Origin: Gemmatimonadaceae bacterium
GTDB taxonomy: Bacteria > Gemmatimonadota > Gemmatimonadetes > Gemmatimonadales > Gemmatimonadaceae
DNA: 64,000 nucleotides
Reading direction: 5' to 3'
NCBI GenBank assembly: GCA_025934775.1
Contig: JAICWO010000001.1
Coordinates: forward strand, 62,001-126,000
Shown: positions 1 to 64,000 of the stretch, one piece after another
How positions within the stretch are numbered: position 1 is the stretch's first letter
Layout of the letters: every line of letters starts with the position of its first letter
Notes under the pieces: generated by a model
The model's input: only the letters and a program-made list of their open reading frames with translations
Database searches by the model: none
What the model was told of the DNA's origin: nothing
Made by a program: the position numbers and the translations under genes

Positions 1-262
1 GCTTCGAGAACTGTCAAGAACTTTTACGGTAAACGCGGGCCGACTCGGTCGGCGCCCAGCAAGCCTCGTCACAGGGCCGGCAGTGCGCCGGCGAAACCCC
101 CAACACCTTCCGCACGAACCGTGGCCGCGAATCCATAGTGCATCGATCGAGTCCACCGCCGAACCATCGCTCGCGTCGATCTTACAATTTCCGATAACCT
201 CGCGCGCGCCGTCGGGCGGCGGCTCAGCATATACTGTGGCGCAGATTCCCGCCAAGGTCACG
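1..262. other. left edge spacer, nothing recognised
   Basis: No convincing gene is seen here. A small GC hairpin (gccggc...gccggc) lies near 76-92. An open frame runs through from 83, but its codons before 263 look non-coding and a clear lipoprotein start lies at 263. Confidence 0.4.
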
Positions 263-1006
263 ATGCTTCGATACGTCGTCATTGCTCTTCTCGCCGGCGT
301 CGCGGGCTGCGTTGCGCCGCGCTCCGGACAGGCGCCCGCGCCCTCGACGGCGGTGCTGCTTCCGGGTTCGAGGCTTCTGTCGCCGCCTCCGCTCACCGGC
401 GAGACGCATCACTTGCTCGTGCAGATCCGCGCGCCCCGCGACACCGCCGAGCGCATGATGGGCGCGACGACGCGCACGATTGGCGTCGTGTCGTCAACCG
501 CGGATCGCCTGCGCGTCACGTCGACGTGGGATCCGCCCTACGTCTCGATCGACACCGTCATCCTGGGCGCGCGCACGCTCGCACCCGAGGAGGAATCGCT
601 TCGATACAACGGCTATACGCGCGTGTACCGCTACGCCGGCCATCGCGTGTGGGGCACGGTACAGCACGCCGACTCCGCGCCGCGCGCGTTCGACCGCACG
701 TTTTCAGAACCTGTATTCGCGTTTAGTGAAGTGGAGCTGCTCGTGCGGTCGCTGCCGTTCACGCCGGGCGAGAGCCGGGTCGTTCCGCTTTTCTCCGAAT
801 CGGATGAAGCGGTGGAGCACGATACCATCACCATCGTGATGCGCGATACCGTCCGTCGCGGCGGGCCAGCGTGGATCGTGCGCTTCGCCGACCCGGCGAT
901 CGTGTCGGCCTACACGATCGGCGCGGCGTCCCGCGCGATTCTCGCCACCGAAACGAGGCAGCGCCGCACCGGAGCCGTGTTGCGGTACGTCGAGTCGGCG
1001 CGGTAG
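263..1006 (+). CDS. putative lipoprotein of unknown function
   Basis: A 247-residue protein starting MLRYVVIALLAGVAGC, a short hydrophobic signal with a lipobox (Cys16), so it is probably anchored in a membrane facing the periplasm. The rest is a soluble beta-rich sequence without a motif I recognise. The frame stays open upstream to 83, but the lipoprotein signal fixes the start at 263. The ADOP permease starts 46 bp downstream on the same strand, so the two may be co-transcribed. No function is assigned. Confidence 0.75.
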   Translation: MLRYVVIALLAGVAGCVAPRSGQAPAPSTAVLLPGSRLLSPPPLTGETHHLLVQIRAPRDTAERMMGATTRTIGVVSSTADRLRVTSTWDPPYVSIDTVILGARTLAPEEESLRYNGYTRVYRYAGHRVWGTVQHADSAPRAFDRTFSEPVFAFSEVELLVRSLPFTPGESRVVPLFSESDEAVEHDTITIVMRDTVRRGGPAWIVRFADPAIVSAYTIGAASRAILATETRQRRTGAVLRYVESAR

Positions 1007-1052
1007 ACTGAGCCGTCACACTCGAAGCCGCGGCTCGCGCGGTGGAGGATGC

Positions 1053-3527
1053 ATGTCCGGACTGCGGCAGGTTATGCGCTCGCTCGCCCGATCGCCGCTC
1101 TTCGCGGGCGCCGCCATTGTCACGCTCGGCCTCGGCATCGGAGCGACGTCGGCCGCGTTCAGCGTCATCAACGCCGTGCTGCTCCGGCCGCTCCCGTATC
1201 CGCAGTCGGACCGTCTCGTCGTGCTGCGACACTCGCTGCTCGGCATCGGCATTCCCGACGCGGGCTTGTCGCTCGGCACGTTCTATCACTACCGGCACAC
1301 GAGCCGCACGCTCGCGTCGGTCGCGGCGTACTCGCCGCTCTCGCTCAACCTCTCGGACATCAACGGGACCGCCGAGGCGGAGCGCGTGGATGCGGCCGAT
1401 ATCTCGGCGAATTATCTGACGACGCTCGGCGTCGCGCCGGTGCGCGGGCGCGGCTTCGTCGGCACCGACGAGCGGCCGGATACGCGCGTGGCGCTGATCA
1501 GCGACGATCTCTGGCGCACGCGATACGGCGCCGATGACAAAATTCTCAATCACGACGTGCGGATCAACGGCGAGGTGTATGGCATCATCGGCGTGATGCC
1601 GCCCGATTTTCACTCGCCGTCGCCGGGCACCTCGCTCTGGCGCCCGCTGCACCTCGATTCGCTCACGCCGCACGCCGGGAGCTTCAACCTCGGCGGCATC
1701 GCGCGCCTCGCGCCTGGCGCCACCCCCGACCAGGCGCAGGCGGAGCTCAATCGACTGCTGCCGCGTCTCCCCGAGTCGTTCCCCGATCTCTTTCCGACGC
1801 TGCCGACGACGCAGCTCCTCGCGCAGTCCAAAGCGCACGTGATCGTTCGGCCAATGCTCGACGCGTCCGTCGGCGAGTTCAAGGGCGCGCTCTGGGTCGT
1901 GGCGGCGACGGTCGCGCTGCTGCTCCTCGTCACGTTCGCCAACGTGTCGAACCTGCTGCTCGTGCGGGCGCAGGGCCGCGCGCACGAGCTCGCGGTGCGC
2001 TCGGCGCTCGGCGCGACGCGCGGCCGATTGGTGTCGCGGTTTTACGGCGAGGCCGGCGTGCTCGCGGCGGCGGGCGCGGTGATCGGCGTCGCGATCGCGT
2101 TCGGCGCGACGGCGCTGCTCGTGCGCTACGGACCGTCGAATTTCCCGCGGCTCTCGTCGGTGCACGTCGATCTGCCCACGATCGCGTTCACCGTCGGCGT
2201 CGCCGTCGCGGCGACGCTCGCCTGCGGTGCGTTTCCGGCGCTCCGCTTCGAGTCCTCGGCGCTGAGCGCGTTCCTGCGCGAAGGCGGCCGGTCGGCGACG
2301 GGCGGCCGGGCACGCCATCGCGCGCAGCGGACGCTGATCGTCGTCCAGGTCGCGCTCGCGGTGGTGCTCCTCGCCGGGTCCGGGCTCCTCGCGCGGACCG
2401 TGCAGCACCTCAGCGCCGTGCAACCGGGCTTCGATCCGTCGGGAACGCTCGCGTTCACGATCTCGCTCCCGCAGGCGCAGTACCCGCATTCCGGGAACGT
2501 GAGCCGATTCTATGACGATTTGCTAAACCGGCTGCGCGGCCTGCCCGGCGTGACCGACGCCGGCATCGTCTCGCGGCTGCCGCTCTCGGGTCCGGAGCCG
2601 CTCGCGCCGATCTTCGTGGAGCACATGCCGCCGCCGCCGAACACGCTGCCTCCGGTATATCCGTTCACCGTGGTGAGCGCGGGCTATTTCCGCGCGATGC
2701 ACATCGCCTTGCTCGCCGGCCGCCTGTTCGTCGATCCCAGCGACCCGACCGACGCGAACAACGTGATCGTGAGCCGTGCGTTCGCGGAGAAGTACTGGCA
2801 CGACCCCACGGGCCGCGCCGCGCTCGGTCAGCGCGTGCGGGTGCTCGCGAATCGGTGGTCGCCGATCGTCGGCGTCGTGGAGAGTGTTCGCGACACGTCG
2901 CTCGAGGCCGCGGCCATCGGTCAAGCGTACCTGCCGTTGAGCATCGCAAGCCTGCAAGTGCCCGACTCGGTCGCGCCATTCAGCCCGCACGTGATGAGCA
3001 TCGTGCTTCGCACCGCCGGCGATCCGAGCGCGCCCGGCGCGTCGGTGCGCCGCGTGGTGCGATCCATGGACCCGAGCGTTCCGGTGTACAGCCTCGAGTC
3101 GCTCACGAACATGCTCGATCGCGCCACGGCGCGCACGCGCTTCGTCCTGATGATTCTCGCCGCGGCCGCGGTGATCACGCTCCTCATCGGCGCGATCGGA
3201 CTGTACGGCGTGATCGCGTACGTCGTCACGCTCCGCACGCGCGAGCTCGGCCTGCGACTGGCGCTCGGCGCGCAGCCGAGCGGCGTGCTCGGGCTCGTGT
3301 TGCGCGATGGGATCGTGCTCTCGGTCATTGGCGTCGCCGCCGGGCTCGCGGCGTTCGCGAGTGTTGCGAGATTTCTCAAAGGATTTCTGTTTGGCGTGAG
3401 CGCCGCGGATCCGCTCACGCTCTCGGTGGTCGCCGTCACGTTGATCGCGGTCGCCGCCGTCGCGAGCGCACTCCCCGCTTGGCGCGCGTCGCGCATCGAT
3501 CCGCTCGAGGCGCTCCGTGCGGAGTGA
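1053..3527 (+). CDS. ADOP/MacB-like ABC transporter permease
   Basis: An 824-residue inner-membrane permease. The N-terminal segment (LRQVMRSLARSPLFAGAAI, then a helix rich in G/A/I) is followed by a large periplasmic MacB_PCD domain, a block of three helices near residues 275-400, a second periplasmic domain and a C-terminal FtsX block (RTRELGLRLALGA, near 730-745). This duplicated 8-helix plan (about 800 residues) is the Acidobacterial duplicated orphan permease type. Such proteins usually work with a LolD/MacB-like ATPase encoded elsewhere; none is adjacent here. The substrate cannot be told. The start has a GGTGGAGG-like ribosome site just upstream. Confidence 0.93.
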   Translation: MSGLRQVMRSLARSPLFAGAAIVTLGLGIGATSAAFSVINAVLLRPLPYPQSDRLVVLRHSLLGIGIPDAGLSLGTFYHYRHTSRTLASVAAYSPLSLNLSDINGTAEAERVDAADISANYLTTLGVAPVRGRGFVGTDERPDTRVALISDDLWRTRYGADDKILNHDVRINGEVYGIIGVMPPDFHSPSPGTSLWRPLHLDSLTPHAGSFNLGGIARLAPGATPDQAQAELNRLLPRLPESFPDLFPTLPTTQLLAQSKAHVIVRPMLDASVGEFKGALWVVAATVALLLLVTFANVSNLLLVRAQGRAHELAVRSALGATRGRLVSRFYGEAGVLAAAGAVIGVAIAFGATALLVRYGPSNFPRLSSVHVDLPTIAFTVGVAVAATLACGAFPALRFESSALSAFLREGGRSATGGRARHRAQRTLIVVQVALAVVLLAGSGLLARTVQHLSAVQPGFDPSGTLAFTISLPQAQYPHSGNVSRFYDDLLNRLRGLPGVTDAGIVSRLPLSGPEPLAPIFVEHMPPPPNTLPPVYPFTVVSAGYFRAMHIALLAGRLFVDPSDPTDANNVIVSRAFAEKYWHDPTGRAALGQRVRVLANRWSPIVGVVESVRDTSLEAAAIGQAYLPLSIASLQVPDSVAPFSPHVMSIVLRTAGDPSAPGASVRRVVRSMDPSVPVYSLESLTNMLDRATARTRFVLMILAAAAVITLLIGAIGLYGVIAYVVTLRTRELGLRLALGAQPSGVLGLVLRDGIVLSVIGVAAGLAAFASVARFLKGFLFGVSAADPLTLSVVAVTLIAVAAVASALPAWRASRIDPLEALRAE

Positions 3528-3699
3528 TGGCGGCTGAGTTGACGCCGGCCCCACTCCGTGCCAAGATTTCGCTCAGCGTTCGGGGACGCCCGCGGGTCCG
3601 CGCGAAGGACTGAGCTCCACCCCTCGCAGTTCACACGATTGCACGGCTGTCTCCGTGCTGGCCGGCTTGCGGACCGCTGGCGTTCAGCATGGAGGTCGT

Positions 3700-5277
3700 A
3701 TGACGGCCAGGCAGTTACCCGAGCGCCCGAATCTCGAGCAGCTCAAGCGACTCGCGAAGGACCTGCTCCGCGACGCGCGCGTCCGCGACGCCGGCGCGGT
3801 CGCCCGCTTCCGCATTCTCCCGGCCTACGCGCGCGCGGCCGACCCGGACCTCGCGCGCGCCCCGCTCGCGCTGCACGACGCGCAATCGGTCATCGCGCGC
3901 GAGCACGGCTTCGACTCGTGGAACGCGCTCCGCGAGCGGGTCGAGGAGCTCACGTTCGAGTTTGGCGCCGCGGTCGATCAATTCATCCAGGCGGCGACGG
4001 ACGGCCGCCCCGACCGCGCCGGGCGACTCCTCGCGCTCCACCCGGCGATCGCTAATGCCAATTTCTATACGCAGCTCGTCCTCGGCGACTTCCCCGCCGT
4101 CGAGGCGCGGCTCGCCGAGCGGCCGGCGCGATCGACGGAGCGCGGCGGTCCGCGCGACTGGGAACCGCTGCATTACGTCTGCCACTCGGCGATCTCGGGA
4201 CACGCGACACTGCGCGAATCGGGGCTGGTCGCGATCGCCCGCCGGCTGATCGAGCTCGGCGCCGATCCCAATCTGCGCTTTCCGTGGCTGCACCACGGCG
4301 TGCGGCGCCCCGTGCTGTGGGGCGCGGTCATGGCGACCCGCTCGCTCCCGCTCGCCGCCGCGCTGCTCGATGCGGGCGCCGACCCGAACGACGGCGTCAC
4401 GCTGCCGCTCGCGGCGGGCAGCGGAAACATCGACGTGCTCGAGCTGCTCGCCGCCCGCGGGGCGGACGTGAATCAGCCGTGGGCGACCGACGGCGGCGCG
4501 ACGCTGTATGAGATCTTGCATTGGGCGCCCGGTCCCGCGGCCGCGATCTGGCTGCTCGAGCACGGCGCGGACCCGGACCCGGTGTTCGCCGCCAACGGCG
4601 AGTCGCCGCTGCACGTCGTCGCGGCCAAGTGGGGCGTCTATCTCGCCGAGCAGCTCGTCCGCCGCGGCGCCGACGTGAGCCGGCGCCGCGCGGACGGCCG
4701 CACTCCCTACGCCGTCGCGCAGCTCAGCGGCAATCAAGCGGTGGCCGAGTGGCTCCTCGCCCATGGCTCGCCGGCGGAGCTCGCCGACGTCGATCGTCTC
4801 GTCGCGGCGTGCAGCCACGGCGACCGCGAGCAGGTCGAGGCGATGCTCCGCGAATGTCCCGAGCTTCGCGGCGGGCTCGCACCCGACCACTACGCGGCGC
4901 TGTATCAGGCCGCGGAGCGGAACGACGCGGCGGCGCTCGCGTTGCTGCTCGAGTGCGGGCTGGATCCCGATCGGCCCGATGAGAGTATTGGAAAGACCGC
5001 GCTACACGTCGCGGCGATGGAAGGCAATGTCGAAGCCGCGCGCGTTCTGCTCGCGCACGGCGCGTCGGTCTCGGCGCGCGACGGCGAGTTCCACGCGCCG
5101 CCGCTCATCTGGGCCGCCGAGGGAGCGCGCAACTCGACGCGCGATGACGGCGCGCACGCCGCCGTCGGTCGGATGCTGCTCGAGGCGGGATCGCCCGTGG
5201 ATTGGGAGGGCGGCCCGGAACCGGCGGAGGCCGTGCGCGACATCGTGCACGCGTGGCGCGAGGCTGCCGCCGCGTGA
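3700..5277 (+). CDS. ankyrin-repeat protein
   Basis: A 525-residue soluble protein. Residues 1-85 form a charged helical domain (PNLEQLKRLAKDLLRDA ... AREHGFDSWNALRERV) often found in front of bacterial ankyrin arrays. From about residue 100 onward there are ankyrin units with signatures such as GADPN, GADVNQPW, GESPLHVVAA, GADVSRRRADGRTPY and GKTALHVAAMEGNVEAARVLLAHGA. Ankyrins mediate protein binding; the partner is unknown. GGAGGT lies 4 nt before the ATG, which decides this start over an upstream GTG at 3655. No signal peptide, so probably cytoplasmic. Confidence 0.92.
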   Translation: MTARQLPERPNLEQLKRLAKDLLRDARVRDAGAVARFRILPAYARAADPDLARAPLALHDAQSVIAREHGFDSWNALRERVEELTFEFGAAVDQFIQAATDGRPDRAGRLLALHPAIANANFYTQLVLGDFPAVEARLAERPARSTERGGPRDWEPLHYVCHSAISGHATLRESGLVAIARRLIELGADPNLRFPWLHHGVRRPVLWGAVMATRSLPLAAALLDAGADPNDGVTLPLAAGSGNIDVLELLAARGADVNQPWATDGGATLYEILHWAPGPAAAIWLLEHGADPDPVFAANGESPLHVVAAKWGVYLAEQLVRRGADVSRRRADGRTPYAVAQLSGNQAVAEWLLAHGSPAELADVDRLVAACSHGDREQVEAMLRECPELRGGLAPDHYAALYQAAERNDAAALALLLECGLDPDRPDESIGKTALHVAAMEGNVEAARVLLAHGASVSARDGEFHAPPLIWAAEGARNSTRDDGAHAAVGRMLLEAGSPVDWEGGPEPAEAVRDIVHAWREAAAA

Positions 5278-5286
5278 TGCCGCCGT

Positions 5287-5322
5287 CTCAGCGCGTCGCG
5301 CGCTCCTTCGCGACGCGCTGAG
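5287..5322. terminator. bidirectional terminator-like hairpin
   Basis: Perfect 14-bp arms ctcagcgcgtcgcg / cgcgacgcgctgag with an 8-nt loop lie between two convergent genes. The hairpin overlaps the last codons of the beta-lactamase gene. There is no strong T tract. Confidence 0.6.
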
Positions 5323-6205
5323 CGATGGCCGTGCGCGCGGCGGCCGCGTAGCGCCGGCACGCGGTGCTGTCGATGAGCGCGTCCGGCGTGCCCGCCTCGC
5401 GCGCGGCGATGCGCTCCCACAAGTGGCTCGCATCGGGATGCGGCGTCAGCAAGATGTCGCAGCGCAGGTGCTCGAGCGTCGTGAGGCCGTGCTCGAAATC
5501 CGCGAGCGCGTTCGGATACGTGTCGTTGCGTGTGAAGAGGAATCCGTCGGCCGAGACGGCGGTCTGGCTGTCGCCATCCACAATCTGTAAACAGCGGCTC
5601 GTCTCGCACGATTGCCACGACCAACTTGTTCCGCCGGGTGTGTGTCCGGGCGTGAAGTGCGCGGTCAGCGCGAGATCTCCCACGCGCAGCACCTCGCCGT
5701 CGTGAATCACGCGCACGTGCGGCACCGGCGGATAATCGAGACCCAAACCGAACTGCGGATCGTTCTTGCCCGGCTTCCCGTGCTCGAGCCACGCGGCGCT
5801 CGCCGGGCTCGCGGCCACCGTCGCCCCGGACGCGCGCGCCAACTCGGCGATCCCACCCGCGTGATCGTAGTGCGCGTGCGTATTGAGCACGAGCTTCACG
5901 TCCTCGACGCGAAAGCCCAGCGCGCGGATGTGTGCGAGAATCAGCGGCGCGTTTTCGGAGAGTCCGCCGTCGATCACGACATCGCCGCGAGGCGAGGTGA
6001 TGAGGATCGAGCTCAGACCGCGCGTGCCCACGTAGTACGTGTTGCCGTAGATGCGGAGCGGCTGCTGATCGGCGAACCAGTTCGCTTCGCAACGAGGACA
6101 CGCGGCCATGCCGCGCGCGACGGTCGCGCTGTCCGACTGCTGTGCTTGGGCGGCGAGCGGCACGGCGAGGAATGCCACGGTCGCGAGAATGGCGCGTCGA
6201 TTCAC
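5288..6205 (-). CDS. subclass B3 metallo-beta-lactamase-type hydrolase
   Basis: A 305-residue exported MBL-fold protein read from a GTG (signal AILATVAFLAVPLAAQAQ). It carries the B3 zinc ligands: HAHYDH (H110, H112, D114, H115 counting the GTG as residue 1), H188 in FTPGHTPGGTSW and H256 in LTPHPDASHLW. The segments GLSSILI and DGDSQT are also B3-like. Proteins of this family hydrolyse beta-lactams in the periplasm, and many environmental members are intrinsic with weak activity, so the true substrate is open. The frame extends upstream to a TTG at 6337, but the signal peptide argues for 6205. Confidence 0.88.
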   Translation of the reverse strand: MNRRAILATVAFLAVPLAAQAQQSDSATVARGMAACPRCEANWFADQQPLRIYGNTYYVGTRGLSSILITSPRGDVVIDGGLSENAPLILAHIRALGFRVEDVKLVLNTHAHYDHAGGIAELARASGATVAASPASAAWLEHGKPGKNDPQFGLGLDYPPVPHVRVIHDGEVLRVGDLALTAHFTPGHTPGGTSWSWQSCETSRCLQIVDGDSQTAVSADGFLFTRNDTYPNALADFEHGLTTLEHLRCDILLTPHPDASHLWERIAAREAGTPDALIDSTACRRYAAAARTAIAQRVAKERATR

Positions 6206-6247
6206 GGAGGACTCACGAATTGTGGTGTCGGGGTGCAATATATCTGC

Positions 6248-7015
6248 ATGACGTCGCGCATTCGCCGCACGTTCTCGCGCCTCTTCGTCGCGAGCTCCCT
6301 GGGCCTGTTCTCGCTCGGCGGCCGCGCCGCCGCGCAACAGCGGTCCACGCTCACGGGCCGCGTACTCGACGGCGCGCAGCAGCCGGTGCGCGGCGTTCGC
6401 GTCTCGTCGACGATCGATTCGGTGCTCGCCGTGACGGACGAGCGCGGCCGGTTCACGCTGCGCGGCCTCACGCCGGGGATGACGAAGTTTCTCATTCGCC
6501 GCATCGGCTACGAGCCGGGCGAATTCTCGCTTCCGCTCATCGCGGCCGAAACGCTCGTCGTCGACCTGCGGCTCGAGCAGGCGGCGGTGCCGATCGCGGG
6601 GACCCTGACCGTCGGCCAGTCACAGAGGCAACGCGTGCTCGCGACGTTCGAGCGTCATCGCTACGGCTCAAATGGCGGGCACTTCATCACGCGGGAAGAC
6701 ATCGAGCGACGGAACCCCAGAACGCTGAGCGACATCGTGCGCACGATCGCCGGGGTCGAGCTCGTGCCTGGTGGGCCCGGGACGGAGCCGAAAGTGCGCA
6801 TGGCGCGCGCGAACGCCGTGGTCGACTGTCCGATCCAGTATTGGGTCGATGGCATTCGCGCGACCAACCTCGAGCTGGACGACATCTCGCCGGGCGACGT
6901 CGAGGCATTAGAGATCTATAATGGCCCGTCGACGCTCCCGCCGGAGTACAACGGCCGGTGGACGAACGCCGCCTGCGGAACGATCGTGATCTGGACGCGC
7001 GTGCCGGGCCAGTGA
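6248..7015 (+). CDS. exported carboxypeptidase-regulatory-like / TonB-plug protein
   Basis: A 255-residue protein with a signal peptide ending in GGRAAAQQ, then a CarboxypepD_reg-like beta-sandwich (STLTGRVLDGAQQPVRGVRVSS ... RFTLRGLTPG), then a TonB-receptor plug-like domain (FITREDIERRNPRTLSDIVRTIAGVEL ... QYWVDGIRATN ... VEALEIYNGPSTLPPEY). It stops where a receptor barrel would begin and ends in CGTIVIWT. It is thus a plug without a barrel. The gene downstream on the other strand (7037-7795) encodes a paralogue, tail to tail. Role unknown; an outer-membrane or periplasmic accessory is plausible. Confidence 0.82.
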   Translation: MTSRIRRTFSRLFVASSLGLFSLGGRAAAQQRSTLTGRVLDGAQQPVRGVRVSSTIDSVLAVTDERGRFTLRGLTPGMTKFLIRRIGYEPGEFSLPLIAAETLVVDLRLEQAAVPIAGTLTVGQSQRQRVLATFERHRYGSNGGHFITREDIERRNPRTLSDIVRTIAGVELVPGGPGTEPKVRMARANAVVDCPIQYWVDGIRATNLELDDISPGDVEALEIYNGPSTLPPEYNGRWTNAACGTIVIWTRVPGQ

Positions 7016-7036
7016 GCCCGGCGAATATGCAACCGT

Positions 7037-7795
7037 TTAGTTGCGCTTTGTCCAGATGACCACGGTGCCGCACACCGTCTTGTACGTGCGCAGCTCGGCC
7101 GGCGTGGTCGCGGGGCCGTCGTAGATCTCCACGCCGCGGACCGCCGAGACGGTGATCGTGTTGATGTCGAAGGGCTGTGGCATCGCGATCCCGTCGACGA
7201 CCATCTGCGCGCCGACACACGACTCTCCACCCGCATAGAAATCTCGAATCGAGATCTCGCCGTGCTTGATGACGATGATCCCGTCCGTGTCCACCTGCAC
7301 GCCGGGCCTCCCGTAGAAGAGCGTGCGCATGTCGATCGTGTGCGTCCGCTCGATCTCGTCCGCCGTGATGAACTCTCCTCCGACGGACTTCCGGCGCCGC
7401 TCGTCGAACCCGCTCGGATCGCGAAGCCGCGAGTACGACGAATCCTCGCGCACGACGACGGTCGGAAGCTCCTGCGTCGCGCGCATCATCGTGAGATCGA
7501 GCCGCAGCTCCTGCCGAGGTACGAGCATCACCATCTTCATCGCGGGCGCATAGCCGATCATCGACGCGCGCACGATCAAGGTTCCCGCTGGGAGCCGATC
7601 GACGCGGTATGCGCCGGCGCTGTCGGCGCGTACGCGGCCGACGCTCAGGACGTCGACGATCGCTCCGGCGACGGGCGCGCCGCGCTCGTCGCGCACGATC
7701 CCGCGCACGATCCCGCGCACGATCGCGCTCGTGGTGTCCTGCGCACCCGCGGCGCATGGAAGCGCGAGCAACAGCGCAATGACGACTCGGCGCAT
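7037..7795 (-). CDS. exported carboxypeptidase-regulatory-like / TonB-plug protein, paralogue
   Basis: A 252-residue protein with a clear signal (MRRVVIALLLALPCAAGAQ). It has the same order as its neighbour: a CarboxypepD_reg-like domain (GIVRDERGAPVAGAIVDVLSV ... AGAYRVDRLPAGTLIVRA), then a plug-like domain (GGEFITADEIERTHTIDMRTL ... AQMVVDGIAMP ... VRGVEIYDGPATTPAEL) and the ending CGTVVIWTKRN. A 12-bp unit repeated three times near 7691-7726 encodes IVRGIVRGIVR just after the signal cleavage site. Both paralogues keep two cysteines (one before the VDG motif, one in CGTxVIWT), which could form a disulfide. Confidence 0.82.
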   Translation of the reverse strand: MRRVVIALLLALPCAAGAQDTTSAIVRGIVRGIVRDERGAPVAGAIVDVLSVGRVRADSAGAYRVDRLPAGTLIVRASMIGYAPAMKMVMLVPRQELRLDLTMMRATQELPTVVVREDSSYSRLRDPSGFDERRRKSVGGEFITADEIERTHTIDMRTLFYGRPGVQVDTDGIIVIKHGEISIRDFYAGGESCVGAQMVVDGIAMPQPFDINTITVSAVRGVEIYDGPATTPAELRTYKTVCGTVVIWTKRN

Positions 7796-7852
7796 GAGAC
7801 ACTGATTTGAATCTTCGGATGCGCCGGCGCAAGCCTCCGACGCCCGGCGGGG

Positions 7853-8428
7853 CTACGCCGCGTAGTACGCTTCGATCGCCCACGCGACGCCGTCGCGCAC
7901 GATCTCGTCGCGCTCCTGCTCGTCCGGGTCGACCGTGTCGTCCATCCCCTCGCGCATTGCCGACTTGAGGAGCACGAGCGCGCGCTCCGGCGGCACGCCG
8001 CTCGTCCGCAGCGCGAGCGCGTAGTCTTCGATTGCGGTGCGCATCGCCGCCCGCTGCCGATGGCATTCCGCGAGGCGCATCTCACGATCGGATCGCAGCG
8101 CGTGGTTCGCGCTCCGAAGCACCGCCACCTCGGCGAGGAGCGCCCGCGTTCGCTGCACGCACTCCTGGCCGGTCGCGCACGGTCGGGGGATGTTGACGCG
8201 CGCGGGAGGAATCGACTCGGTCGCCGGGGGCGCCGTCTCGACACGGTCGATCAGCGAGGCGAGTGCCGCGTCGGACAGCTCACGCCAATTCTCGGGATAC
8301 TGCCAGATGCGGCGGACGACCGCATCGCTGTCGAAGACCAGGCAGCGCGGGCCTTTTGAACCAGGCGTCGCGCGCGTATCGATCTCTGCCACGTGCCATT
8401 GAATTCCGTCGTGTGTGATGAGTCGCAT
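7853..8428 (-). CDS. hypothetical protein
   Basis: A 191-residue cytoplasmic protein I do not recognise. Residues 1-60 look like a small beta domain (MRLITHDGIQWHVAEID ... CLVFDSDAVVRRIWQYPENW). Residues 90-160 are helical and coiled-coil-like (CVQRTRALLAEVAVLRSANH ... RQRAAMRTAIEDYALAL). The C-terminus (GVPPERALVLLKSAMREGM ... DGVAWAIEAYY) resembles short helical segments common in regulatory proteins. The frame is open upstream, but the ATG at 8428 gives the compact start. It is divergent from the PAS gene at 8556, so the 127-bp spacer holds both promoters. Confidence 0.7.
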   Translation of the reverse strand: MRLITHDGIQWHVAEIDTRATPGSKGPRCLVFDSDAVVRRIWQYPENWRELSDAALASLIDRVETAPPATESIPPARVNIPRPCATGQECVQRTRALLAEVAVLRSANHALRSDREMRLAECHRQRAAMRTAIEDYALALRTSGVPPERALVLLKSAMREGMDDTVDPDEQERDEIVRDGVAWAIEAYYAA

Positions 8429-8555
8429 CGTCACGGCCCCGCGGCACGAATCCGCCCGTTTGCACGCACGGTTCGTGCGCGCCGCGATGCACCGCCGCGT
8501 TCCTCCCGTTGGGTCCGACTCATGCGTGCTTCGACGATGCCAGACGAAACCACAC

Positions 8556-9170
8556 ATGTTCTCTGAACTGGAAAGCAACTCGACCATCGACGCGCTCGCT
8601 CGCTGCCGGCAGACGGTGCTCGCGCGTGCCGCACGCGTGCTCGATACTGATGCTCCGCCATCGGAAGCCGACGGGCGCGAGACACTGCGGAACATCATGG
8701 GGCTCCTGATGACGAGTCTCGAAGGGCTCAAGGTTGCCGAAGAGGAGCTGCGCGAACAAAACGATCGGCTGCGTGAGCAACGTGCGTCGGTGAATGACCG
8801 GCTGCGGCACTATCGCTCGCTCTTTCTCGCTTCGCCGATGCCGTCGATCATCACGGACATGTACGCGTCGATGCTCGAGATGAACTACGCGGCGACGGAG
8901 CTCTTCAGGCGCGAGGCCCGTCATCTCGAACGCAAGCCGCTCGTGACGCTCGTCGCGCCGGAATCACGCGACACGTTCCGGCGGCAACTGCTCAACTTTC
9001 CGATCGACGAGACGACGCGGGCGTGGCCCATCGTCCTGCAGCGCACTGGCGACGTCCCCATCCCGGTGCCCGCGATCGTGCGCCGGGTGAGCGGCCTCGG
9101 TCCCACGCAGTCGGGCGTGCTGTACTGGGTGCTCGAGCCGCAAGCGGCGCTGGTCGAAGCGCAACCCTAG
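8556..9170 (+). CDS. PAS-domain protein with N-terminal coiled coil
   Basis: A 204-residue soluble protein. Residues about 45-85 form a coiled coil (GLKVAEEELREQNDRLREQR), followed by a PAS fold (HYRSLFLASPMPSIITDMYASMLEMNYAATELFRRE) ending near VLYWVLEPQ. There is no kinase, GGDEF or HTH output domain, so it is probably a sensor partner for another protein. The ATG at 8556 was chosen because the sequence from there is well formed; the in-frame extension to 8415 is poor and overlaps the divergent neighbour. Confidence 0.78.
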   Translation: MFSELESNSTIDALARCRQTVLARAARVLDTDAPPSEADGRETLRNIMGLLMTSLEGLKVAEEELREQNDRLREQRASVNDRLRHYRSLFLASPMPSIITDMYASMLEMNYAATELFRREARHLERKPLVTLVAPESRDTFRRQLLNFPIDETTRAWPIVLQRTGDVPIPVPAIVRRVSGLGPTQSGVLYWVLEPQAALVEAQP

Positions 9171-9204
9171 CGCCTCGAAACCGGCCTGCGTAGCGTGTGG
9201 GGAG

Positions 9205-10125
9205 ATGAAGACGCGTTCGCTTCTCCCGACGGCGCTGTTGCTGTCCGGGTGCATGTTGCATCATCGCCCGCCAGCGCCCGAGCCGCCCCGCGGGCCCGCG
9301 CGTGACAGCCTCTTCCAGTTCGACCTCACGCGGGCCGACTCTGTCGCGCGCCGCGGCGCGGTCGACGGCTTTGTCGCGCTGCTCGCGCCCGACGTCGTGT
9401 TTCTGCGCGCGGGCGTCCCCGCCGTCTACGGGAGTGGCGCCGCACGACGCCTGCTCGCCGCATCCGACGCCGCCGGCCGCATCGTCTGGGAGCCACTCGG
9501 CGGCGACGTGTCGCGCGACCTTCGTTCCGGCTACACCTACGGAGTCGCCGCGCGCTCGCCGGGCGGGGGTTCAGCGCACCTCGAGCGGTACATCGCCTAT
9601 TGGCGGCGCGCGACCGGCGAGCCATGGCGCATTGCCGCCTACGCGGAGATCGGCGCACCGCCCGCGGCGGAAGTGACCTTCAACAGCACAGAGCTGACCG
9701 CGCCGCCGCTTCCACGCGTGCAGATCGTCGCGCGCACCGCGTTGAGAATTCGTGAAACTGACAGTCTGTTCTCCGATCTGGCCGATCGCACCGGCACCGC
9801 GAACGCATTCGCGTCGTACGTGGCCGCATACGGCGTCGTGTTCGACTCGCCGGCGCTGGTCGTCGGGCCCTCCGCGGTGCGCGCGTACTTCGCGGCGCGC
9901 TCCACGGGGACGTCGCTCACGTGGCGTCCCGTGTTCCAGGGCGCCGCGAACTCACAGGACCTTGGCTTCACGGTGGGCGAGTACATCGCCACAGGTCGCG
10001 GCGCGTCGGGCGCGGCGGTTCAGCGTTTTGGAAAGTATCTCACGGTCTGGCAGCGCCAACCGAACGGCGATTGGAAGTTCGTCGTCGACGGCGGCAATCC
10101 GACGCCGGCGAAGGGCGGTCAGTAG
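9205..10125 (+). CDS. lipoprotein with two NTF2-like (DUF4440/SnoaL-type) domains
   Basis: A 306-residue protein. The signal MKTRSLLPTALLLSGC carries a lipobox at Cys16. Two repeats of an NTF2-like fold follow: residues about 30-155 (DSLFQFDLTRADSVARRGAVDGFVALLAPDVVFLRAG ... RIAAYAEIG) and about 185-300 (DSLFSDLADRTGTANAFASYVAAYGVVFDSPALVVGP ... GDWKFVVDGGNP). Such domains bind small molecules or act as isomerase-like folds; no catalytic residue can be assigned here. It is likely envelope-attached. Confidence 0.82.
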   Translation: MKTRSLLPTALLLSGCMLHHRPPAPEPPRGPARDSLFQFDLTRADSVARRGAVDGFVALLAPDVVFLRAGVPAVYGSGAARRLLAASDAAGRIVWEPLGGDVSRDLRSGYTYGVAARSPGGGSAHLERYIAYWRRATGEPWRIAAYAEIGAPPAAEVTFNSTELTAPPLPRVQIVARTALRIRETDSLFSDLADRTGTANAFASYVAAYGVVFDSPALVVGPSAVRAYFAARSTGTSLTWRPVFQGAANSQDLGFTVGEYIATGRGASGAAVQRFGKYLTVWQRQPNGDWKFVVDGGNPTPAKGGQ

Positions 10126-10141
10126 CGGACCGCAACGCACG

Positions 10142-10414
10142 CTACCAGTCGCCGCGCTCCTCGCCCTTGCGATACGCGCGCAGCAGCGTGTACGAGACGC
10201 CGCCGTACGTGATCACGTAGGCGCCCCACTTGTCGATCTCGGCCCACCCGGGATCGGTCGTGTGAAACGCGTATCCGTAGCACACGAGACCGAGCGTCGC
10301 CCAGGCCAAGCACGCGAGTCCGCTCAGGATCAGCGAGCGCCGGCGATCGCGCTCCGCCGCGAGATGCTCGCGCTCGCGCTTGGCCTGCATCTGCTCGTAC
10401 AGCTCGCGCTTCAT
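10142..10414 (-). CDS. small two-TM membrane protein
   Basis: A 90-residue protein. A charged N-terminal helix (MKRELYEQMQAKREREHLAAERDRRR) leads into two hydrophobic segments, about residues 29-48 (LILSGLACLAWATLGLVCYG) and 64-80 (GAYVITYGGVSYTLL), then a short basic-acidic tail. This resembles the 2TM-domain small proteins. The start at 10414 was chosen because the longer in-frame extension to 10465 lacks character. The function is unknown. Confidence 0.7.
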   Translation of the reverse strand: MKRELYEQMQAKREREHLAAERDRRRSLILSGLACLAWATLGLVCYGYAFHTTDPGWAEIDKWGAYVITYGGVSYTLLRAYRKGEERGDW

Positions 10415-10480
10415 TGGCACGGCGAAGTGTACCGTGTTCTGTGAAGAGTGTTCCCCGGGGCACAACCCTACACGCCACCC

Positions 10481-10767
10481 GAGCCAATTCGCTGAATTCG
10501 ATTCATTCGAATAATTCGTAGCCCCCGCAGTGCCTCGTGAGCCACAAACCCTCCAGGCGCCAAGCGGCCAAGGGCAGGGGACTACGAATCAATCGAATTA
10601 ATCGAATTGAGCGAATGAAATCGGGGCATGTGGGCACGTCGGGCAACGCGGCTCGATCTCTCCGGCCACAGCCCCAAGAAGATTGGCTCGTTGTCGCGCA
10701 CCACCCTGCGCGCCCGGCGAGCCAATTCGTTGAATTCGATGCATTCGCACAATTCGTAGCCCCGCAG
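10481..10767. repeat. AT-rich degenerate 9-bp repeat, three copies, middle one inverted
   Basis: This repeat occupies much of the 502-bp spacer 10415-10916. Copies at 10481-10530 and 10719-10767 are near-identical in the same orientation (gagccaattcg, tgaattcgat, attcgtagcc, ccgcag), and their similarity extends about 20 bp to each side. The copy at 10581-10617 is inverted. Read on one strand each copy is a run of CGAATNNNN nonamers ending in ctacgaat. The base composition contrasts sharply with the surroundings. Confidence 0.85.
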
Positions 10768-10916
10768 TCCCTCCGGCGCTGCTAAGATCTCGAAACAGTA
10801 CGGACCCGACCCAGCGACTGGATCGACCGATTCTATGGAGCCGTTATATTGAAACAGGCGCTCTCAGCTATTTGGCGATGTGGCCCCGCTCGGCGCCCCC
10901 TTTCTCGGAGGTGGAC

Positions 10917-12005
10917 ATGAACTCACGTCGTCTGTTCGTTGCTTCTGTGGCAGCAGCAGTAATGACGATGCCGGCCAGCCTCCACGCGCAGCACTCCGGC
11001 GTGGTCGAGTTGGGCGGTTTCGCGCAGTACACGCATCTCGATGAAGCGTGGCATCTCGATAACGGCTTCGGTTTCGGCGGCCGTCTCGGCGTGTTCCTCA
11101 CGCGGCGCTGGGAGCTCGAGGCATTCGGCACCGCGTCGAGCTTCTCGAACACGGTGTCCGGCACCGGTTCGACCAGTGCGCAGACGTTCGGCGGGCTGAT
11201 CGATTACAACCTCCCGTTCGGCATGGGTGGGCACACACATCAGCTTCTCCTCGAGGCCGGTGCCGGCGGCCAGCGCGTCGGCGGCCACAGCGACTTCTCC
11301 GTGCCGCTCGGCGGCGGACTGCGCTTCAACTTCAACGACGTCGTCGGTCTCCGCTTTGACGGCATCGTGCAGTACGTCGAGAACCCCACGGCGCTGTCGT
11401 TCGCACCGCCGCCGACCGTCCCCGGCGTCAACGTCGCCGCGGCGCGCTCGACCAACGTGGAGATTCGCGCCGGACTGAGCTTCCTGCTTGGCAATCGGAA
11501 GCCGGCGCCGCCGCCGCCACCCGCCCCGCCGGCGCCGCCGCAGAAGCAGGAACAGGCGCCCCCGCCTGCGCCGCCACCGCCGCCGCCGCCGCCGGCTCCC
11601 AAGCCGAACACGGATTCGATCGACGCGGTGAATCGCGCGCGCGACGCCCTGCTCGCCAAGGTCTACTTCGACTTCGACAAGGCGGCGTTGCGCGAGGATC
11701 AGCGCGCGGTGCTCGACTCGAAGATCCCGGTGCTCCAGGCGAATCCCACGGTCCGCATTCGTATCGAGGGGAACGCGGACGAACGCGGCTCCGACGAGTA
11801 CAACATGGCGCTCGCCATGCGTCGTGCGCAGACGGCCAAGCAGTATCTCATCGATCACGGCGTCGATGCGTCGCGCATGGACATTTCGAGCAACGGCGAA
11901 GAGAAGCCGGTCTGCCAGGAGCACAACGAGAGTTGTTGGAGTCAGAACCGTCGTGACGAGTTCGTGATCGTCGCCGGCGGCGACAATCTGGTCGCGCCGC
12001 GATAG
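10917..12005 (+). CDS. OmpA-family outer-membrane protein with Pal-like C-terminus
   Basis: A 362-residue protein. The signal peptide ends at SLHAQ, followed by a beta-barrel-like domain (residues about 25-200, many alternating aromatic/Gly strands), a long Pro/Ala linker (200-245) and an OmpA/Pal peptidoglycan-binding domain (VYFDFDKAALREDQRAVL ... IRIEGNADERGSDEYNMALAMRRAQTAKQYLIDHGVD). The Asp and Arg that bind diaminopimelate are in the NADERGSDEYN and ALAMRRA segments. It would tether the outer membrane to the cell wall. GGAGGT lies just before the ATG. Confidence 0.93.
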   Translation: MNSRRLFVASVAAAVMTMPASLHAQHSGVVELGGFAQYTHLDEAWHLDNGFGFGGRLGVFLTRRWELEAFGTASSFSNTVSGTGSTSAQTFGGLIDYNLPFGMGGHTHQLLLEAGAGGQRVGGHSDFSVPLGGGLRFNFNDVVGLRFDGIVQYVENPTALSFAPPPTVPGVNVAAARSTNVEIRAGLSFLLGNRKPAPPPPPAPPAPPQKQEQAPPPAPPPPPPPPAPKPNTDSIDAVNRARDALLAKVYFDFDKAALREDQRAVLDSKIPVLQANPTVRIRIEGNADERGSDEYNMALAMRRAQTAKQYLIDHGVDASRMDISSNGEEKPVCQEHNESCWSQNRRDEFVIVAGGDNLVAPR

Positions 12006-12024
12006 TTCTCGCGGCGGCGCACAG

Positions 12025-12063
12025 GACGGCGTGGTGTGGCGTGTTTCGCTGCACCACGCCGTC
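12025..12063 (+). terminator. hairpin downstream of the OmpA-like gene
   Basis: Perfect 12-bp arms gacggcgtggtg / caccacgccgtc with a 15-nt loop start 20 bp after the stop. There is no T run, so it may only be an mRNA 3' stabiliser. Confidence 0.45.
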
Positions 12064-12132
12064 GTGCGTTCGCGACGGAACCGTCTCCCCGAGCCGAGGA
12101 TTGCTTGCCAACACTCTCGCGAGGGGTCGACC

Positions 12133-12675
12133 ATGATGCATCGAATGGCAGCCGTCACGTTCATCGCCACCGCGATCGCGGCCGGCGCGTGCGGCAGCAG
12201 CAACGACACCACGAGTCCCGGGTCCGCGATCATCCACTTCTCCGCGAACCTGACGCCCGCGGGAGAACCTTCGGTCAAGGGCAATCCAACGTCGAGCGGC
12301 ACCTTCACCGCGACGCTCGACACCACGACCAACGTGTTCACGTGGAGCCTCACGTTTCAGGGGCTGACGTCGCCGCTGTCGATGGCGCACATCCACGCAC
12401 CATTCGCGCTGGGGGGTGCGGCGACGAGCGCCCCGGTCGTGGTCAACTTCGACCCGGCGTCCGGTCAGATCGCGGGCGAGACGTTGACGGGCGTCGGCAG
12501 CGCGACGAGCGGTTCGGCGAGCGGCTCCGTCGTTCTCAATTCGTCGGTGCAACTCGGCGCCGGCGTCCGCGGCGACTCACTCAAGACGCTGCTCCTCGCC
12601 GGTCTCACCTACGTGAACGTGCACTCGGCGACGAACCCCGCGGGCGAGATCCGCGCGCAAATCGCGAAGCAGTAG
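12133..12675 (+). CDS. CHRD-domain lipoprotein
   Basis: A 180-residue lipoprotein (MMHRMAAVTFIATAIAAGAC, lipobox Cys20) with a CHRD domain. Its marks are FSANLTPAGEPSV, GTFTATLDTTTNVFTWSLTFQGL, MAHIHAPFALGG and the ending YVNVHSATNPAGEIRAQI. CHRD domains are known from chordin and many bacterial extracellular proteins and are thought to bind other proteins or metal; the bacterial role is not settled. It sits alone between the OmpA-like gene and a strong terminator. Confidence 0.9.
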   Translation: MMHRMAAVTFIATAIAAGACGSSNDTTSPGSAIIHFSANLTPAGEPSVKGNPTSSGTFTATLDTTTNVFTWSLTFQGLTSPLSMAHIHAPFALGGAATSAPVVVNFDPASGQIAGETLTGVGSATSGSASGSVVLNSSVQLGAGVRGDSLKTLLLAGLTYVNVHSATNPAGEIRAQIAKQ

Positions 12676-12743
12676 GCACATGACGGGCGCATGACGCTCC
12701 GATCGCATGATGCAGCGCGGTCGAGCGAAGCGGTGCGGAACGA

Positions 12744-12776
12744 GAGAAGCCCCGCGCGAATCGCGCGGGGCTTCTC
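12744..12776. terminator. strong bidirectional terminator
   Basis: A perfect 16-bp palindromic stem (gagaagccccgcgcga / tcgcgcggggcttctc) around a single base is followed by GTTT on the plus strand. It lies between the convergent CHRD and L,D-transpeptidase genes and can serve both. Confidence 0.85.
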
Positions 12777-12803
12777 GTTTCGTGCGTGTTGAGGACTCTG
12801 AGA

Positions 12804-13649
12804 TCAGTAGATGTACACGCGGGTTCCGACCGGCACGTTCTCGTACAGCCATTCGATGTCGTCGTCGCGCAGTCGCACGCAGCCGTGCGTCGCCGCGAGG
12901 CCGATCGACTCCTTGTCGGGCGTCCCGTGCAGCAGGAAGCCGTCGCCGAGGAGCAGGCGGTACTTGCCGAGCTCGCCTACGACCTTTCGGTTCTTTGAAC
13001 CCATCGGCGGCATATAGAGCGTGTTGCCGAACACGATGTGCTCGTCCGTGGGCAGCGCGGCGAACTCGCCGTCCTCGATCACGCCTGCCTCACCGTCCTT
13101 CATGGTGAGAATGCGGCCGTCGTCGAGCGTGACCGGGTGCCCGTAGTTGAGCTCGGCGAGCTTGAGCCCGTATTCCTTCGCCGTCTCGGCGTACAGCCAC
13201 TTGGGCGGCTGCCAGATCGGGTCGGCTTCCTTGCCGAGGACGTGGCGAATGCCGCGCGGCATGTCGAACGTCCATTCCTGATTTCCGAATTCGAGCGTTC
13301 TCCCTGACGCTACCGCCGCGGGTGCGCTGAGCAGCGTGTCCTGGTCGACGATCGCCCAGAGATGCCGGTCCTGCAGCGACACCACGAGGTGGAAGCCCCG
13401 CGCCTTGCTGGCGACCGCCTTGTTCCTCGCCCACGACAGACTGTCCGTGCGCGACTTGAACGAGTAGTGATGCACCGCGTCCGTGGCGGCGTCATCCGTG
13501 GCGGCCGAGCTGTCGGTGGTCGCGCGGGTGCGCGACGCGAGCTCGTTCTGGCCGGTTGGTCCCTGGGCGAAAACGCACGCCGGGACCGCGATCATCGCCG
13601 CGGCGGCGCCGAGCGATGCGATCCGAAAGAAAGTGTGAATGCTGCGCAT
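12804..13649 (-). CDS. YkuD-type L,D-transpeptidase, exported
   Basis: A 281-residue protein with a signal peptide ending AVPACVFAQ. The C-terminal YkuD domain has the catalytic set H241 (LLHGTPDKESIG), then THGCVRL with H255 and Cys257. It forms 3-3 crosslinks in peptidoglycan or attaches proteins to it, acting in the periplasm. The central segment FHLVVSLQDRHLWAIVDQDTLLSAPAAVASG is the usual domain start. Upstream of the start lies the 7-bp repeat array 13751-13877, so its promoter is confined to about 100 bp. Confidence 0.92.
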   Translation of the reverse strand: MRSIHTFFRIASLGAAAAMIAVPACVFAQGPTGQNELASRTRATTDSSAATDDAATDAVHHYSFKSRTDSLSWARNKAVASKARGFHLVVSLQDRHLWAIVDQDTLLSAPAAVASGRTLEFGNQEWTFDMPRGIRHVLGKEADPIWQPPKWLYAETAKEYGLKLAELNYGHPVTLDDGRILTMKDGEAGVIEDGEFAALPTDEHIVFGNTLYMPPMGSKNRKVVGELGKYRLLLGDGFLLHGTPDKESIGLAATHGCVRLRDDDIEWLYENVPVGTRVYIY

Positions 13650-13750
13650 GGTGGGCTCTATTGGAAAAGCGCCGTCGACTGGGGTGGGCGCTGCTGGCTA
13701 CCCATCGTGTACGCTAAATCCGTTCCAAAAGTGCCACAGTGATCTACTAC

Positions 13751-13877
13751 GTAGTTCGTGGACCGTGGACCGTGGTGCAAAGGCGCGAACCACGGTCCAC
13801 GGTCCACGGTCCACGGTCTACGGTCCACGGTCCACGGTCTACGGTCCACGGTCCACGGTCCACAGTCTACGAACCAC
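13751..13877. repeat. 7-bp tandem repeats in inverted arrangement (GTGGACC family)
   Basis: Left array: gtagttc, gtggacc, gtggacc, gtggtgc (13751-13778). An 8-nt spacer follows, then 13 units from 13787 to 13877, mostly ggtccac, with ggtctac at 13815 and 13836 and agtctac at 13864. Read on the other strand each right unit is GTGGACC or GTAGACC. The two arrays are complementary and can pair over 18 bp or more. The array ends 1 bp before the stop codon of the neighbouring barrel gene. Confidence 0.95.
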
Positions 13878-13878
13878 C

Positions 13879-14718
13879 TCAATACCAATTCAATCCCACC
13901 ACGATCGGAATCTGGTTGAGGTCGCCATTGCGGCTGAAGTGGATGTACCTCGACTCGACGAACAGGTTCGTGCGGCCGAAGCCGAACTGCACGCCGCCGC
14001 CGGCGTTCCAACCCCAGGCGTTGTGCCAGGAATTATCGGCGAACGTGACGCCGCCCGGTGCGACGACGCTGTCGCCGACGAGGAACATGCCGTTGGCGTT
14101 GTTGAACTGCACGACGTTCTTGAAGCGATTGTAGGTCGCGCCGCCCAGGGCGTAAATCTGGAAGCGCCGCGTGATCGGCGACGTGATGGGCAGCCGGAGC
14201 TTGAGATCACCGTCCGCGTTGAAGATCTGCGGCGTGGTCGAGAAGCCCTCGAACGGGTTCTTCGTGTCGAAGTGGCTGTAGCCCGCCGCGAACCGAACGC
14301 CAATCGGGCTTCCGATCGGATCCCAGCCGAGCGGAACGTCCACGTGCCAGCCGGTGCTCTGCGCGGTATTGAGGCCCTCGCCGCGCGGAACGGCGGCGCC
14401 GCCGTCCAGACCAATGTAGAACCCGCCGATCTGGCGCAGGATCGCCGGCATCGCGGCGGTGGTCGTCACGGTCGGTGTGATCGTGTCGACACGCGTGACG
14501 GTCACGGTATCGTGTTGATAGACGGTCACGGTGTCGTGCTGGTACACCGTGACGGTGTCCACGCGCATCGGAACCACTTCGCCCGGTGCACTCTCTTTCG
14601 AGATCGGAATGCGACGCGTCGACGTCGGTGTGCGCGTCGTCGTGTCGGTTTGCGCGGATGCCGTGCCGGCGACCACCAGCGTCGCGAGCACGACGGTCGA
14701 TGCGATGTGCAGCTTCAT
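13879..14718 (-). CDS. outer-membrane beta-barrel protein, RRIPISKE family, copy 1
   Basis: A 279-residue protein with a signal peptide (ending AGTASAQ), a Thr-rich segment, the motif TRRIPISKE, and a periodic stretch of RVDTVTVYQHDTVTVYQHD. A beta-barrel-like domain (GGFYIGLDGGAAVP ... NQIPIVVGLNWY) follows, ending in an aromatic residue as outer-membrane proteins do. Two paralogues follow upstream (15027 and 16250). The Val-Asp-Thr repeats are compatible with a short periplasmic or surface stalk. Function unknown. Confidence 0.85.
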   Translation of the reverse strand: MKLHIASTVVLATLVVAGTASAQTDTTTRTPTSTRRIPISKESAPGEVVPMRVDTVTVYQHDTVTVYQHDTVTVTRVDTITPTVTTTAAMPAILRQIGGFYIGLDGGAAVPRGEGLNTAQSTGWHVDVPLGWDPIGSPIGVRFAAGYSHFDTKNPFEGFSTTPQIFNADGDLKLRLPITSPITRRFQIYALGGATYNRFKNVVQFNNANGMFLVGDSVVAPGGVTFADNSWHNAWGWNAGGGVQFGFGRTNLFVESRYIHFSRNGDLNQIPIVVGLNWY

Positions 14719-15026
14719 GCCTACCTCCCATCCTTCAGTTCATCGAAACGAGCTCGCCGGTTCGGCGAGGGACGACAACGGCGGACTCGAGACTCTCACG
14801 CGGAGCTGGAGAGGCGATCCACCGCGCACCGCGGGGAGGCAGAGGGCGTGCCGCACACCGCGCAAACAGGCGAGGCACCGGCCCCGAAGCGAATCGCGGC
14901 AGGCTGAGCACTGGGCTCGGCCTGCCGCGATTCGCACCCTGAAGTGTCCGGGGTCGCGCGTTGAGACTTGTTAGCGTTATTTAATTCAAGTTCAGTCTAA
15001 GCGTCGATCCTGGCCACCAGCCCGGA
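14719..15026. other. 308-bp spacer between barrel paralogues 1 and 2
   Basis: It holds the leader of copy 1 (14719-14860) and the terminator hairpin of copy 2 (14889-14935). No other gene is seen. An AT-richer stretch (gttagcgttatttaattcaag, near 14968-14988) lies between hairpin and stop. Confidence 0.5.
14889..14935 (-). terminator. terminator hairpin of barrel paralogue 2
   Basis: Perfect 16-bp arms gcgaatcgcggcaggc / gcctgccgcgattcgc with a 15-nt loop lie 91 bp past the stop of copy 2. On the minus strand it is followed by TTCGGGG, so there is no strong T tract. Confidence 0.6.
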
Positions 15027-15914
15027 CTAGTAGAAGTTCACGCCGAAGACGAGGGGGCTGTGCCAGCCCGGACCCGCGTAGGCGCTGCCTTCGTTGAAGC
15101 GTACGAACCGCCACTCCGCAAAGATCTCCTTGCGGCCGGAGTGGAGCGCGACGCCCGGGCCGAAGTTGTAACCGAACTTGCTGTGATACGAGTTGTCCGT
15201 GTTCGGGGCCGTCGTGAAGCTGTTGTCGCTCCCCACGATCACGCCGTTCTCGGGTCCGATCCCGCCGACCACACCCTTATCGGTGTCGAGTCGCATGCGG
15301 AGGTTGTTGAACATCACCCAGCTTCCACCACCGATCGCGTACGGCGTCACGAGGATGCTGTGACCCAGCATGTGCTCGAAGATCGGTACGTTGAGGCGAA
15401 GGTCGAGGTTCGCGTTCCACATGTTCGGACGATCGCCGAGGAACGCATACTCCTCGGTGTGCGCGTACCGCGTGTAGTTCACGTCAGCGCGGAGCCCGAT
15501 CGGGAAGTTCAGCGGCTGGAAGCCGAGATTGAACTGTCCCACGGGGCCCGGCTGGTTCACCGAGCGCATCGCGCCGTAAGGAACTGCGGCGCCAGCGCCA
15601 AGCCCGAGATACATCCCCGGGACGATCCGCGCGGCCATCTCCACCTGCCGCGTCACCGTGTCCACCCGCGTCACGGTGTTCGTCGTCGTCACGGTGTCCA
15701 CCCGTGCCGGCGTCGAGAGCGTGTCGGTCTTGTAGACCGTCACGGTGTCGACGCGCGTCGTCGCCACCTCACCCGTCGACTCCTTCGCGATCGGGATGCG
15801 GCGCGTCGATCTCGCGTGGCGCGTCGTGGTGGTGTCTTGCGCTTGTGCCGCCGAAGCGTCGAGAGCGAAGAACGCCGCGCCGGCTACGACCAGTAATGCA
15901 TTACGGTTCAACAT
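15027..15914 (-). CDS. outer-membrane beta-barrel protein, RRIPIAKE family, copy 2
   Basis: A 295-residue paralogue of its two neighbours. The signal peptide ends SAAQAQ, then STRRIPIAKESTGEV, then RVDTVTVYKTDTLSTPARVDTV and further VDTVT repeats. The barrel domain (MYLGLGAGAAVPYG ... HSPLVFGVNFY) ends in FY. The spacing of aromatic and glycine residues and the terminal aromatic are as in 8-stranded outer-membrane proteins. A terminator follows and its own leader precedes it, so it is probably transcribed alone. Confidence 0.85.
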   Translation of the reverse strand: MLNRNALLVVAGAAFFALDASAAQAQDTTTTRHARSTRRIPIAKESTGEVATTRVDTVTVYKTDTLSTPARVDTVTTTNTVTRVDTVTRQVEMAARIVPGMYLGLGAGAAVPYGAMRSVNQPGPVGQFNLGFQPLNFPIGLRADVNYTRYAHTEEYAFLGDRPNMWNANLDLRLNVPIFEHMLGHSILVTPYAIGGGSWVMFNNLRMRLDTDKGVVGGIGPENGVIVGSDNSFTTAPNTDNSYHSKFGYNFGPGVALHSGRKEIFAEWRFVRFNEGSAYAGPGWHSPLVFGVNFY

Positions 15915-16249
15915 GGGTCTCCTCCCTCTGTGCCGTCACTCCGCCTTGCCCCCGCGGACGGCTACCGGGCGAGGCACCTCGATGCACCGCATCACATCGA
16001 GATCCCCGATCGACGTACTTCGTCGCGGCACCGCATACTGGGCAAGCAGAGTCCGTGCCGCAGTTGCGCTTGGTGATCCCCGACGCAAGAACGACTCCGT
16101 CGCGAACAAGTATTTTCTAACCAGCACCACGCCAATACTCGGCGTCCCAATCGACGTCGCGGTGGCGCACAAAATGCTAAGCGGCCCGAGCCATTTGGCC
16201 CGGGCCGCTGTCCTACGATGCCGTGCGAGTAGTGCGCGGTCGTTCCAGA
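15915..16249. other. 335-bp spacer with leader of barrel paralogue 2
   Basis: The segment 15940-16060 resembles the leader of copy 3 (17105-17240). The best match is cgacgtac[t/c]tcgtcgcggcac, at 16011-16034 and 17192-17215, followed in both by gtccgtgccg or gcccgtgccg. The far end holds the terminator of copy 3 at 16180-16209. No gene is seen. Confidence 0.55.
16180..16209 (-). terminator. terminator of barrel paralogue 3
   Basis: Arms agcggcccg / cgggccgct surround a 12-nt loop. On the minus strand they are followed by TAGCATTTT, a good intrinsic terminator shape, 41 bp after the stop. Confidence 0.75.
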
Positions 16250-17095
16250 TCAGTACCAGTTGATGCCGAGCATGATCGGGATCTGACGCGCTGACGGCGC
16301 GTTGTCCGCGTTGAACTGGATCAGACGGCTCTCCACGAAGAGCTCCGTGCGGTTCCACGCGATCGACATGCCGCCGCCGGCGTTCCAACCAAACTTGTGC
16401 TGCCACGGCGTGTCGCCGACGAGCACACCGTTCGAGAGTGTCGTGCCCCCCGTCGGTGTGGTGAAGCCCGCGTTCACGACCATTGGCAAATTCTTATACG
16501 TCACGTACGAACCGCCGCCCAGACCGTAGAGCGAGAAACGCGGCGCGAGGCCGAACAGGTGATGGAACATCGGCAGCGCGAGCTTGAGGTCCGCGTTGAC
16601 GTTGACGATGTCCGGATCGGCCTGGAACGGCGCGAACTGCGAGTCTTCGCCGAGCTGCGAATACCCGCCATCGAGCCGCAAACCGAGCACGTTGCCCTGC
16701 CAGCCCAACTGCGCCTGATACGCGCTGCCCGGAGAGTTCGGAACGTACAGCGAGCCTTCGGGCAGGTTCATCCCCGCGCCGACGCCGAAGTACATGCCGT
16801 AGGGCAGACGCACCGGACGCATGATCGGCGCGGCCTGCACCGTGTCGACGCGTGTCACAGTGTTGTTGACCGTCACGGTGTCGACGCGACCCGGCAGCGA
16901 GAGCGTGTCCGTGTGATAGACCGTGACCGTGTCGACCCGCGCGACTTCGCCCGACGCTTCCTTCGAGATCGGGATGCGACGCGACGACGTGGTTCTCGGT
17001 GTGCTGGTCGAGTCCTGCGCGAACGCAACCGTGGCGCCGACGGCGAGCATCGCCGTGGCGCCCATGAGCAGCCGGTAAGCAGAAACCTGGTTCAT
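16250..17095 (-). CDS. outer-membrane beta-barrel protein, RRIPISKE family, copy 3
   Basis: A 281-residue paralogue with signal MNQVSAYRLLMGATAMLAVG ... AFAQ, then TTSSRRIPISKEASGEV, RVDTVTVYHTDTLSLPGRVDTVTVNN, and a barrel (MYFGVGAGMNLPEGSLYV ... RQIPIMLGINWY) ending WY. The start at 17095 follows from the signal peptide; the longer frame to 17275 runs through the conserved leader. The three copies presumably arose by tandem duplication that took the leader along. Confidence 0.85.
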   Translation of the reverse strand: MNQVSAYRLLMGATAMLAVGATVAFAQDSTSTPRTTSSRRIPISKEASGEVARVDTVTVYHTDTLSLPGRVDTVTVNNTVTRVDTVQAAPIMRPVRLPYGMYFGVGAGMNLPEGSLYVPNSPGSAYQAQLGWQGNVLGLRLDGGYSQLGEDSQFAPFQADPDIVNVNADLKLALPMFHHLFGLAPRFSLYGLGGGSYVTYKNLPMVVNAGFTTPTGGTTLSNGVLVGDTPWQHKFGWNAGGGMSIAWNRTELFVESRLIQFNADNAPSARQIPIMLGINWY

Positions 17096-17299
17096 AGATT
17101 CTCCCTGTCCGTCGTCCGACGCCTTGCCTCCCGGGGACGACGACTTCCGGGCGGAGCACCATTGCGCGACCGCGGCGGAACGGGCTCCGTACGACGTACC
17201 TCGTCGCGGCACCGCCGCCGAGCTAAGGCAGGGCCCGTGCCGTCCGCGTGATGTTCGGCACAATCGTCGGCACAATCGTCATTACAGTTGTCGAATGGA

Positions 17300-18680
17300 T
17301 CAGGCTGGCAGTCGCACGACCGCCACGCAGCCGCGCCCATCCGCGCGATTTTCGAGCGCGAGGGAACCCCCGTGTGCCTCGGCGATCTGCCGGCTGAGCA
17401 CGAGACCGATCCCCGAGCCGCGCGGCTTCGTCGTGAAGAACGGCACGAAAAGATTCGCGCTGCTCGCGATCCCCGGACCGTCGTCCTCGACCATGACCTG
17501 CACCGCACCGTCGCGGCGCGACCAGCCGATGCGAACGCCGCCGTTCGTCTCGAGCGACGCGTCGACTGCATTGTGTACGAGATTGATCAACAACTGATCG
17601 AGCTGATCGCCATCCGCCTCGAGCACCGCGTCCGGTCCGCCGAGCACGGCCACCGGCAGCCGCGTCTCGAGCGACGCGATGCGCCGCACCCACTCGCGCA
17701 CCGAGAGCGGCTGCTTGTTCGGCGCGGGCAGCCGCGCGAGCCGCGCATACGCGGACATGAAGCGGACGAGCGCTTCGGATCGCCCGCCGATCACGCCGAG
17801 ACCGCGGCGCAGATCGTCGTCCGCGTCGGGCGGCGGCGGCGTGCGATCGAGCAGCGCGAGCAGACTGCCCGCGATCGACTTGATCGGCGCGAGCGAGTTG
17901 TTGATCTCGTGGCTCAGCACGCGGACGAGGCGCTGCCACGCCTGCAGCTCCTGCTCGCGAAGCGTCTTCGTGACGTCGGCGAGGACGAGGAGCGCGTGCG
18001 GACGGCCGTCCTGCCGGAACGATCCGCGCCGCACCTCCCAGCGCCCGCTGCCGCCCGGAAAGGTGACGTCCATCGTGCGCGGCGAGGGGCCGTCGAGCGC
18101 TTCGGCGAGTCCGACCTGATCCGCCGTCCGGCCGAGGAGCCGCTCCGCGGGCTGCGCGAGCAGTCGCTCGCCCGCGCGATTCACCAGCCGCACGCGATCG
18201 TCCGCGTCGAACGCGAACACCGCCACATCGATCTCGGCCATTACGGTGCGCAGCAGCGCCGTCGCTTCCATCGCGCCGAGCCGCTGCATGCGCAGCGTCT
18301 CGCCGAGGAGATTCGATTCGAGGAAGGCGAGGCCGAGCGCGTCGTCGCGGTCGGCGCCGCGCGCGCGAATCGAGTAATCGCCCTCACGAAGGGCGGCGAG
18401 CATGTTCGAGAGCGTTTGCAGCGGACGCACGACGCGCTCGCGGAGCACGGCGGCCGTGATCAGCCACGCACCGATGATGACGATGCCGACCGTCCACTGC
18501 ACCTTGGCGCTGTACCCGCCGCGCCAGAGCAGAATCATCGTGGCGGCGACCGCGGGAAGTCCGGCGAACAGCGCGAGCCGGACGATCTGCCGCTCGAGGC
18601 GCGGCGCAGGGGGCGGGCGCCGCGGGGGAGGGGTGGGCGCGGCGGCCGGCGTCCTCGCGGCGTCGGCCCGGCCGCCGCCC

Positions 18681-18691
<11 letters not shown>
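17300..18691 (-). CDS. NtrY-like sensor histidine kinase
   Basis: A 463-residue membrane kinase. After a Pro/Ala-rich N-tail there are two membrane helices (about 35-55 and 66-84), a HAMP-like segment (VRPLQTLSNMLAALREGDYSIRARG), a PAS domain (about 145-240), the H-box VLSHEINNSLAPIKS with phospho-acceptor H261, and an ATPase domain with NLVHNAVDAS (N box), VEDDGPGI and GSGIGLVLS (G boxes). It would phosphorylate the regulator encoded just upstream, whose gene end overlaps this start by 11 bp. The signal sensed is unknown; there is almost no periplasmic loop. Confidence 0.93.
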
Positions 18692-20054
<1,363 letters not shown>

Positions 20055-20158
20055 TGCTTGGGAAGATAACTTCCGAGACTCAGTGGCTGACGCGATCCAA
20101 GTCAGGCGAGAGCGCACTCGCGGCTGCTCTCGCCCGGTTCGCTACGGACGATCGAGCG

Positions 20159-20397
20159 ATGAGCAAACTCACACTCCGGCTTTCCGATTCGCTTTACGAG
20201 CAAGCGCGCATACTGGCGGGTGAGCAGGAGGTCTCGATCAATCAGTTCATCGCGGCGGCACTGGCGGAAAAAATCGCCGCCGTAATGAAGGGTGAGTCTC
20301 TGCAGCTTCGCGCGCAACGGGATCTCGAGAGGCTTTTGACCGCGTGCTGCGCAAGGTCAAGGATCGCGACCACACGATCGCGAGCGGCGAACTCTAG
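20159..20397 (+). pseudogene. frameshifted ribbon-helix-helix antitoxin-like gene
   Basis: From ATG 20159 the frame reads MSKLTLRLSDSLYEQARILA, then EVSINQFIAAALAEKIAAVM, a ribbon-helix-helix DNA-binding fold of the HicB/Arc type. After LRAQR near 20321-20325 the frame diverges into an implausible Arg-rich tail that would end at 20425. In the -1 frame the reading GSREAFDRVLRKVKDRD, then a stop at 20397, looks like the usual C-terminus of such proteins. Adding one G to the GGG at about 20323-20325 restores a 79-residue protein. No toxin gene adjoins. A sequencing error remains possible. Confidence 0.65.
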
Positions 20398-23300
20398 ACC
20401 TCGAGGCCAAGCTCCGCTGCGGTGAACGCACTCGCCGACGCCCGCGCATAAAGCTCGTCCAGGCGGGGCTCGAGTGCGAGAAGAGCAGCTAGCCTCTGCA
20501 CCATTGTCCGGAGATAGTCCTTTTCGAGCAGTGTTAGTGCCTTTCCGCCGCGACGGCGCGCTTCGCGGTATCCGAGCCACTTCTTGATAACCGGATAGCC
20601 GCCAAGCTCCAAGCGCCACACCCGTTCCGGGACGTGCTTGAGAAGCACGCGATCGTTGAGCCAGAGATCTCCGGTCCGTTCGCCCCAAACGGGATTCCAC
20701 GGTTCAGAGTCATCTGGTGCTCGCGGCACCCATCCGCCGCGCGCCGAGCCATAGTGCGCGACGGTGATCCGAAGGTCTTCCTCGGTTATCACGGCGTCAT
20801 CATCGGACCCGAGTATCGCGAGGCGAGCGGCACCTTCGGGCAAAATCGCATTAATTGTCGATCGAACCAGACTTCCCGACGCGAGTGGATCAAGAAGAAT
20901 AGCGATGCTGTTACCGGCTGACGCGAGTTCACTGAACAAGGGACGGTGGCGCGGGACAGGCAAGTGCAGCCAGTCATGGGCGAGCGAGCCGAAAAAGTCG
21001 CGCTGGAATGCTGGCGAATGACCAATGGCGAGAGCGACTCGAAAAAGCTCGCGTGTGAGCACCTTGGCGCCGTCATCGGCGAGCGTACCGTGTAGCTGCC
21101 AGCGCGAAGAGAGCGCTGACCAGACGCGCGGGTGGAGGTTCGCGACGCGAGTATACTGCGGCTCGCCAATCTCGAGCGCTTGCTCGACTCGTTCGCGCCG
21201 CTCGGCAAAAAAACACTGCGCGCCGACGTCGAACAGGTGCAAGTCGAATGCACACTGAGTCAGCAGCGGCTTGGTCTCCGATGCGCGCCGACTCTCGTTG
21301 GCCAGCACGAGAAACTCGTTGTCTGTCAGGTTGGCCGCGATCTCAGGCCTGGGCCGATTGAGAAGATGGGCTGATGGCTCGTAATACAACCAGCGCAGAT
21401 CGAGTGGAAAAATCTCATAAGGCACGATCAGATCGTCTCGAAATGCGGACTCGTTTCGGAGCGTGTCGCGCACGTCGGACGCGTCGTAGCCAGCGTAGCT
21501 CCGCGCGAGGTCGGGGTGCCGCTCGAAGAACTCTGTGTTCGGAGCGTTCGTAAAGTACTCGCGCATACGGTCGGCCAGATTGACTCGACTGAAATCGACG
21601 ACGCTTTGGTCCAATCCGCGATTCATGTTCACGCCCGCGGAGCTCAAGACAAGTAGCTGGTCGACCGATGGCCATGCCTCGTAACCCTCGCCAGCATCGT
21701 ATGGTAGCAGCTTCCAACGCTTGTCCGCGGAGGTCTCAAATGGTGTATACGCCCGCGGACCTTCCGGGCGCGATGCCGCTCGGGTGACTTCGTCGGCTGG
21801 CAACTGCGCCAGTTCGAGGGAATCGAGCAGAGCCTGTCGCTTCTTCCTTGCGTCGCCCCAAAAATCGCGTACGTGGCAGAGGCATGCGGTCGGGCTACGC
21901 TCGTGGTTCTGCCGCTTCAACCAGGTCGTGATTGCCGTTCCGACCTGGATCCCTCCCCGATGGTCAACGACGAAGACGCTCGCGTCGACGGAGCCAGCCC
22001 CAGGCTTGCCCTCCGGAACGATCTTGCCGGTCTTGTACTTATCGCCGTTCAGGTTGTCGATCCACACCGAGTCGAAGCTCCCGAGAAGCGACTCGCGCAT
22101 GATTGGATGCGAGCGGCCGGTGAGGAAAGAGCTGTTGCTGATATAGCTCACGATCCCGAACTCAGCACGAATCCCGATGGACTCCTCAGCGAGACGAAAG
22201 AATCGAATATACAAATCGTCGAGGAGCTGCTTCCGAATGTTCCATCGAGTCCATAGCTCGGACTGGCCCATCTGCTTCCCGCGGGCATCGCGTCGAATGC
22301 CTTTGTAAGGGTCGACCAGGGAAGCTTCCTCGTGCATTGGTGCGCCAATGAAGCGATTGTAAGGCGGATTCCCGAGCACGACTACGATCCGCGCCTCGCG
22401 CTTGACGCGCTGGGCTGCGTCACGCTCCTGTTGCAGCTCCGGAAAGTGCAGTTCGGTCTGCGGTACTGCGTGCCAGCCGGTGAGTGCGTTCGTAAGAAAC
22501 ACGCCGGCGCGATGCGTTTCATCGGGCGCGGCGCCCATTTCCGAGAGCAGCAGATAGAGCTGCAGATGAGCGACGACGAATGGTGCCGTCAGGATTTCGA
22601 AACCACGAATGCGATGCTCGAGCGCAGATCGAAGAGTCGCTGCCAACTCCGCCTGCACGCCTTCCGCTCGGAGCGTCTCGGCGATGCAGCGCAAAGTCTC
22701 GATGAGGTACGCACCGGTTCCGCACGCCGGATCCAGAACGACGACGCTTTCATCGGCGAGACCTCGCGGACACTGCAGCTCGTCGCGCAGCAGCTTGTCG
22801 ATCCGACGGACCTGATAGCGGACGATTTCGGGTGGGGTGTACCAGACACCGAGTTCCTCGCGAAGCGTCGGATCGAATGCGGCGAGAAACGGCTCGTAGA
22901 AGTAGACGATCGCCGAGGTGAAGCCCTCTTCATCGCCACCAATCCCTGCGGTCGGGCGGAGCCGTCTGAAGAACTCTACTTTATCGACCCGACCCAGTGT
23001 TGCCGCGGCGGTTTCGAGATGCGCGCGTAATCCGAGCTCGCGCAAGCGCACCGGGTTTCCAATTTCGTGGAACAAGCCGGCGAGAAATGGAATACGCAGG
23101 TATTCGCCCGTTCTGCGCCAGTCGAAGTCGTCGCCCGGCGTGACGTGCCACTCGCTCGCATGCAACAGCCATCCGGCGAAAATGCCGTAAAACACTGTCT
23201 GGACGAGCGACGAACGAAAGAAGTGCTCGCCTTCCTCACCTTCGAAGGTGATGCCCAATCCCGCTGCAAAGTCTTCCTGAAGCGACGCTACCGCCGACGT

Positions 23301-23990
23301 GAACTGCTCGGGGAGATCGGCGGTCGCGCGGCGGGCCTGTCGAGCGAGGACGCGGGCAAGCGTCTCCGGTGAAGCGATCGGCGCATGTCGTGTGACCACA
23401 TCCTCCACGAGCTCCGCGAGTCCGGCTCCGCGCTCATCGCTGATTCGCGCACCCCGTCGCAGCGCGGTATTCGTCGGCCATAATTCGATGATAGAACTGA
23501 GCTGGCGATGTTCCGGCGGCACGGCGCGGCCGCCGCGATCGCCTCGAGACGGTGTCACTACCGCGAACTCGCGAATCGTGCAGAGCAAGACCGCACCAGT
23601 GGCAGCCAGATAGCGCCCGATTTGATCGTCGCGATCTCGCGACGCGGCCAACGACCGAATGTCGGTATCGTAGCCCTTGACCTCGACGTAGAGCACGACG
23701 AATCCGCCGGCGCCGTCGTATACGGCGAAATCCGGGGCGTCGCGGCCACCGGCGCGGCGAGATTCGGATGTCGTCGCGCGAACATCGAGGCGCAGCCCGA
23801 GATGCGCGAGGCTCGCGTCCAACAAGCTCTTGATGGCTGGGTAGTACGTCGGCTCCGTTGTGGATTCCGCTTGCGCGAGTCGGGCAATCTCGCCCGCGTA
23901 GGCGTCGAGCGCGGCGCGCAATGTCGTGCTCACGCGCGCGATAGGCAGGCGGCGGCGATCGAGAACCGGAGACGAGGCATGCCGCATCAT
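20394..23990 (-). CDS. fused type II (IIG/ISP-like) restriction-modification enzyme
   Basis: A 1198-residue single-chain enzyme. The N-terminal PD-(D/E)XK nuclease region has E46, PD at 86-87 and EVK at 103-105 (YVEVKGYD). A helical connector follows to about 380. The N6-adenine methyltransferase core has YTPPEIV, motif I DPACGTGAYL (from 420) and motif IV NPPY (541-544). The C-terminal 500 residues should hold the target-recognition domain. No helicase motifs are seen, so it is unlike full type ISP enzymes and more like MmeI/BpuSI-type IIG. Its start codon abuts a perfect palindrome, and an XRE gene is divergent. The last 4 bp overlap the broken ribbon-helix-helix gene (CTAG). Confidence 0.9.
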   Translation of the reverse strand: MMRHASSPVLDRRRLPIARVSTTLRAALDAYAGEIARLAQAESTTEPTYYPAIKSLLDASLAHLGLRLDVRATTSESRRAGGRDAPDFAVYDGAGGFVVLYVEVKGYDTDIRSLAASRDRDDQIGRYLAATGAVLLCTIREFAVVTPSRGDRGGRAVPPEHRQLSSIIELWPTNTALRRGARISDERGAGLAELVEDVVTRHAPIASPETLARVLARQARRATADLPEQFTSAVASLQEDFAAGLGITFEGEEGEHFFRSSLVQTVFYGIFAGWLLHASEWHVTPGDDFDWRRTGEYLRIPFLAGLFHEIGNPVRLRELGLRAHLETAAATLGRVDKVEFFRRLRPTAGIGGDEEGFTSAIVYFYEPFLAAFDPTLREELGVWYTPPEIVRYQVRRIDKLLRDELQCPRGLADESVVVLDPACGTGAYLIETLRCIAETLRAEGVQAELAATLRSALEHRIRGFEILTAPFVVAHLQLYLLLSEMGAAPDETHRAGVFLTNALTGWHAVPQTELHFPELQQERDAAQRVKREARIVVVLGNPPYNRFIGAPMHEEASLVDPYKGIRRDARGKQMGQSELWTRWNIRKQLLDDLYIRFFRLAEESIGIRAEFGIVSYISNSSFLTGRSHPIMRESLLGSFDSVWIDNLNGDKYKTGKIVPEGKPGAGSVDASVFVVDHRGGIQVGTAITTWLKRQNHERSPTACLCHVRDFWGDARKKRQALLDSLELAQLPADEVTRAASRPEGPRAYTPFETSADKRWKLLPYDAGEGYEAWPSVDQLLVLSSAGVNMNRGLDQSVVDFSRVNLADRMREYFTNAPNTEFFERHPDLARSYAGYDASDVRDTLRNESAFRDDLIVPYEIFPLDLRWLYYEPSAHLLNRPRPEIAANLTDNEFLVLANESRRASETKPLLTQCAFDLHLFDVGAQCFFAERRERVEQALEIGEPQYTRVANLHPRVWSALSSRWQLHGTLADDGAKVLTRELFRVALAIGHSPAFQRDFFGSLAHDWLHLPVPRHRPLFSELASAGNSIAILLDPLASGSLVRSTINAILPEGAARLAILGSDDDAVITEEDLRITVAHYGSARGGWVPRAPDDSEPWNPVWGERTGDLWLNDRVLLKHVPERVWRLELGGYPVIKKWLGYREARRRGGKALTLLEKDYLRTMVQRLAALLALEPRLDELYARASASAFTAAELGLEV

Positions 23991-24011
23991 AATTCCCCAA
24001 CATGGGGAATT
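23991..24011. promoter_or_regulatory. palindromic operator at the RM start codon
   Basis: A perfect 9-bp inverted repeat, aattcccca / tggggaatt, with a 3-nt centre directly touches the ATG of the restriction-modification gene and lies 26 bp before the XRE start. On the minus strand its GGGGA would also be the ribosome site of the enzyme, so a bound repressor would block both transcription and translation. Confidence 0.65.
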
Positions 24012-24036
24012 CCATGATTGGACTCATGATCCGTTC

Positions 24037-24312
24037 ATGGCAGCCCCGCGGCGACCCAGTGCGGTCTACGATCCCGAATACCGCTACCTCATCCGAAGGG
24101 TCAGAGAGGCGCGGCAGGAGGCCGGACTCACGCTGAAGGATGTCGCCGAGGCGCTCGGGCGGCCGTTCACGTTCGTCTCCAAATGCGAGCTCGGCGAACG
24201 CCGGATCGATCCGATCGATCTGCGTAATTTCGCCGAGTTGTATGAGAAGCCGCTGGCGTACTTCTATCCCAAGCGCCGCTCACCTCCCCGACGCCCCCGG
24301 AACCAGAAGTAG
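24037..24312 (+). CDS. XRE-family regulator, probable RM controller
   Basis: A 91-residue protein. The helix-turn-helix VREARQEAGLTLKDVAEALGRPFTFVSKCELGERRID is of the Cro/C1 (XRE) class, followed by LRNFAELYEKPLAYFYPKRR. It is divergent from the fused restriction-modification gene, 46 bp apart, the usual place of a controller (C) protein. This suggests it binds the palindrome 23991-24011 and times enzyme expression. It could also be an unrelated XRE regulator; the N-terminal extension to 23926 is not needed. Confidence 0.85.
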   Translation: MAAPRRPSAVYDPEYRYLIRRVREARQEAGLTLKDVAEALGRPFTFVSKCELGERRIDPIDLRNFAELYEKPLAYFYPKRRSPPRRPRNQK

Positions 24313-24324
24313 CCCGCCCCGCCC

Positions 24325-24921
24325 CTACAGCACGTACGGAATCAGCGCCTTCGTCCGCCGCCGATAACTCGCGTACTGCTCCGGAAAGTGCCGCGTCATG
24401 AGCCGCTCTTCCATCCGCAGCTTCACGTAAAATCCCGCGAACACCACCGCGAACGCGATGAACGCCGCGGCGCGGCCGCTCACCAGCGCGGTGCCCAGGA
24501 TCATGAGCAGCATCCCGGAATAGATCGGGTGCCGCACGGCGCGGTACGGTCCGCGTTGCACGAGCTCGTGCCCTTCCTTGAAGACCACCAGCCCGCTCCA
24601 ATTGCCGCCCAGCGTCGCGCGCGCCCACAGCGCGATCGCCAGTCCGCACGCGACGATGATGCATCCAATGACGTCGCGGCCGGCGAACGGTGGAACCCAT
24701 ACCTCCGACCCGGACCACCACGTGGCTTCGTGCCGCGGCCGCGTGACGAGCCACACGACGAGCACGATCGCCGCGATTCGCCACCACGCGCCGTGCGACC
24801 GCTCGATGGTCCGCTTGACCCTGAACGCCGCGACGGCCCAGTAGACGAAGAAGATCGCCCAGCACACCGCGACGAAGCGCGCCGCCGTCCCGGCTGCCGA
24901 CCACCACGCCGCGCTGTTCAC
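24325..24921 (-). CDS. isoprenylcysteine carboxylmethyltransferase-family membrane protein
   Basis: A 198-residue integral membrane protein with about five hydrophobic segments. The C-terminal half carries the ICMT/PEMT signature: [13 protein letters not shown] binding S-adenosylmethionine, and [21 protein letters not shown]. Bacterial members methylate varied lipid or small-molecule substrates, which cannot be told from sequence. It is the last gene of the adaptor-ATPase operon, 13 bp after the second ATPase. Confidence 0.87.
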
Positions 24922-24934
24922 CGCCCCCCGGCGC

Positions 24935-25669
24935 TCACGCGGTGATCCAGCCGTCCTTCAACTCGATGATCCGGTGGCCGAACTTCGCGTTCTCCTCTGA
25001 GTGCGTCACCTGGATGATCGTCGTCCCCTGGTCATTCAACTTCTTGAATAATTCCATGATCTCGCGGCCCTGGCTCGAGTGCAGGTTGCCGGTGGGCTCG
25101 TCGGCGAGGATGAGCTTGGGCTTGGCGATCACCGCGCGCGCGACGCCCACGAGCTGCTGTTGGCCGCCGGAGAGCTGGCGCGGATAGAGATCCTTCTTGC
25201 CCACCATGCCGAACCGGTCGAGCGTGTCGGCCACGATCGCCTCGCGCTCCGACTTCTTCACGTTCCGATACGACAGCGGAATATCGAGGTTCTCGGCGAC
25301 CGTGAGATCGTCGATCAGGTGGTACTGCTGGAACACGAACCCGATGTGCTCCTTGTTGAGCGCCACGCGCTGCTTGTGCGCCATCGCGTGCACCGGATGC
25401 CCGACGAAGAAGAACTCGCCGCTCCACGCCGAATCGAGCATGCCGAGGATCGCGAGGAGCGTCGACTTGCCGGCGCCCGACGGCCCCATGATCGAGACGA
25501 ACTCGCCCGCCTGGATGTCCGCGGTGATGCGGCGCAGCACGTACGTCCGCCCCGCCGCGGTCTCGAAGACCTTCTCGACATTGCGCATCGAGATGAGCGG
25601 ACCGACGATGGGCTGCGGTTCGACATCGCGCAGCGACGCGGGGGACGGAGATTTGGTGAAGAACGACAT
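24935..25669 (-). CDS. LolD/MacB-type ABC transporter ATPase
   Basis: A 244-residue cytoplasmic ATPase. Walker A is GPSGAGKST, the Q-loop VFQQYH, the signature [14 protein letters not shown], and Walker [12 protein letters not shown]. The H-loop reads VTHSEENAK. It lacks the Asp usual after GNL (here HSSQG). It is very similar in plan to the ATPase gene just upstream (25700-26455), 30 bp apart, and both follow an HlyD-like adaptor gene. The expected permease is not in the cluster, so it may serve ADOP-type permeases elsewhere. Confidence 0.93.
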
Positions 25670-25699
25670 GATTGCCTAGCGGCTAGCGTTGCACGTCCA

Positions 25700-26455
<756 letters not shown>

Positions 26456-26489
26456 GAGGGTCTCTTGGTCGGAGGTGGAGGACGGGGGA

Positions 26490-27746
26490 CTACTTGATAC
26501 GAACGCGCTTCACGTTGTCGAACTGCGACATGTCGGAGATGATGACGCTGTCGCCAATGCTCAAACCGCCGCGGACTTCGATCTCGGTGACCGACGCCTG
26601 CCCGAGCTGCACCGTGACGAGATTGGCCTCGCCCTTGTTCGGCAGCACCTTGAACATGCCGACGGAGCTCTCGGCCTGGCCGAAGCCCGGCCGCGGGATG
26701 TGCATGACGTCTTTGAGCCGCTCGACTTCGATCGTGCCGTCGACGGCGAGCTCGGAGCTGGTGCCGGGCGGCACCGCGCTGTCGAGCGCGACTTCGACGG
26801 TGACCGTGCCGGCCTGAGACGACGGGTCTTTGCGCGTCACGTGGCCGGGGATCTTGTTGTTGTTGTGCAGATCGATCTCCGCCGGCTGGCCCGGCGCGAT
26901 GTCCTTGGCCTGATTCTCCGGCACGCGGAGCACCGCCTTGAGCTTGCCCGGCTGCACGACGCGGGCGAGGAGCTGGCCGGCGTTGACGTACTGCCCGGGC
27001 TCGAGCTGCGGGTTGCCGAGCATCTGGAGCTGGCCGGCTTCCGGCGAGGTCACGCGCATGGACGCGATACGATTTTTCTGATCGTCGAGAATGCGCTTGA
27101 GGCTCTCGATCTGATCCTGCGCGAGCTGGAGCTGCTGTCCCTCGGAGCTCTTCAAGTCCTGCAGTCGCTGCTGCTCGATGTCGAGCCGCTGCTTCATCTC
27201 GGTGATCTGATCGTGCGCCGCCGCGACGTCGTTGGCCGAGGCGAGGTTCTTCTTGGCGAGGGAGTCCTGCACCGCGGAGTTGCGCACGGCGTTGTTGTAC
27301 GCGGTGTGCTGCGAGGCGACCGTGCCTTCCTGCGTGAGAATTTGCTGATGCAGATTCGTCTTGAGCGTCGCCAGATTCCCCACGGCCTGGTTGAGCTGCT
27401 GCTCGTCCTGCAGCTCCTTGATCTGCTCGTCGGGGCTGCTGAGCACGACCAGCACGGTGCTCGGCGTGACGTTGATGCCCGGCTGCACGGGGAGCTCTTC
27501 GACGCGCCCGCTGATCAACGCCGTGATGTTGCGGACGTACTCGGGCTCGAGGGTGCCGGGCGCGTTCACGTCGCGCTTCATCTCACCGCGCTGGACCACG
27601 CCAAACCAGAGCGTGCCGCGCTCCACGGGCGGGGCCGCGGGCTGCAACCGGCTGACGGCCACAGTCACGGCGGCGACGGCAATGATGCCGGCCGAGCCGA
27701 AGATGTACTTCTTGGTCTTTTTTGGTGGAGCGCGCTTGATGTCCAA
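26490..27746 (-). CDS. HlyD/MacA-like periplasmic adaptor subunit
   Basis: A 418-residue membrane-fusion protein. One N-terminal membrane helix (YIFGSAGIIAVAAVTVAV, about 14-32) is followed by a biotinyl-lipoyl-like half (VNAPGTLEPEYVRNI), a long coiled-coil hairpin (about 120-225, ELQDEQQLNQAVGNL ... KSSEGQQLQLAQDQIESLKR), a second lipoyl half and a beta-barrel domain (LRVPENQAKDIAPGQPAEIDL). It bridges an inner-membrane ABC permease to an outer-membrane exit duct. It is the first gene of the operon with the two ATPases. Confidence 0.92.
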   Translation of the reverse strand: MDIKRAPPKKTKKYIFGSAGIIAVAAVTVAVSRLQPAAPPVERGTLWFGVVQRGEMKRDVNAPGTLEPEYVRNITALISGRVEELPVQPGINVTPSTVLVVLSSPDEQIKELQDEQQLNQAVGNLATLKTNLHQQILTQEGTVASQHTAYNNAVRNSAVQDSLAKKNLASANDVAAAHDQITEMKQRLDIEQQRLQDLKSSEGQQLQLAQDQIESLKRILDDQKNRIASMRVTSPEAGQLQMLGNPQLEPGQYVNAGQLLARVVQPGKLKAVLRVPENQAKDIAPGQPAEIDLHNNNKIPGHVTRKDPSSQAGTVTVEVALDSAVPPGTSSELAVDGTIEVERLKDVMHIPRPGFGQAESSVGMFKVLPNKGEANLVTVQLGQASVTEIEVRGGLSIGDSVIISDMSQFDNVKRVRIK

Positions 27747-28024
27747 GGTGACGTCTCGTGCGAAAGGACGGTGTCAACAGGGCGGGAGGACGTAATCCGA
27801 CGAGCGGTTAAAGGAAGGTCCGTGCCCATGCTGGTCATCTGCTAACGCACATTATGCCAAGGAGTTATCATGTACGAAACGGCGGCGAATCAGTGCTCTG
27901 CTGCTCGCCTATGGGAATCCCTGTCCCACAATCGAACAGTGGTCCGAACGGATCGAGCAGCGAGGTGGTTTCAGCCGGATATGAGACAACGCAAACCGGA
28001 ATTAGGTTGACGCGTCGAGGAACG

Positions 28025-29155
28025 ATGCAGCTTCGCGCAATCGCGACCATGCTCGCTCTGGCGATCCCGGTCGTTGGCAGAGCCCAGGTGGACAGTGTGT
28101 CACGCGCGCCGACGGCCCCGCGGCTCGCGCACAGCGCGCGCATCTGCGCGGGCGGCGATGTCACGCTCGGCACCAACCTCGATCCCTACTGGGCGCGGTT
28201 CGCCGCCGATACGCTCCGCCGATTCTACGGCCGCTCGCCCGATCCCGACAGTCTCGTCGCCCCGCTCGGCGCGCTCTTCTCGGGCGCGGACGTCATCCTG
28301 ATCAACCTGGAGGGCGCGATCGGCGACGGTCCGGCGCCGCGGAAGTGCGGTCCGCGCTCGACCAATTGCTTCGCCTTTCGACAGCCGGCACGCGCCGCGG
28401 CGGCGCTGCGATCGATCGCCGACAGCGCGGTCGCGATCGTGGCCAACGTGGCCAACAATCACGCGCGCGACGCCGGGAACGCCGGGCGCGATACGACGCT
28501 CGCGCTGCTCGCGGCGAACGACATCGAGGCGACGGGCGCCGACACGCTGGCCACGGCCGTCGCGCTCGCCGGCGGCGACACGATCGCGTTCCTCGGCTTT
28601 CACACCGACACCGCCTCGCCGGACGCGCGCGACCTCGCCGCTGTGCGCCGCCACGTCGCGCGCGCCGCGGCCCGATGGGGCACGGTCGTCGTGACGGTGC
28701 ACCTGGGCGCGGAAGGGCCGCGGGCGCAGCGCACACGGAACGCGAATGAGCATTTTCTCAAGGTGAATCGCGGGAACCCGGTGGCGTTCGCCCGCGCGGC
28801 GCTCGCCGGCGGCGCGACGCTCGTCGTCGGCCACGGCCCGCACGTGCTGCGCGCCGCGGAGTGGCGCGGGGATCGGCTGGTGTTCTATTCGCTGGGGAAC
28901 CTGCTCACCTACGGTCCATTCAAGCTGCACGAGCCAACGAACCGGGGCGCCGTCGCCTGCGCGACGATCGACTCCGCCGGCAGCGTGTCGGCGGCGGAGC
29001 TGCGGGCGACTCGCCAGCTCTGGGCGGGCGTTCTCGAGCCGGATTCCACGCACCGGGCCTGGCAGCTCGTGGACTCGCTGAGCGCGCTCGATTTCCCGCG
29101 CACAGGCGCGACGGTCGACTCCGTGGGAGCGCTGGCAAAAAGAAAGCGACCCTGA
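28025..29155 (+). CDS. CapA-family (PGA_cap) protein, exported
   Basis: A 376-residue protein with a signal peptide (MQLRAIATMLALAIPVVGRAQ) and the CapA metallophosphatase-like fold. Its motifs in order are CAGGDVTLG, LINLEGAIG, NVANNHARDAGNAGRD, VVVTVHLGAEG, LVVGHGPHVLRAAEWRGD and FYSLGNLL. CapA proteins function in poly-gamma-glutamate capsule making or act as related hydrolases; no capB/capC neighbours exist here, so the role is uncertain. The in-frame extension to 27854 is rejected because the signal peptide begins at 28025. Confidence 0.9.
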   Translation: MQLRAIATMLALAIPVVGRAQVDSVSRAPTAPRLAHSARICAGGDVTLGTNLDPYWARFAADTLRRFYGRSPDPDSLVAPLGALFSGADVILINLEGAIGDGPAPRKCGPRSTNCFAFRQPARAAAALRSIADSAVAIVANVANNHARDAGNAGRDTTLALLAANDIEATGADTLATAVALAGGDTIAFLGFHTDTASPDARDLAAVRRHVARAAARWGTVVVTVHLGAEGPRAQRTRNANEHFLKVNRGNPVAFARAALAGGATLVVGHGPHVLRAAEWRGDRLVFYSLGNLLTYGPFKLHEPTNRGAVACATIDSAGSVSAAELRATRQLWAGVLEPDSTHRAWQLVDSLSALDFPRTGATVDSVGALAKRKRP

Positions 29156-29162
29156 GGTCGCT
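29145..29162. terminator. bidirectional terminator over the CapA stop
   Basis: Arms agcgacc / ggtcgct with a CTGA loop that includes the CapA stop codon lie between convergent genes. A-rich sequence on the left gives a T tract for the minus strand. Confidence 0.55.
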
Positions 29163-29176
29163 CGGTTCTGCTGTCG

Positions 29177-29752
29177 CTACTTGCCGCCGGTCTTGTTTGG
29201 CGGCGCCGCGGCGAGCACGGTCGAGTCGTCGATGTCGAGCACCCGCCGCGCGCCGCGCCAGATCTTGATGAGCGGAGAGAAGGGGCGGTCGATCGAGCTC
29301 TCGATGACCTTGCCGGCGACGCTGCTCGCGTGGATGTACTTGCCGTCGCCGATGTAGATGGCGACGTGGCTCACGCCCTTCTTGGGCTTGGCGAACGTGA
29401 GCAGATCGCCCGGGAGCAAGCGGCTCGTGTCCCTGGCGATCGCGAGGCCGACTTTGGCCTGCTGCCGCGCCGTCCGCGGGACGTCGAGGTTGAGGGCCTT
29501 GAGGACGTACTGCACGAGTCCACTACAGTCGAAGCCTTTGGTTGGGGAGACGCCGCCGCGGCGATAGCGCGTGCCGATCTGCGCCCTGGCCATGGCGACG
29601 ATGGAATCGCGGAGCGACATCGCCGAGTTGCTGAACGCGGCGAACGGCTTCGCGTCCTGGGCCCGCGCGAGCGTCACGGGCGCGCACAGCAAGCCGATCG
29701 TGCAGAGGGCGACGGCGGCGCGGCGAGTTGACGTGCGTGGCGAGTGGCGCAT
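29177..29752 (-). CDS. NlpC/P60 peptidoglycan hydrolase, exported
   Basis: A 191-residue protein. After a signal segment (AVALCTIGLLCAPVTLARAQ) comes an NlpC/P60 domain with catalytic Cys in GFDCSGLVQYVLKAL, catalytic His in KGVSHVAIYIGDGKYIH, and the third polar residue likely the His of YIHAS. It cleaves peptide stems of peptidoglycan in the periplasm. ARTARQQAKVG and LLPGDLLTF are standard for the family. The start at 29752 is preferred to the longer frame to 29890, which reads as Arg/Pro-rich non-coding sequence. Confidence 0.9.
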   Translation of the reverse strand: MRHSPRTSTRRAAVALCTIGLLCAPVTLARAQDAKPFAAFSNSAMSLRDSIVAMARAQIGTRYRRGGVSPTKGFDCSGLVQYVLKALNLDVPRTARQQAKVGLAIARDTSRLLPGDLLTFAKPKKGVSHVAIYIGDGKYIHASSVAGKVIESSIDRPFSPLIKIWRGARRVLDIDDSTVLAAAPPNKTGGK

Positions 29753-29980
29753 GCGACGGAGAGTGATCGGACCGGGCTGCCGGCCGGCGAGTGGCCGGTG
29801 GAGCAGCGTCCTGGGCCGGGTGCAACGACGGTGCCGCCGGACCCGACTGCTATGGGCCAGTCTAAGCCGTACCGGCGACGGGGTCAACAATACCGCTGAT
29901 TATCGGCCGCGACGGTGGCGGAGATCACCTCCCGGCCGTGATTTCGCCCGGGCAGGGGCTGGTTCGGCGGGCCGCTCCGG

Positions 29981-30610
29981 TCAGCGGACGCCGATCACCT
30001 TGTGGATCTGGACGCTGAGCCGCCACCGCGGGTGGGCCAGGCAGTACGCGATCGCGGCGCGCGTATGCTCGGCGAGCCGCGGCCCGTCCATCGGCTGGAG
30101 ATAAAAATTCTTGAATTCTAATTCCTCAAAGTCCGACGGATCGACGCCGGCTTGGGGGTGGACGAGCTTCAGCTCATCGCCGCGGCGGAGGACGAGCGCG
30201 GCGTCGGCCTTGGGGCTGACGCAGATCCAGTCCAGTCCGAGCGGCGCCTCCTGGGTGCCGTTGGTTTCGACGGCGACCTCGAAGCCGCCGGCGTGCAAGG
30301 CGTCGACGGCGGATTGGTCGAGCTGGAGCAACGGCTCGCCGCCTGTGCACACAACGAGCTTTCGACCGCCGGCGGCCGCCGGCCATCGCGACGCCACGGC
30401 GTCCGCGAGCGCGTCGGCCGTGGCGAACTTCCCGCCGTCCGGTCCGACACCGACGAAATCGGTATCGCAGAAGGTGCAGACCGCGTTCGCGCGATCGGCT
30501 TCGCGGCCCGACCAGAGGTTGCAGCCGGAGAACCGACAGAACACCGCCGCTCGCCCGACGTTGGCGCCTTCGCCTTGGAGGGTGTAGAAGAGTTCTTTAA
30601 CGGTGTACAT
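29981..30610 (-). CDS. queE: 7-carboxy-7-deazaguanine synthase
   Basis: A 209-residue radical-SAM enzyme that turns carboxytetrahydropterin into 7-carboxy-7-deazaguanine, step 3 of preQ0/queuosine synthesis. The iron-sulfur motif is the QueE type CX14CX2C, seen in FSGCNLWSG and AVCTFCDTD. CTGGEPLLQLD is the SAM-binding GGE motif, and VETNGTQ and PKAD are conserved. It is read in the same direction as queC, about 370 bp downstream, separated by a repeat element. Of two in-frame ATGs, 30610 has AAGGA at better spacing. Confidence 0.94.
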   Translation of the reverse strand: MYTVKELFYTLQGEGANVGRAAVFCRFSGCNLWSGREADRANAVCTFCDTDFVGVGPDGGKFATADALADAVASRWPAAAGGRKLVVCTGGEPLLQLDQSAVDALHAGGFEVAVETNGTQEAPLGLDWICVSPKADAALVLRRGDELKLVHPQAGVDPSDFEELEFKNFYLQPMDGPRLAEHTRAAIAYCLAHPRWRLSVQIHKVIGVR

Positions 30611-30620
30611 GCTCATCCTT

Positions 30621-30980
30621 GCTGCTGGAGGCTGAGGGCTGACGGCGGGGCTGAGGGCTGAGGCCGGAGCTGACAGCCGCAGTTCCCAGCTCGGCTATCT
30701 GCTATCAGCGACAGCTATCCGAGGAATGTGGAACGAAGCGTTGAATGGGAGGGCGGGGCTGGAGCCACGGGCTCGTTCGCCACTCAATAATGGCGCCGCT
30801 GCCAGCTTACGCGGTCGTGCCTCGATTCGCGTACGCCGCCACCGGAAGCCGACCCCCGATTCCACTACACACTTCCAAATCCCTCTGATAGCTGTCGCTG
30901 ATAGCGAACAGCCGAGCTGGGAACTGCAGCTGCCGGCTTGCCCTCACCCCTCAGCGCCGCCGTCAGCCTTCAGCCATCAG
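30621..30980. repeat. large inverted-repeat element with 7-bp GC-led units
   Basis: Left arm about 30621-30719 and right arm about 30887-30980. The core 39-nt arms at 30681-30719 and 30887-30925 match except around ctatct/tgttcg. The outer parts are degenerate runs such as ggctgag, ggctgac, ggctgag. About 165 bp of unrelated sequence lies between the arms. It fills the queC-queE spacer and touches the end of queC. Confidence 0.85.
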
Positions 30981-31669
30981 CGTAATCGGTATCTCCCCGG
31001 ATCTCCGGTCCCCACCTCCGCGAACCCCTTCAGCCGCAGCAGACACGCATCGCATCGCCCACACGCCGCTCCGCTCGAGTCCGGATCGTAGCAACTCTGG
31101 GTGATTGCGTAATCGACGCCCAGCGCGAGGCCGTGCTTGATGATCTCGGATTTCGTCATCGCGATGAGCGGCGTGCGAATGTGAATCGGGTTCGTCCCCT
31201 CCACACCGCTCCGCGTCGCGAGATTCGCCATGCGTTCGTACGCGGCGATGTAGTCCGGGCGGCAGTCGGGATATCCCGAATAGTCGAGCGCGTTCACGCC
31301 GATGAAAATGTCGCCGGCCTCGAGGACCTCGGCCCACGCGAGCGCGAACGAGAGAAAGATCGTGTTCCGCGCCGGCACGTATGTGATCGGAATGCCGTCG
31401 TGCATCGCCGCCGGGTCGCGATCCTTGGGAACCGCCATCCGCTCGTTGGTGAGCGCCGAACCGCCGAAGGTGCGCAGGTCGATGTCCACGATCACGTGAT
31501 CGCGCACGGCAAAGTGCGACGCCACGCGCCGCGCTGCCTCGATCTCGCTCGCGTGGCGCTGGCCGTAGCGGAACGTCATCGCGTGGACGTCCAAGCCCTC
31601 GTGCAGCGCGTGCGCGAGGAGCGTCGTCGAATCGAGACCGCCGCTCAGCAGCAGAACCGCGCTCGGCAT
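30977..31669 (-). CDS. queC: 7-cyano-7-deazaguanine synthase
   Basis: A 230-residue ATP-dependent enzyme converting 7-carboxy-7-deazaguanine to preQ0. The PP-loop is [10 protein letters not shown] (7-16). [14 protein letters not shown] and [12 protein letters not shown] are QueC marks. The zinc site is C193, C203, C206 and C209 ([20 protein letters not shown]). Its start overlaps the stop of the cystathionine-synthase-like gene by one base (TGATG), so the two are translationally coupled. queE follows downstream after a repeat element. Confidence 0.96.
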
Positions 31670-32790
31670 CAGTCGCCAAGCGCCTGGGTGAAATCCTCGA
31701 TCAGATCGTCGACGTGCTCGAGACCGACCGACACGCGGAGCAGGTTCTCCGGCGCGCGCGTGCCTGGGCCTTCGACCGACGCGCGATGCTCGACCAAGCT
31801 TTCGGTGCCGCCGAGGCTCGTTGCTTGGGTGAAGAGCTTCAAACGCGATGCGATCGCGATGGACTGCTCCCGGTTCGTGCCCGCTTGCACCGAGAACATC
31901 CCGCCGAAGCCCGACATCTGCTTGCGCGCGACGGCGTGTCCGGCATGGCTCGTGAGCCCGGGGTAGTGCACGCGCTCGACGCGCGGATGTTGCTCCAGGC
32001 ACTCTGCGAGCTTCGCCGCGCTCGCACTCTGCGAGTGGACCCGAAGCGGCAGCGTGCGGATGCCGCGCATCGTGAGCCAACACTCGAACGGCGAGGGCAC
32101 CGCGCCGCCGCTCAACTGTATCGCGAGCACCCGCTGCGACACATCGCCTTCGCTCTTGAAGATCAGTGCGCCGCCGAGCACGTCGCTGTGGCCGCCCAGG
32201 TATTTCGTCGTGGCGTGCATGGAGATGTCGGCGCCTAGCTCCAACGGACGCTGGAGCACCGGCGTCCCCCACGTGTTGTCGACCGCGCAGGTCGCGCCGC
32301 CGGCGTGGGCGATGTCGGCGATGGCCCCGATGTCGCAGACGCGGAGCAGCGGGTTGGATGGCGTCTCGAGCCAGATGAGCCGTGTGTTCGGCCGCATCGC
32401 GCGCTGCACCGCGCCGAGGTCCGTCATGTCGACGAGCGACATCTCGAGTCCCCACGGTCCGAACACGTCGCGCGCGAGCTTGATCGTGCCGAAGTACGCG
32501 TCGTCCGGGAGAATGACGTGCGCGCCGGCGGTGAGCGTCTGGATCAACGTCATCGTGGCCGCCGACCCGGACGCGAACGTCGCCGCGATGGCGCCGCCTT
32601 CGAGCTCGGCGAGACAGCGCTCGAGCGCTACGCGATTCGGGTTTGCGTAGCGCGAGTAAAGGAAGCCGGCGCGGTAGCTTCCGTCGGCCTCGCGCTGAAA
32701 CGTCGTCGAGAGGTTGATCGGCGGTGTGACCGCGCCGGTGGCAGGGTCGACTTCGTGGCCGGCGTGAACGGCGAGCGTCTCGATGTGCAT
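31669..32790 (-). CDS. cystathionine gamma-synthase/lyase-type PLP enzyme
   Basis: A 373-residue fold-type I PLP enzyme of the Cys/Met metabolism family. PLP lysine K196 lies in [13 protein letters not shown] and D171 in [16 protein letters not shown] and SGSAAT bind phosphate. The C-terminal [16 protein letters not shown] distinguishes the family. It could be cystathionine gamma-synthase (metB), gamma-lyase or a homologue using O-acetylhomoserine; the sequence alone does not decide. It is the first gene in the queC operon, an unusual partner. Confidence 0.92.
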
Positions 32791-32931
32791 GGAAGGTCGG
32801 AGATTGGAGGCTGGCGACTCGATGTGCCGACGGCGACAAAGCTACCCGATCCGCGCGCTCGCAGCAGCACGAGAAGACGCGGCGTACTTAAGGTAGATTT
32901 CCGTCTCCTCTCATCAACACCAGGGTATCCC

Positions 32932-34725
32932 GTGAAACGCCTCTCCAACCTGCTTGGCACGGCGGCGGTGCTCCTTCCCGCGCTCGCGGCCGCGCAGAAT
33001 CCCAAGACGCAGCCGCGGACGCACACGCCGCAGCCGACGACCGGCGCAATCACCGCGGCCGATCTCAGGACGCGCCTCTACATCTACGCTGACGATTCAA
33101 TGGAAGGCCGCGAGACCGGTACGCGCGGCCACGTCAAGGCGACCACCTACATCGCGAATCAACTGAAGGCGATGGGGCTCGAGCCGATGGGCGACAACGG
33201 CACGTATTTCCAGAACGTGCCGGTGATTCGCCGCTCGCTCGACCCCAGCTCCACGATCACCGCGGACGGTGTGACACTGAAGGCGGGCACCGACTTCGTC
33301 GCGACTGGTGGCCGCAGCGGCAACGTGGAAGCGATCCCCGCGAGCCAGGTGGTGTTCGGCGGCGAGATGGGGTCGAGCGCCACGCGACTCTCGCCAGAGC
33401 AGGAGCAGGGCAAGATCGTGCTCATGCGCCAGCCGGCGAACGCCGGCCGCGGCGGATTTGGCCGCGGCGGTCGCGGCGGCTTCGCCGGCCGCGGTGGGCG
33501 CGGCGCGAACAGCTCGGCGGCGGCGACGATCACTGTCGTCGACGAGCTCAGTCCGACGCTCGTCGAGAATTCACTGCACCCGCGTCCCGGCCAGGTGCAG
33601 CTCGAGCCAACCGCGAGCGACCCGGCGTCTCCGCCGCAGATCACGATCACGCGCGCGGCGGCCGAGCAGCTTCTCGGTGCCTCGCTCGACGCGGCGCAGC
33701 CCGGCGCGACGGGGAAGACGATCACGTTGAATCTCAAGTGGCACGACGAAGACGCGCCGGCGCGCAACGTGATCGCGGTCTATCCCGGCCACGATCCCAA
33801 GCTCAAGGGCGAGTACGTCGCGATGGGCGCGCACAACGATCACATCGGCATTCGCGCGCAGGGTCCGATCGCCGATCACGATTCGCTGCACCTGTACAAC
33901 CAGGCGGCGTATCCGATTCGCGAGCACATTGCGCTGTACAATCTCGCGAATCACATCTGCGGCGGGCGACTCCAGGCCAACTGCAGCGCGGCCACGCCGG
34001 AGGAGAAGGCGCATCTCGATTCGCTCAACGCGGAGATCGCCGCGATCCACATCAACATGGACAGCGTGCACAAGGTGAACGGACCCGCGCGTCCGGACTC
34101 GATCAACAACGGTGCGGACGACGACGGCTCGGGCACGGTGACGCTGCTCGAGATCGCCGAGCGGTTCGCGAAGCAGAAGCCGAACACGAAACGCTCGATG
34201 ATCTTCGTCTGGCACGTTGGCGAAGAGAAGGGACTCTGGGGCTCGGCGTACTTCACCGATCATCCGACGGTGCCGCGTGATTCGATCGTGGCGCAGCTCA
34301 ACATGGACATGGTCGGCCGCGGTGCGGCGAGCGACCTCTTCGAGGGCGGCCCGAACTACCTGCAGCTCGTGGGCTCGCGGCGCATCTCGAACGAGCTGGG
34401 CGACATCATCGAGACCTTGAACAAGCAGGAGAAGCCGCCGTTCACGTTCGACTACCAGTTCGACGCGAACGGACACCCGGAGAACATCTACTGCCGCAGC
34501 GATCACTTCAACTACGCGCGGTACAACATTCCGATCGTGTTCGTGACGACGGGCCTGCACGGCGACTATCACCAGGTGACGGACGAGCCGGAATACATCG
34601 ACTATCCGCACATGGCGAAGGTCGGGAATTTCATGTACAGGGTCGGGAACTACGTCGCGGACATGGATCGCCGCCCGCACGTCGATCATCCCGTGGCCGA
34701 CCCGCACGCGCGGTGTCAGCAGTAG
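32932..34725 (+). CDS. M28-family metallopeptidase, exported
   Basis: A 597-residue protein starting at a GTG (VKRLSNLLGTAAVLLPALAAAQ signal). It has the M28 two-zinc set: H301 in MGAHNDHIG, D396-398 in GADDDGSG, E431/E432 in HVGEEKGLWGS, D459 in LNMDMVGRG and H543 or H547 in TTGLHGDYHQ. A PA-like insert (about 110-260) precedes it and contains an RGG-rich segment (about 172-195). The plan matches exported aminopeptidases. GTG was chosen from the signal; the frame remains open further upstream over the divergent gene. Confidence 0.93.
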   Translation: MKRLSNLLGTAAVLLPALAAAQNPKTQPRTHTPQPTTGAITAADLRTRLYIYADDSMEGRETGTRGHVKATTYIANQLKAMGLEPMGDNGTYFQNVPVIRRSLDPSSTITADGVTLKAGTDFVATGGRSGNVEAIPASQVVFGGEMGSSATRLSPEQEQGKIVLMRQPANAGRGGFGRGGRGGFAGRGGRGANSSAAATITVVDELSPTLVENSLHPRPGQVQLEPTASDPASPPQITITRAAAEQLLGASLDAAQPGATGKTITLNLKWHDEDAPARNVIAVYPGHDPKLKGEYVAMGAHNDHIGIRAQGPIADHDSLHLYNQAAYPIREHIALYNLANHICGGRLQANCSAATPEEKAHLDSLNAEIAAIHINMDSVHKVNGPARPDSINNGADDDGSGTVTLLEIAERFAKQKPNTKRSMIFVWHVGEEKGLWGSAYFTDHPTVPRDSIVAQLNMDMVGRGAASDLFEGGPNYLQLVGSRRISNELGDIIETLNKQEKPPFTFDYQFDANGHPENIYCRSDHFNYARYNIPIVFVTTGLHGDYHQVTDEPEYIDYPHMAKVGNFMYRVGNYVADMDRRPHVDHPVADPHARCQQ

Positions 34726-34731
34726 AGGAGA

Positions 34732-34800
34732 GTAGATGGTAGAGGGTGGAGGGTGGAGAACCGTTCGCTCTCCACTCTCTACCGTCGACTCTCCACTCTC
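34732..34800. repeat. 7-bp inverted repeat element between convergent genes
   Basis: Left units gtagatg, gtagagg, gtggagg, gtggaga (34732-34759). The right arm, read on the minus strand, has gtggaga, gtcgacg, gtagaga, gtggaga (about 34768-34800). It can form a hairpin of over 20 bp with a few mismatches and probably ends transcription from both sides. Confidence 0.8.
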
Positions 34801-36508
34801 AGGTCTTCAGTCCCCCCACCAACTCTCTCAGCTGCGTCGACCCGTGCAGCAGCACATTCGACGCTGAGGTCATCTGCTCGCAGGCCGCGCTCTGTTCCTG
34901 CGTCGATGCGTTGACCTCTTCCGCGGCGGCGGCATGGCCCTCCGCCGTCTTCGCGATCTGCTCCAGGCTCGCGGCGACGCTGTTCACCGCGTAGGCGTTC
35001 GCTTCGGCGGCGCCTGTCACGCCGGTCGCCGCAACGCGGGTGCGTTCCGCGGCGTCGCTGATCGTGCGCAGCGCGTCGTCGATCTCGCGCGAGACCGTCT
35101 CGATCTCGCTCACGTGGCCGGCGCTTGATTCCATCGCTCGCGTGCTCGCGGAGACACGCGTCGTCACGTGCCCGGTCATCTGCACGATGTCGTCCGCGGC
35201 CTTCTGCGACTGCTCGGCGAGCTTGCGCACTTCGTCGGCGACGACCGCGAAGCCGCGCCCAGCCTCGCCGGCGCGCGCCGCTTCGATCGCCGCGTTGAGC
35301 GCAAGGAGATTCGTCTGATCGGCGATCTGGCCGACCGATGCCACGAATCGATTGATGTCGGACACCGTCGTGTTGAGCGCGCGGATCTCGTCGGCGGCTT
35401 TCTCGACGCTGTGCTTGACGTCGACGAGAATGCCGAGCGCCCGGTCGATCTCGAGGCGCTTTGCCTGCGCCGTGCCTTCGATGCTGCGCGCGAACGCCGT
35501 CACCTCGGTCGAGCGGAGCTTCACGCCGTCGGCCGCCTCGCGGATCGCTTGCAGCGTGTCTTCGATCGAGCGGAGCTGCTGCACCTGCGTCTCCGCACCG
35601 TGTGAGACTTCCGTCATCGCGCTCGCCATCTGGCTGGCGGAGAGCGAGATCTGCTCGGAGACCGATGCGAGGTCGTGCGCCGAGCTGGAGACGTCGTCGG
35701 CGGTGCGCGCGGCGACGGACACGACGCGCGACAGCGACTCGCCGGTCTGATTCATCGCCTGTGCGAGAATGCTGAATTCGCCCGGCATCGCGTCTATCGC
35801 GCGGCTGCCCAGATCGCCTTCGCTCAACCGCCGCGCGTGCTGCACGAGCGTGTCGAGCGGGCGGCCGATGTGCTGAACGGTCAGCGTCACGACGGCGACT
35901 GCGAACGCGAGCGCGAGTCCGATGAGCGCGATGAGATACGCCGAACGACGGCTCGACTCCGCGGCAAGCTCGCGGCGAGCCGTCGACACCTTCTCAGCCT
36001 TGAGTCGCCCGAGCCGCTCGATCGCGTTGAGCAGATCATCGATGTCGCCGCGGCTCTGCGCCGAGGCGGTGCGCGCGTCCGCCGCGCGGCCGAGGTCGGC
36101 CAGACGGTGCGCGAGCGCGAAGTCGATTTCCATCGCCGAAAGCTTCGCGTCGATCAGCGCGATCGTGGAGACTTCGACCGGCGACTGGCCCGGCCGATCG
36201 TTCATCTGCCGCTGCACGTCGTGCGCGGCCCAGCCAAAGGTGCGGAACGCGTTCTCGGCGGCCGTATCGCGCGAGTCGAGATAGCGCGTCGCGCCTTCGA
36301 TGGTCTTGGCGACGTCGGCGGAGAGCTGACTCGCGAGCTGCGATTCGGTTTGCACTTCGTCGAGCGACGAGTTGATCGCGCCAGACATGCCGGTGAAGGA
36401 GCGGCGCGCGACGACGCCGGCGACGAACAGCAGGGCAACGAGCACGCCGAAGCCGAGCCACAGGCGCGCGCGAATCGTGTTCAGGCGAAGAATCGCGAGC
36501 GGATTCAT
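34799..36508 (-). CDS. methyl-accepting chemotaxis protein
   Basis: A 569-residue chemoreceptor. TM1 is about 15-35, then a four-helix-type periplasmic sensor (36-188), TM2 about 190-211 and a HAMP domain ([20 protein letters not shown]). The long signalling hairpin has the conserved tip [40 protein letters not shown]. There is no C-terminal CheR/CheB tether pentapeptide. Its ATG overlaps the stop of the upstream binding-protein gene by 4 bp, which suggests ligand delivery from that binding protein. Confidence 0.95.
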
Positions 36509-37590
36509 TGGCCCTTCTCCACTTCGAGCGCGCCCGCGTGCACGCGCGTCATGACGATGCTCTTGCCGATCGGATCGCCATCCGGCCGAAAGCGAATCGT
36601 GCCGGTGACACCCTTGTAGGCATGCTGCTCGTCGAGCGACGCCAGATAGTCGCGGATCTTCTTGCGATCCGGTCCGACTTGCTCGACGGCCGCGGCAAGC
36701 AGCTTGGTCGCATCGTACGCGAGCGCGGCGTTGCCGTCGGGAATCGCGTTGAACTTTTTCTTATAGGCGGCGACGAACGTCTGCACTTCCGGCCGCGGAT
36801 CCTGCGCGCTGAACGGCGCGCCGACGAAGATGCCTTCGGCGAGTGCGCTCGGCGCGAGCGTCTGCCAGCCGTCGCCGCCGACGAGCGCCGCCGCGAGATT
36901 CTGCCGCCGCGCTTCCTTGAGGAAGGCCAGCCCGGAGACGTCGGTGCCCGCGACGAAGATCATGTCCGGGTGCATCTGCTTGAAGTAGCTGACGTACGGC
37001 TCGAAGCTCTGTTCGGCGTCGTCGCGAATGGGATCGATGCTGATGACCTGTCCCGAGAAGTGCTTGCGGAAATTGTCCGCGAGTCCGCGGCCGTAGGGAT
37101 TGTTCTCGTACAGCACGGCGACGCGCTTGTAGCCTTTGGCGTTCGCGAACTGCGCGATCGTGATCGCGTTGGCCGAGTCGCTGGTGATGACGCGGAATGC
37201 CCAGGGCGAGATGCCGGTGAGGGCGGGTGACGTCGCGGTGGTCGCGATGGCGGCGAGGTGCTTATCGTAGACTTTCGCGGCCGAGACCATCGCCGTCGAG
37301 TTCACGTGACCGACGACCGCGACGACGCTCGGCGTGCTGTCGAATTGCTGCGCGATCGCCGCCGCGCGGATGCCGCTTGCGGAATCGTTCTCGAACTTGA
37401 TCTGGAGATGGCGGCCGTTCCAATCGGAGCTCGCGTTGATCTCGTCGACGGCGAGCTCGATGCCCTGTTTGTTGGCGAGCCCGTACGCCTGGTCCCAGGG
37501 GCCGGCGGCGCCGAACGTGACCGTGCCGCCGGACGCGTGCGAGCACGCCGCGGCTGCGATGAGAAAGAAGACGCGCTTGTAAGCCGACAT
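36505..37590 (-). CDS. LivJ-type periplasmic binding lipoprotein
   Basis: A 361-residue type I periplasmic binding protein for a branched-chain amino acid or similar ligand. The lipobox is IAAAAC (Cys16). Family marks are [77 protein letters not shown] and [14 protein letters not shown]. There is no LivHMGF permease or ATPase next to it. Instead the stop overlaps the start of a chemoreceptor gene, so it may work as an extracytoplasmic sensor rather than a transporter part. Confidence 0.92.
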
Positions 37591-37738
37591 CGTGACGCGA
37601 TTTAGCGAACGAGAATTGGGTGTCCCGAGCGGCGTCGCCGGACACCTATCGAAGACGAAACACGAGTTCGCCGTGTAACAGTATCGGCACTGGCACCTAA
37701 ACTGCCGAATCTCGCCGACTTAGATCGGAGAAACGGCG

Positions 37739-39226
37739 ATGAAAATTCTCGTCACCGGCGGGACCGGGCTCATCGGCGAATCGACGGTTCGGGAGCTGTT
37801 GCGGCGCGGCCACCAGGTGCGAGTGCTCGCGCGCCACGCGGGTCGCGATGAGCCGTCGATTCCCGCGTCGGTGGAGACCTGGCGCGGCGACGTGACGAAA
37901 TCCGAGTCGCTGCGCGGCGCCGCCGACGGCTGCGACGCCATCCTGCACGCCGCCGGCATCGTCGATGAAGAGCCGCCGGCGCGCACCTTTCAGCGCGTCA
38001 ACGTCGACGGCACGCGATACGTGCTGCTCGAGGCCGAACGCGCCATGGTGCGCAAAGTGGTATACGTATCGTCACTCGGCGCGGAGCGCGGCGCGTCGCC
38101 GTACCACAAATCGAAGTACGTTGCGGAAGACGTCGTTCGGGCATTCACGCGCGATTCGGTCGTGCTTCGACCCGGGCCCGTGTACGGCCCCGGCGATGAG
38201 CACATCTCGCTGCTCCTTCGGATGGTGCGCTCGACGCCGGTGATTCCCACCGTCGGCGACGGCAATCAGAAATTTCAGCCGATCTGGCACGAGGACCTGG
38301 CGCGCGCGCTTGCGATTGCGCTCGAACGCGACGACGTGCGCTGCGTCTCCTACGACATCGCGGGCACGGAGCTCACGTCGCAGAACGACCTGGTCGCGCG
38401 ATTTCGTTCGCTCACCGGACGCAACGTCGTGCAGGCGCCTCTGCCGGAGATCGTCACCTCGTGGGCCATTCGCGCCCTCGGGACGCTCGGTGTGAACGTC
38501 CCGTTCAACGAATCACAGCTCGCGATGCTCAGCGAAGGCAACGTGATTCCGGCCGGAGCGACGAATGCGCTCACGGACATTTTCGGCGTCGCGCCAACGA
38601 AGCTCGCCGACGGGCTGCGTCGTTTGGCCGACGAGCAGCCGCCGCAACTGCCCGATCAGGGCGTCGGCGCGCTTATTCGACGACGGTACACCATCGACGT
38701 GCGCGGGTCGCGCTGGGACGCGGATCGACTCTTCGAGCATCTTCGTACGCGGCTCCCGAGTCTGTTGCCGCCGATCGTGCGCCCGGTCGACGCCGACCGC
38801 GCGCGGATCGACGAAGGGGAGACGCTCACGTTCGAGCTGCCGCTGCGCGGGCAGATGCAGGTCCGCGTCGCCGAGGTGATGGATCGCCGCATCACGCTGC
38901 TCACGCTCGCCGGCCATCCGATCGCGGGCGCGGTGCGGTTTCTCGTCGAGCTGTGCGATGACGCGCTCCGCTTCGAGGTGCAGGTGTACGACCGGCCGGC
39001 ATCGATGTTCGACGCGCTCCTGCTTCGCAGCGTGGGACAGTGGGTTCAGCGCGGCGTCTGGACGGAGCTCGCGCGCAACGTCGTGGAGGCGGCCGGCGGC
39101 TCGGCGTCGGCCGTACGCGTTGATGAGGAAACGCTAAACGACCACGAGCGCGAGGTGGTGAACGAGTGGGCCGCGACGCTCAGCGCTCAATTGTCGCGAA
39201 AGTCCACGTCGAGCGGACGCGATTGA
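37739..39226 (+). CDS. NAD(P)-dependent SDR epimerase with C-terminal extra domain
   Basis: A 495-residue protein. The N-terminal 300 residues form an atypical/extended SDR like the NDUFA9 type: VTGGTGLIGES nucleotide motif (5-15), DAILHAAG, VYVSSLGAERGASPYHKSKYVAE (YxxxK with Y at about 121) and LRPGPVYGPGD. The last 180 residues (from about 315) form a beta-rich domain (RYTIDVRGSRWDADRLFEHLRTRL ... VYDRPASMFDALLLRSVG) resembling DUF1990-like lipid-binding folds. The 3' end overlaps the opposite DCC gene by 40 bp. Confidence 0.88.
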   Translation: MKILVTGGTGLIGESTVRELLRRGHQVRVLARHAGRDEPSIPASVETWRGDVTKSESLRGAADGCDAILHAAGIVDEEPPARTFQRVNVDGTRYVLLEAERAMVRKVVYVSSLGAERGASPYHKSKYVAEDVVRAFTRDSVVLRPGPVYGPGDEHISLLLRMVRSTPVIPTVGDGNQKFQPIWHEDLARALAIALERDDVRCVSYDIAGTELTSQNDLVARFRSLTGRNVVQAPLPEIVTSWAIRALGTLGVNVPFNESQLAMLSEGNVIPAGATNALTDIFGVAPTKLADGLRRLADEQPPQLPDQGVGALIRRRYTIDVRGSRWDADRLFEHLRTRLPSLLPPIVRPVDADRARIDEGETLTFELPLRGQMQVRVAEVMDRRITLLTLAGHPIAGAVRFLVELCDDALRFEVQVYDRPASMFDALLLRSVGQWVQRGVWTELARNVVEAAGGSASAVRVDEETLNDHEREVVNEWAATLSAQLSRKSTSSGRD

Positions 39227-39636
39227 CAGTGGGCGCCGCAGCCGAGCCGATACCGGTTGCGCGCGAACCATTTGTAGAAGCGATCGGCCAGCGTCCGCAT
39301 GAACGGGATCTTGAAGATCCATGAGACCAGCCGCCCCTTCGGCAGGATCTCCAGCAGCTGCTCGATCGCCGCGGCGCCCTGCCACGTGCGCCCGCCCGGC
39401 CCGATGAGCTGCAGCGCGTCCGCGTAGGCGCGCGCCGGAATCCACGGAAAGCGCGCCATCACGCCGGAGGCCTGCGACGGCACGATTTCAATTTGCTCAT
39501 CACGATCCCACGCGCGCAGCACGCGTGTGAGCCTCGTGCAGACGCGGCAGGTGCCGTCGTACACACACGTGTAAGGCCGGCCGAGTCCGCGGGTCGCGTC
39601 TTCACCCGCGACGGTGAATCGAACGACCTTGTACAC
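39187..39636 (-). CDS. DCC-family thiol-disulfide oxidoreductase (DUF393)
   Basis: A 149-residue protein with the DCC motif VYDGTCRVCTRLTRVLRAWD, where DGxCxxC is the redox pair. The segments IPARAYADALQLIGPGGRTWQGAAAI and YKWFARNRYRLGC are typical. It probably has a thioredoxin-like role. The gene lies 9 bp after the OsmC-like gene and is likely co-transcribed with it. Its 3' end overlaps the convergent SDR gene by 40 bp. Confidence 0.9.
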   Translation of the reverse strand: MYKVVRFTVAGEDATRGLGRPYTCVYDGTCRVCTRLTRVLRAWDRDEQIEIVPSQASGVMARFPWIPARAYADALQLIGPGGRTWQGAAAIEQLLEILPKGRLVSWIFKIPFMRTLADRFYKWFARNRYRLGCGAHCQSRPLDVDFRDN

Positions 39637-39645
39637 GCGGCCGGG

Positions 39646-40047
39646 TCAGGCCGTGCTCGCGGCGGCCTGCTCGCTCTCGTGCTTGGCGCGGATCTGGATC
39701 GCGGGCGGATGTTGGAGCGTCGCGTGCACGGTGCACATCTCGGCGACGCGCTTCGCCGCCTCGAGCCGGCGCTCGGGGAGCGACGGCCACTCGAACGTGA
39801 CGTCGTAGCGGGCGACGCGGTACGGTTCGTCGGCAAAGGTCCACGCGACCTCCAGCGCGAGATCGCTCGCATCGATCTTCGCGTTCTCGGCCCACGCGTA
39901 CATCACGGAAAACGTACAGTACGCCAGCCCGCTGGCCATCATATGGAAGGGCGAGTACGACTGCTCCGCCGTCGGCGCCTCGATCGTGAGCGGGCCGGGA
40001 GTGGGCTCGAGGCGGAGAGAGTCTTCGGAGAGGAGGATGATTTTCAC
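39646..40047 (-). CDS. OsmC/Ohr-family protein
   Basis: A 133-residue protein read from a GTG (VKIILLSEDSLRLEP). It has the OsmC fold with SPFHMMASGLAYCTFSVMYAWAENAKI carrying the conserved first Cys, and AEMCTVHATLQHPP carrying the second. Family members reduce organic hydroperoxides through these two cysteines. A longer start at ATG 40080 is possible (MRCALCTAPLL extension); neither start has a good ribosome site. It pairs with the DCC gene downstream, giving a small thiol-redox unit. Confidence 0.85.
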   Translation of the reverse strand: MKIILLSEDSLRLEPTPGPLTIEAPTAEQSYSPFHMMASGLAYCTFSVMYAWAENAKIDASDLALEVAWTFADEPYRVARYDVTFEWPSLPERRLEAAKRVAEMCTVHATLQHPPAIQIRAKHESEQAAASTA

Positions 40048-40105
40048 AAGGAGGGGAGCGGTGCAAAGAGCGCACCTCATGTGAAACGGCGGGGCGTCAG
40101 TCGTT

Positions 40106-40219
40106 GGTCGCTTTTGTTACGGGTCGTGGGTCACGGGTGAAGGGTTTCGAGTCTGAGTGATCTGCCGAGCTAACCCGTCACCCGAAACTCGCGACTCAGT
40201 ACTCGCAACAAAAGCGACC
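40106..40219. repeat. GGTCGCT-bounded 7-bp inverted repeat element, copy A
   Basis: The ends are ggtcgcttttgtt and aacaaaagcgacc, a perfect 13-bp inverted pair. Inside, left units gttacgg, gtcgtgg, gtcacgg, gtgaagg, gtttcga, gtctgag (40116-40157). On the minus strand the right arm reads gttgcga, gtactga, gtcgcga, gtttcgg, gtgacgg. It lies between the ADOP gene end and the OsmC gene start. Confidence 0.92.
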
Positions 40220-40244
40220 GGCGCCCCGAGACTCCGCGCCTGTA

Positions 40245-42683
40245 CTACTCCGCTCTCATTACCCTCGCCGGATCCGTCCTCCCCGCCTTCCTCGCCGGGA
40301 CCCATGTCGCTCCGAGCGCCACGGCCGCGAGCACGAGCGGTACGAGCGTGAACGTGCCGGGGTCCGTGGGCGCGGTCTCGAAGAGCAGCGCGCGCAGCAC
40401 GCGCGTGGCGGCGTACGCGCCGACGCCGCCGATCGCGATCCCCGCGACCACGTACACCGCGGATTGGCGCACCAGCAGGCGCGCGATGTGTCGCGGCGTG
40501 GCGCCGATCGCGATGCGAATGCCGATCTCGCGCGTGCGCTGCGCGACGGCGTACGTGACGACGCCGTACAAACCGACCGCGGCGAGGAGCAGCGCCGTCG
40601 CCGCGAATGCCGACAGCAATCCGGTGACGAACATCCGCGGATCGGTGAACGATGGTGTTCGTCCGGATGCATCGAAGCTCGGCTCACCGAAATACGTCAC
40701 TGCCGGCTCCACGCTGGCGATCGCGCGCTTGATCGACGCGAGCACCGCGGGGGACGTGCCTGCACGCGCATCGAACGTCATCCACGGCCACACCTCGAGC
40801 GTGTACGGGAGAAACACCTCGGGCTGCGCCGGCGTTTCCGGGCCGAACTCGTGGTAGTCCGACACGACGCCGACGATCGGAAGCGTGATCGGTTGGCCGA
40901 AGTCGGCGCGTGCCTGCGATTGCCGGTAGATTGTGATGCGCTGGCCAACCGCGCTCCCGCCCGGCCAGAGCTGCTTCGCGAGCGTGTCGGTCACGAGCAA
41001 TCCGTTCGGCGCGCGCATGTCGTCGTCGGTGAAGCCGCGTCCCGCGATCACGCGCACGCCCATCGTGTGGAGGTACTCCGCCGAGATCGGGTGGTATGCC
41101 GCAACCGGCGGCGCCGACGATTCGGCGCGGCCCTCGGTTTCCACTTTCGTGGGAATCAGGGCGCCGCCTGCCGCGGCGACGCTCCGCACCGACGGTACCG
41201 CGCGCACCGCGTCGATGATGCGAGCGTAGAGCGCGGCGGCTTGCGCCGGCGTGTCGTAGCGATGCGCGGGCGGCGAGATGGCGAAGCTCACGAGCCCGGT
41301 TGGATCGTAGCCGAGCGGCACTTCCGACACCCGGCGAACGCTGCGCACGAGCAGGCCGGCGCCGACGAGGAGCGTCATCGCGAGCGCGAACTGCATCGAC
41401 ACGAGCGCGTTGCGCACGCGCACCTCGGCGGTGCGTCCGGTGGGCATCGCACCTGCGCGCAGGCGGTCGACCAGACTCGCACGGCTCGCCTGCACGGCGG
41501 CGAGGCCGCCGATGAGCACTGCGGTAATGACAGTGACCGCCGTCGTGAAGAACAGCGCGCGCGGATCGATCACGATGTGTGTCGCGAACGGCAGCCGTTC
41601 GTTCGCGAACGGCCGCGCGATGCGTACGAGGAGCGCCGCGAGCGCGAGGCCGGCCGCGCCGCCGCCGAGCGCGATGAGCGCCGCCTCGATCAGCGGCTGC
41701 TTCGCGATCCGCCACCGGTTTGCGCCGAGCGCGGCGCGGAGCGCGTACTCCTGCGATCGCACGCTCGCGCGAATGAGCAGCAGATTCGCGACGCTCGCGC
41801 AGGCGAGCAGCAGCACGAGGGCGATCGCGCCGGAGATCAAGGCGAGCGTCGACCAGAGTTGGCCGAACAGCTCACTGGGCAGGCTGGAGACCGACACCGA
41901 CGTCCAGTGCGCCTGTTCCTTGGGGTACTCCGCGGCGAGTCGCTGCGCGATCGTGTGCATCGCGCCCGCCACGCGCGCCGAGTCGGCCCCCGGGTGTACG
42001 CGGAGAATCGCGCGGCTGTCGACGTGCAACCCGCGGAGCGTGAGCGCATTGTTCGCTGATTTGAAATCGTTAATGGGCTGCCAGATCGCCGGCGGAAGCC
42101 ATCCACCGCTGCCGAAGTTGGGGTAGGCGAATCCCGCCGGCATCACGCCGACGATCGTGATGGGCACGCTGTCCACGTCGACCGTGCGCCCGACGATCGT
42201 CCGGTCGCCGCCGAACTGCTTCATGAATTCATCATATGAAAGCACGCCGACCCGCGCGCCGCTCGGCGACTCCTCGTCGGAATTGAAGGTCCGGCCGAGC
42301 AAGGGCGACGTGCCCATCAGCGGGAAGAAGCCGGGCGACACGTAGGCGATGATCTGCCGTGTGGGGCTGGCGCCGACCGTCGCGCCGTTGCCGCGGACGA
42401 ACGCGAGGCCGTCGACCGCGCCGCGCAGCTCGGCGGCCGCGGACTGCCAGTCGCGGAAGGTGGGATAGGACGGGACGCGGAGCTTGCCGTCGTCGCTGCG
42501 CTCGTACACGGCGCGAAGCTGGCCGGCGTCGCGGTAGGGAAGTCCGCGCAGCACGACGGCGTCGACGACGCTGAACACCGCGGTCGCGCTCCCGATGGCG
42601 AGCATCAGGGTGAGGACGCCCACCGCGGCGAGTACGGGGGCGCGGCGCAGGGCGCGGAGGGCGTATCGGAGGTCGCTCGTCAT
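40245..42683 (-). CDS. ADOP/MacB-like ABC transporter permease
   Basis: An 812-residue second ADOP permease. From MTSDLRYALRALRRAPVLAAVGVLTL, it has a periplasmic MacB_PCD domain (VYERSDDGKLRVPSYPTFRDW ... ), a helix block near 270-400 (VRSQEYALRAALGANRWRIAKQ), a second periplasmic domain and a C-terminal FtsX block (QRTREIGIRIAIGATPRHIARLLV). The plan matches the one at 1053-3527. No ATPase adjoins. A palindrome at 42707-42724 and a third half-site at 42686 lie just upstream, the expected place for a PadR-type repressor. Confidence 0.94.
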   Translation of the reverse strand: MTSDLRYALRALRRAPVLAAVGVLTLMLAIGSATAVFSVVDAVVLRGLPYRDAGQLRAVYERSDDGKLRVPSYPTFRDWQSAAAELRGAVDGLAFVRGNGATVGASPTRQIIAYVSPGFFPLMGTSPLLGRTFNSDEESPSGARVGVLSYDEFMKQFGGDRTIVGRTVDVDSVPITIVGVMPAGFAYPNFGSGGWLPPAIWQPINDFKSANNALTLRGLHVDSRAILRVHPGADSARVAGAMHTIAQRLAAEYPKEQAHWTSVSVSSLPSELFGQLWSTLALISGAIALVLLLACASVANLLLIRASVRSQEYALRAALGANRWRIAKQPLIEAALIALGGGAAGLALAALLVRIARPFANERLPFATHIVIDPRALFFTTAVTVITAVLIGGLAAVQASRASLVDRLRAGAMPTGRTAEVRVRNALVSMQFALAMTLLVGAGLLVRSVRRVSEVPLGYDPTGLVSFAISPPAHRYDTPAQAAALYARIIDAVRAVPSVRSVAAAGGALIPTKVETEGRAESSAPPVAAYHPISAEYLHTMGVRVIAGRGFTDDDMRAPNGLLVTDTLAKQLWPGGSAVGQRITIYRQSQARADFGQPITLPIVGVVSDYHEFGPETPAQPEVFLPYTLEVWPWMTFDARAGTSPAVLASIKRAIASVEPAVTYFGEPSFDASGRTPSFTDPRMFVTGLLSAFAATALLLAAVGLYGVVTYAVAQRTREIGIRIAIGATPRHIARLLVRQSAVYVVAGIAIGGVGAYAATRVLRALLFETAPTDPGTFTLVPLVLAAVALGATWVPARKAGRTDPARVMRAE

Positions 42684-42685
42684 AG

Positions 42686-42724
42686 GTGACAATTTTTTAT
42701 CTCCACGAGACAATATTTTGTCTC
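42686..42724 (-). promoter_or_regulatory. operator-like palindrome upstream of the ADOP gene
   Basis: gagacaa / ttgtctc with a 4-nt centre (tatt) at 42707-42724, plus a direct half-site gtgacaa at 42686-42692. The stretch is AT-rich in a GC-rich region. Repressor binding is an inference; ADOP genes elsewhere often sit beside PadR regulators, but none is in this window. Confidence 0.5.
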
Positions 42725-42919
42725 CGCCCCGAAAAGTCAACCGTGCGCTGTCATACGGGTGATTCAGTTCGTTCCATGCTGTAACATCATGTGCCAGCGG
42801 CGCGTGAAAAGTTCATCCCCACCATCGCCGGCCGATAATCCGAGGCGCAGAGTCTACCCACCGCCCAACTGCGGTGGGCAGGTGTTGCGCCACGTCAAAG
42901 GCCGATGGAGGCTATGATG

Positions 42920-44050
42920 ATGAAGGCATGCAAGGCCGCACTCCTTGCGCTCGCCGCCGTGCTCGCGGCGTGCAGTGAAGGAAGCGTCGCACCAACCGCG
43001 CAGCAGGCGCCGAACGGGCCGGCGGCGGTGGGCGGCGGATCGACGCAGTCGCTGACGAGCAGCGACACGCTGCGATTCAGCTTCGTGATCGATCCCTCGC
43101 AGAACATGTGGTACTACCTTGGCGCGGGGAACAGCATCTCGTTCCCGGCGCACTCGTTGTGCAACCCCGCGAGCTCGACGTACGGTCCGGGACAATGGGA
43201 CGCGCCGTGCTCACCCGCGACGGCGCCCGTGACGATCAGCGCCGCGGCGTGGATCGACAAGACCGGACACCCGCGGGTCGACTTCAGCCCGCACATACGG
43301 TTCGTGCCGACGTCCAACCCGGCGGGCTGGGTGAACCTCACCTTCACCGACTATGCCGCGGCCCAGGGCTGGTTGAGCATTCTCTATTGTCCGGATGCTC
43401 ATTCCACCACGTGTTTCGACGAGGCGCTGAGCGATCCGACGCTGGCGACCTTCCGCGATCCGACGACCGGCCACCTGACGCGTCGCATCAAGCACTTCAG
43501 CGGCTACAACGTGGGCGCGGGCGGCGACTCGACGAGCGATGGCGGCGGAAGCCTGGGCGGCATGGATCGCATGCCGGCGCGCGGCGCCGCGCTCAGCGGT
43601 GTTGCCGCGAGGACGCAAACAGCCGGTCTGCTGCGTCAGTCACCGGTCGCCGCGGGCCAGAGCGTCTCCGCGGTCATCGGTCCGTGGGGGGGCGTGCTCA
43701 ATCTGAACTCGGCTGGCTTCAGTCTGATCGTGCCGCCGGGTGCCGTGGCCGCGAGCACAAGGATCACGGTGACGGCGGTTGCCGGCAGGCTCGTCGCGTA
43801 CGACTTCGAGCCGCACGGGACGCGATTCAATCTCCCGCTGCTGTTCGTGCAGGATCTGCGCGGAACGCAAGCGCCCGCGTTCTTCAGCGGGTCCATCTAC
43901 GGCGCGTACTTCGCCGACGATTCGCAGCTCGACGAAGGCGCCGGCGTCGCGGTGGTGGACGAGCTGCTCAACGCGGCGGTGAATCCATTCACTCGCTACG
44001 CGATGTTCCCGATCTGGCACTTCTCCGGCTACATGCTCGCATTGGGCTGA
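42920..44050 (+). CDS. lipoprotein with ZU5-like C-terminal domain
   Basis: A 376-residue lipoprotein (MKACKAALLALAAVLAACS, Cys18). The N-terminal half has no match I know; residues 40-200 contain SFPAHSLCNPASSTYGPG and four cysteines. The C-terminal part begins AVIGPWGGVLNLNSAGFSLIVPPGAVAASTRITVTAV, a ZU5-like motif. GGAGG lies ahead of three in-frame ATGs (42914, 42917, 42920), and 42920 has the best spacing. Function unknown; envelope location. Confidence 0.82.
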   Translation: MKACKAALLALAAVLAACSEGSVAPTAQQAPNGPAAVGGGSTQSLTSSDTLRFSFVIDPSQNMWYYLGAGNSISFPAHSLCNPASSTYGPGQWDAPCSPATAPVTISAAAWIDKTGHPRVDFSPHIRFVPTSNPAGWVNLTFTDYAAAQGWLSILYCPDAHSTTCFDEALSDPTLATFRDPTTGHLTRRIKHFSGYNVGAGGDSTSDGGGSLGGMDRMPARGAALSGVAARTQTAGLLRQSPVAAGQSVSAVIGPWGGVLNLNSAGFSLIVPPGAVAASTRITVTAVAGRLVAYDFEPHGTRFNLPLLFVQDLRGTQAPAFFSGSIYGAYFADDSQLDEGAGVAVVDELLNAAVNPFTRYAMFPIWHFSGYMLALG

Positions 44051-44062
44051 CCTGCCGATACT

Positions 44063-44100
44063 GAAAGAGGGGGCGTGCATCCCTGCACGTCCCCTCTTTC
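44063..44100 (+). terminator. intrinsic terminator after the ZU5-like gene
   Basis: A 17-bp stem (gaaagagggggcgtgca / tgcacgtcccctctttc, one G-T) with a TCCC loop starts 12 bp after the stop. The next gene begins within 50 bp, so its promoter must overlap this region. Confidence 0.8.
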
Positions 44101-44145
44101 GGCATTGCGATGGAACGCTGTTCGAGCGGCTCGGGGCGAGCGACG

Positions 44146-47100
44146 ATGACCAACCCGTCAGTCGACATACTGATCCAGCAGGCGCAGCTCGCGGAGCGTG
44201 AGGGCCGGCGCGACGACGCGCGTGCGATGTACGAGCGCGCGCTGCACTCGCTCAAGCGCGCCGAGGACGCCAAGCTCGCGTCGACGCTGCTGCGATGGGT
44301 AGGCCGCGCGCATCATCTCGACGGCGACGAAGCCGCGGCGCTCGACTGTCTCGACGCCGCGCTCGCGGTGGCACAACTGGCCGGCGACGCCGGCGAGATC
44401 GGCCACGCGATCAACATCCAGGCGGCGGTGCACCAGCAGCTCGGCGATCTGGACCAAGCCGAAGCCCTGTATCTCGAGGCGCGGTCGCACGCGATCGACG
44501 CGAGCGAGACGCGGCTCACCGCGATGACGGCGCAGAACCTCGGCGTGATCTCCGCGGTGCGCGGCGATCTCGAGAAGACGCTTCGCTACTATCGCGCGAG
44601 CCTCGCCGAGTTCCGCACGCTCGGCGCGCCGCGGGAGGTGCTGCTCGCGCTCAACAACATGGCGATGCTGTGCACGGATCTCGAGCGGTGGGACGACGCC
44701 GGGCGCGCGTTCGAGGAGGCGGTGGGGATCGCCGAGGCGATCGGCGACGTGCCGGCGCGGATTCTCCTCGCGGTCAATCGCGCCGATCTGGAGATCGCGC
44801 GCGGCGAGTTCGTGGCGGCGCGCGCGTGCTGCGAGCTGGCGCAGCGCCTCTCCGCGCAGACGCAGGATGCCTCCGCGCTCGGCGAGGTCGAGAAGAATCT
44901 CGGGACCGTCGCGCGCGAGCTCGGCGAGATGGCCGAGGCGGAGGAACATCTCGAGCGCGCGCAGAAGATCGCAGTCGAGCGGCGCGACTTGCTGCTGTCC
45001 GCGGAGACGGCGCGCGAGCATGCGGAGCTGTGCCGCCGGCAGGGGCGCCACCGCGATGCGCTCATGCACTTGAATCGCGGCCACCGGCTGTTCACGCAGC
45101 TCCGCGCCAAGCGCGATCTCGCCGACATCGATCGCCGCAACGCGCGGCTCGAGAAGTATTTCCTCGACGCGGTGCGGCACTGGAGCGGCACGATCGAGGC
45201 GAAGGACCGGTACACGCAGGGCCATTGCGAGCGCGTCGCCGACCTCGCGTGCGCCATCGCGCTCCGGGCCGGCGTCGAGCCGCGCGAGCTGTTCTGGTTC
45301 CGCATCGGCGCGATCGTGCACGACGTGGGGAAGCTGATCATCCCATCAGAGATATTGAACAAGCCGGGCAAGCTGGCGCCGGACGAGTGGGAGCTGGTGA
45401 AGCGGCATCCGGTCGCGGGCGTCGAGATGCTGTCGGACATGGACTTCCCGGGCGACGTGATTCCGATGGTGCGCTCGCACCACGAGCGGTGGGACGGGCA
45501 GGGCTATCCCGACGCGCTGGCCGGCGAGGCGATCCCGGAGTGCGCGCGCATGCTGTGCGTCGCCGACGTGTACGACGCGCTCACGTCGAAGCGGAGCTAC
45601 AAGGGGTCGCTGTCGCACGACGCGGCGATGGACATCATGCGCGCCGACATCGGCAAGCAGTTCGATCCGCGGCTATTCGAGATCTTTGAAGAGCTGATGA
45701 AAGCGCGGACGCCGTCGATCCGGCAGCGCGCGATCGTCGAGGCCTCGCCGGCGCCGCGGGCGCCGGATCGCGACCTCAAGGTGACGGGCCCGTCCGACGA
45801 TCTCACCGGGCTGCTCACGCGCCGGCCCTTCGTCGACGCGGCGAACCGCATCCTCGCCGACCGCGGCCCGTTCGCGACGATGTCGCTCATCGTGATCGAC
45901 GTCGACCATTTCAAGCACGTCAACGACAGCCACGGCCATCTCCAGGGCGACGCCGTGCTGCGCGTCGTCGCCGGCACGCTCCGCGAAGTCGCCTCCGGCA
46001 TGGGCATCGTCGGGCGATACGCCGGCGACGAGTTCGTCGTGCTGCTTCCGCACACACCGATCGAGGAGGCGCGCGAGCTGGCGGAGCGGCTCCGCACGAC
46101 GATCGGCCGGACGGCGGTGCCGCTGCGCGAGCGGTCCGGATCGATCACCGTGGGCCTGTCGATCGGCGTCGCGGCCGCGCGTCCGGACACGAAAGACTTC
46201 GACTCGTTGTTCGGTCTCGCCGACCGCGCGCTGTACGAGGCGAAGCGGCGCGGCCGGAACAGCGTCGTGTCGGCGAGCGACGCCGACGAGGGCGCGACGG
46301 AGCCCGAGATCGATCTCAAGCAGTTCGTGGGACGGGAGGACGAGCTGCGGCGGCTCGCGCGGCTGCTCGAGTCGAGCATCGACGGCGGCTTGAACGTCGT
46401 GGCGGTCGAGGGGGAGCCCGGCGTCGGGAAATCGACCCTCGTGCGCCGCCTGACGGGCGAAGTGCGGCTTCGCGCCGGCGCGCTCGTGGTGGGCCGCTGC
46501 AGCGAGGCCGACGCCAAGGCGCCGTACGCGCCGTGGGCGGAAGCGATCGCGGCGATCGAGCAGCTCGGCATCATGCCGGCGCGCGAGTGGCGAGCGCTCT
46601 CGCATCTCGTTCCCGCGCTGCGCACCGGCGGCGTCGCGAGCGAACAGCCCGCGGACAAGTACGCGCTGTTCGACGAGATCGTGAGCTATCTCTCGGTCGC
46701 GACGTCGATCGCGCCGCTCGTGATCGTGATCGACGACATGCAGTGGGCGGACGGCATGACGTGGGACGTGCTCGAGCACGTGCTGCACCAGCTCACGCAC
46801 GAGCGCCTGCTCGTCTGCCTGACGATGCGGGCCGAAGACGTGCGGGGCGCGGTGCTCGAGCGGCGCAATCGGCTCGTCCGCGACGAGCGCTTTCACGAGA
46901 TCTGCGTGGGCCGGCTGAGCGCGGCCGAATTGCGACACTGGCTGCACGGCGCGCTCGGCGGCGAGGCGGCGCCGGAGCTGACCGAATATCTCCAGCGCTA
47001 TTCGGAGGGCAATCCGCTGCTCGCGACGCAGCTCGTGCGCACGCTCGTGGACGACGGCGCGGTGCGCTACGACGGCGGCCGGTGGGGTCTGCGCGCCGAC

Positions 47101-48864
47101 TCGGGGCGCGACACGCCGCCCGCCGTCGCCGGCCTCTTCGAACGCCGGCTCGATCGGCTCTCGCCGGATTCGCGGCGCGTGCTCAACACCGCGGCGGTGA
47201 TCGGCCGCGAGTTCGACATCGATCTGGCGATCGCCGCCGGCGCCGGCACCGAAGAGGAGATCCTCGACGTGCTCGACGAGGCGATGGCCGAGGCGGTGCT
47301 CGAGCCGGTCGCGGCGACGCCGTGCAACTCGCGCTTCACCTTCACGCACTCGCTGCTCGTCGACGCGATCCGGCGGGAGATCAACCCGCGCCGCATGGCG
47401 CGCATCCACGAGCGCGTCGCGGCGGCGATGGAGGAATTCGACTTCTCGAATGCCGCCGAGATCGCGATCCACTACGACCGCGCGGGGAATGCCGCCAAGG
47501 CGTTCGTCCACGCGATGGCGGCCGGGCGGGCGTCGCTCGCCGTGTACGCGCACGCCGAAGCGCGGCAGTTCTTCGAGATCGCCGAACGCACGGCGCGCGA
47601 TCCGGCGCAGCGCGCGGACGCGCTGCACCATCTCGCCGAAGTCGCCGAGACCGAAGGACGCTACGCGCTCACCGAGGAGCTGTGCGACCGCGCGCTGTCC
47701 GAGCTTTCGGGCAGCAGCGACGGCCACTCGGTGCTCGGCATCAAGCGCATGCGGCAGCGCGTCCGTGCGCTGCAGGGTCAGCCGGCCATGGCGACGATCG
47801 CGGCCTGCCGCGAGCTCCTCGAGATCGCGCGCGGGCTGAGCGACGACATGGAGGAGGCGGCGCTGCTCGTGATGCTCTCGCTGTACTCCGGGCGGCTCGG
47901 CGAGTGGCGCGATGCCGAGAACATGGCGCGCGAGGCCGTCGAGGCGGCGGAGCGCGCGGGCGACGGGCGGCTCCTCGCCGAAGCGCTGACGCGCCTTGGC
48001 ATGTCGATGATGGATCGCCGGTCGAGCGAGTCGGCGGATTTCTACCATCGCGCGCTGTCGCTCTTTCGCGGCGTAGGCGACCGCTGCGGCGAAGCGCGCT
48101 GTTATATCAATATTGGTATTATCCACCAGCGCGCCGGTGAGACGGCCGCCTCCGAAGCGGCGTACGATCGCGGGCTCGAGGCGGCGAAGAGCGCGCACGC
48201 GAGCGATCTCGCGGGGCTCGCCTCCCTCAACCTGGGCGTGTTGTACCTGCGCCGGGGGCAGCGCGATCTCGCGGGCGAGCGATTCGAGGAAGCGCTCGAC
48301 GCGTTCACGTCGTCGGCGAACGAGGGGCATCGCCTGGGGACGCTCTACAACATGGCGCACCTGGCGCGCGAGAGCGAAGACTGGGCGACGGCGTCGCTGC
48401 TGTACGAGCAGGTGATCGCGATCGCCGGCCGCATCGGGCAGCCGGACGTCGAGCTCGGAGCGCGCGCCGGCCAGGCGCTCGCGGCGCTCGCCGTCGGCGC
48501 CCGCTCGCTTGCCGACGACGCGATGCGATGGATTCGCGCGAACGTCGAGCCGCGCCCCGATTGGTGGTTCCAGGGGCGAGACATGGTGGACGCACTCCGC
48601 ATTCGGCTCGCCGCCGAGCGCGGCGACGACTCGCACGCGCTCCGGCTGCTGCACGAAGCGGTCGACATCGCCGCGCAGCACGACCCGTACGTCGCGGCGT
48701 ATCTCGTCGCGGAGTGCGCGCCGTCGCTCATGCGCTGCGCCGATGGCGTGCTCGCGCTGCTCGACGTGGTGCAGCCGGAGGTGGAGGCGCTCGGCTTCGT
48801 CGGTATCACGGAACGCATCGCCACGCTGCGCACGGCGCTCGCCGGCGCGAGCCAGGCCGCGTGA
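44146..48864 (+). CDS. TPR / HD-GYP / GGDEF / STAND-like ATPase / TPR signalling protein
   Basis: A 1572-residue soluble protein. Residues about 10-340 hold TPR units. HD-GYP is at about 345-525, with HD in IVHDVGKLI (H392) and HHERWDGQGYP (GYP at 453-455), and would hydrolyse cyclic di-GMP. GGDEF is at about 550-710, with AGDEF at 626-630 as its active-site motif. A P-loop ATPase follows (GEPGVGKST 756-764, Walker B VIVIDDMQW 860-868) of the MalT/adenylate-cyclase-associated type. TPRs run to the end. There is no membrane helix or DNA-binding domain. The ATG at 44146 was chosen; 44110 is possible. Confidence 0.9.
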   Translation: MTNPSVDILIQQAQLAEREGRRDDARAMYERALHSLKRAEDAKLASTLLRWVGRAHHLDGDEAAALDCLDAALAVAQLAGDAGEIGHAINIQAAVHQQLGDLDQAEALYLEARSHAIDASETRLTAMTAQNLGVISAVRGDLEKTLRYYRASLAEFRTLGAPREVLLALNNMAMLCTDLERWDDAGRAFEEAVGIAEAIGDVPARILLAVNRADLEIARGEFVAARACCELAQRLSAQTQDASALGEVEKNLGTVARELGEMAEAEEHLERAQKIAVERRDLLLSAETAREHAELCRRQGRHRDALMHLNRGHRLFTQLRAKRDLADIDRRNARLEKYFLDAVRHWSGTIEAKDRYTQGHCERVADLACAIALRAGVEPRELFWFRIGAIVHDVGKLIIPSEILNKPGKLAPDEWELVKRHPVAGVEMLSDMDFPGDVIPMVRSHHERWDGQGYPDALAGEAIPECARMLCVADVYDALTSKRSYKGSLSHDAAMDIMRADIGKQFDPRLFEIFEELMKARTPSIRQRAIVEASPAPRAPDRDLKVTGPSDDLTGLLTRRPFVDAANRILADRGPFATMSLIVIDVDHFKHVNDSHGHLQGDAVLRVVAGTLREVASGMGIVGRYAGDEFVVLLPHTPIEEARELAERLRTTIGRTAVPLRERSGSITVGLSIGVAAARPDTKDFDSLFGLADRALYEAKRRGRNSVVSASDADEGATEPEIDLKQFVGREDELRRLARLLESSIDGGLNVVAVEGEPGVGKSTLVRRLTGEVRLRAGALVVGRCSEADAKAPYAPWAEAIAAIEQLGIMPAREWRALSHLVPALRTGGVASEQPADKYALFDEIVSYLSVATSIAPLVIVIDDMQWADGMTWDVLEHVLHQLTHERLLVCLTMRAEDVRGAVLERRNRLVRDERFHEICVGRLSAAELRHWLHGALGGEAAPELTEYLQRYSEGNPLLATQLVRTLVDDGAVRYDGGRWGLRADSGRDTPPAVAGLFERRLDRLSPDSRRVLNTAAVIGREFDIDLAIAAGAGTEEEILDVLDEAMAEAVLEPVAATPCNSRFTFTHSLLVDAIRREINPRRMARIHERVAAAMEEFDFSNAAEIAIHYDRAGNAAKAFVHAMAAGRASLAVYAHAEARQFFEIAERTARDPAQRADALHHLAEVAETEGRYALTEELCDRALSELSGSSDGHSVLGIKRMRQRVRALQGQPAMATIAACRELLEIARGLSDDMEEAALLVMLSLYSGRLGEWRDAENMAREAVEAAERAGDGRLLAEALTRLGMSMMDRRSSESADFYHRALSLFRGVGDRCGEARCYINIGIIHQRAGETAASEAAYDRGLEAAKSAHASDLAGLASLNLGVLYLRRGQRDLAGERFEEALDAFTSSANEGHRLGTLYNMAHLARESEDWATASLLYEQVIAIAGRIGQPDVELGARAGQALAALAVGARSLADDAMRWIRANVEPRPDWWFQGRDMVDALRIRLAAERGDDSHALRLLHEAVDIAAQHDPYVAAYLVAECAPSLMRCADGVLALLDVVQPEVEALGFVGITERIATLRTALAGASQAA

Positions 48865-48973
48865 CCTTCGGTTATCGCGATGCCGTGCCGATACTCCACA
48901 CGGGACAAATTTTCGTTAATGAGGATTTACTCGTGACGCGCCGCCGCCGCACCGCTCCCGCCGGAGCCAAGCC

Positions 48974-49993
<1,020 letters not shown>

Positions 49994-50002
49994 CGCGTCG
50001 GA

Positions 50003-50680
50003 TCAGACGAGCGTCTTGCGGAGAAAATCGATCGTGCGCCGCCAGGCGAGCGTCGCGGCCTGCTCGTTGTAGACGGCCGGCCGTTGATCGTTGAAGAAGG
50101 CGTGATCGGCGTCGTAGAAGTACGCGTCGATCCGTTTGCCGGCATTCTTGATTCGATCGACGAGCGCGTTCGCGGCGTCGGGCGGCGTGAGCGTGTCGCG
50201 CGTCGCGAAGTGCGCGAGCACGGGGCTGGAGAGCCGCGAGAAGTCGAGCTTCACCGCCGGGTGCACGCCGTAAAAGTCGACGCAGGCGCCGATGACGTCG
50301 GGAAACTCGCACGCCGCGAAGAGCGAGAGCTGGCCGCCCATGCAGAAGCCGATCGACGCGACTTTTTTCGGCTCGACCCCCTCGACACCGACGAGGTATT
50401 GCGCGGCGCCGTTCAGATCCTTGCCCGCCTCGGCGATGTTCAACGCCATCATCAACTTTCCGGCGTCGTCGGGGCTCTTGGTCTTCTCACCATGAAACAG
50501 GTCGGGCGCGAGGGCGACGAACCCTTCGTTCGCGAATCGGTCGGCGACGTCGGTGATGTGGCCGACCAGGCCCCACCATTCCTGAATGACGATGACCCCA
50601 GGACCCCGGCCGCTGCCGGGGATGGCGAGATATCCGTTCGCGGTGCGGCCGTTTGCTTTGAAGGAGACCAACTCGCCCAT
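50003..50680 (-). CDS. dienelactone hydrolase-family protein
   Basis: A 225-residue alpha/beta hydrolase with the DLH triad: C113 in GFCMGGQ, D162 in ATRDTLTP and H193 in DADHAFFND, and E34 in IQEWWGL. Classical members open dienelactones in aromatic degradation, but many act on other esters. Its end is 9 bp from the convergent regulator gene. It lies 48 bp after aguA on the same strand and may ride on that operon. Confidence 0.93.
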   Translation of the reverse strand: MGELVSFKANGRTANGYLAIPGSGRGPGVIVIQEWWGLVGHITDVADRFANEGFVALAPDLFHGEKTKSPDDAGKLMMALNIAEAGKDLNGAAQYLVGVEGVEPKKVASIGFCMGGQLSLFAACEFPDVIGACVDFYGVHPAVKLDFSRLSSPVLAHFATRDTLTPPDAANALVDRIKNAGKRIDAYFYDADHAFFNDQRPAVYNEQAATLAWRRTIDFLRKTLV

Positions 50681-50728
50681 TTCGAGGCTCCGGAATTGCG
50701 GGATTTCAGCTTATGGAAGCTCAGGGTG

Positions 50729-51769
50729 CTAGCGTGCCGCCGGCTGCTGCTGCGTCAGACAATGCAACGTACCCAATCCCCACACCAGATCCACCGCGTG
50801 CACCCCGACCACCTGTCGGCCAGGGAAGAGCTCGGCTAGCGTGTTGAGCGCGATGCGGTCGTTGCGGTCGTTGAACGTCGGCACGATTACGACGCCGTTC
50901 GCGATATAAAAATTGGCATAGCTCGCCGGCAGTCGTTCGCCGTTCATGATCACCGGCCGCGGATAGGGCAGCTTCACCACTTTGAGCGCACCGCGCGCGC
51001 CGCCGGCGAGCTGAAGTCGCTCGAGATTGTCGACCGAGCGCCGATGGTTCTCGTCGTCGGCGGGATCGGCCTCGTACGCGAGCACGATCACGCCGGGCGC
51101 GGTGAAGCGCGCGACGTCGTCGACGTGGCCGTGCGTGTCATCGCCGACGCAGCCTTCGCCGAGCCAGATCGTCTCGCGAATTCCGAGATAGTCGCGGAAG
51201 ACCTGCTCGTATCCGCCGCGCGTGAGCCCCGGATTCCGCTCCTGCACCGTCGAGAGCAGGCACTCTTCCGTCACGAGGAGCGTGCCTTCGCCGTCGGTGT
51301 CGATCGCGCCGCCTTCGAGCACGACGCGTTCGCCCGTATCCGGCCGCTTCGGCTCGACGCGCGGCAGACCCGCAATGCGCGCGACCGCAGCGCCAACTTG
51401 CGCGTCGAGGTCGAAGTTCGCGTACTTCGCCCACGCGTTGAACTTCCAATTCATGAGCGTGACGGCGCCGTCGTCGTCCACGACGCCCGTCGGCGCCGAG
51501 TCGCGCAGCCACACGCGGTCGTTCGGCACCACGTGGAGCGTGAAATTGTCGGTGACCCCGTGCGCCGCGAGGTGCTCTCGAGCGGACGCCTTTACCTCGT
51601 CCGAATGACACAGAATCTCCACACGCTCGTGCCGATGCAGCACGCGGACGATCTCGGCGTAGACCCACGGAATGGGCGCGAGCTTGCCGGGCCAGTCGGG
51701 TTCGTGGTGAGGCCACGCGATCCAGGTGGCGGCGTGCGGAGCGTATTCGGCGGGGAACGTGTAAGTCAT
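50729..51769 (-). CDS. aguA: agmatine deiminase
   Basis: A 346-residue enzyme that converts agmatine to N-carbamoylputrescine and ammonia. Its marks are TWIAWPHHEPDWPGKL, VWLRDSAPT, LEGGAIDTDGEGTLL, GHVDDVARF and the catalytic Cys337 in GLGTLHCLTQQQP. It forms a polyamine module with the N-carbamoylputrescine amidase gene upstream (51927-52868), separated by 157 bp that contain a structured repeat. Confidence 0.95.
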   Translation of the reverse strand: MTYTFPAEYAPHAATWIAWPHHEPDWPGKLAPIPWVYAEIVRVLHRHERVEILCHSDEVKASAREHLAAHGVTDNFTLHVVPNDRVWLRDSAPTGVVDDDGAVTLMNWKFNAWAKYANFDLDAQVGAAVARIAGLPRVEPKRPDTGERVVLEGGAIDTDGEGTLLVTEECLLSTVQERNPGLTRGGYEQVFRDYLGIRETIWLGEGCVGDDTHGHVDDVARFTAPGVIVLAYEADPADDENHRRSVDNLERLQLAGGARGALKVVKLPYPRPVIMNGERLPASYANFYIANGVVIVPTFNDRNDRIALNTLAELFPGRQVVGVHAVDLVWGLGTLHCLTQQQPAAR

Positions 51770-51793
51770 TGATTGAACGTGGGGTTGTTCGAA

Positions 51794-51864
51794 GTAGGGT
51801 CGGCGGCTTTGCCGCCTGTACGATCGCTTCAGCGAGGGCTCGAACGAGCCGGAAACGACCCTAC
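51794..51864. repeat. cloverleaf-like intergenic inverted-repeat element
   Basis: Outer 9-bp stem gtagggtcg / cgaccctac encloses three small hairpins: ggcggc-ttt-gccgcc (51802-51816), cgct-tc-agcg (51825-51834) and ggctcg-aa-cgagcc (51837-51850). A second cgaccctac follows at 51884-51892. It lies between aguB and aguA. Confidence 0.65.
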
Positions 51865-51926
51865 AGTAGCGTGCTGTGCGCGCACGACCCTACAGGCGCG
51901 CAGCGCCGACCATACGCCGCGCCCCG

Positions 51927-52868
51927 CTACGCCCCCAAATACCGCGACAAAATCGGCGCGTACGCATCAATCCTCCGATCTCGCAAGAACGGCCAGTTTC
52001 GCCGCGTGTCCTCGATCAGCCGTGGATCACACGTCGCGATCAAGATCTCCGGCTCCGTGCCCGCGTCCGCGAGCAGGCGGCCAAACGGATCGGCGATGAA
52101 CGAGTGGCCGAAGAACTCGATCCCGTTCGTCCCCGGCTCCTCTTCGTGGCCGACACGATTCGGTGACGCGACGAAGACCCCGTTCGCGATCGCGTGCGCG
52201 CGCTGCATCGTGCGCCACGCGTCCACCTGCGCGGCGCCAAACTCCGACTTCTCCGCGGGGTGCCAGCCGATCGCCGTCGGATAGAACAGAATGTCGGCGC
52301 CGAGCAGCGCGGTGATGCGCGCCGCCTCGGGATACCATTGATCCCAGCATATCAGCACGCCGATGTTCGCGTAGCGCGTCTTCCACACGCGAAAGCCGCT
52401 CGCCTGCTTCGCGACATTGCCGATCGCGTCGATCCGATCGTCGGTCGCGGCGTCGCCGGGCGTGAAGTAGTACTTCTCGTTGTAGAGCGGATCGTCGGGA
52501 ATGTGCATCTTGCGATAGATGCCGAGCAGCGAGCCGTCGGCGTCGATGATCGCGGCGGAGTTGCGGTACACCCCGCGAGCCTGCCGCTCGAAGATCGGCA
52601 CGATGAGCACGATCTCGAGCTCCTTCGCCAGCACCTGCATGCGGTCGGTCGTCGGCCCGGGGATCGGCTCGGCGATGTCGAAGCGTTCACACTTCTGTGA
52701 TTTGCAGAAGTAGGGAGCGTTGAACAGCTCCTTCAGGCAGACGATCTGCGCGCCCCGCTTCGCGGCTTCGCGCACGCGCTCGATCGTCGCCGCCACCGTC
52801 GCGGCGGTGTCATCGCTCGCCGAATCCTGAATGATGCCGACGGTGAATGGGGACGGGGTGCTGGACAT
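51927..52868 (-). CDS. aguB: N-carbamoylputrescine amidase
   Basis: A 313-residue nitrilase-superfamily enzyme giving putrescine, CO2 and ammonia. The catalytic triad is E47 (LKELFNAPYF), K120 (IYRKMHIPDD) and C174 (VLICWDQWYPE). YNEKYYFTPGD and RRTWPF-like DTRRNWPFLRDRRIDAY are family marks. It is upstream of aguA on the same strand, so agmatine would be turned into putrescine by this pair. Confidence 0.95.
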   Translation of the reverse strand: MSSTPSPFTVGIIQDSASDDTAATVAATIERVREAAKRGAQIVCLKELFNAPYFCKSQKCERFDIAEPIPGPTTDRMQVLAKELEIVLIVPIFERQARGVYRNSAAIIDADGSLLGIYRKMHIPDDPLYNEKYYFTPGDAATDDRIDAIGNVAKQASGFRVWKTRYANIGVLICWDQWYPEAARITALLGADILFYPTAIGWHPAEKSEFGAAQVDAWRTMQRAHAIANGVFVASPNRVGHEEEPGTNGIEFFGHSFIADPFGRLLADAGTEPEILIATCDPRLIEDTRRNWPFLRDRRIDAYAPILSRYLGA

Positions 52869-52912
52869 GCGCGAAAAGTAGCGGGGCTGGCGACCGTCTC
52901 ACCATTCCGCGG

Positions 52913-54193
52913 TCAGAGCACGCCGATGACGATGTCTCCCACGTTCGTGCCCGTCTCTCGGCGCTGGATGAGCGCGCCTGCCGCCGCGAGCGCGCCGTAC
53001 GACTCGTGCGCGGCGAGCGCTCGCGACGGATCGCGGCCGGCATCCACGATCGCCGGCCACGTGAGCGCATCGACGATCGCGCCCGCGGCGTCGGTCGCGC
53101 CATCGCGGCCGTCGGTACCGGCGGCGAGCAACGTGATACCGTTCGCCGCGTCGCCCGCCTCGTGCAGCTCGCGCGCGGTGGCGAGCGCGAGCTCCTGACA
53201 TCGTCCGCCGCCGGTTGCGCGCGCGCCGCTGCCACGCAGCGTGACCGTTGTTTCGCCGCCCCAGATGAAGCAGCAGCTCGACTCGCCGCGTTCGCGCGCC
53301 GCGAGCATTTCTCGCGCGATCGCCGCGCCGGCCGCGGCCGCGTCGCCCGAGAGCCGCGTCGATTGCACGCGCGGCTCGAAGTGACGTTCGCGCGTACGAT
53401 CGGCCGCACCTGCGAGCGCGGCGCGATTGCTTCCGACGACGCGCGCCGTGACGTGCGCGAAGGCGGGATGATTGCGCCTCGGAGTTTCCGGCGTCCTTCC
53501 GCGTGAGACGGACTGCAAGTACTCGCGATGTGTCTGTGGCACGCGGGAGAGGAGCTTCGCGCGCTCGAGGATCGTCGTCACGTCGGCGACCCGCGTCTCG
53601 TCGGGCGAGCATGGTCCGGAGCCGATCACGGCGAGATCGTCGTTTGGCACGTCGGATATCGCGAGGCAGTGGGTCGCGGCCGGCGCGAGCGCGAGCGCGA
53701 GCCGGCCGGCGGCCCAGCGCGAGAATCGCTTGCGCACGGCGTTCATCTCGACGACGTCGAGTCCCGCGCCGAGGAGCAGCTCGAAGAGGGTGGTGAGATC
53801 CGCCTCGTTCATGCCGGCGATCGGAGCGCCGATCAGCGCGCTCGCTCCGCCCGAGAGGAGCACGATTGCGACGTCGTCACCGCGGCGGCCGGGGACCGTC
53901 TGCGCGACCGCGTTCGCGGCGGCGAACGAGTTGCGTCCCGGAATCGGGTGATCGCCGCGAATGGCCTGGAGCGTGGGGTAGGGCGCCGGACCGCCGTCCG
54001 GACTGACGACGATCCCCCCGACGATCGCGTGCAGCGATCGGAGGAGGGAGACGACGGCGGCGCTCGCCATCGGCTGCGCCGCCTTGCCGAACGCGAACAC
54101 CCAGACTCTCGCGCCGCGCGGGATCGAGAGGGCGTCGATCGCGCGAGCCGTCGCGGGGCCGGGCAGCGCCGCCGCGACGGCGGCATCATACAT
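52913..54193 (-). CDS. glycerate 2-kinase (MOFRL family)
   Basis: A 426-residue kinase making 2-phosphoglycerate. It has VWVFAFGKAAQPMA, IVVSPDG, GDHPIPGRNS, VLLSGGASALI, AVRKRFSRWAAGRLA, ISDVPND, and the C-terminal MOFRL part GRCQELALATA ... TDGRDGATDAAGAIVD. The ATG at 54193 may be too short: the preceding in-frame codons (SGRELLLE) look homologous to the family N-terminus, with a TTG at 54202 and a GAGGGA site further up near 54245. A TTG or rare start is therefore possible. Confidence 0.9.
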   Translation of the reverse strand: MYDAAVAAALPGPATARAIDALSIPRGARVWVFAFGKAAQPMASAAVVSLLRSLHAIVGGIVVSPDGGPAPYPTLQAIRGDHPIPGRNSFAAANAVAQTVPGRRGDDVAIVLLSGGASALIGAPIAGMNEADLTTLFELLLGAGLDVVEMNAVRKRFSRWAAGRLALALAPAATHCLAISDVPNDDLAVIGSGPCSPDETRVADVTTILERAKLLSRVPQTHREYLQSVSRGRTPETPRRNHPAFAHVTARVVGSNRAALAGAADRTRERHFEPRVQSTRLSGDAAAAGAAIAREMLAARERGESSCCFIWGGETTVTLRGSGARATGGGRCQELALATARELHEAGDAANGITLLAAGTDGRDGATDAAGAIVDALTWPAIVDAGRDPSRALAAHESYGALAAAGALIQRRETGTNVGDIVIGVL

Positions 54194-54254
54194 CTCTAAC
54201 AACAGCTCCCGGCCCGAATCGGCCGGCGCGCGAATGCCCGCGCTGATTCCCTCG

Positions 54255-54866
54255 TTAATGCGTGCCTCCGCCGGCGCTCGCTCCCGCGGGCAGCGTCGCC
54301 GACACATCCTTCGCGAGCTCGGCATACGCCTGCTGCGACAGCACGTTGAACCGCATGATCCTCGATGCAACGCGGCCGTCCGGTCCAATGACGAACACGT
54401 TGCGGGTGTCGTACTTCGCGTTGTCCGCCGATCCGTACAGCTTGGCGACCGCCTGGTCGGGGTCGCTCGCGAAGAGGATCGGGAACCCGGAGTCGTGCGC
54501 CCAATCCATCTGCGTGGTGTCGGCGTCGGCACTGATTCCGATCACGACGACTTTCTTGCCGCCGTTGAAGAGCGTGGCGTACTGATCACGGTACGCCTCC
54601 ATTTGAATCGTTCAGCCTTTGGTCCGCGCCTTGGGGAAGAAGGCGAGCACCACCGTCTGCCCGCGAAAATCGGCGAGGTGTACCGGCGCTTTCAGCAATC
54701 CAAAGCGCGTCGAGCCGGGTAGCTGAAAATCCGGCGCCTGCTGGCCCGCATCGGGCGCCGACGCGGCGCCGCCTGGCTGCGCACCTTGCGCGCTGGCAAT
54801 CGCGGCCGCTCCGGCCAGGATCGCCGCGGCAAGTCCGATCGCGCGCGTGGTTGAACTTCCCGTCAT
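54255..54866 (-). CDS. selenocysteine-containing peroxiredoxin (in-frame TGA)
   Basis: A 203-residue exported thioredoxin-fold peroxiredoxin with signal MTGSSTTRAIGLAAAILAG ... ASAQ. Residues about 45-195 are the AhpC/TSA-Bcp type: APDFQLPGS, LADFRGQTVVLAFFPKARTKG-U-TIQMEAYRDQY, VVVIGISADADTTQMDWA, FVIGPDGRV. Codon 85 is TGA (54612-54614) where family members have the peroxidatic Cys (FFPKxxTxGCT). Coding sequence continues in the same frame on both sides without a gap. A hairpin 14 nt downstream fits a bacterial SECIS. Read conventionally it would be called as two fragments or a pseudogene. Confidence 0.88.
54576..54597 (-). promoter_or_regulatory. putative bacterial SECIS element
   Basis: On the minus strand ggcgtac / gtacgcc form a perfect 7-bp stem with 8-nt loop cgtgatca. 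The stem starts 14 nt after the TGA and the loop carries GU near its 5' side, the features expected of elements that recruit SelB. Confidence 0.75.
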
Positions 54867-55079
54867 GTTCGCACCTGTTCGAGGATGCCGCCAAGATGGT
54901 GGTACTTGACGCGTAATGCAATGCGTCGGCACGCGGCGGAGCCATCCAGTTCTGAGGACACCGGTGCCGCATGGAGTAGACGCCATCGCCGCCTAACCGC
55001 GCGTATCGGCCGTTAAGACCCGGTATGGCCCGTGCCAATACTCCCATTGAATCTCAGAACCTCAGATTGGGAGATCGCG

Positions 55080-55589
55080 ATGCGCATGAAATTGTTGAGC
55101 CTCATTCCGGCGGCGTTCCTCGCGGTGGCGTGTGGGCGGAACAGCTCGCCGTCGGTGGACGATGCGCTCAAGAACGACCTCGCGCTCGCGTCGCAGGCCC
55201 AAGCGTACAATCCGCAGCAAACGCTGTCGCCGACCGAGCAGGGCTACGCGCCACAGGCGGCGTCGGCGGCCAGGAACTACCAGCCGCGGACAGTCAGCGC
55301 GCCGGTGCATCACAGCTCGACCGTGCATCACTCGTCGTCGAGCGGCCGGTCCAGCGGCGTGTACAGCAGCGGATCGAGCGGGACGTACTATCCGCCGGCG
55401 CCTCCGCCGGTGCACACCGTGAAGCACACGCAGCGCGACGCCGCCATCGGCGCGGCGGCGGGTGCGGTGCTCGGCGCCACGACCAGCCGCAACAAAGTCA
55501 AAGGCGGCTTGATCGGCGCGGCGGTCGGCGGCATTCTTGGCGGCGTGCTCGGCAACAACGTCGACGTGCAGAAGAAAGTCGGCTGGTGA
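55080..55589 (+). CDS. lipoprotein with glycine-zipper domain
   Basis: A 169-residue lipoprotein (MRMKLLSLIPAAFLAVAC, Cys18). The middle is low-complexity Ser/His/Gly (HHSSTVHHSSSSGRSSG). The C-terminus has a glycine zipper, RDAAIGAAAGAVLGATTS, then KGGLIGAAVGGILGGVLG, like YMGG/Rcs-type outer-membrane lipoproteins. GGGAG precedes the start. The function is unknown; outer-membrane location is likely. Confidence 0.82.
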   Translation: MRMKLLSLIPAAFLAVACGRNSSPSVDDALKNDLALASQAQAYNPQQTLSPTEQGYAPQAASAARNYQPRTVSAPVHHSSTVHHSSSSGRSSGVYSSGSSGTYYPPAPPPVHTVKHTQRDAAIGAAAGAVLGATTSRNKVKGGLIGAAVGGILGGVLGNNVDVQKKVGW

Positions 55590-55641
55590 CGATGCCGACG
55601 TCGCTCGTGCCGGCAGCGTGACGCGCACGACACGGAGTGAA

Positions 55642-55672
55642 ACGGGGCGGCGTGCAATGCACGCCGCCCCGT
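55642..55672 (+). terminator. intrinsic terminator after the zipper lipoprotein
   Basis: A perfect 15-bp stem acggggcggcgtgca / tgcacgccgccccgt around one base lies 52 bp after the stop, followed by CGTAGTTT. Confidence 0.75.
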
Positions 55673-55710
55673 CGTAGTTTGTCGGAGAAATTCCAATCTC
55701 CAGCCTCACT

Positions 55711-56103
55711 ATGGATGCCACGCAGCTCGAGCAGGTGCTCGACAAACTGATCCGCGAAGTCGAAGGTTCGGTGCACGCGTTCTATCGCGGCGACGTGCGG
55801 CAGAACACGCAGCGGATCAAGACCGACAGCTTCCGCAATGCTGCGCGCGACGCGCTGCTGCCACACCTCGACGCGAGCCATGCGCCGGCGGCGAACGCGT
55901 CGGCCGTCCCCGCGGCTGCCACTGGTTCCATCGACGCCGAGGACGTGACCGCAGCCACGCGGTGCGTGATGGGCTGGCTGCCAATCGGCGCTCCGGCGAC
56001 GGCGAGTCCAGAGTCGCGGTGCGTGCCCGCGGCGCGCGAGATGGCGCCGACGTGGGGCGAGCGCGAGAGGGCGCGCCTCGCGCTCAAGCGGTTGCAAGGC
56101 TGA
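55711..56103 (+). CDS. hypothetical protein
   Basis: A 130-residue protein I do not recognise. The N-terminus is helical (MDATQLEQVLDKLIREVEGSVHAFYRGDVRQNTQRI), the middle is Ala-rich with a possible short hydrophobic stretch, and the end is charged (EMAPTWGERERARLALKRLQG). Codon third positions are GC-rich as in neighbouring genes, which supports coding. There is no signal peptide. Its end is 9 bp from the convergent NRAMP gene. Confidence 0.6.
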   Translation: MDATQLEQVLDKLIREVEGSVHAFYRGDVRQNTQRIKTDSFRNAARDALLPHLDASHAPAANASAVPAAATGSIDAEDVTAATRCVMGWLPIGAPATASPESRCVPAAREMAPTWGERERARLALKRLQG

Positions 56104-56112
56104 GCTCGACCC

Positions 56113-57489
56113 TCAGAGCAGCGACCAGAGCAGCGCGAGGGCGGCGCTCGTCATCAGGAGCGCCGCGGCGCCGCCGAGCACGTTGAGCCAGCGGCCGTTC
56201 CGGTGCGCCCCCATCACGTTGGGGTTGTTGCAGACGACGAGGATGATGAAGATCAGCGGCGGCGCCAGGACGCCGTTGATCACCGCGGACCATATGAGAA
56301 GTCTAATCGCGTTGACGTGGGCGAAGGTGAGGATCATGCCGACCACCATCGCCACCGCGATCACGCCGTAGAACTGCCGCGCGTTGTCGATCTTCTCGTC
56401 CATGCCGCAGTTCCACGCCGCGGCTTCGGCGACGGCGTACGCCGCCGATCCGGCGAGCACCGGCACGCCGAGCATGCCCGTGCCCACGAGCCCGGCCGAG
56501 AAGAGCAGCGACGCGCCCGTTCCCGCGAGAGGCTTGAGCGCCGCGGCGGCCTGCGCGGCGGTCTGCACGTCGGTGAGCCCGGCGCGGTGGAGCGTGGCCG
56601 CGGCGGTGAGGATGATGAAGTACATGATCGCGTTCGAGAAGAACATCCCCGCGTTCACGTCGTACCTCGCGGCGCGCAGCTCGCGCTGAATCGCGCGCCG
56701 CGGCCGGCCGAGCGACTGCCGTCTGACGACGGCGTCCTGCTCGGCGTTGAGCGACGCCTGCCAGAAAAAGAGGTACGGCGAGATCGTGGTGCCGAGAATC
56801 GCCACGAACGTGAGCAGGTAGTCGCTCGACCACGTGAGGTGTGGAACGAACGTCCCCCGCAGGACGCCAGCCGCCGACGCGTGCGCGAGAAATCCGGCCA
56901 ACACATAGCTGAAGAGCGCGAGCGTCAGCCATTTCAACACGCGGGTCATTCGCTCGTACGACGAGTAGACCAGCAGCGCGAGAATGAGCGCGGTGAACGC
57001 CGGCACGAACCAGACGGCACGCACACCGGTGAGCAGCGACGCGGCCGCCGACATGCCGCCGAGATCGGCGGCGATGTTCACGGTGTTGCCGACGAGCAGC
57101 AGCGCGCAGGCGAGCCAGAGCGTCGATCGCGAGTAGTGTTCGCGGAGGACGCCGGCGAGTCCGCTGCGAGCGACGATGCCGATGCGCGCGCACATGAGCT
57201 GGATTGCCGCGATGAGCGGCAGCGTGATCAGCGCGATCCAGAGCGTCTCATAACCGAACGCCGCGCCCGCTTGCGAGTAGGCGGCGATTCCCGAGGGATC
57301 ATCGTCCGCGGCGCCGCTGATGAGGCCGGGGCCGAGCTCGTGCACGCGCGCCCGCAGCCAGTGACGCGGTCCGCCCGGACGCGGCCGGTACGGCCGCTGG
57401 GCGCCGCGCCGGTCGCGCGGCGTGGCGGCCGCAGCGGCCTCCAGCGGGAGGGAATTCGAGAACTCAGAAGGTTCGGGCAGCGACTCCAT
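56113..57489 (-). CDS. NRAMP-family divalent metal transporter (atypical)
   Basis: A 458-residue membrane protein with about 11 hydrophobic helices. Helix 1 has GAADDDPSGIAAYSQAGA, where canonical NRAMP has DPGN. Helix 6 has GTTISPYLFFWQASLNAEQ, where canonical members have an A-x-x-MPH-type site with metal-binding Met. These differences point to the NRAMP-related branch, whose members move Mg or other ions. The ATG at 57489 follows from the N-terminus; the frame is open a little further. Confidence 0.88.
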   Translation of the reverse strand: MESLPEPSEFSNSLPLEAAAAATPRDRRGAQRPYRPRPGGPRHWLRARVHELGPGLISGAADDDPSGIAAYSQAGAAFGYETLWIALITLPLIAAIQLMCARIGIVARSGLAGVLREHYSRSTLWLACALLLVGNTVNIAADLGGMSAAASLLTGVRAVWFVPAFTALILALLVYSSYERMTRVLKWLTLALFSYVLAGFLAHASAAGVLRGTFVPHLTWSSDYLLTFVAILGTTISPYLFFWQASLNAEQDAVVRRQSLGRPRRAIQRELRAARYDVNAGMFFSNAIMYFIILTAAATLHRAGLTDVQTAAQAAAALKPLAGTGASLLFSAGLVGTGMLGVPVLAGSAAYAVAEAAAWNCGMDEKIDNARQFYGVIAVAMVVGMILTFAHVNAIRLLIWSAVINGVLAPPLIFIILVVCNNPNVMGAHRNGRWLNVLGGAAALLMTSAALALLWSLL

Positions 57490-57566
57490 ATCGCGGCCCA
57501 AATAGGCACGACGTGCGCCAAGCCTCGGGGGAATGCACGAGGCGTGCGGCACGGGGATTACCGCCG

Positions 57567-57668
57567 GTCGCTTCTGTCGCGAGTCGTGCGTTACGGGTTG
57601 CGGGTTTTCGAGTTTTCAAACCCTCGACCCGGTGACGCGCGACCCAATACCCGCAACAAAAGCGACCG
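57567..57668. repeat. GGTCGCT-bounded 7-bp inverted repeat element, copy B
   Basis: Ends ggtcgcttctgt and aacaaaagcgacc. Left units gtcgcga, gtcgtgc, gttacgg, gttgcgg, gttttcg (from 57577). On the minus strand the right arm reads gttgcgg, gtattgg, gtcgcgc, gtcaccg. It lies between the NRAMP start and the aconitase end. Confidence 0.9.
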
Positions 57669-57681
57669 GTGCAACCCCGGC

Positions 57682-60468
<2,787 letters not shown>

Positions 60469-60636
60469 GGAATTCGTCTCTCGGTTCGGCCGCCAACATG
60501 GGCCGAGGCGAGGGTGACAGACGGAGCCACTGGCGGGGCGCGCACGCTCGCCGCCAGGCTGTCGATAATGTAACTGACTCGGGCGGCCGCAGGATGACCG
60601 TTGCGTCGAGCGCCGGCCCCGACCGATCTTGCCACG

Positions 60637-61656
60637 ATGACGACGCCAAGCGATCCGGTTGAGTTGACGACCCGGCTGATGTCGATCGATTCGACCAGCG
60701 GGCGCGAAGGCGACGTGATCGCCTGGGCGGACGACTATCTCGCGGCGCGCGGCTGGCGCACGACGCGCATTCCCGTGAGCGCCGGACGCGACGATCTGTT
60801 CGCGACGGCCGTCGACGCGCCGCGCGTCACGCTCTCGACGCACCTCGACACCGTGCCGCCCTACATCGCCCCGCGCGTGGACGGCGATCGCATTCTCGGA
60901 CGAGGCGCCTGCGACGCGAAGGGAATCGCCGCGGCGATGATCTGCGCCGCCGAGCGTTTGCGAATGCGCAACCTTCCGGTTGCATTACTGTTTGTCGTCG
61001 GCGAGGAGGTGACGCACGACGGCGCGCATGCGGCGAACGAAGCGTTCACGTCGGGGCTCGTCCCCGCGACGAGCCGCGCGTTGATCGACGGCGAGCCGAC
61101 GGAGAGCACGCTCGCCCTCGGCACCAAGGGCGCGATCCGCGTCACGGTCCACACCGCGGGGCAGGCCGCACACTCGGCGTATCCCCATCTCGGGCGTTCG
61201 GCCACGCTCGATCTCGTGCGCCTCCTCGCGGAGCTCGACGCGACGGAGTTTCCGCGCGACGCGCTGCTCGGCGAGACCACGGTGAACATCGGCTCGTTGA
61301 GCGGCGGGGTAGCCGACAACGTCGTCGCGCCGTCGGCGGAAGCGCGCATCATGATCCGGCTGGTGCGCCCCGCCCCGGAGGTCATGAGCGTTCTCGAACG
61401 CTGGGCCGACGGCCGCGCGACGCTCGAGTGGGGACCGATGGTGCCGCCGGTGAAGCTCGGCGCGGCGCCGGGATTCGAGACATCGATCGCGGCATTCGCG
61501 ACGGACATTCCCGTGCTCACGAACTGGGGGACGCCGTACCTGTTCGGCCCGGGATCAATCCACGTGGCACACCGGGACGACGAGTTCATCGACGTCGGGG
61601 AGCTTCGGAGAGCGGTGGAGAGTTATGAGAGGCTGGCGGAAGGTTTGATCGGCTGA
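60637..61656 (+). CDS. M20-family metallopeptidase/deacylase (ArgE/DapE-like)
   Basis: A 339-residue cytoplasmic zinc enzyme. The metal residues follow the family plan: STHLDTVPP (His, Asp), [14 protein letters not shown] (Asp), [11 protein letters not shown] (catalytic Glu pair), IDGEPTES and, near the end, [13 protein letters not shown] (His). It may be an acetylornithine or lysine-pathway deacetylase or a dipeptidase; the context does not decide. The gene is divergent from acnA with a 168-bp spacer. ATG 60637 was preferred to TTG 60601. Confidence 0.92.
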
Positions 61657-61677
61657 GGGCGGCGGGTTTGTATCCGC

Positions 61678-61797
61678 GGTCGCTGTCGTTGTGCGTTGTC
61701 CGTTGTGCGTTATCCGTTGTCCCGTTCGGCTTCGGGTCACGCGAGTTCGACGCAATCACGCACAACGGATAACGGAAAACGCAAAACGACAGCGACC
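61678..61797. repeat. GGTCGCT-bounded 7-bp inverted repeat element, copy C
   Basis: Perfect 13-bp ends ggtcgctgtcgtt and aacgacagcgacc. Left units gttgtgc, gttgtcc, gttgtgc, gttatcc, gttgtcc (61688-61722). On the minus strand the right arm reads gttttgc, gttttcc, gttatcc, gttgtgc. It lies between convergent genes. Confidence 0.92.
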
Positions 61798-61827
61798 GGC
61801 GACAGTAGCTCGCCGTTTTGCTTCGGA

Positions 61828-62943
61828 TTACGCCGCCCCTCTCTCCCCCGCCTTGAGCGGCACGATCCGTTCGACCTTCCGCGCGATGATCGCGTGCGTC
61901 GGACAGTGATGCACGAACTCTCCATCCGCCGGCGACCAGTCCGCCGTGCGCGTGCGCGTGTACGCTTTGCCCTGCGCGTCGAGTCCCATCATCGACGGCG
62001 CGAGCGCCGCGCAGAGGCCGCAGCCGATGCACCGGTCGCGATCGACTTCGATCTCGAACCGGCGGCGCGGGTACACGCCGCCCGGCTGGTCGTAGAAGGC
62101 GTCGATGTCCTCGAGCGCCTTGTGTGCGGCGCGATGGCCCTCCTGGATCGTGGCCGCGATGTTCGTGAAGCTGAGCCAATCCTCGGAGCAGCGCGGGCGA
62201 ATCAGCACCATCGGCGGCCCTTGCCAGTTCGTCAGCGGGAACTGCTGCAGCGCGTGCATCATCGTCGTCGCCGCGCGCATGTAGATGTTCGCGAAGCCGA
62301 GCGAGGCGGCGTCCTGGATCGGGCGCAGGTCGGTGCTGCCGACGTCGACGGCGATGACGAGATCGGCGTCGAGGGCGCCGATCGCGACCGGGAGGTTGTC
62401 GATCACCCCGCCGTCGACGCACACGCGCTCGCCCACCTTCCCCGGCGGGAAATAGCCCGGCAGCGCGCACGACGCGTACACCGCGTCCTGCACGTAGACG
62501 TTCTGCAACCCCGGCGAGCCCCAGATCACGGGCGAGCCGCGCTCCAGATCCACGGTGTTCACGAGCAGCGGCAGCGGCAGATCCGCGAACGTGCCCGCCG
62601 GCACCACGGCGCGGCACAGGTCGCGCAGCGGCTCCTCGAGATAGATCGAGGGTGACCGCATGCGCTCCATGATCATTCCGAAATGATTGATTCTGAATAA
62701 GTCGCGCCGCTTGAGCGACTCGGCGCGCGCGGCGAGTTGGTCGGGCGTGTACCCGCCGAGCCGCGCCGCGGCGAGGAGCGCCCCGATACTCGTGCCGGCG
62801 TAGCGCGTCGGCACGATGCCGCGCTCCTCGAGCGCCTTCATGACGCCGATGTGCGCAAACCCCTTCATCCCGCCGCCGCCCAGGACGAGCGCGATGCGGC
62901 GGTGAGAGGGGGGGGCGGAGGATGCCAAGCCGGAACGGGTCAT
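61828..62943 (-). CDS. patatin-like phospholipase fused to a ferredoxin domain
   Basis: A 371-residue soluble protein. Residues 1-280 form a patatin/RssA-like lipase: oxyanion loop GGGGMKGFAHIG (22-33), nucleophile S52 in GTSIG, and DGG at 177-179. Residues about 298-360 form a ferredoxin-like [4Fe-4S] domain with C305, C308, C311 (CIGCGLCAALAP) and C347 (HHCPTHAI). The region FEIEVDRDRCIGCGLC leads straight from the lipase. Such fusion is unusual; the cluster may be structural or redox-regulating. The substrate is probably a phospholipid or acyl ester. Confidence 0.9.
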   Translation of the reverse strand: MTRSGLASSAPPSHRRIALVLGGGGMKGFAHIGVMKALEERGIVPTRYAGTSIGALLAAARLGGYTPDQLAARAESLKRRDLFRINHFGMIMERMRSPSIYLEEPLRDLCRAVVPAGTFADLPLPLLVNTVDLERGSPVIWGSPGLQNVYVQDAVYASCALPGYFPPGKVGERVCVDGGVIDNLPVAIGALDADLVIAVDVGSTDLRPIQDAASLGFANIYMRAATTMMHALQQFPLTNWQGPPMVLIRPRCSEDWLSFTNIAATIQEGHRAAHKALEDIDAFYDQPGGVYPRRRFEIEVDRDRCIGCGLCAALAPSMMGLDAQGKAYTRTRTADWSPADGEFVHHCPTHAIIARKVERIVPLKAGERGAA

Positions 62944-63001
62944 GTCACACGGAGTATCGGTACGCTGATCGCTTGTTCATACACCATGGAGTGGGCCGCG
63001 G

Positions 63002-63415
63002 TCACTGGAGATAGTCGTACAATCCGAGCAGGCCGACCACCGCCCCGCCGACCATGATCACCGTGCCGGGCGTGCCGCCGATGATCGCTCCGGCGATGAG
63101 AGCCGCGACGCCGACCACCATCATCGCCCGCGCCTGCCCGAGATTGGCGCGCGTCGCCATCGCCGGATGGGCCGTCTTGGCCGCGGTACGCGCGTGCACG
63201 CCCGCTTGCATCCCGGTGATCGTCGCGCCCGACAGGGCGGACGGCGCGGGTGTGCGCTCGATCACCATCGACGGAGCCGCCGGAGCGTCAGGCGCGCTGC
63301 CGCGGCTGATCGCGGCGCTCGTATCGAGTGTCGCCGTCGCCGAGAGCTGCGCGTGGACGGGGGCCGCGACGGCCATGGAAAGGCACACCGCGAGCAAACG
63401 AACTGGTAGACGCAT
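63002..63415 (-). CDS. small exported protein with two C-terminal hydrophobic segments
   Basis: A 137-residue protein. Signal MRLPVRLLAVCLSMAVAAPVHAQ, a linker rich in Ala/Ser/Pro, then ARAMMVVGVAALIAGAIIGG and GTVIMVGGAVVGLLGLYDYLQ, which are Gly/Val-rich and may pair in a membrane. GAGGAG lies before ATG 63415. The function is unknown; several similar short proteins occur in GC-rich soil bacteria. Confidence 0.75.
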   Translation of the reverse strand: MRLPVRLLAVCLSMAVAAPVHAQLSATATLDTSAAISRGSAPDAPAAPSMVIERTPAPSALSGATITGMQAGVHARTAAKTAHPAMATRANLGQARAMMVVGVAALIAGAIIGGTPGTVIMVGGAVVGLLGLYDYLQ

Positions 63416-63589
63416 CACTGCTCCTCGTATGGGGGTGCCAACGCCTGCGAAAGAAACGCGCCAGAAAAATGCGCCGCCCCCCTCGCACTGAGTCAATGGT
63501 GGCGGACACACATCGTGCCGCCTAGTGTTACGCGTCGCTCTCACCCCTCACCTTCCGCTTCCGCACATGCTCCCGTCTCCCGCGCTCCG

Positions 63590-64000
63590 ATGACGCGCGA
63601 GCGCACCGACGGCTCGCTCGTTCGCGCGCTCGGCGTGTGGGGACTCGCCGCGAACATCGTCAACATCACGGTGGGCGGCGGGATCTTTCGCTTGCCGACC
63701 GCGGCGTACGAAGCGCTGGGCGGATCGGCGCCGATCGCGTACGTGGTCTGCGCGGTCGCGATGGGGCTCATCGTCATCTGCTTTGCCGAGGCCGGCAGCC
63801 GCGTGTCGCTCACCGGAGGGCTGTACGCGTACGTCGAAGTCGCGTTCGGCCCGTTCGTGGGCTTTCTCGCCGGGGTGATGCTCTGGGCGGGGATCACGGC
63901 CGCCACGGCCGCCGTCTCGTCGTTCTTCGCCGATGCACTCGTCGCGCTCGTGCCATCGCTCGCGGCAAGCGGCGCGCGGTCGGGATTGCTCATCGTGATT
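63590..64000 (+). CDS. APC-superfamily amino-acid permease, 5' part only
   Basis: The reading frame from ATG 63590 gives MTRERTDGSLVRALGVWGLA, then the family helix-1 motif VGGGIFRLP and LTGGLYAYVEVAFGPFVGFLAG of helix 3. It runs off the right edge of the window after 137 codons, so about two thirds are missing. It is a secondary amino-acid transporter in the inner membrane; the substrate is unknown. An upstream ATG at 63566 stops at once and was dismissed. Confidence 0.85.
   Translation, partial: MTRERTDGSLVRALGVWGLAANIVNITVGGGIFRLPTAAYEALGGSAPIAYVVCAVAMGLIVICFAEAGSRVSLTGGLYAYVEVAFGPFVGFLAGVMLWAGITAATAAVSSFFADALVALVPSLAASGARSGLLIVI

Follow-up and report, generated by a model that had tools for sequence, protein, structure and literature searches.

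An inverted heptad array at the 3' end of a beta-barrel gene belongs to a dispersed, gene-end-associated repeat family with a species-private word

A window of 64,000 nucleotides (the whole stretch of DNA analysed) from a Gemmatimonadaceae bacterium carries, at 13751-13877, two runs of a 7-bp unit between an outer membrane beta-barrel gene and an L,D-transpeptidase gene. The question raised by this locus is whether the array serves the gene whose stop codon lies beside it, the gene which lies beyond it, or neither. The first-pass annotation had counted two oppositely oriented runs, of 4 and 13 units, with 8 nt between them, and a direct read of the sequence gives exactly this arrangement. The features of the site are as follows.

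13751..13778, plus strand: short arm, 4 heptads (sequence read; inverted-repeat pairs I7-I19)
13779..13786, no strand: 8-nt spacer AAAGGCGC, loop region (sequence read)
13787..13877, minus strand: long arm, 13 heptads (sequence read and Tandem Repeats Finder)
13879..13881, minus strand: TGA stop codon of the barrel gene (sequence read, gene calls)
13879..14718, minus strand: outer membrane beta-barrel protein gene, with the array at its 3' end (Pfam OMP_b-brl PF13505, E 2e-8)
12804..13649, minus strand: L,D-transpeptidase (YkuD) gene, downstream (Pfam PF03734, E 4e-20)
13710..13736, minus strand: promoter-like block TGGCACTTTTGGAACGGATTTAGCGTA, upstream of the transpeptidase gene (alignment)

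The short arm reads GTAGTTC GTGGACC GTGGACC GTGGTGC on the plus strand, and the long arm, read 5' to 3' on the minus strand from 13877 to 13787, is GTGGTTC GTAGACT (GTGGACC)3 GTAGACC (GTGGACC)2 GTAGACC (GTGGACC)3 GTGGTTC. Tandem Repeats Finder describes the array with a period of 7, 11.7 copies and 90% matches. The outermost unit, GTRGTTC, is common to both arms, so that they resemble a duplicated arm with one copy lengthened; the two GTAGACC variants of the long arm are spaced three units apart, a regularity which suggests duplication of three-unit blocks. The predicted single-strand RNA fold of the array has an energy of −71.4 kcal/mol (z = −4.3), and none of the shuffled sequences folded as well. 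An Rfam search with the array matched no structured RNA family. A coding origin was rejected, as the gene caller preferred the Pfam-matched barrel gene over the open frames running through the array.

The Pfam matches agree with the barrel and L,D-transpeptidase readings of the first-pass annotation, and its placement of the array beside the barrel stop and upstream of the transpeptidase gene is right, with 1 nt between the array end and the TGA. Both genes lie on the minus strand, so that the array lies 3' of the barrel gene and 5' of the transpeptidase gene, whose start is at 13649, and it would be transcribed directly after the barrel gene.

The array has many counterparts in the genome. 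The GTRGACC doublet GTRGACCGTRGACC matches the 4.88 Mb genome 61 times, at some 25 places, as compared to 0 for its reversed control, and the absence of copies elsewhere, which the first-pass annotation had named as grounds for discarding its reading, is clearly not what was found. When 854 kb of the genome, including the window, was scanned, 67 lag-7 segments scoring at least 12 were recorded, against 6 in a Markov simulation, a density biased upward because much of the scanned sequence was chosen around matches. Lags of 5, 8, 10, 11 and 13 gave 1, 2, 0, 1 and 2 segments, respectively, in the same sequence at the same threshold. The 67 segments merge into 51 elements, of which 43 lie mostly outside predicted genes. 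Their units share the profile G-T-R-G-A-n-n, the frequent words being GTGGACC, GTGGAGA, GTGGAAC, GTGGGAC and GTAGAGA. In all 29 two-armed arrays the G-rich arm precedes the C-rich arm. Arms of the same element pair with −40.6 kcal/mol as compared to −34.4 kcal/mol for swapped arms (permutation p 0.0026); better pairing of an element's own arms implies either joint change of the two or copying of one from the other. A few elements have a single arm or arms with different words. Within the window, a further arm of this kind is present.

34732..34758, plus strand: GTGGAGG/GTAGAGG heptad arm, 6 nt past a stop, between convergent genes

The position of these elements relative to genes, which were called by an in-house codon-usage finder and not taken from curated annotation, is uneven. 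Among 37 arrays with a stop-facing end, 30 have that end −30 to +12 nt from the stop, as compared to a mean of 16.5 and a maximum of 26 when arrays were placed at random in the same gaps (2000 trials); avoidance of promoters could explain part of this abutment. In codirectional gaps the array is closer to the stop than to the start in 20 of 23 cases. The 50 array-bearing gaps comprise 30 codirectional, 14 convergent and 6 divergent ones, against 202, 42 and 88, respectively, among 332 background gaps, so that divergent gaps are under-used and convergent gaps over-used by arrays. The stop codon next to an array is TAG in 21 of 36 cases as compared to 184 of 649 overall (p 0.0003), as when the GTAG of the unit supplies the stop codon.

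These observations are best accommodated, with an evenly balanced chance of being right, by reading the array as the 3'-end hairpin of the barrel mRNA, a REP-like structure without a U-tract which would protect or insulate the transcript. This reading starts from the position, polarity and complementarity of the arms, the predicted fold, the absence of a U-tract and the other hairpins found at the same place in several relatives; from these we infer transcription of the array and a stabilising or insulating role. On minus-strand transcription, the 13-unit G-rich arm would emerge right after the stop codon and pair with the 4-unit complementary arm, which would give an extended, imperfect stem followed by no U-tract. 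The REP hairpins of E. coli suggest, by analogy, that such a hairpin would most likely shield the 3' end of the transcript from exonucleases and pause or insulate transcription ahead of the next promoter. The transcript itself could be released by Rho, or by an ordinary terminator elsewhere. The arms would lengthen or shorten by unit slippage or recombination, and the species-private words described below suggest an exchange of words among the loci of a species.

An intrinsic, Rho-independent bidirectional terminator would likewise sit after stops, have strong stems and favour convergent gaps, as the arrays do (14/50 against 42/332). However, no U-tract was found after the arrays, most elements having 1-3 T in the next 12 nt, and a terminator scan at the 13751-13877 array found none. 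Hairpins with T-rich tails are present at other gene ends of this genome, which further argues against this explanation and makes it improbable. A signal for arrays replacing ordinary terminators within the genome (p 0.017) vanished when masking was controlled (3 observed, 4.1 expected), which counts against the 3'-end hairpin reading. In favour of that reading, Rho is encoded in the genome; a second strong Rho-like match of 434 bits, at another place in the genome, falls below the cut-off (L285; G000:C5:15436-16506). The sequence downstream of arrays has C 0.38 and G 0.25 as compared to C 0.33 and G 0.31 in an incompletely matched control; a Rut-like composition was not relied on.

Control of the transpeptidase gene was another role to be considered, since the array lies upstream of it. 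A length-variable regulatory element of this gene, or a protein-binding or G-quadruplex array, would agree with proposals that heptads elsewhere regulate or form G-quadruplexes (PMC4679880, PMC4692102). The 27-nt promoter-like block at 13710-13736 is conserved in two congeners, in which the array itself is not conserved, and it falls outside the array. The family follows stops and not starts, and its words are unconserved. A controlling role over the transpeptidase gene is thus unsupported, this explanation is highly improbable, and any effect on that gene would be conjectural. The dominant words GTGGACC, GTGGAGA and GTGGAAC contain no GGG, and a G-quadruplex was rejected on this ground.

A further explanation is a mobile element of REP/BIME type which a RAYT (Y1 transposase) has spread. 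The GTAG REPs carry outward GTRG, lie within 20 bp of the gene end in convergent gaps, often supply the TAG and form a GC-rich hairpin (PMC3733652); the GTRG-led, outward-facing inverted arms, the enriched TAG stops and the 3'-end location of the present arrays, with GTAG supplying stops, are similar to these. However, REPs are fixed palindromes of 20-40 bp, partly RAYT-linked (PMC3733652), whereas the array unit is 7 bp and non-palindromic, and unit number, word and spacer vary freely. The Y1_Tnp gene (PF01797), which is frequent though not universal in REP genomes, is absent from this genome (G000; assembly 99% complete) and present in four relatives. Spread by a RAYT is accordingly given very little credence.

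Comparison with relatives bears on the age of the array and on its main rival explanation. The GTRGACC-doublet word has 0 matches in all five congeners and one match in 39 relatives. GAGAGTG doublets number 73 in the genome and 0 or 1 in congeners, and GTGGGGC doublets reach 100 in one congener (G002), are missing from the remaining four and occur once in the study genome. The reversed control for GAGAGTG, GTGAGAGGTGAGAG, gave 46, 19 and 17 matches in the order-level relatives G033, G028 and G035, respectively, and looks like a private heptad word of their own. Congeners and family members have arrays of like design with other words, also with periods of 8, 10 and 11; gene ends in congeners carry tandem arrays whose unit is 10, 8 or 11 bp long (L110:12965-13006, L109:10281-10325, L124:8890-9076 and L110:15034-15131). 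Unit length is therefore not fixed at 7 in the genus; seven is the most frequent length but no rule. One array of family member G020 has the C-rich arm first, so that G-rich-first polarity is not universal either. A dispersed palindrome with CATCCTGAGCGCAGCGAAGGA lies past stop codons in congeners (L267, L273, L281), partly combined with short-unit arrays.

At orthologous sites, other structures were found in some relatives. The barrel-transpeptidase spacer of five relatives (G001-G004 and G014) has a GC-rich stem-loop and no lag-7 array; set against 40 shuffles each, the inverted repeat is better in three of these relatives, equal in one and worse in one. At the site beside L081:1129-2574, a different inverted repeat is present in each of all four congeners, namely GGGTTTA heptads, a 10-mer array, a CATCCTGAGC palindrome and a T-tailed terminator. 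At the two other orthologous sites compared, only 1 of 7 congener flanks exceeds shuffles, which counts against the 3'-end hairpin reading. Two sites therefore show replacement of hairpin by hairpin clearly, and two weakly. The private word, the near-identical units and the arrayless orthologous spacer of five relatives favour a young age, in line with the recent expansion suggested by the first-pass annotation.

The main rival is a neutral satellite, in which words arise from polymerase slippage and hairpin template switching and persist harmlessly between the stop and the next promoter. It would explain why the words of sister species are wholly different, in places at the same sites, why the period is not always 7 (8, 10 and 11 in congeners) and why nothing is found at some orthologous sites, and slippage is the guess published for heptamer excess (PMC4692102). 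Against it, arrays touch stops more often than random placement within their gaps would produce, although promoter avoidance may explain part of this; the polarity is consistent and the arms are matched, and slippage alone cannot put one word at about 25 unlinked loci and none in sister species. A neutral satellite is therefore a possible but less favoured explanation. The dozens of hairpins, mostly at gene ends, and the private words of relatives make it probable that the array is a rapidly evolving type of mRNA 3'-end structure.

The closest known systems are the GGGAATC and GGGGAYT arrays of Xanthomonas and Nostoc, which PMC4692102 describes as imperfect 7-bp units in 2-26 copies, dispersed and intergenic. 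According to the same paper, one Xanthomonas genome has 186 GGGAATC-type arrays and 70 inverted pairs, Xanthomonas genomes have 70-75 such pairs each, and the arrays lie a mean of 28 nt from the end of the upstream gene, are rare between divergent genes and have no known function; it also cites a bacterial excess of heptamer repeats noted in 2007, without established function or cause. The study genome likewise has imperfect 7-bp tandem units at many intergenic places, with inverted pairs G-rich first, near the upstream gene end and rare between divergent genes. Unlike those words, which carry G-quadruplex-forming G-tracts, the dominant words here are without G-tracts of 3 or more. The present arrays are thus of the same kind as the Xanthomonas heptad arrays, minus the G-tracts, which weakens the G-quadruplex as a general account of heptamers.

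A single heptad word over tens of loci per genome is also known for GATAGRA in Chloroflexus aurantiacus (PMC6749651), GGGACCG in Geobacter metallireducens (PMC2700814) and TAACTGA in Beggiatoaceae (PMC4679880). In contrast to the arrays here, the TAACTGA heptads form direct arrays ahead of start codons, and the Geobacter elements also lie inside genes. No literature on Gemmatimonadetes repeats or cyanobacterial STRR was found. Inverted gene-end heptad arrays were already known in Xanthomonas. Words private to single species among congeners, the excess of TAG stops, matched arms, replacement by other hairpins at orthologous sites and the breadth are new; the available part of PMC4692102 reports none of the first four. 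The comparison ties heptamer repeats to gene 3' ends and hairpins, and makes testable both a possible role of the hairpins in setting mRNA ends in GC-rich bacteria and the way in which one 7-bp word spreads over a genome.

The breadth of the design was assessed by scanning one genome per species, 84,980 species in all, for four GTRGWNC units, which gave at least 119 stretches. The matches listed come from Anaerolineae, Acidimicrobiia, Verrucomicrobia, Acidobacteria, Myxococcales, Bacteroidota, candidate phyla and others. Among the matches listed, the stop of a long ORF is no more than 30 nt from the array edge in 40 of 63 loci of other phyla, as compared to 7.9 expected at random positions, which are mostly coding sequence. 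A gene-end hairpin class spanning the bacterial domain, in which short inverted stop-touching units are kept and the word is swapped wholesale between species by an active process copying it into dozens of unlinked 3' ends, is a speculative extension of this result which we consider doubtful.

The window also holds members of a second family, whose ends are fixed (GGTCGCT/AGCGACC) and whose interior is made of heptads, for example TGCGTTG TCCGTTG. Its inverted elements are 100-131 nt long and mostly 13-50 nt from stops, and 12 copies were found in the 854 kb as compared to 2 for the control. The first-pass annotation had seen the same 7-bp logic at 40.1, 57.6 and 61.7 kb; this likeness holds, and those three elements constitute the window's members of the second family with fixed ends.

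40106..40219, no strand: second-family element, GGTCGCT...AGCGACC ends
57566..57667, no strand: second-family element
61678..61797, no strand: second-family element, between convergent stops

Further second-family loci are L074, L075, L079, L080, L085, L088, L091, L099 and L103. Two other inverted repeats occur in the window at 10478-10625 and 30668-30938, with arms of 49 and 66 nt, 82-86% complementary; the former has CGAATTAAT-like steps of 9 bp, and the latter adjoins GGCTGAG heptads.

Follow-up and report, generated by a model that had tools for sequence, protein, structure and literature searches.

The window analysed here, a stretch of 64,000 nucleotides of Gemmatimonadaceae DNA, contains on its minus strand a frame (54866-54255) that begins with ATG at 54866, ends with TAA at 54257-54255 and has one internal stop codon, TGA at 54614-54612. 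This TGA is codon 85, and reading it as selenocysteine (Sec, U) gives a product of 203 residues. Its context, FFPKARTKG-U-TIQMEAYRDQYA, places it exactly at the Cys of the peroxiredoxin motif PxxxTxxC. The features of the locus are as follows.

54255-54866, minus strand: predicted exported one-Sec peroxiredoxin gene, defined by its frame, Pfam, homologue alignment and an AlphaFold2 model
54612-54614, minus strand: predicted Sec codon (TGA) at the peroxidatic Cys position (PKARTKGUT); the aligned column holds TGA in 67 orthologues and Cys in 37 homologues
54576-54597, minus strand: bSECIS hairpin, stem GGCGTAC/GTACGCC, loop CGTGATCA with GU; stem fully paired in 65/67 TGA genes, with pairs 1 and 4 covarying
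54780-54866, minus strand: signal-like N-terminal segment, a hydrophobic core followed by ASAQ; the core precedes the domain in 67 Sec and 37 Cys forms
52913-54193, minus strand: glycerate 2-kinase-like gene (DUF4147/MOFRL), downstream of the peroxiredoxin gene and adjoining it in 18/30 loci

One Cys form is among the 18 loci in which the glycerate kinase gene lies 3' of the peroxiredoxin gene. Further along the same strand (50729-52868), a peptidyl-arginine/agmatine-deiminase-like gene lies beside a carbon-nitrogen hydrolase gene, likely an agmatine degradation pair.

An earlier note on this DNA, made from the letters alone, had described a frame open apart from a single TGA, located this codon where peroxiredoxins have their peroxidatic Cys and stated that conserved sequence continues on both sides. 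All three points are upheld, by the coordinates read directly, by alignment of the TGA column with Cys in 37 homologues, and by a Pfam AhpC-TSA match (residues 41-167, E 4.9e-27, 94.8 bits) that spans the codon. The AlphaFold2 model has a pLDDT of 94, and its nearest structures are BCP and the one-Cys AhpE, tied at a Z of about 23. The characteristic PxxxTxxC(U) motif is present as PKARTKGU, the position of its Thr is occupied by T or S among orthologues, and the column of the active-site Arg (R119 in alignment A1) is invariant in 52 sequences. The window protein has no Cys anywhere, and no second Cys or Sec was found between -50 and +100 around the active site in any of the 67 Sec and 37 Cys forms. 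Because the protein lacks any other Cys, it would need an outside reductant, and it is probably a one-Sec peroxidase dependent on such an external partner. Every homologue has a hydrophobic stretch ahead of the domain, from which we infer that the protein is exported.

A match to the peroxiredoxin was obtained in 98/98 genomes searched. About 110 loci were collected, and orthologues were identified among them by an alignment-based search. As the earlier note had anticipated, homologues carry either TGA or Cys at one column: among 104 sequences, the codon at residue 85 is TGA in 67 orthologues (window gene included) and TGC or TGT in 37 close homologues. These homologues are mutually related and hence not independent observations. 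In two genomes (G048 and G023; loci L048 and L059), Sec and Cys forms lie side by side as a tandem duplicate with different catalytic residues. On a wider scale, a DNA pattern consisting of the TGA and the hairpin core was found in 244/395 genomes of the phylum; it is confined to one class of soil bacteria (0/6 genomes of the other class), and the reversed pattern, used as a control, had zero matches in all listed genomes. A scan of contigs with one back-translated pattern of the Cys-read protein returned distant Cys peroxiredoxins only, a result with little bearing on distribution, its query having presumed Cys at the TGA.

TGA is one base away from TGC and TGT, and Cys homologues exist, so the codon might be viewed as a nonsense mutation, or a sequencing or assembly error, in an ordinary Cys peroxiredoxin. 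This reading is almost certainly wrong. The TGA is common to 67 orthologues from separate assemblies and three families of the order, the DNA pattern recurs in 244 genomes, the reading frame is preserved before and after the codon, and sel genes are present. The shared TGA column refutes a pseudogene or artefact.

The hairpin starts 14 nt past the TGA and consists of a 7-bp stem (arms 54597-54591 and 54582-54576) closing a loop of 8 nt (54590-54583), precisely the perfect stem, GU-bearing loop and spacing that had been noticed earlier. The distance from TGA to loop is 21 nt, and the isolated stretch folds at -11.8 kcal/mol. Published rules for bSECIS elements specify a loop of 3-9 nt, a stem of 4-16 bp, a TGA-to-loop distance of 16-37 nt, a G within the first two loop positions and an MFE <= -7.5 (PMC13188914). 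The window hairpin lies within each of these limits, with its 8-nt loop (C-G-U...), 7-bp stem, 21-nt distance and -11.8 kcal/mol. A scan of the window and of the selB locus with Rfam gave nothing above cut-offs.

Comparison of TGA and Cys genes revealed that the hairpin is conserved well beyond what the amino acid sequence requires. All seven stem pairs form in 65/67 TGA genes versus 2/37 Cys homologues. When codons were drawn at random from these genes' own usage with amino acids kept (300 rounds of synonymous resampling), perfect stems were expected in a mean of 11.3 and a maximum of 23 genes, against the 65/67 observed. The outermost stem pair covaries (G-C in 38, C-G in 17 and U-A in 10 of the 67 TGA genes), and in one orthologue two synonymous changes (GCG to GCA, TAC to TAT) convert the fourth pair from G-C to A-U. 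Within the loop, Arg is encoded by CGT in 64/67 and Asp by GAT in 65/67 TGA genes; CGC and GAC dominate elsewhere in these genes, and the Cys homologues mostly have CGC and GAC at the loop positions. As assessed by RNAalifold, the consensus energy is -19.6 kcal/mol for TGA genes versus -3.9 for Cys genes. Synonymous constraint and covariation of the hairpin are thus restricted to TGA genes. Constraint is also seen at two codons outside the hairpin. Gln at +3 (54603-54605) is CAA in 59/67 Sec genes though CAG dominates elsewhere, and Arg at -4 (54624-54626) is purine-ending in nearly all Sec genes and mostly CGC in Cys homologues.

The earlier note had reasoned that the organism must encode SelA, SelB, SelC and SelD. 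In the genome assembly (4.88 Mb, 47 contigs, 99.3% complete), all four were indeed found above curated cut-offs: selA on contig C23 (560 bits), selB on contig C25 (356 bits), and both selD (380 bits) and tRNA-Sec (74.5 bits; anticodon TCA by ARAGORN) on contig C15. The selD gene (G000:C15:6956-8067, minus strand), which adjoins tRNA-Sec, itself has an in-frame TGA at the usual Sec position (CAGUAAKLG). Clear neighbouring genes end normally at TGA, so the genetic code is unchanged overall.

Across genomes, the TGA form accompanies the Sec machinery. selA was above the cut-off in 60/66 genomes with a TGA form versus 10/32 without one (Fisher p 2e-9), and among 59 genomes a strong tRNA-Sec match was present in 36/38 TGA genomes versus 6/21 others. 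Two of the 6/66 TGA genomes lacking selA above the cut-off have partial selA matches, and two of the four without any selA match (G007 and G069) have a strong tRNA-Sec; we read these selA-less genomes as incomplete assemblies. The outcome that the earlier note had named as contrary, a lack of sel genes together with another residue or a decayed frame in relatives, did not occur.

These data also bear on whether the TGA could be decoded otherwise, by a Trp-inserting tRNA or leaky read-through, with a hairpin that is simply a by-product of the peptide. The conserved AYRDQYA does favour part of the stem, with 11/67 genes expected by codon resampling to have a perfect one. Such decoding is nevertheless very improbable, considering that synonymous stem and loop positions are fixed only in TGA genes, that TGA still terminates clear neighbouring genes, that the residue aligns with Cys rather than Trp, and that the TGA form tracks selA and tRNA-Sec.

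Taken together, these findings identify, with a probability of roughly 95%, a genuine selenoprotein gene in which UGA is translated as Sec in an AhpC/TSA-type peroxiredoxin with a predicted periplasmic one-Sec mechanism. The proposal of a selenoprotein in the earlier note is therefore supported, at the level of sequence, by the sel genes, the TGA/Cys column, the fit to bSECIS rules, and the covariation and synonymous constraint of the hairpin. UGA recoding, the SECIS, the machinery, the peroxiredoxin fold and the active-site residues are well supported by computation; export, substrate and reductant are predictions. In the mechanism that we propose, SelB carrying Sec-tRNA-Sec would bind the hairpin 14 nt past the UGA, and Sec would be inserted at the peroxidatic position of the peroxiredoxin, whose predicted destination after export is the periplasm. 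In that compartment the selenolate may react with H2O2 or organic peroxides, forming a selenenic acid, and an outside thiol or thioredoxin-like reductase would regenerate the enzyme, a one-Sec mechanism like that of the one-Cys AhpE.

UGA recoding is generally inefficient and selenium-dependent, and the genome has other AhpC/TSA-family genes without TGA. The codon might thus act as a regulatory stop, with the full enzyme made only when selenium is plentiful and translation otherwise ending after the exported N-terminal segment. We consider there to be only a very slight chance of this, as nothing points to an independent role for the first 84 residues, and a regulatory stop would in any case add to Sec insertion, not replace it.

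A tree of the 104 proteins shows five switches between Sec and Cys. The Cys forms of G036 and G076 are nested in Sec groups (SH-aLRT 91 and 90), and both genomes lack selA, which suggests that these proteins returned to Cys once the machinery had been lost. In G036, the Cys-form gene retains the CGTGATC loop and a large part of the stem. G026 likewise has a Cys form and no selA.

According to published descriptions, every peroxiredoxin subfamily conserves the Pro of the PxxxT/SxxC motif (PMC8945050), which acts as a solvent barrier (PMC3337327). Here, this Pro is retained in 37/37 Cys forms versus 18/67 Sec forms, the window gene being one of those that keep it; the other 49/67 have Phe, Tyr, Ile, Val or Ser at this position. 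This correlation between Pro loss and Sec is confounded by relatedness: well-supported branches of the tree provide just 2 independent contrasts, and the most that can be counted is 5. It is possible, at somewhat less than even odds, that there is a class-wide exported one-Sec lineage whose adoption of selenium eased the constraint on the otherwise near-universal Pro (now Phe, Tyr, Ile or Val) and which reverted to Cys where the Sec machinery was lost. Such a lineage would constitute a selenoperoxiredoxin subfamily of its own, its active-site chemistry altered. For the Pro-less exported one-Sec lineage, the rank of a subfamily may be justified.

Sec-peroxiredoxins of the TxxU type are well known (PMC1088965, PMC13188914, PMC9312934). 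Those already described (PrxU of Eubacterium acidaminophilum and the Sargasso Sea Prx family, COG1225) share the AhpC/TSA fold with the window protein and likewise have Sec for the peroxidatic Cys in PxxxTxxU, with a bSECIS just downstream. In contrast to them, the window protein has no second Cys and a predicted exported N terminus, and the Pro of PxxxTxxU, which it keeps, is replaced in most of its orthologues. Against the NCBIfam PrxU equivalog model NF040737 it scores 49.3 bits, far below the curated cut-off of 270 bits. AhpE of Mycobacterium tuberculosis (1xvw, 4x0x) shares the fold (Z about 22-23, 28% identity) and also has one catalytic residue and no resolving Cys, but this residue is Cys rather than Sec, and the sequence is not close (phmmer E about 2e-7). 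The best matches when sequence and fold are both considered are BCP/PrxQ proteins (such as Sulfolobus Bcp1/Bcp4, 3drn, 3hjp), AhpE and BCP being tied in fold Z. In many BCPs a resolving Cys follows five residues later, whereas the domain of the window protein has no other Cys.

The genome also contains a second TGA peroxiredoxin gene, a separate paralogue of BCP/PrxQ type (L139, G000:C6:63368-63754, plus strand; FFYPKDDTPGUTIEAVSFRD), in which Val occupies the position that often holds the resolving Cys in BCPs, and which has a strong hairpin past the TGA. Four relatives (L133, L134, L135 and L136) have a BCP-type TGA with a Cys five residues on (GUTxEAC) and form a separate Sec family.

Among the papers found, titles, abstracts and term counts yielded no description of selenoproteins in Gemmatimonadota. 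Novelty is modest, Sec-peroxiredoxins being already known; the differences are that a resolving Cys is missing, that export is predicted and that most orthologues have lost the active-site Pro. TGA-containing genes of this kind are usually annotated as truncated or overlooked, and well over half of the Gemmatimonadota genomes sampled appear to carry the peroxiredoxin. Its homologues form a naturally occurring set of Sec and Cys enzymes that differ in whether the conserved Pro and the Sec machinery are present, which lets one ask how selenium benefits a peroxiredoxin and by what route Sec is lost.
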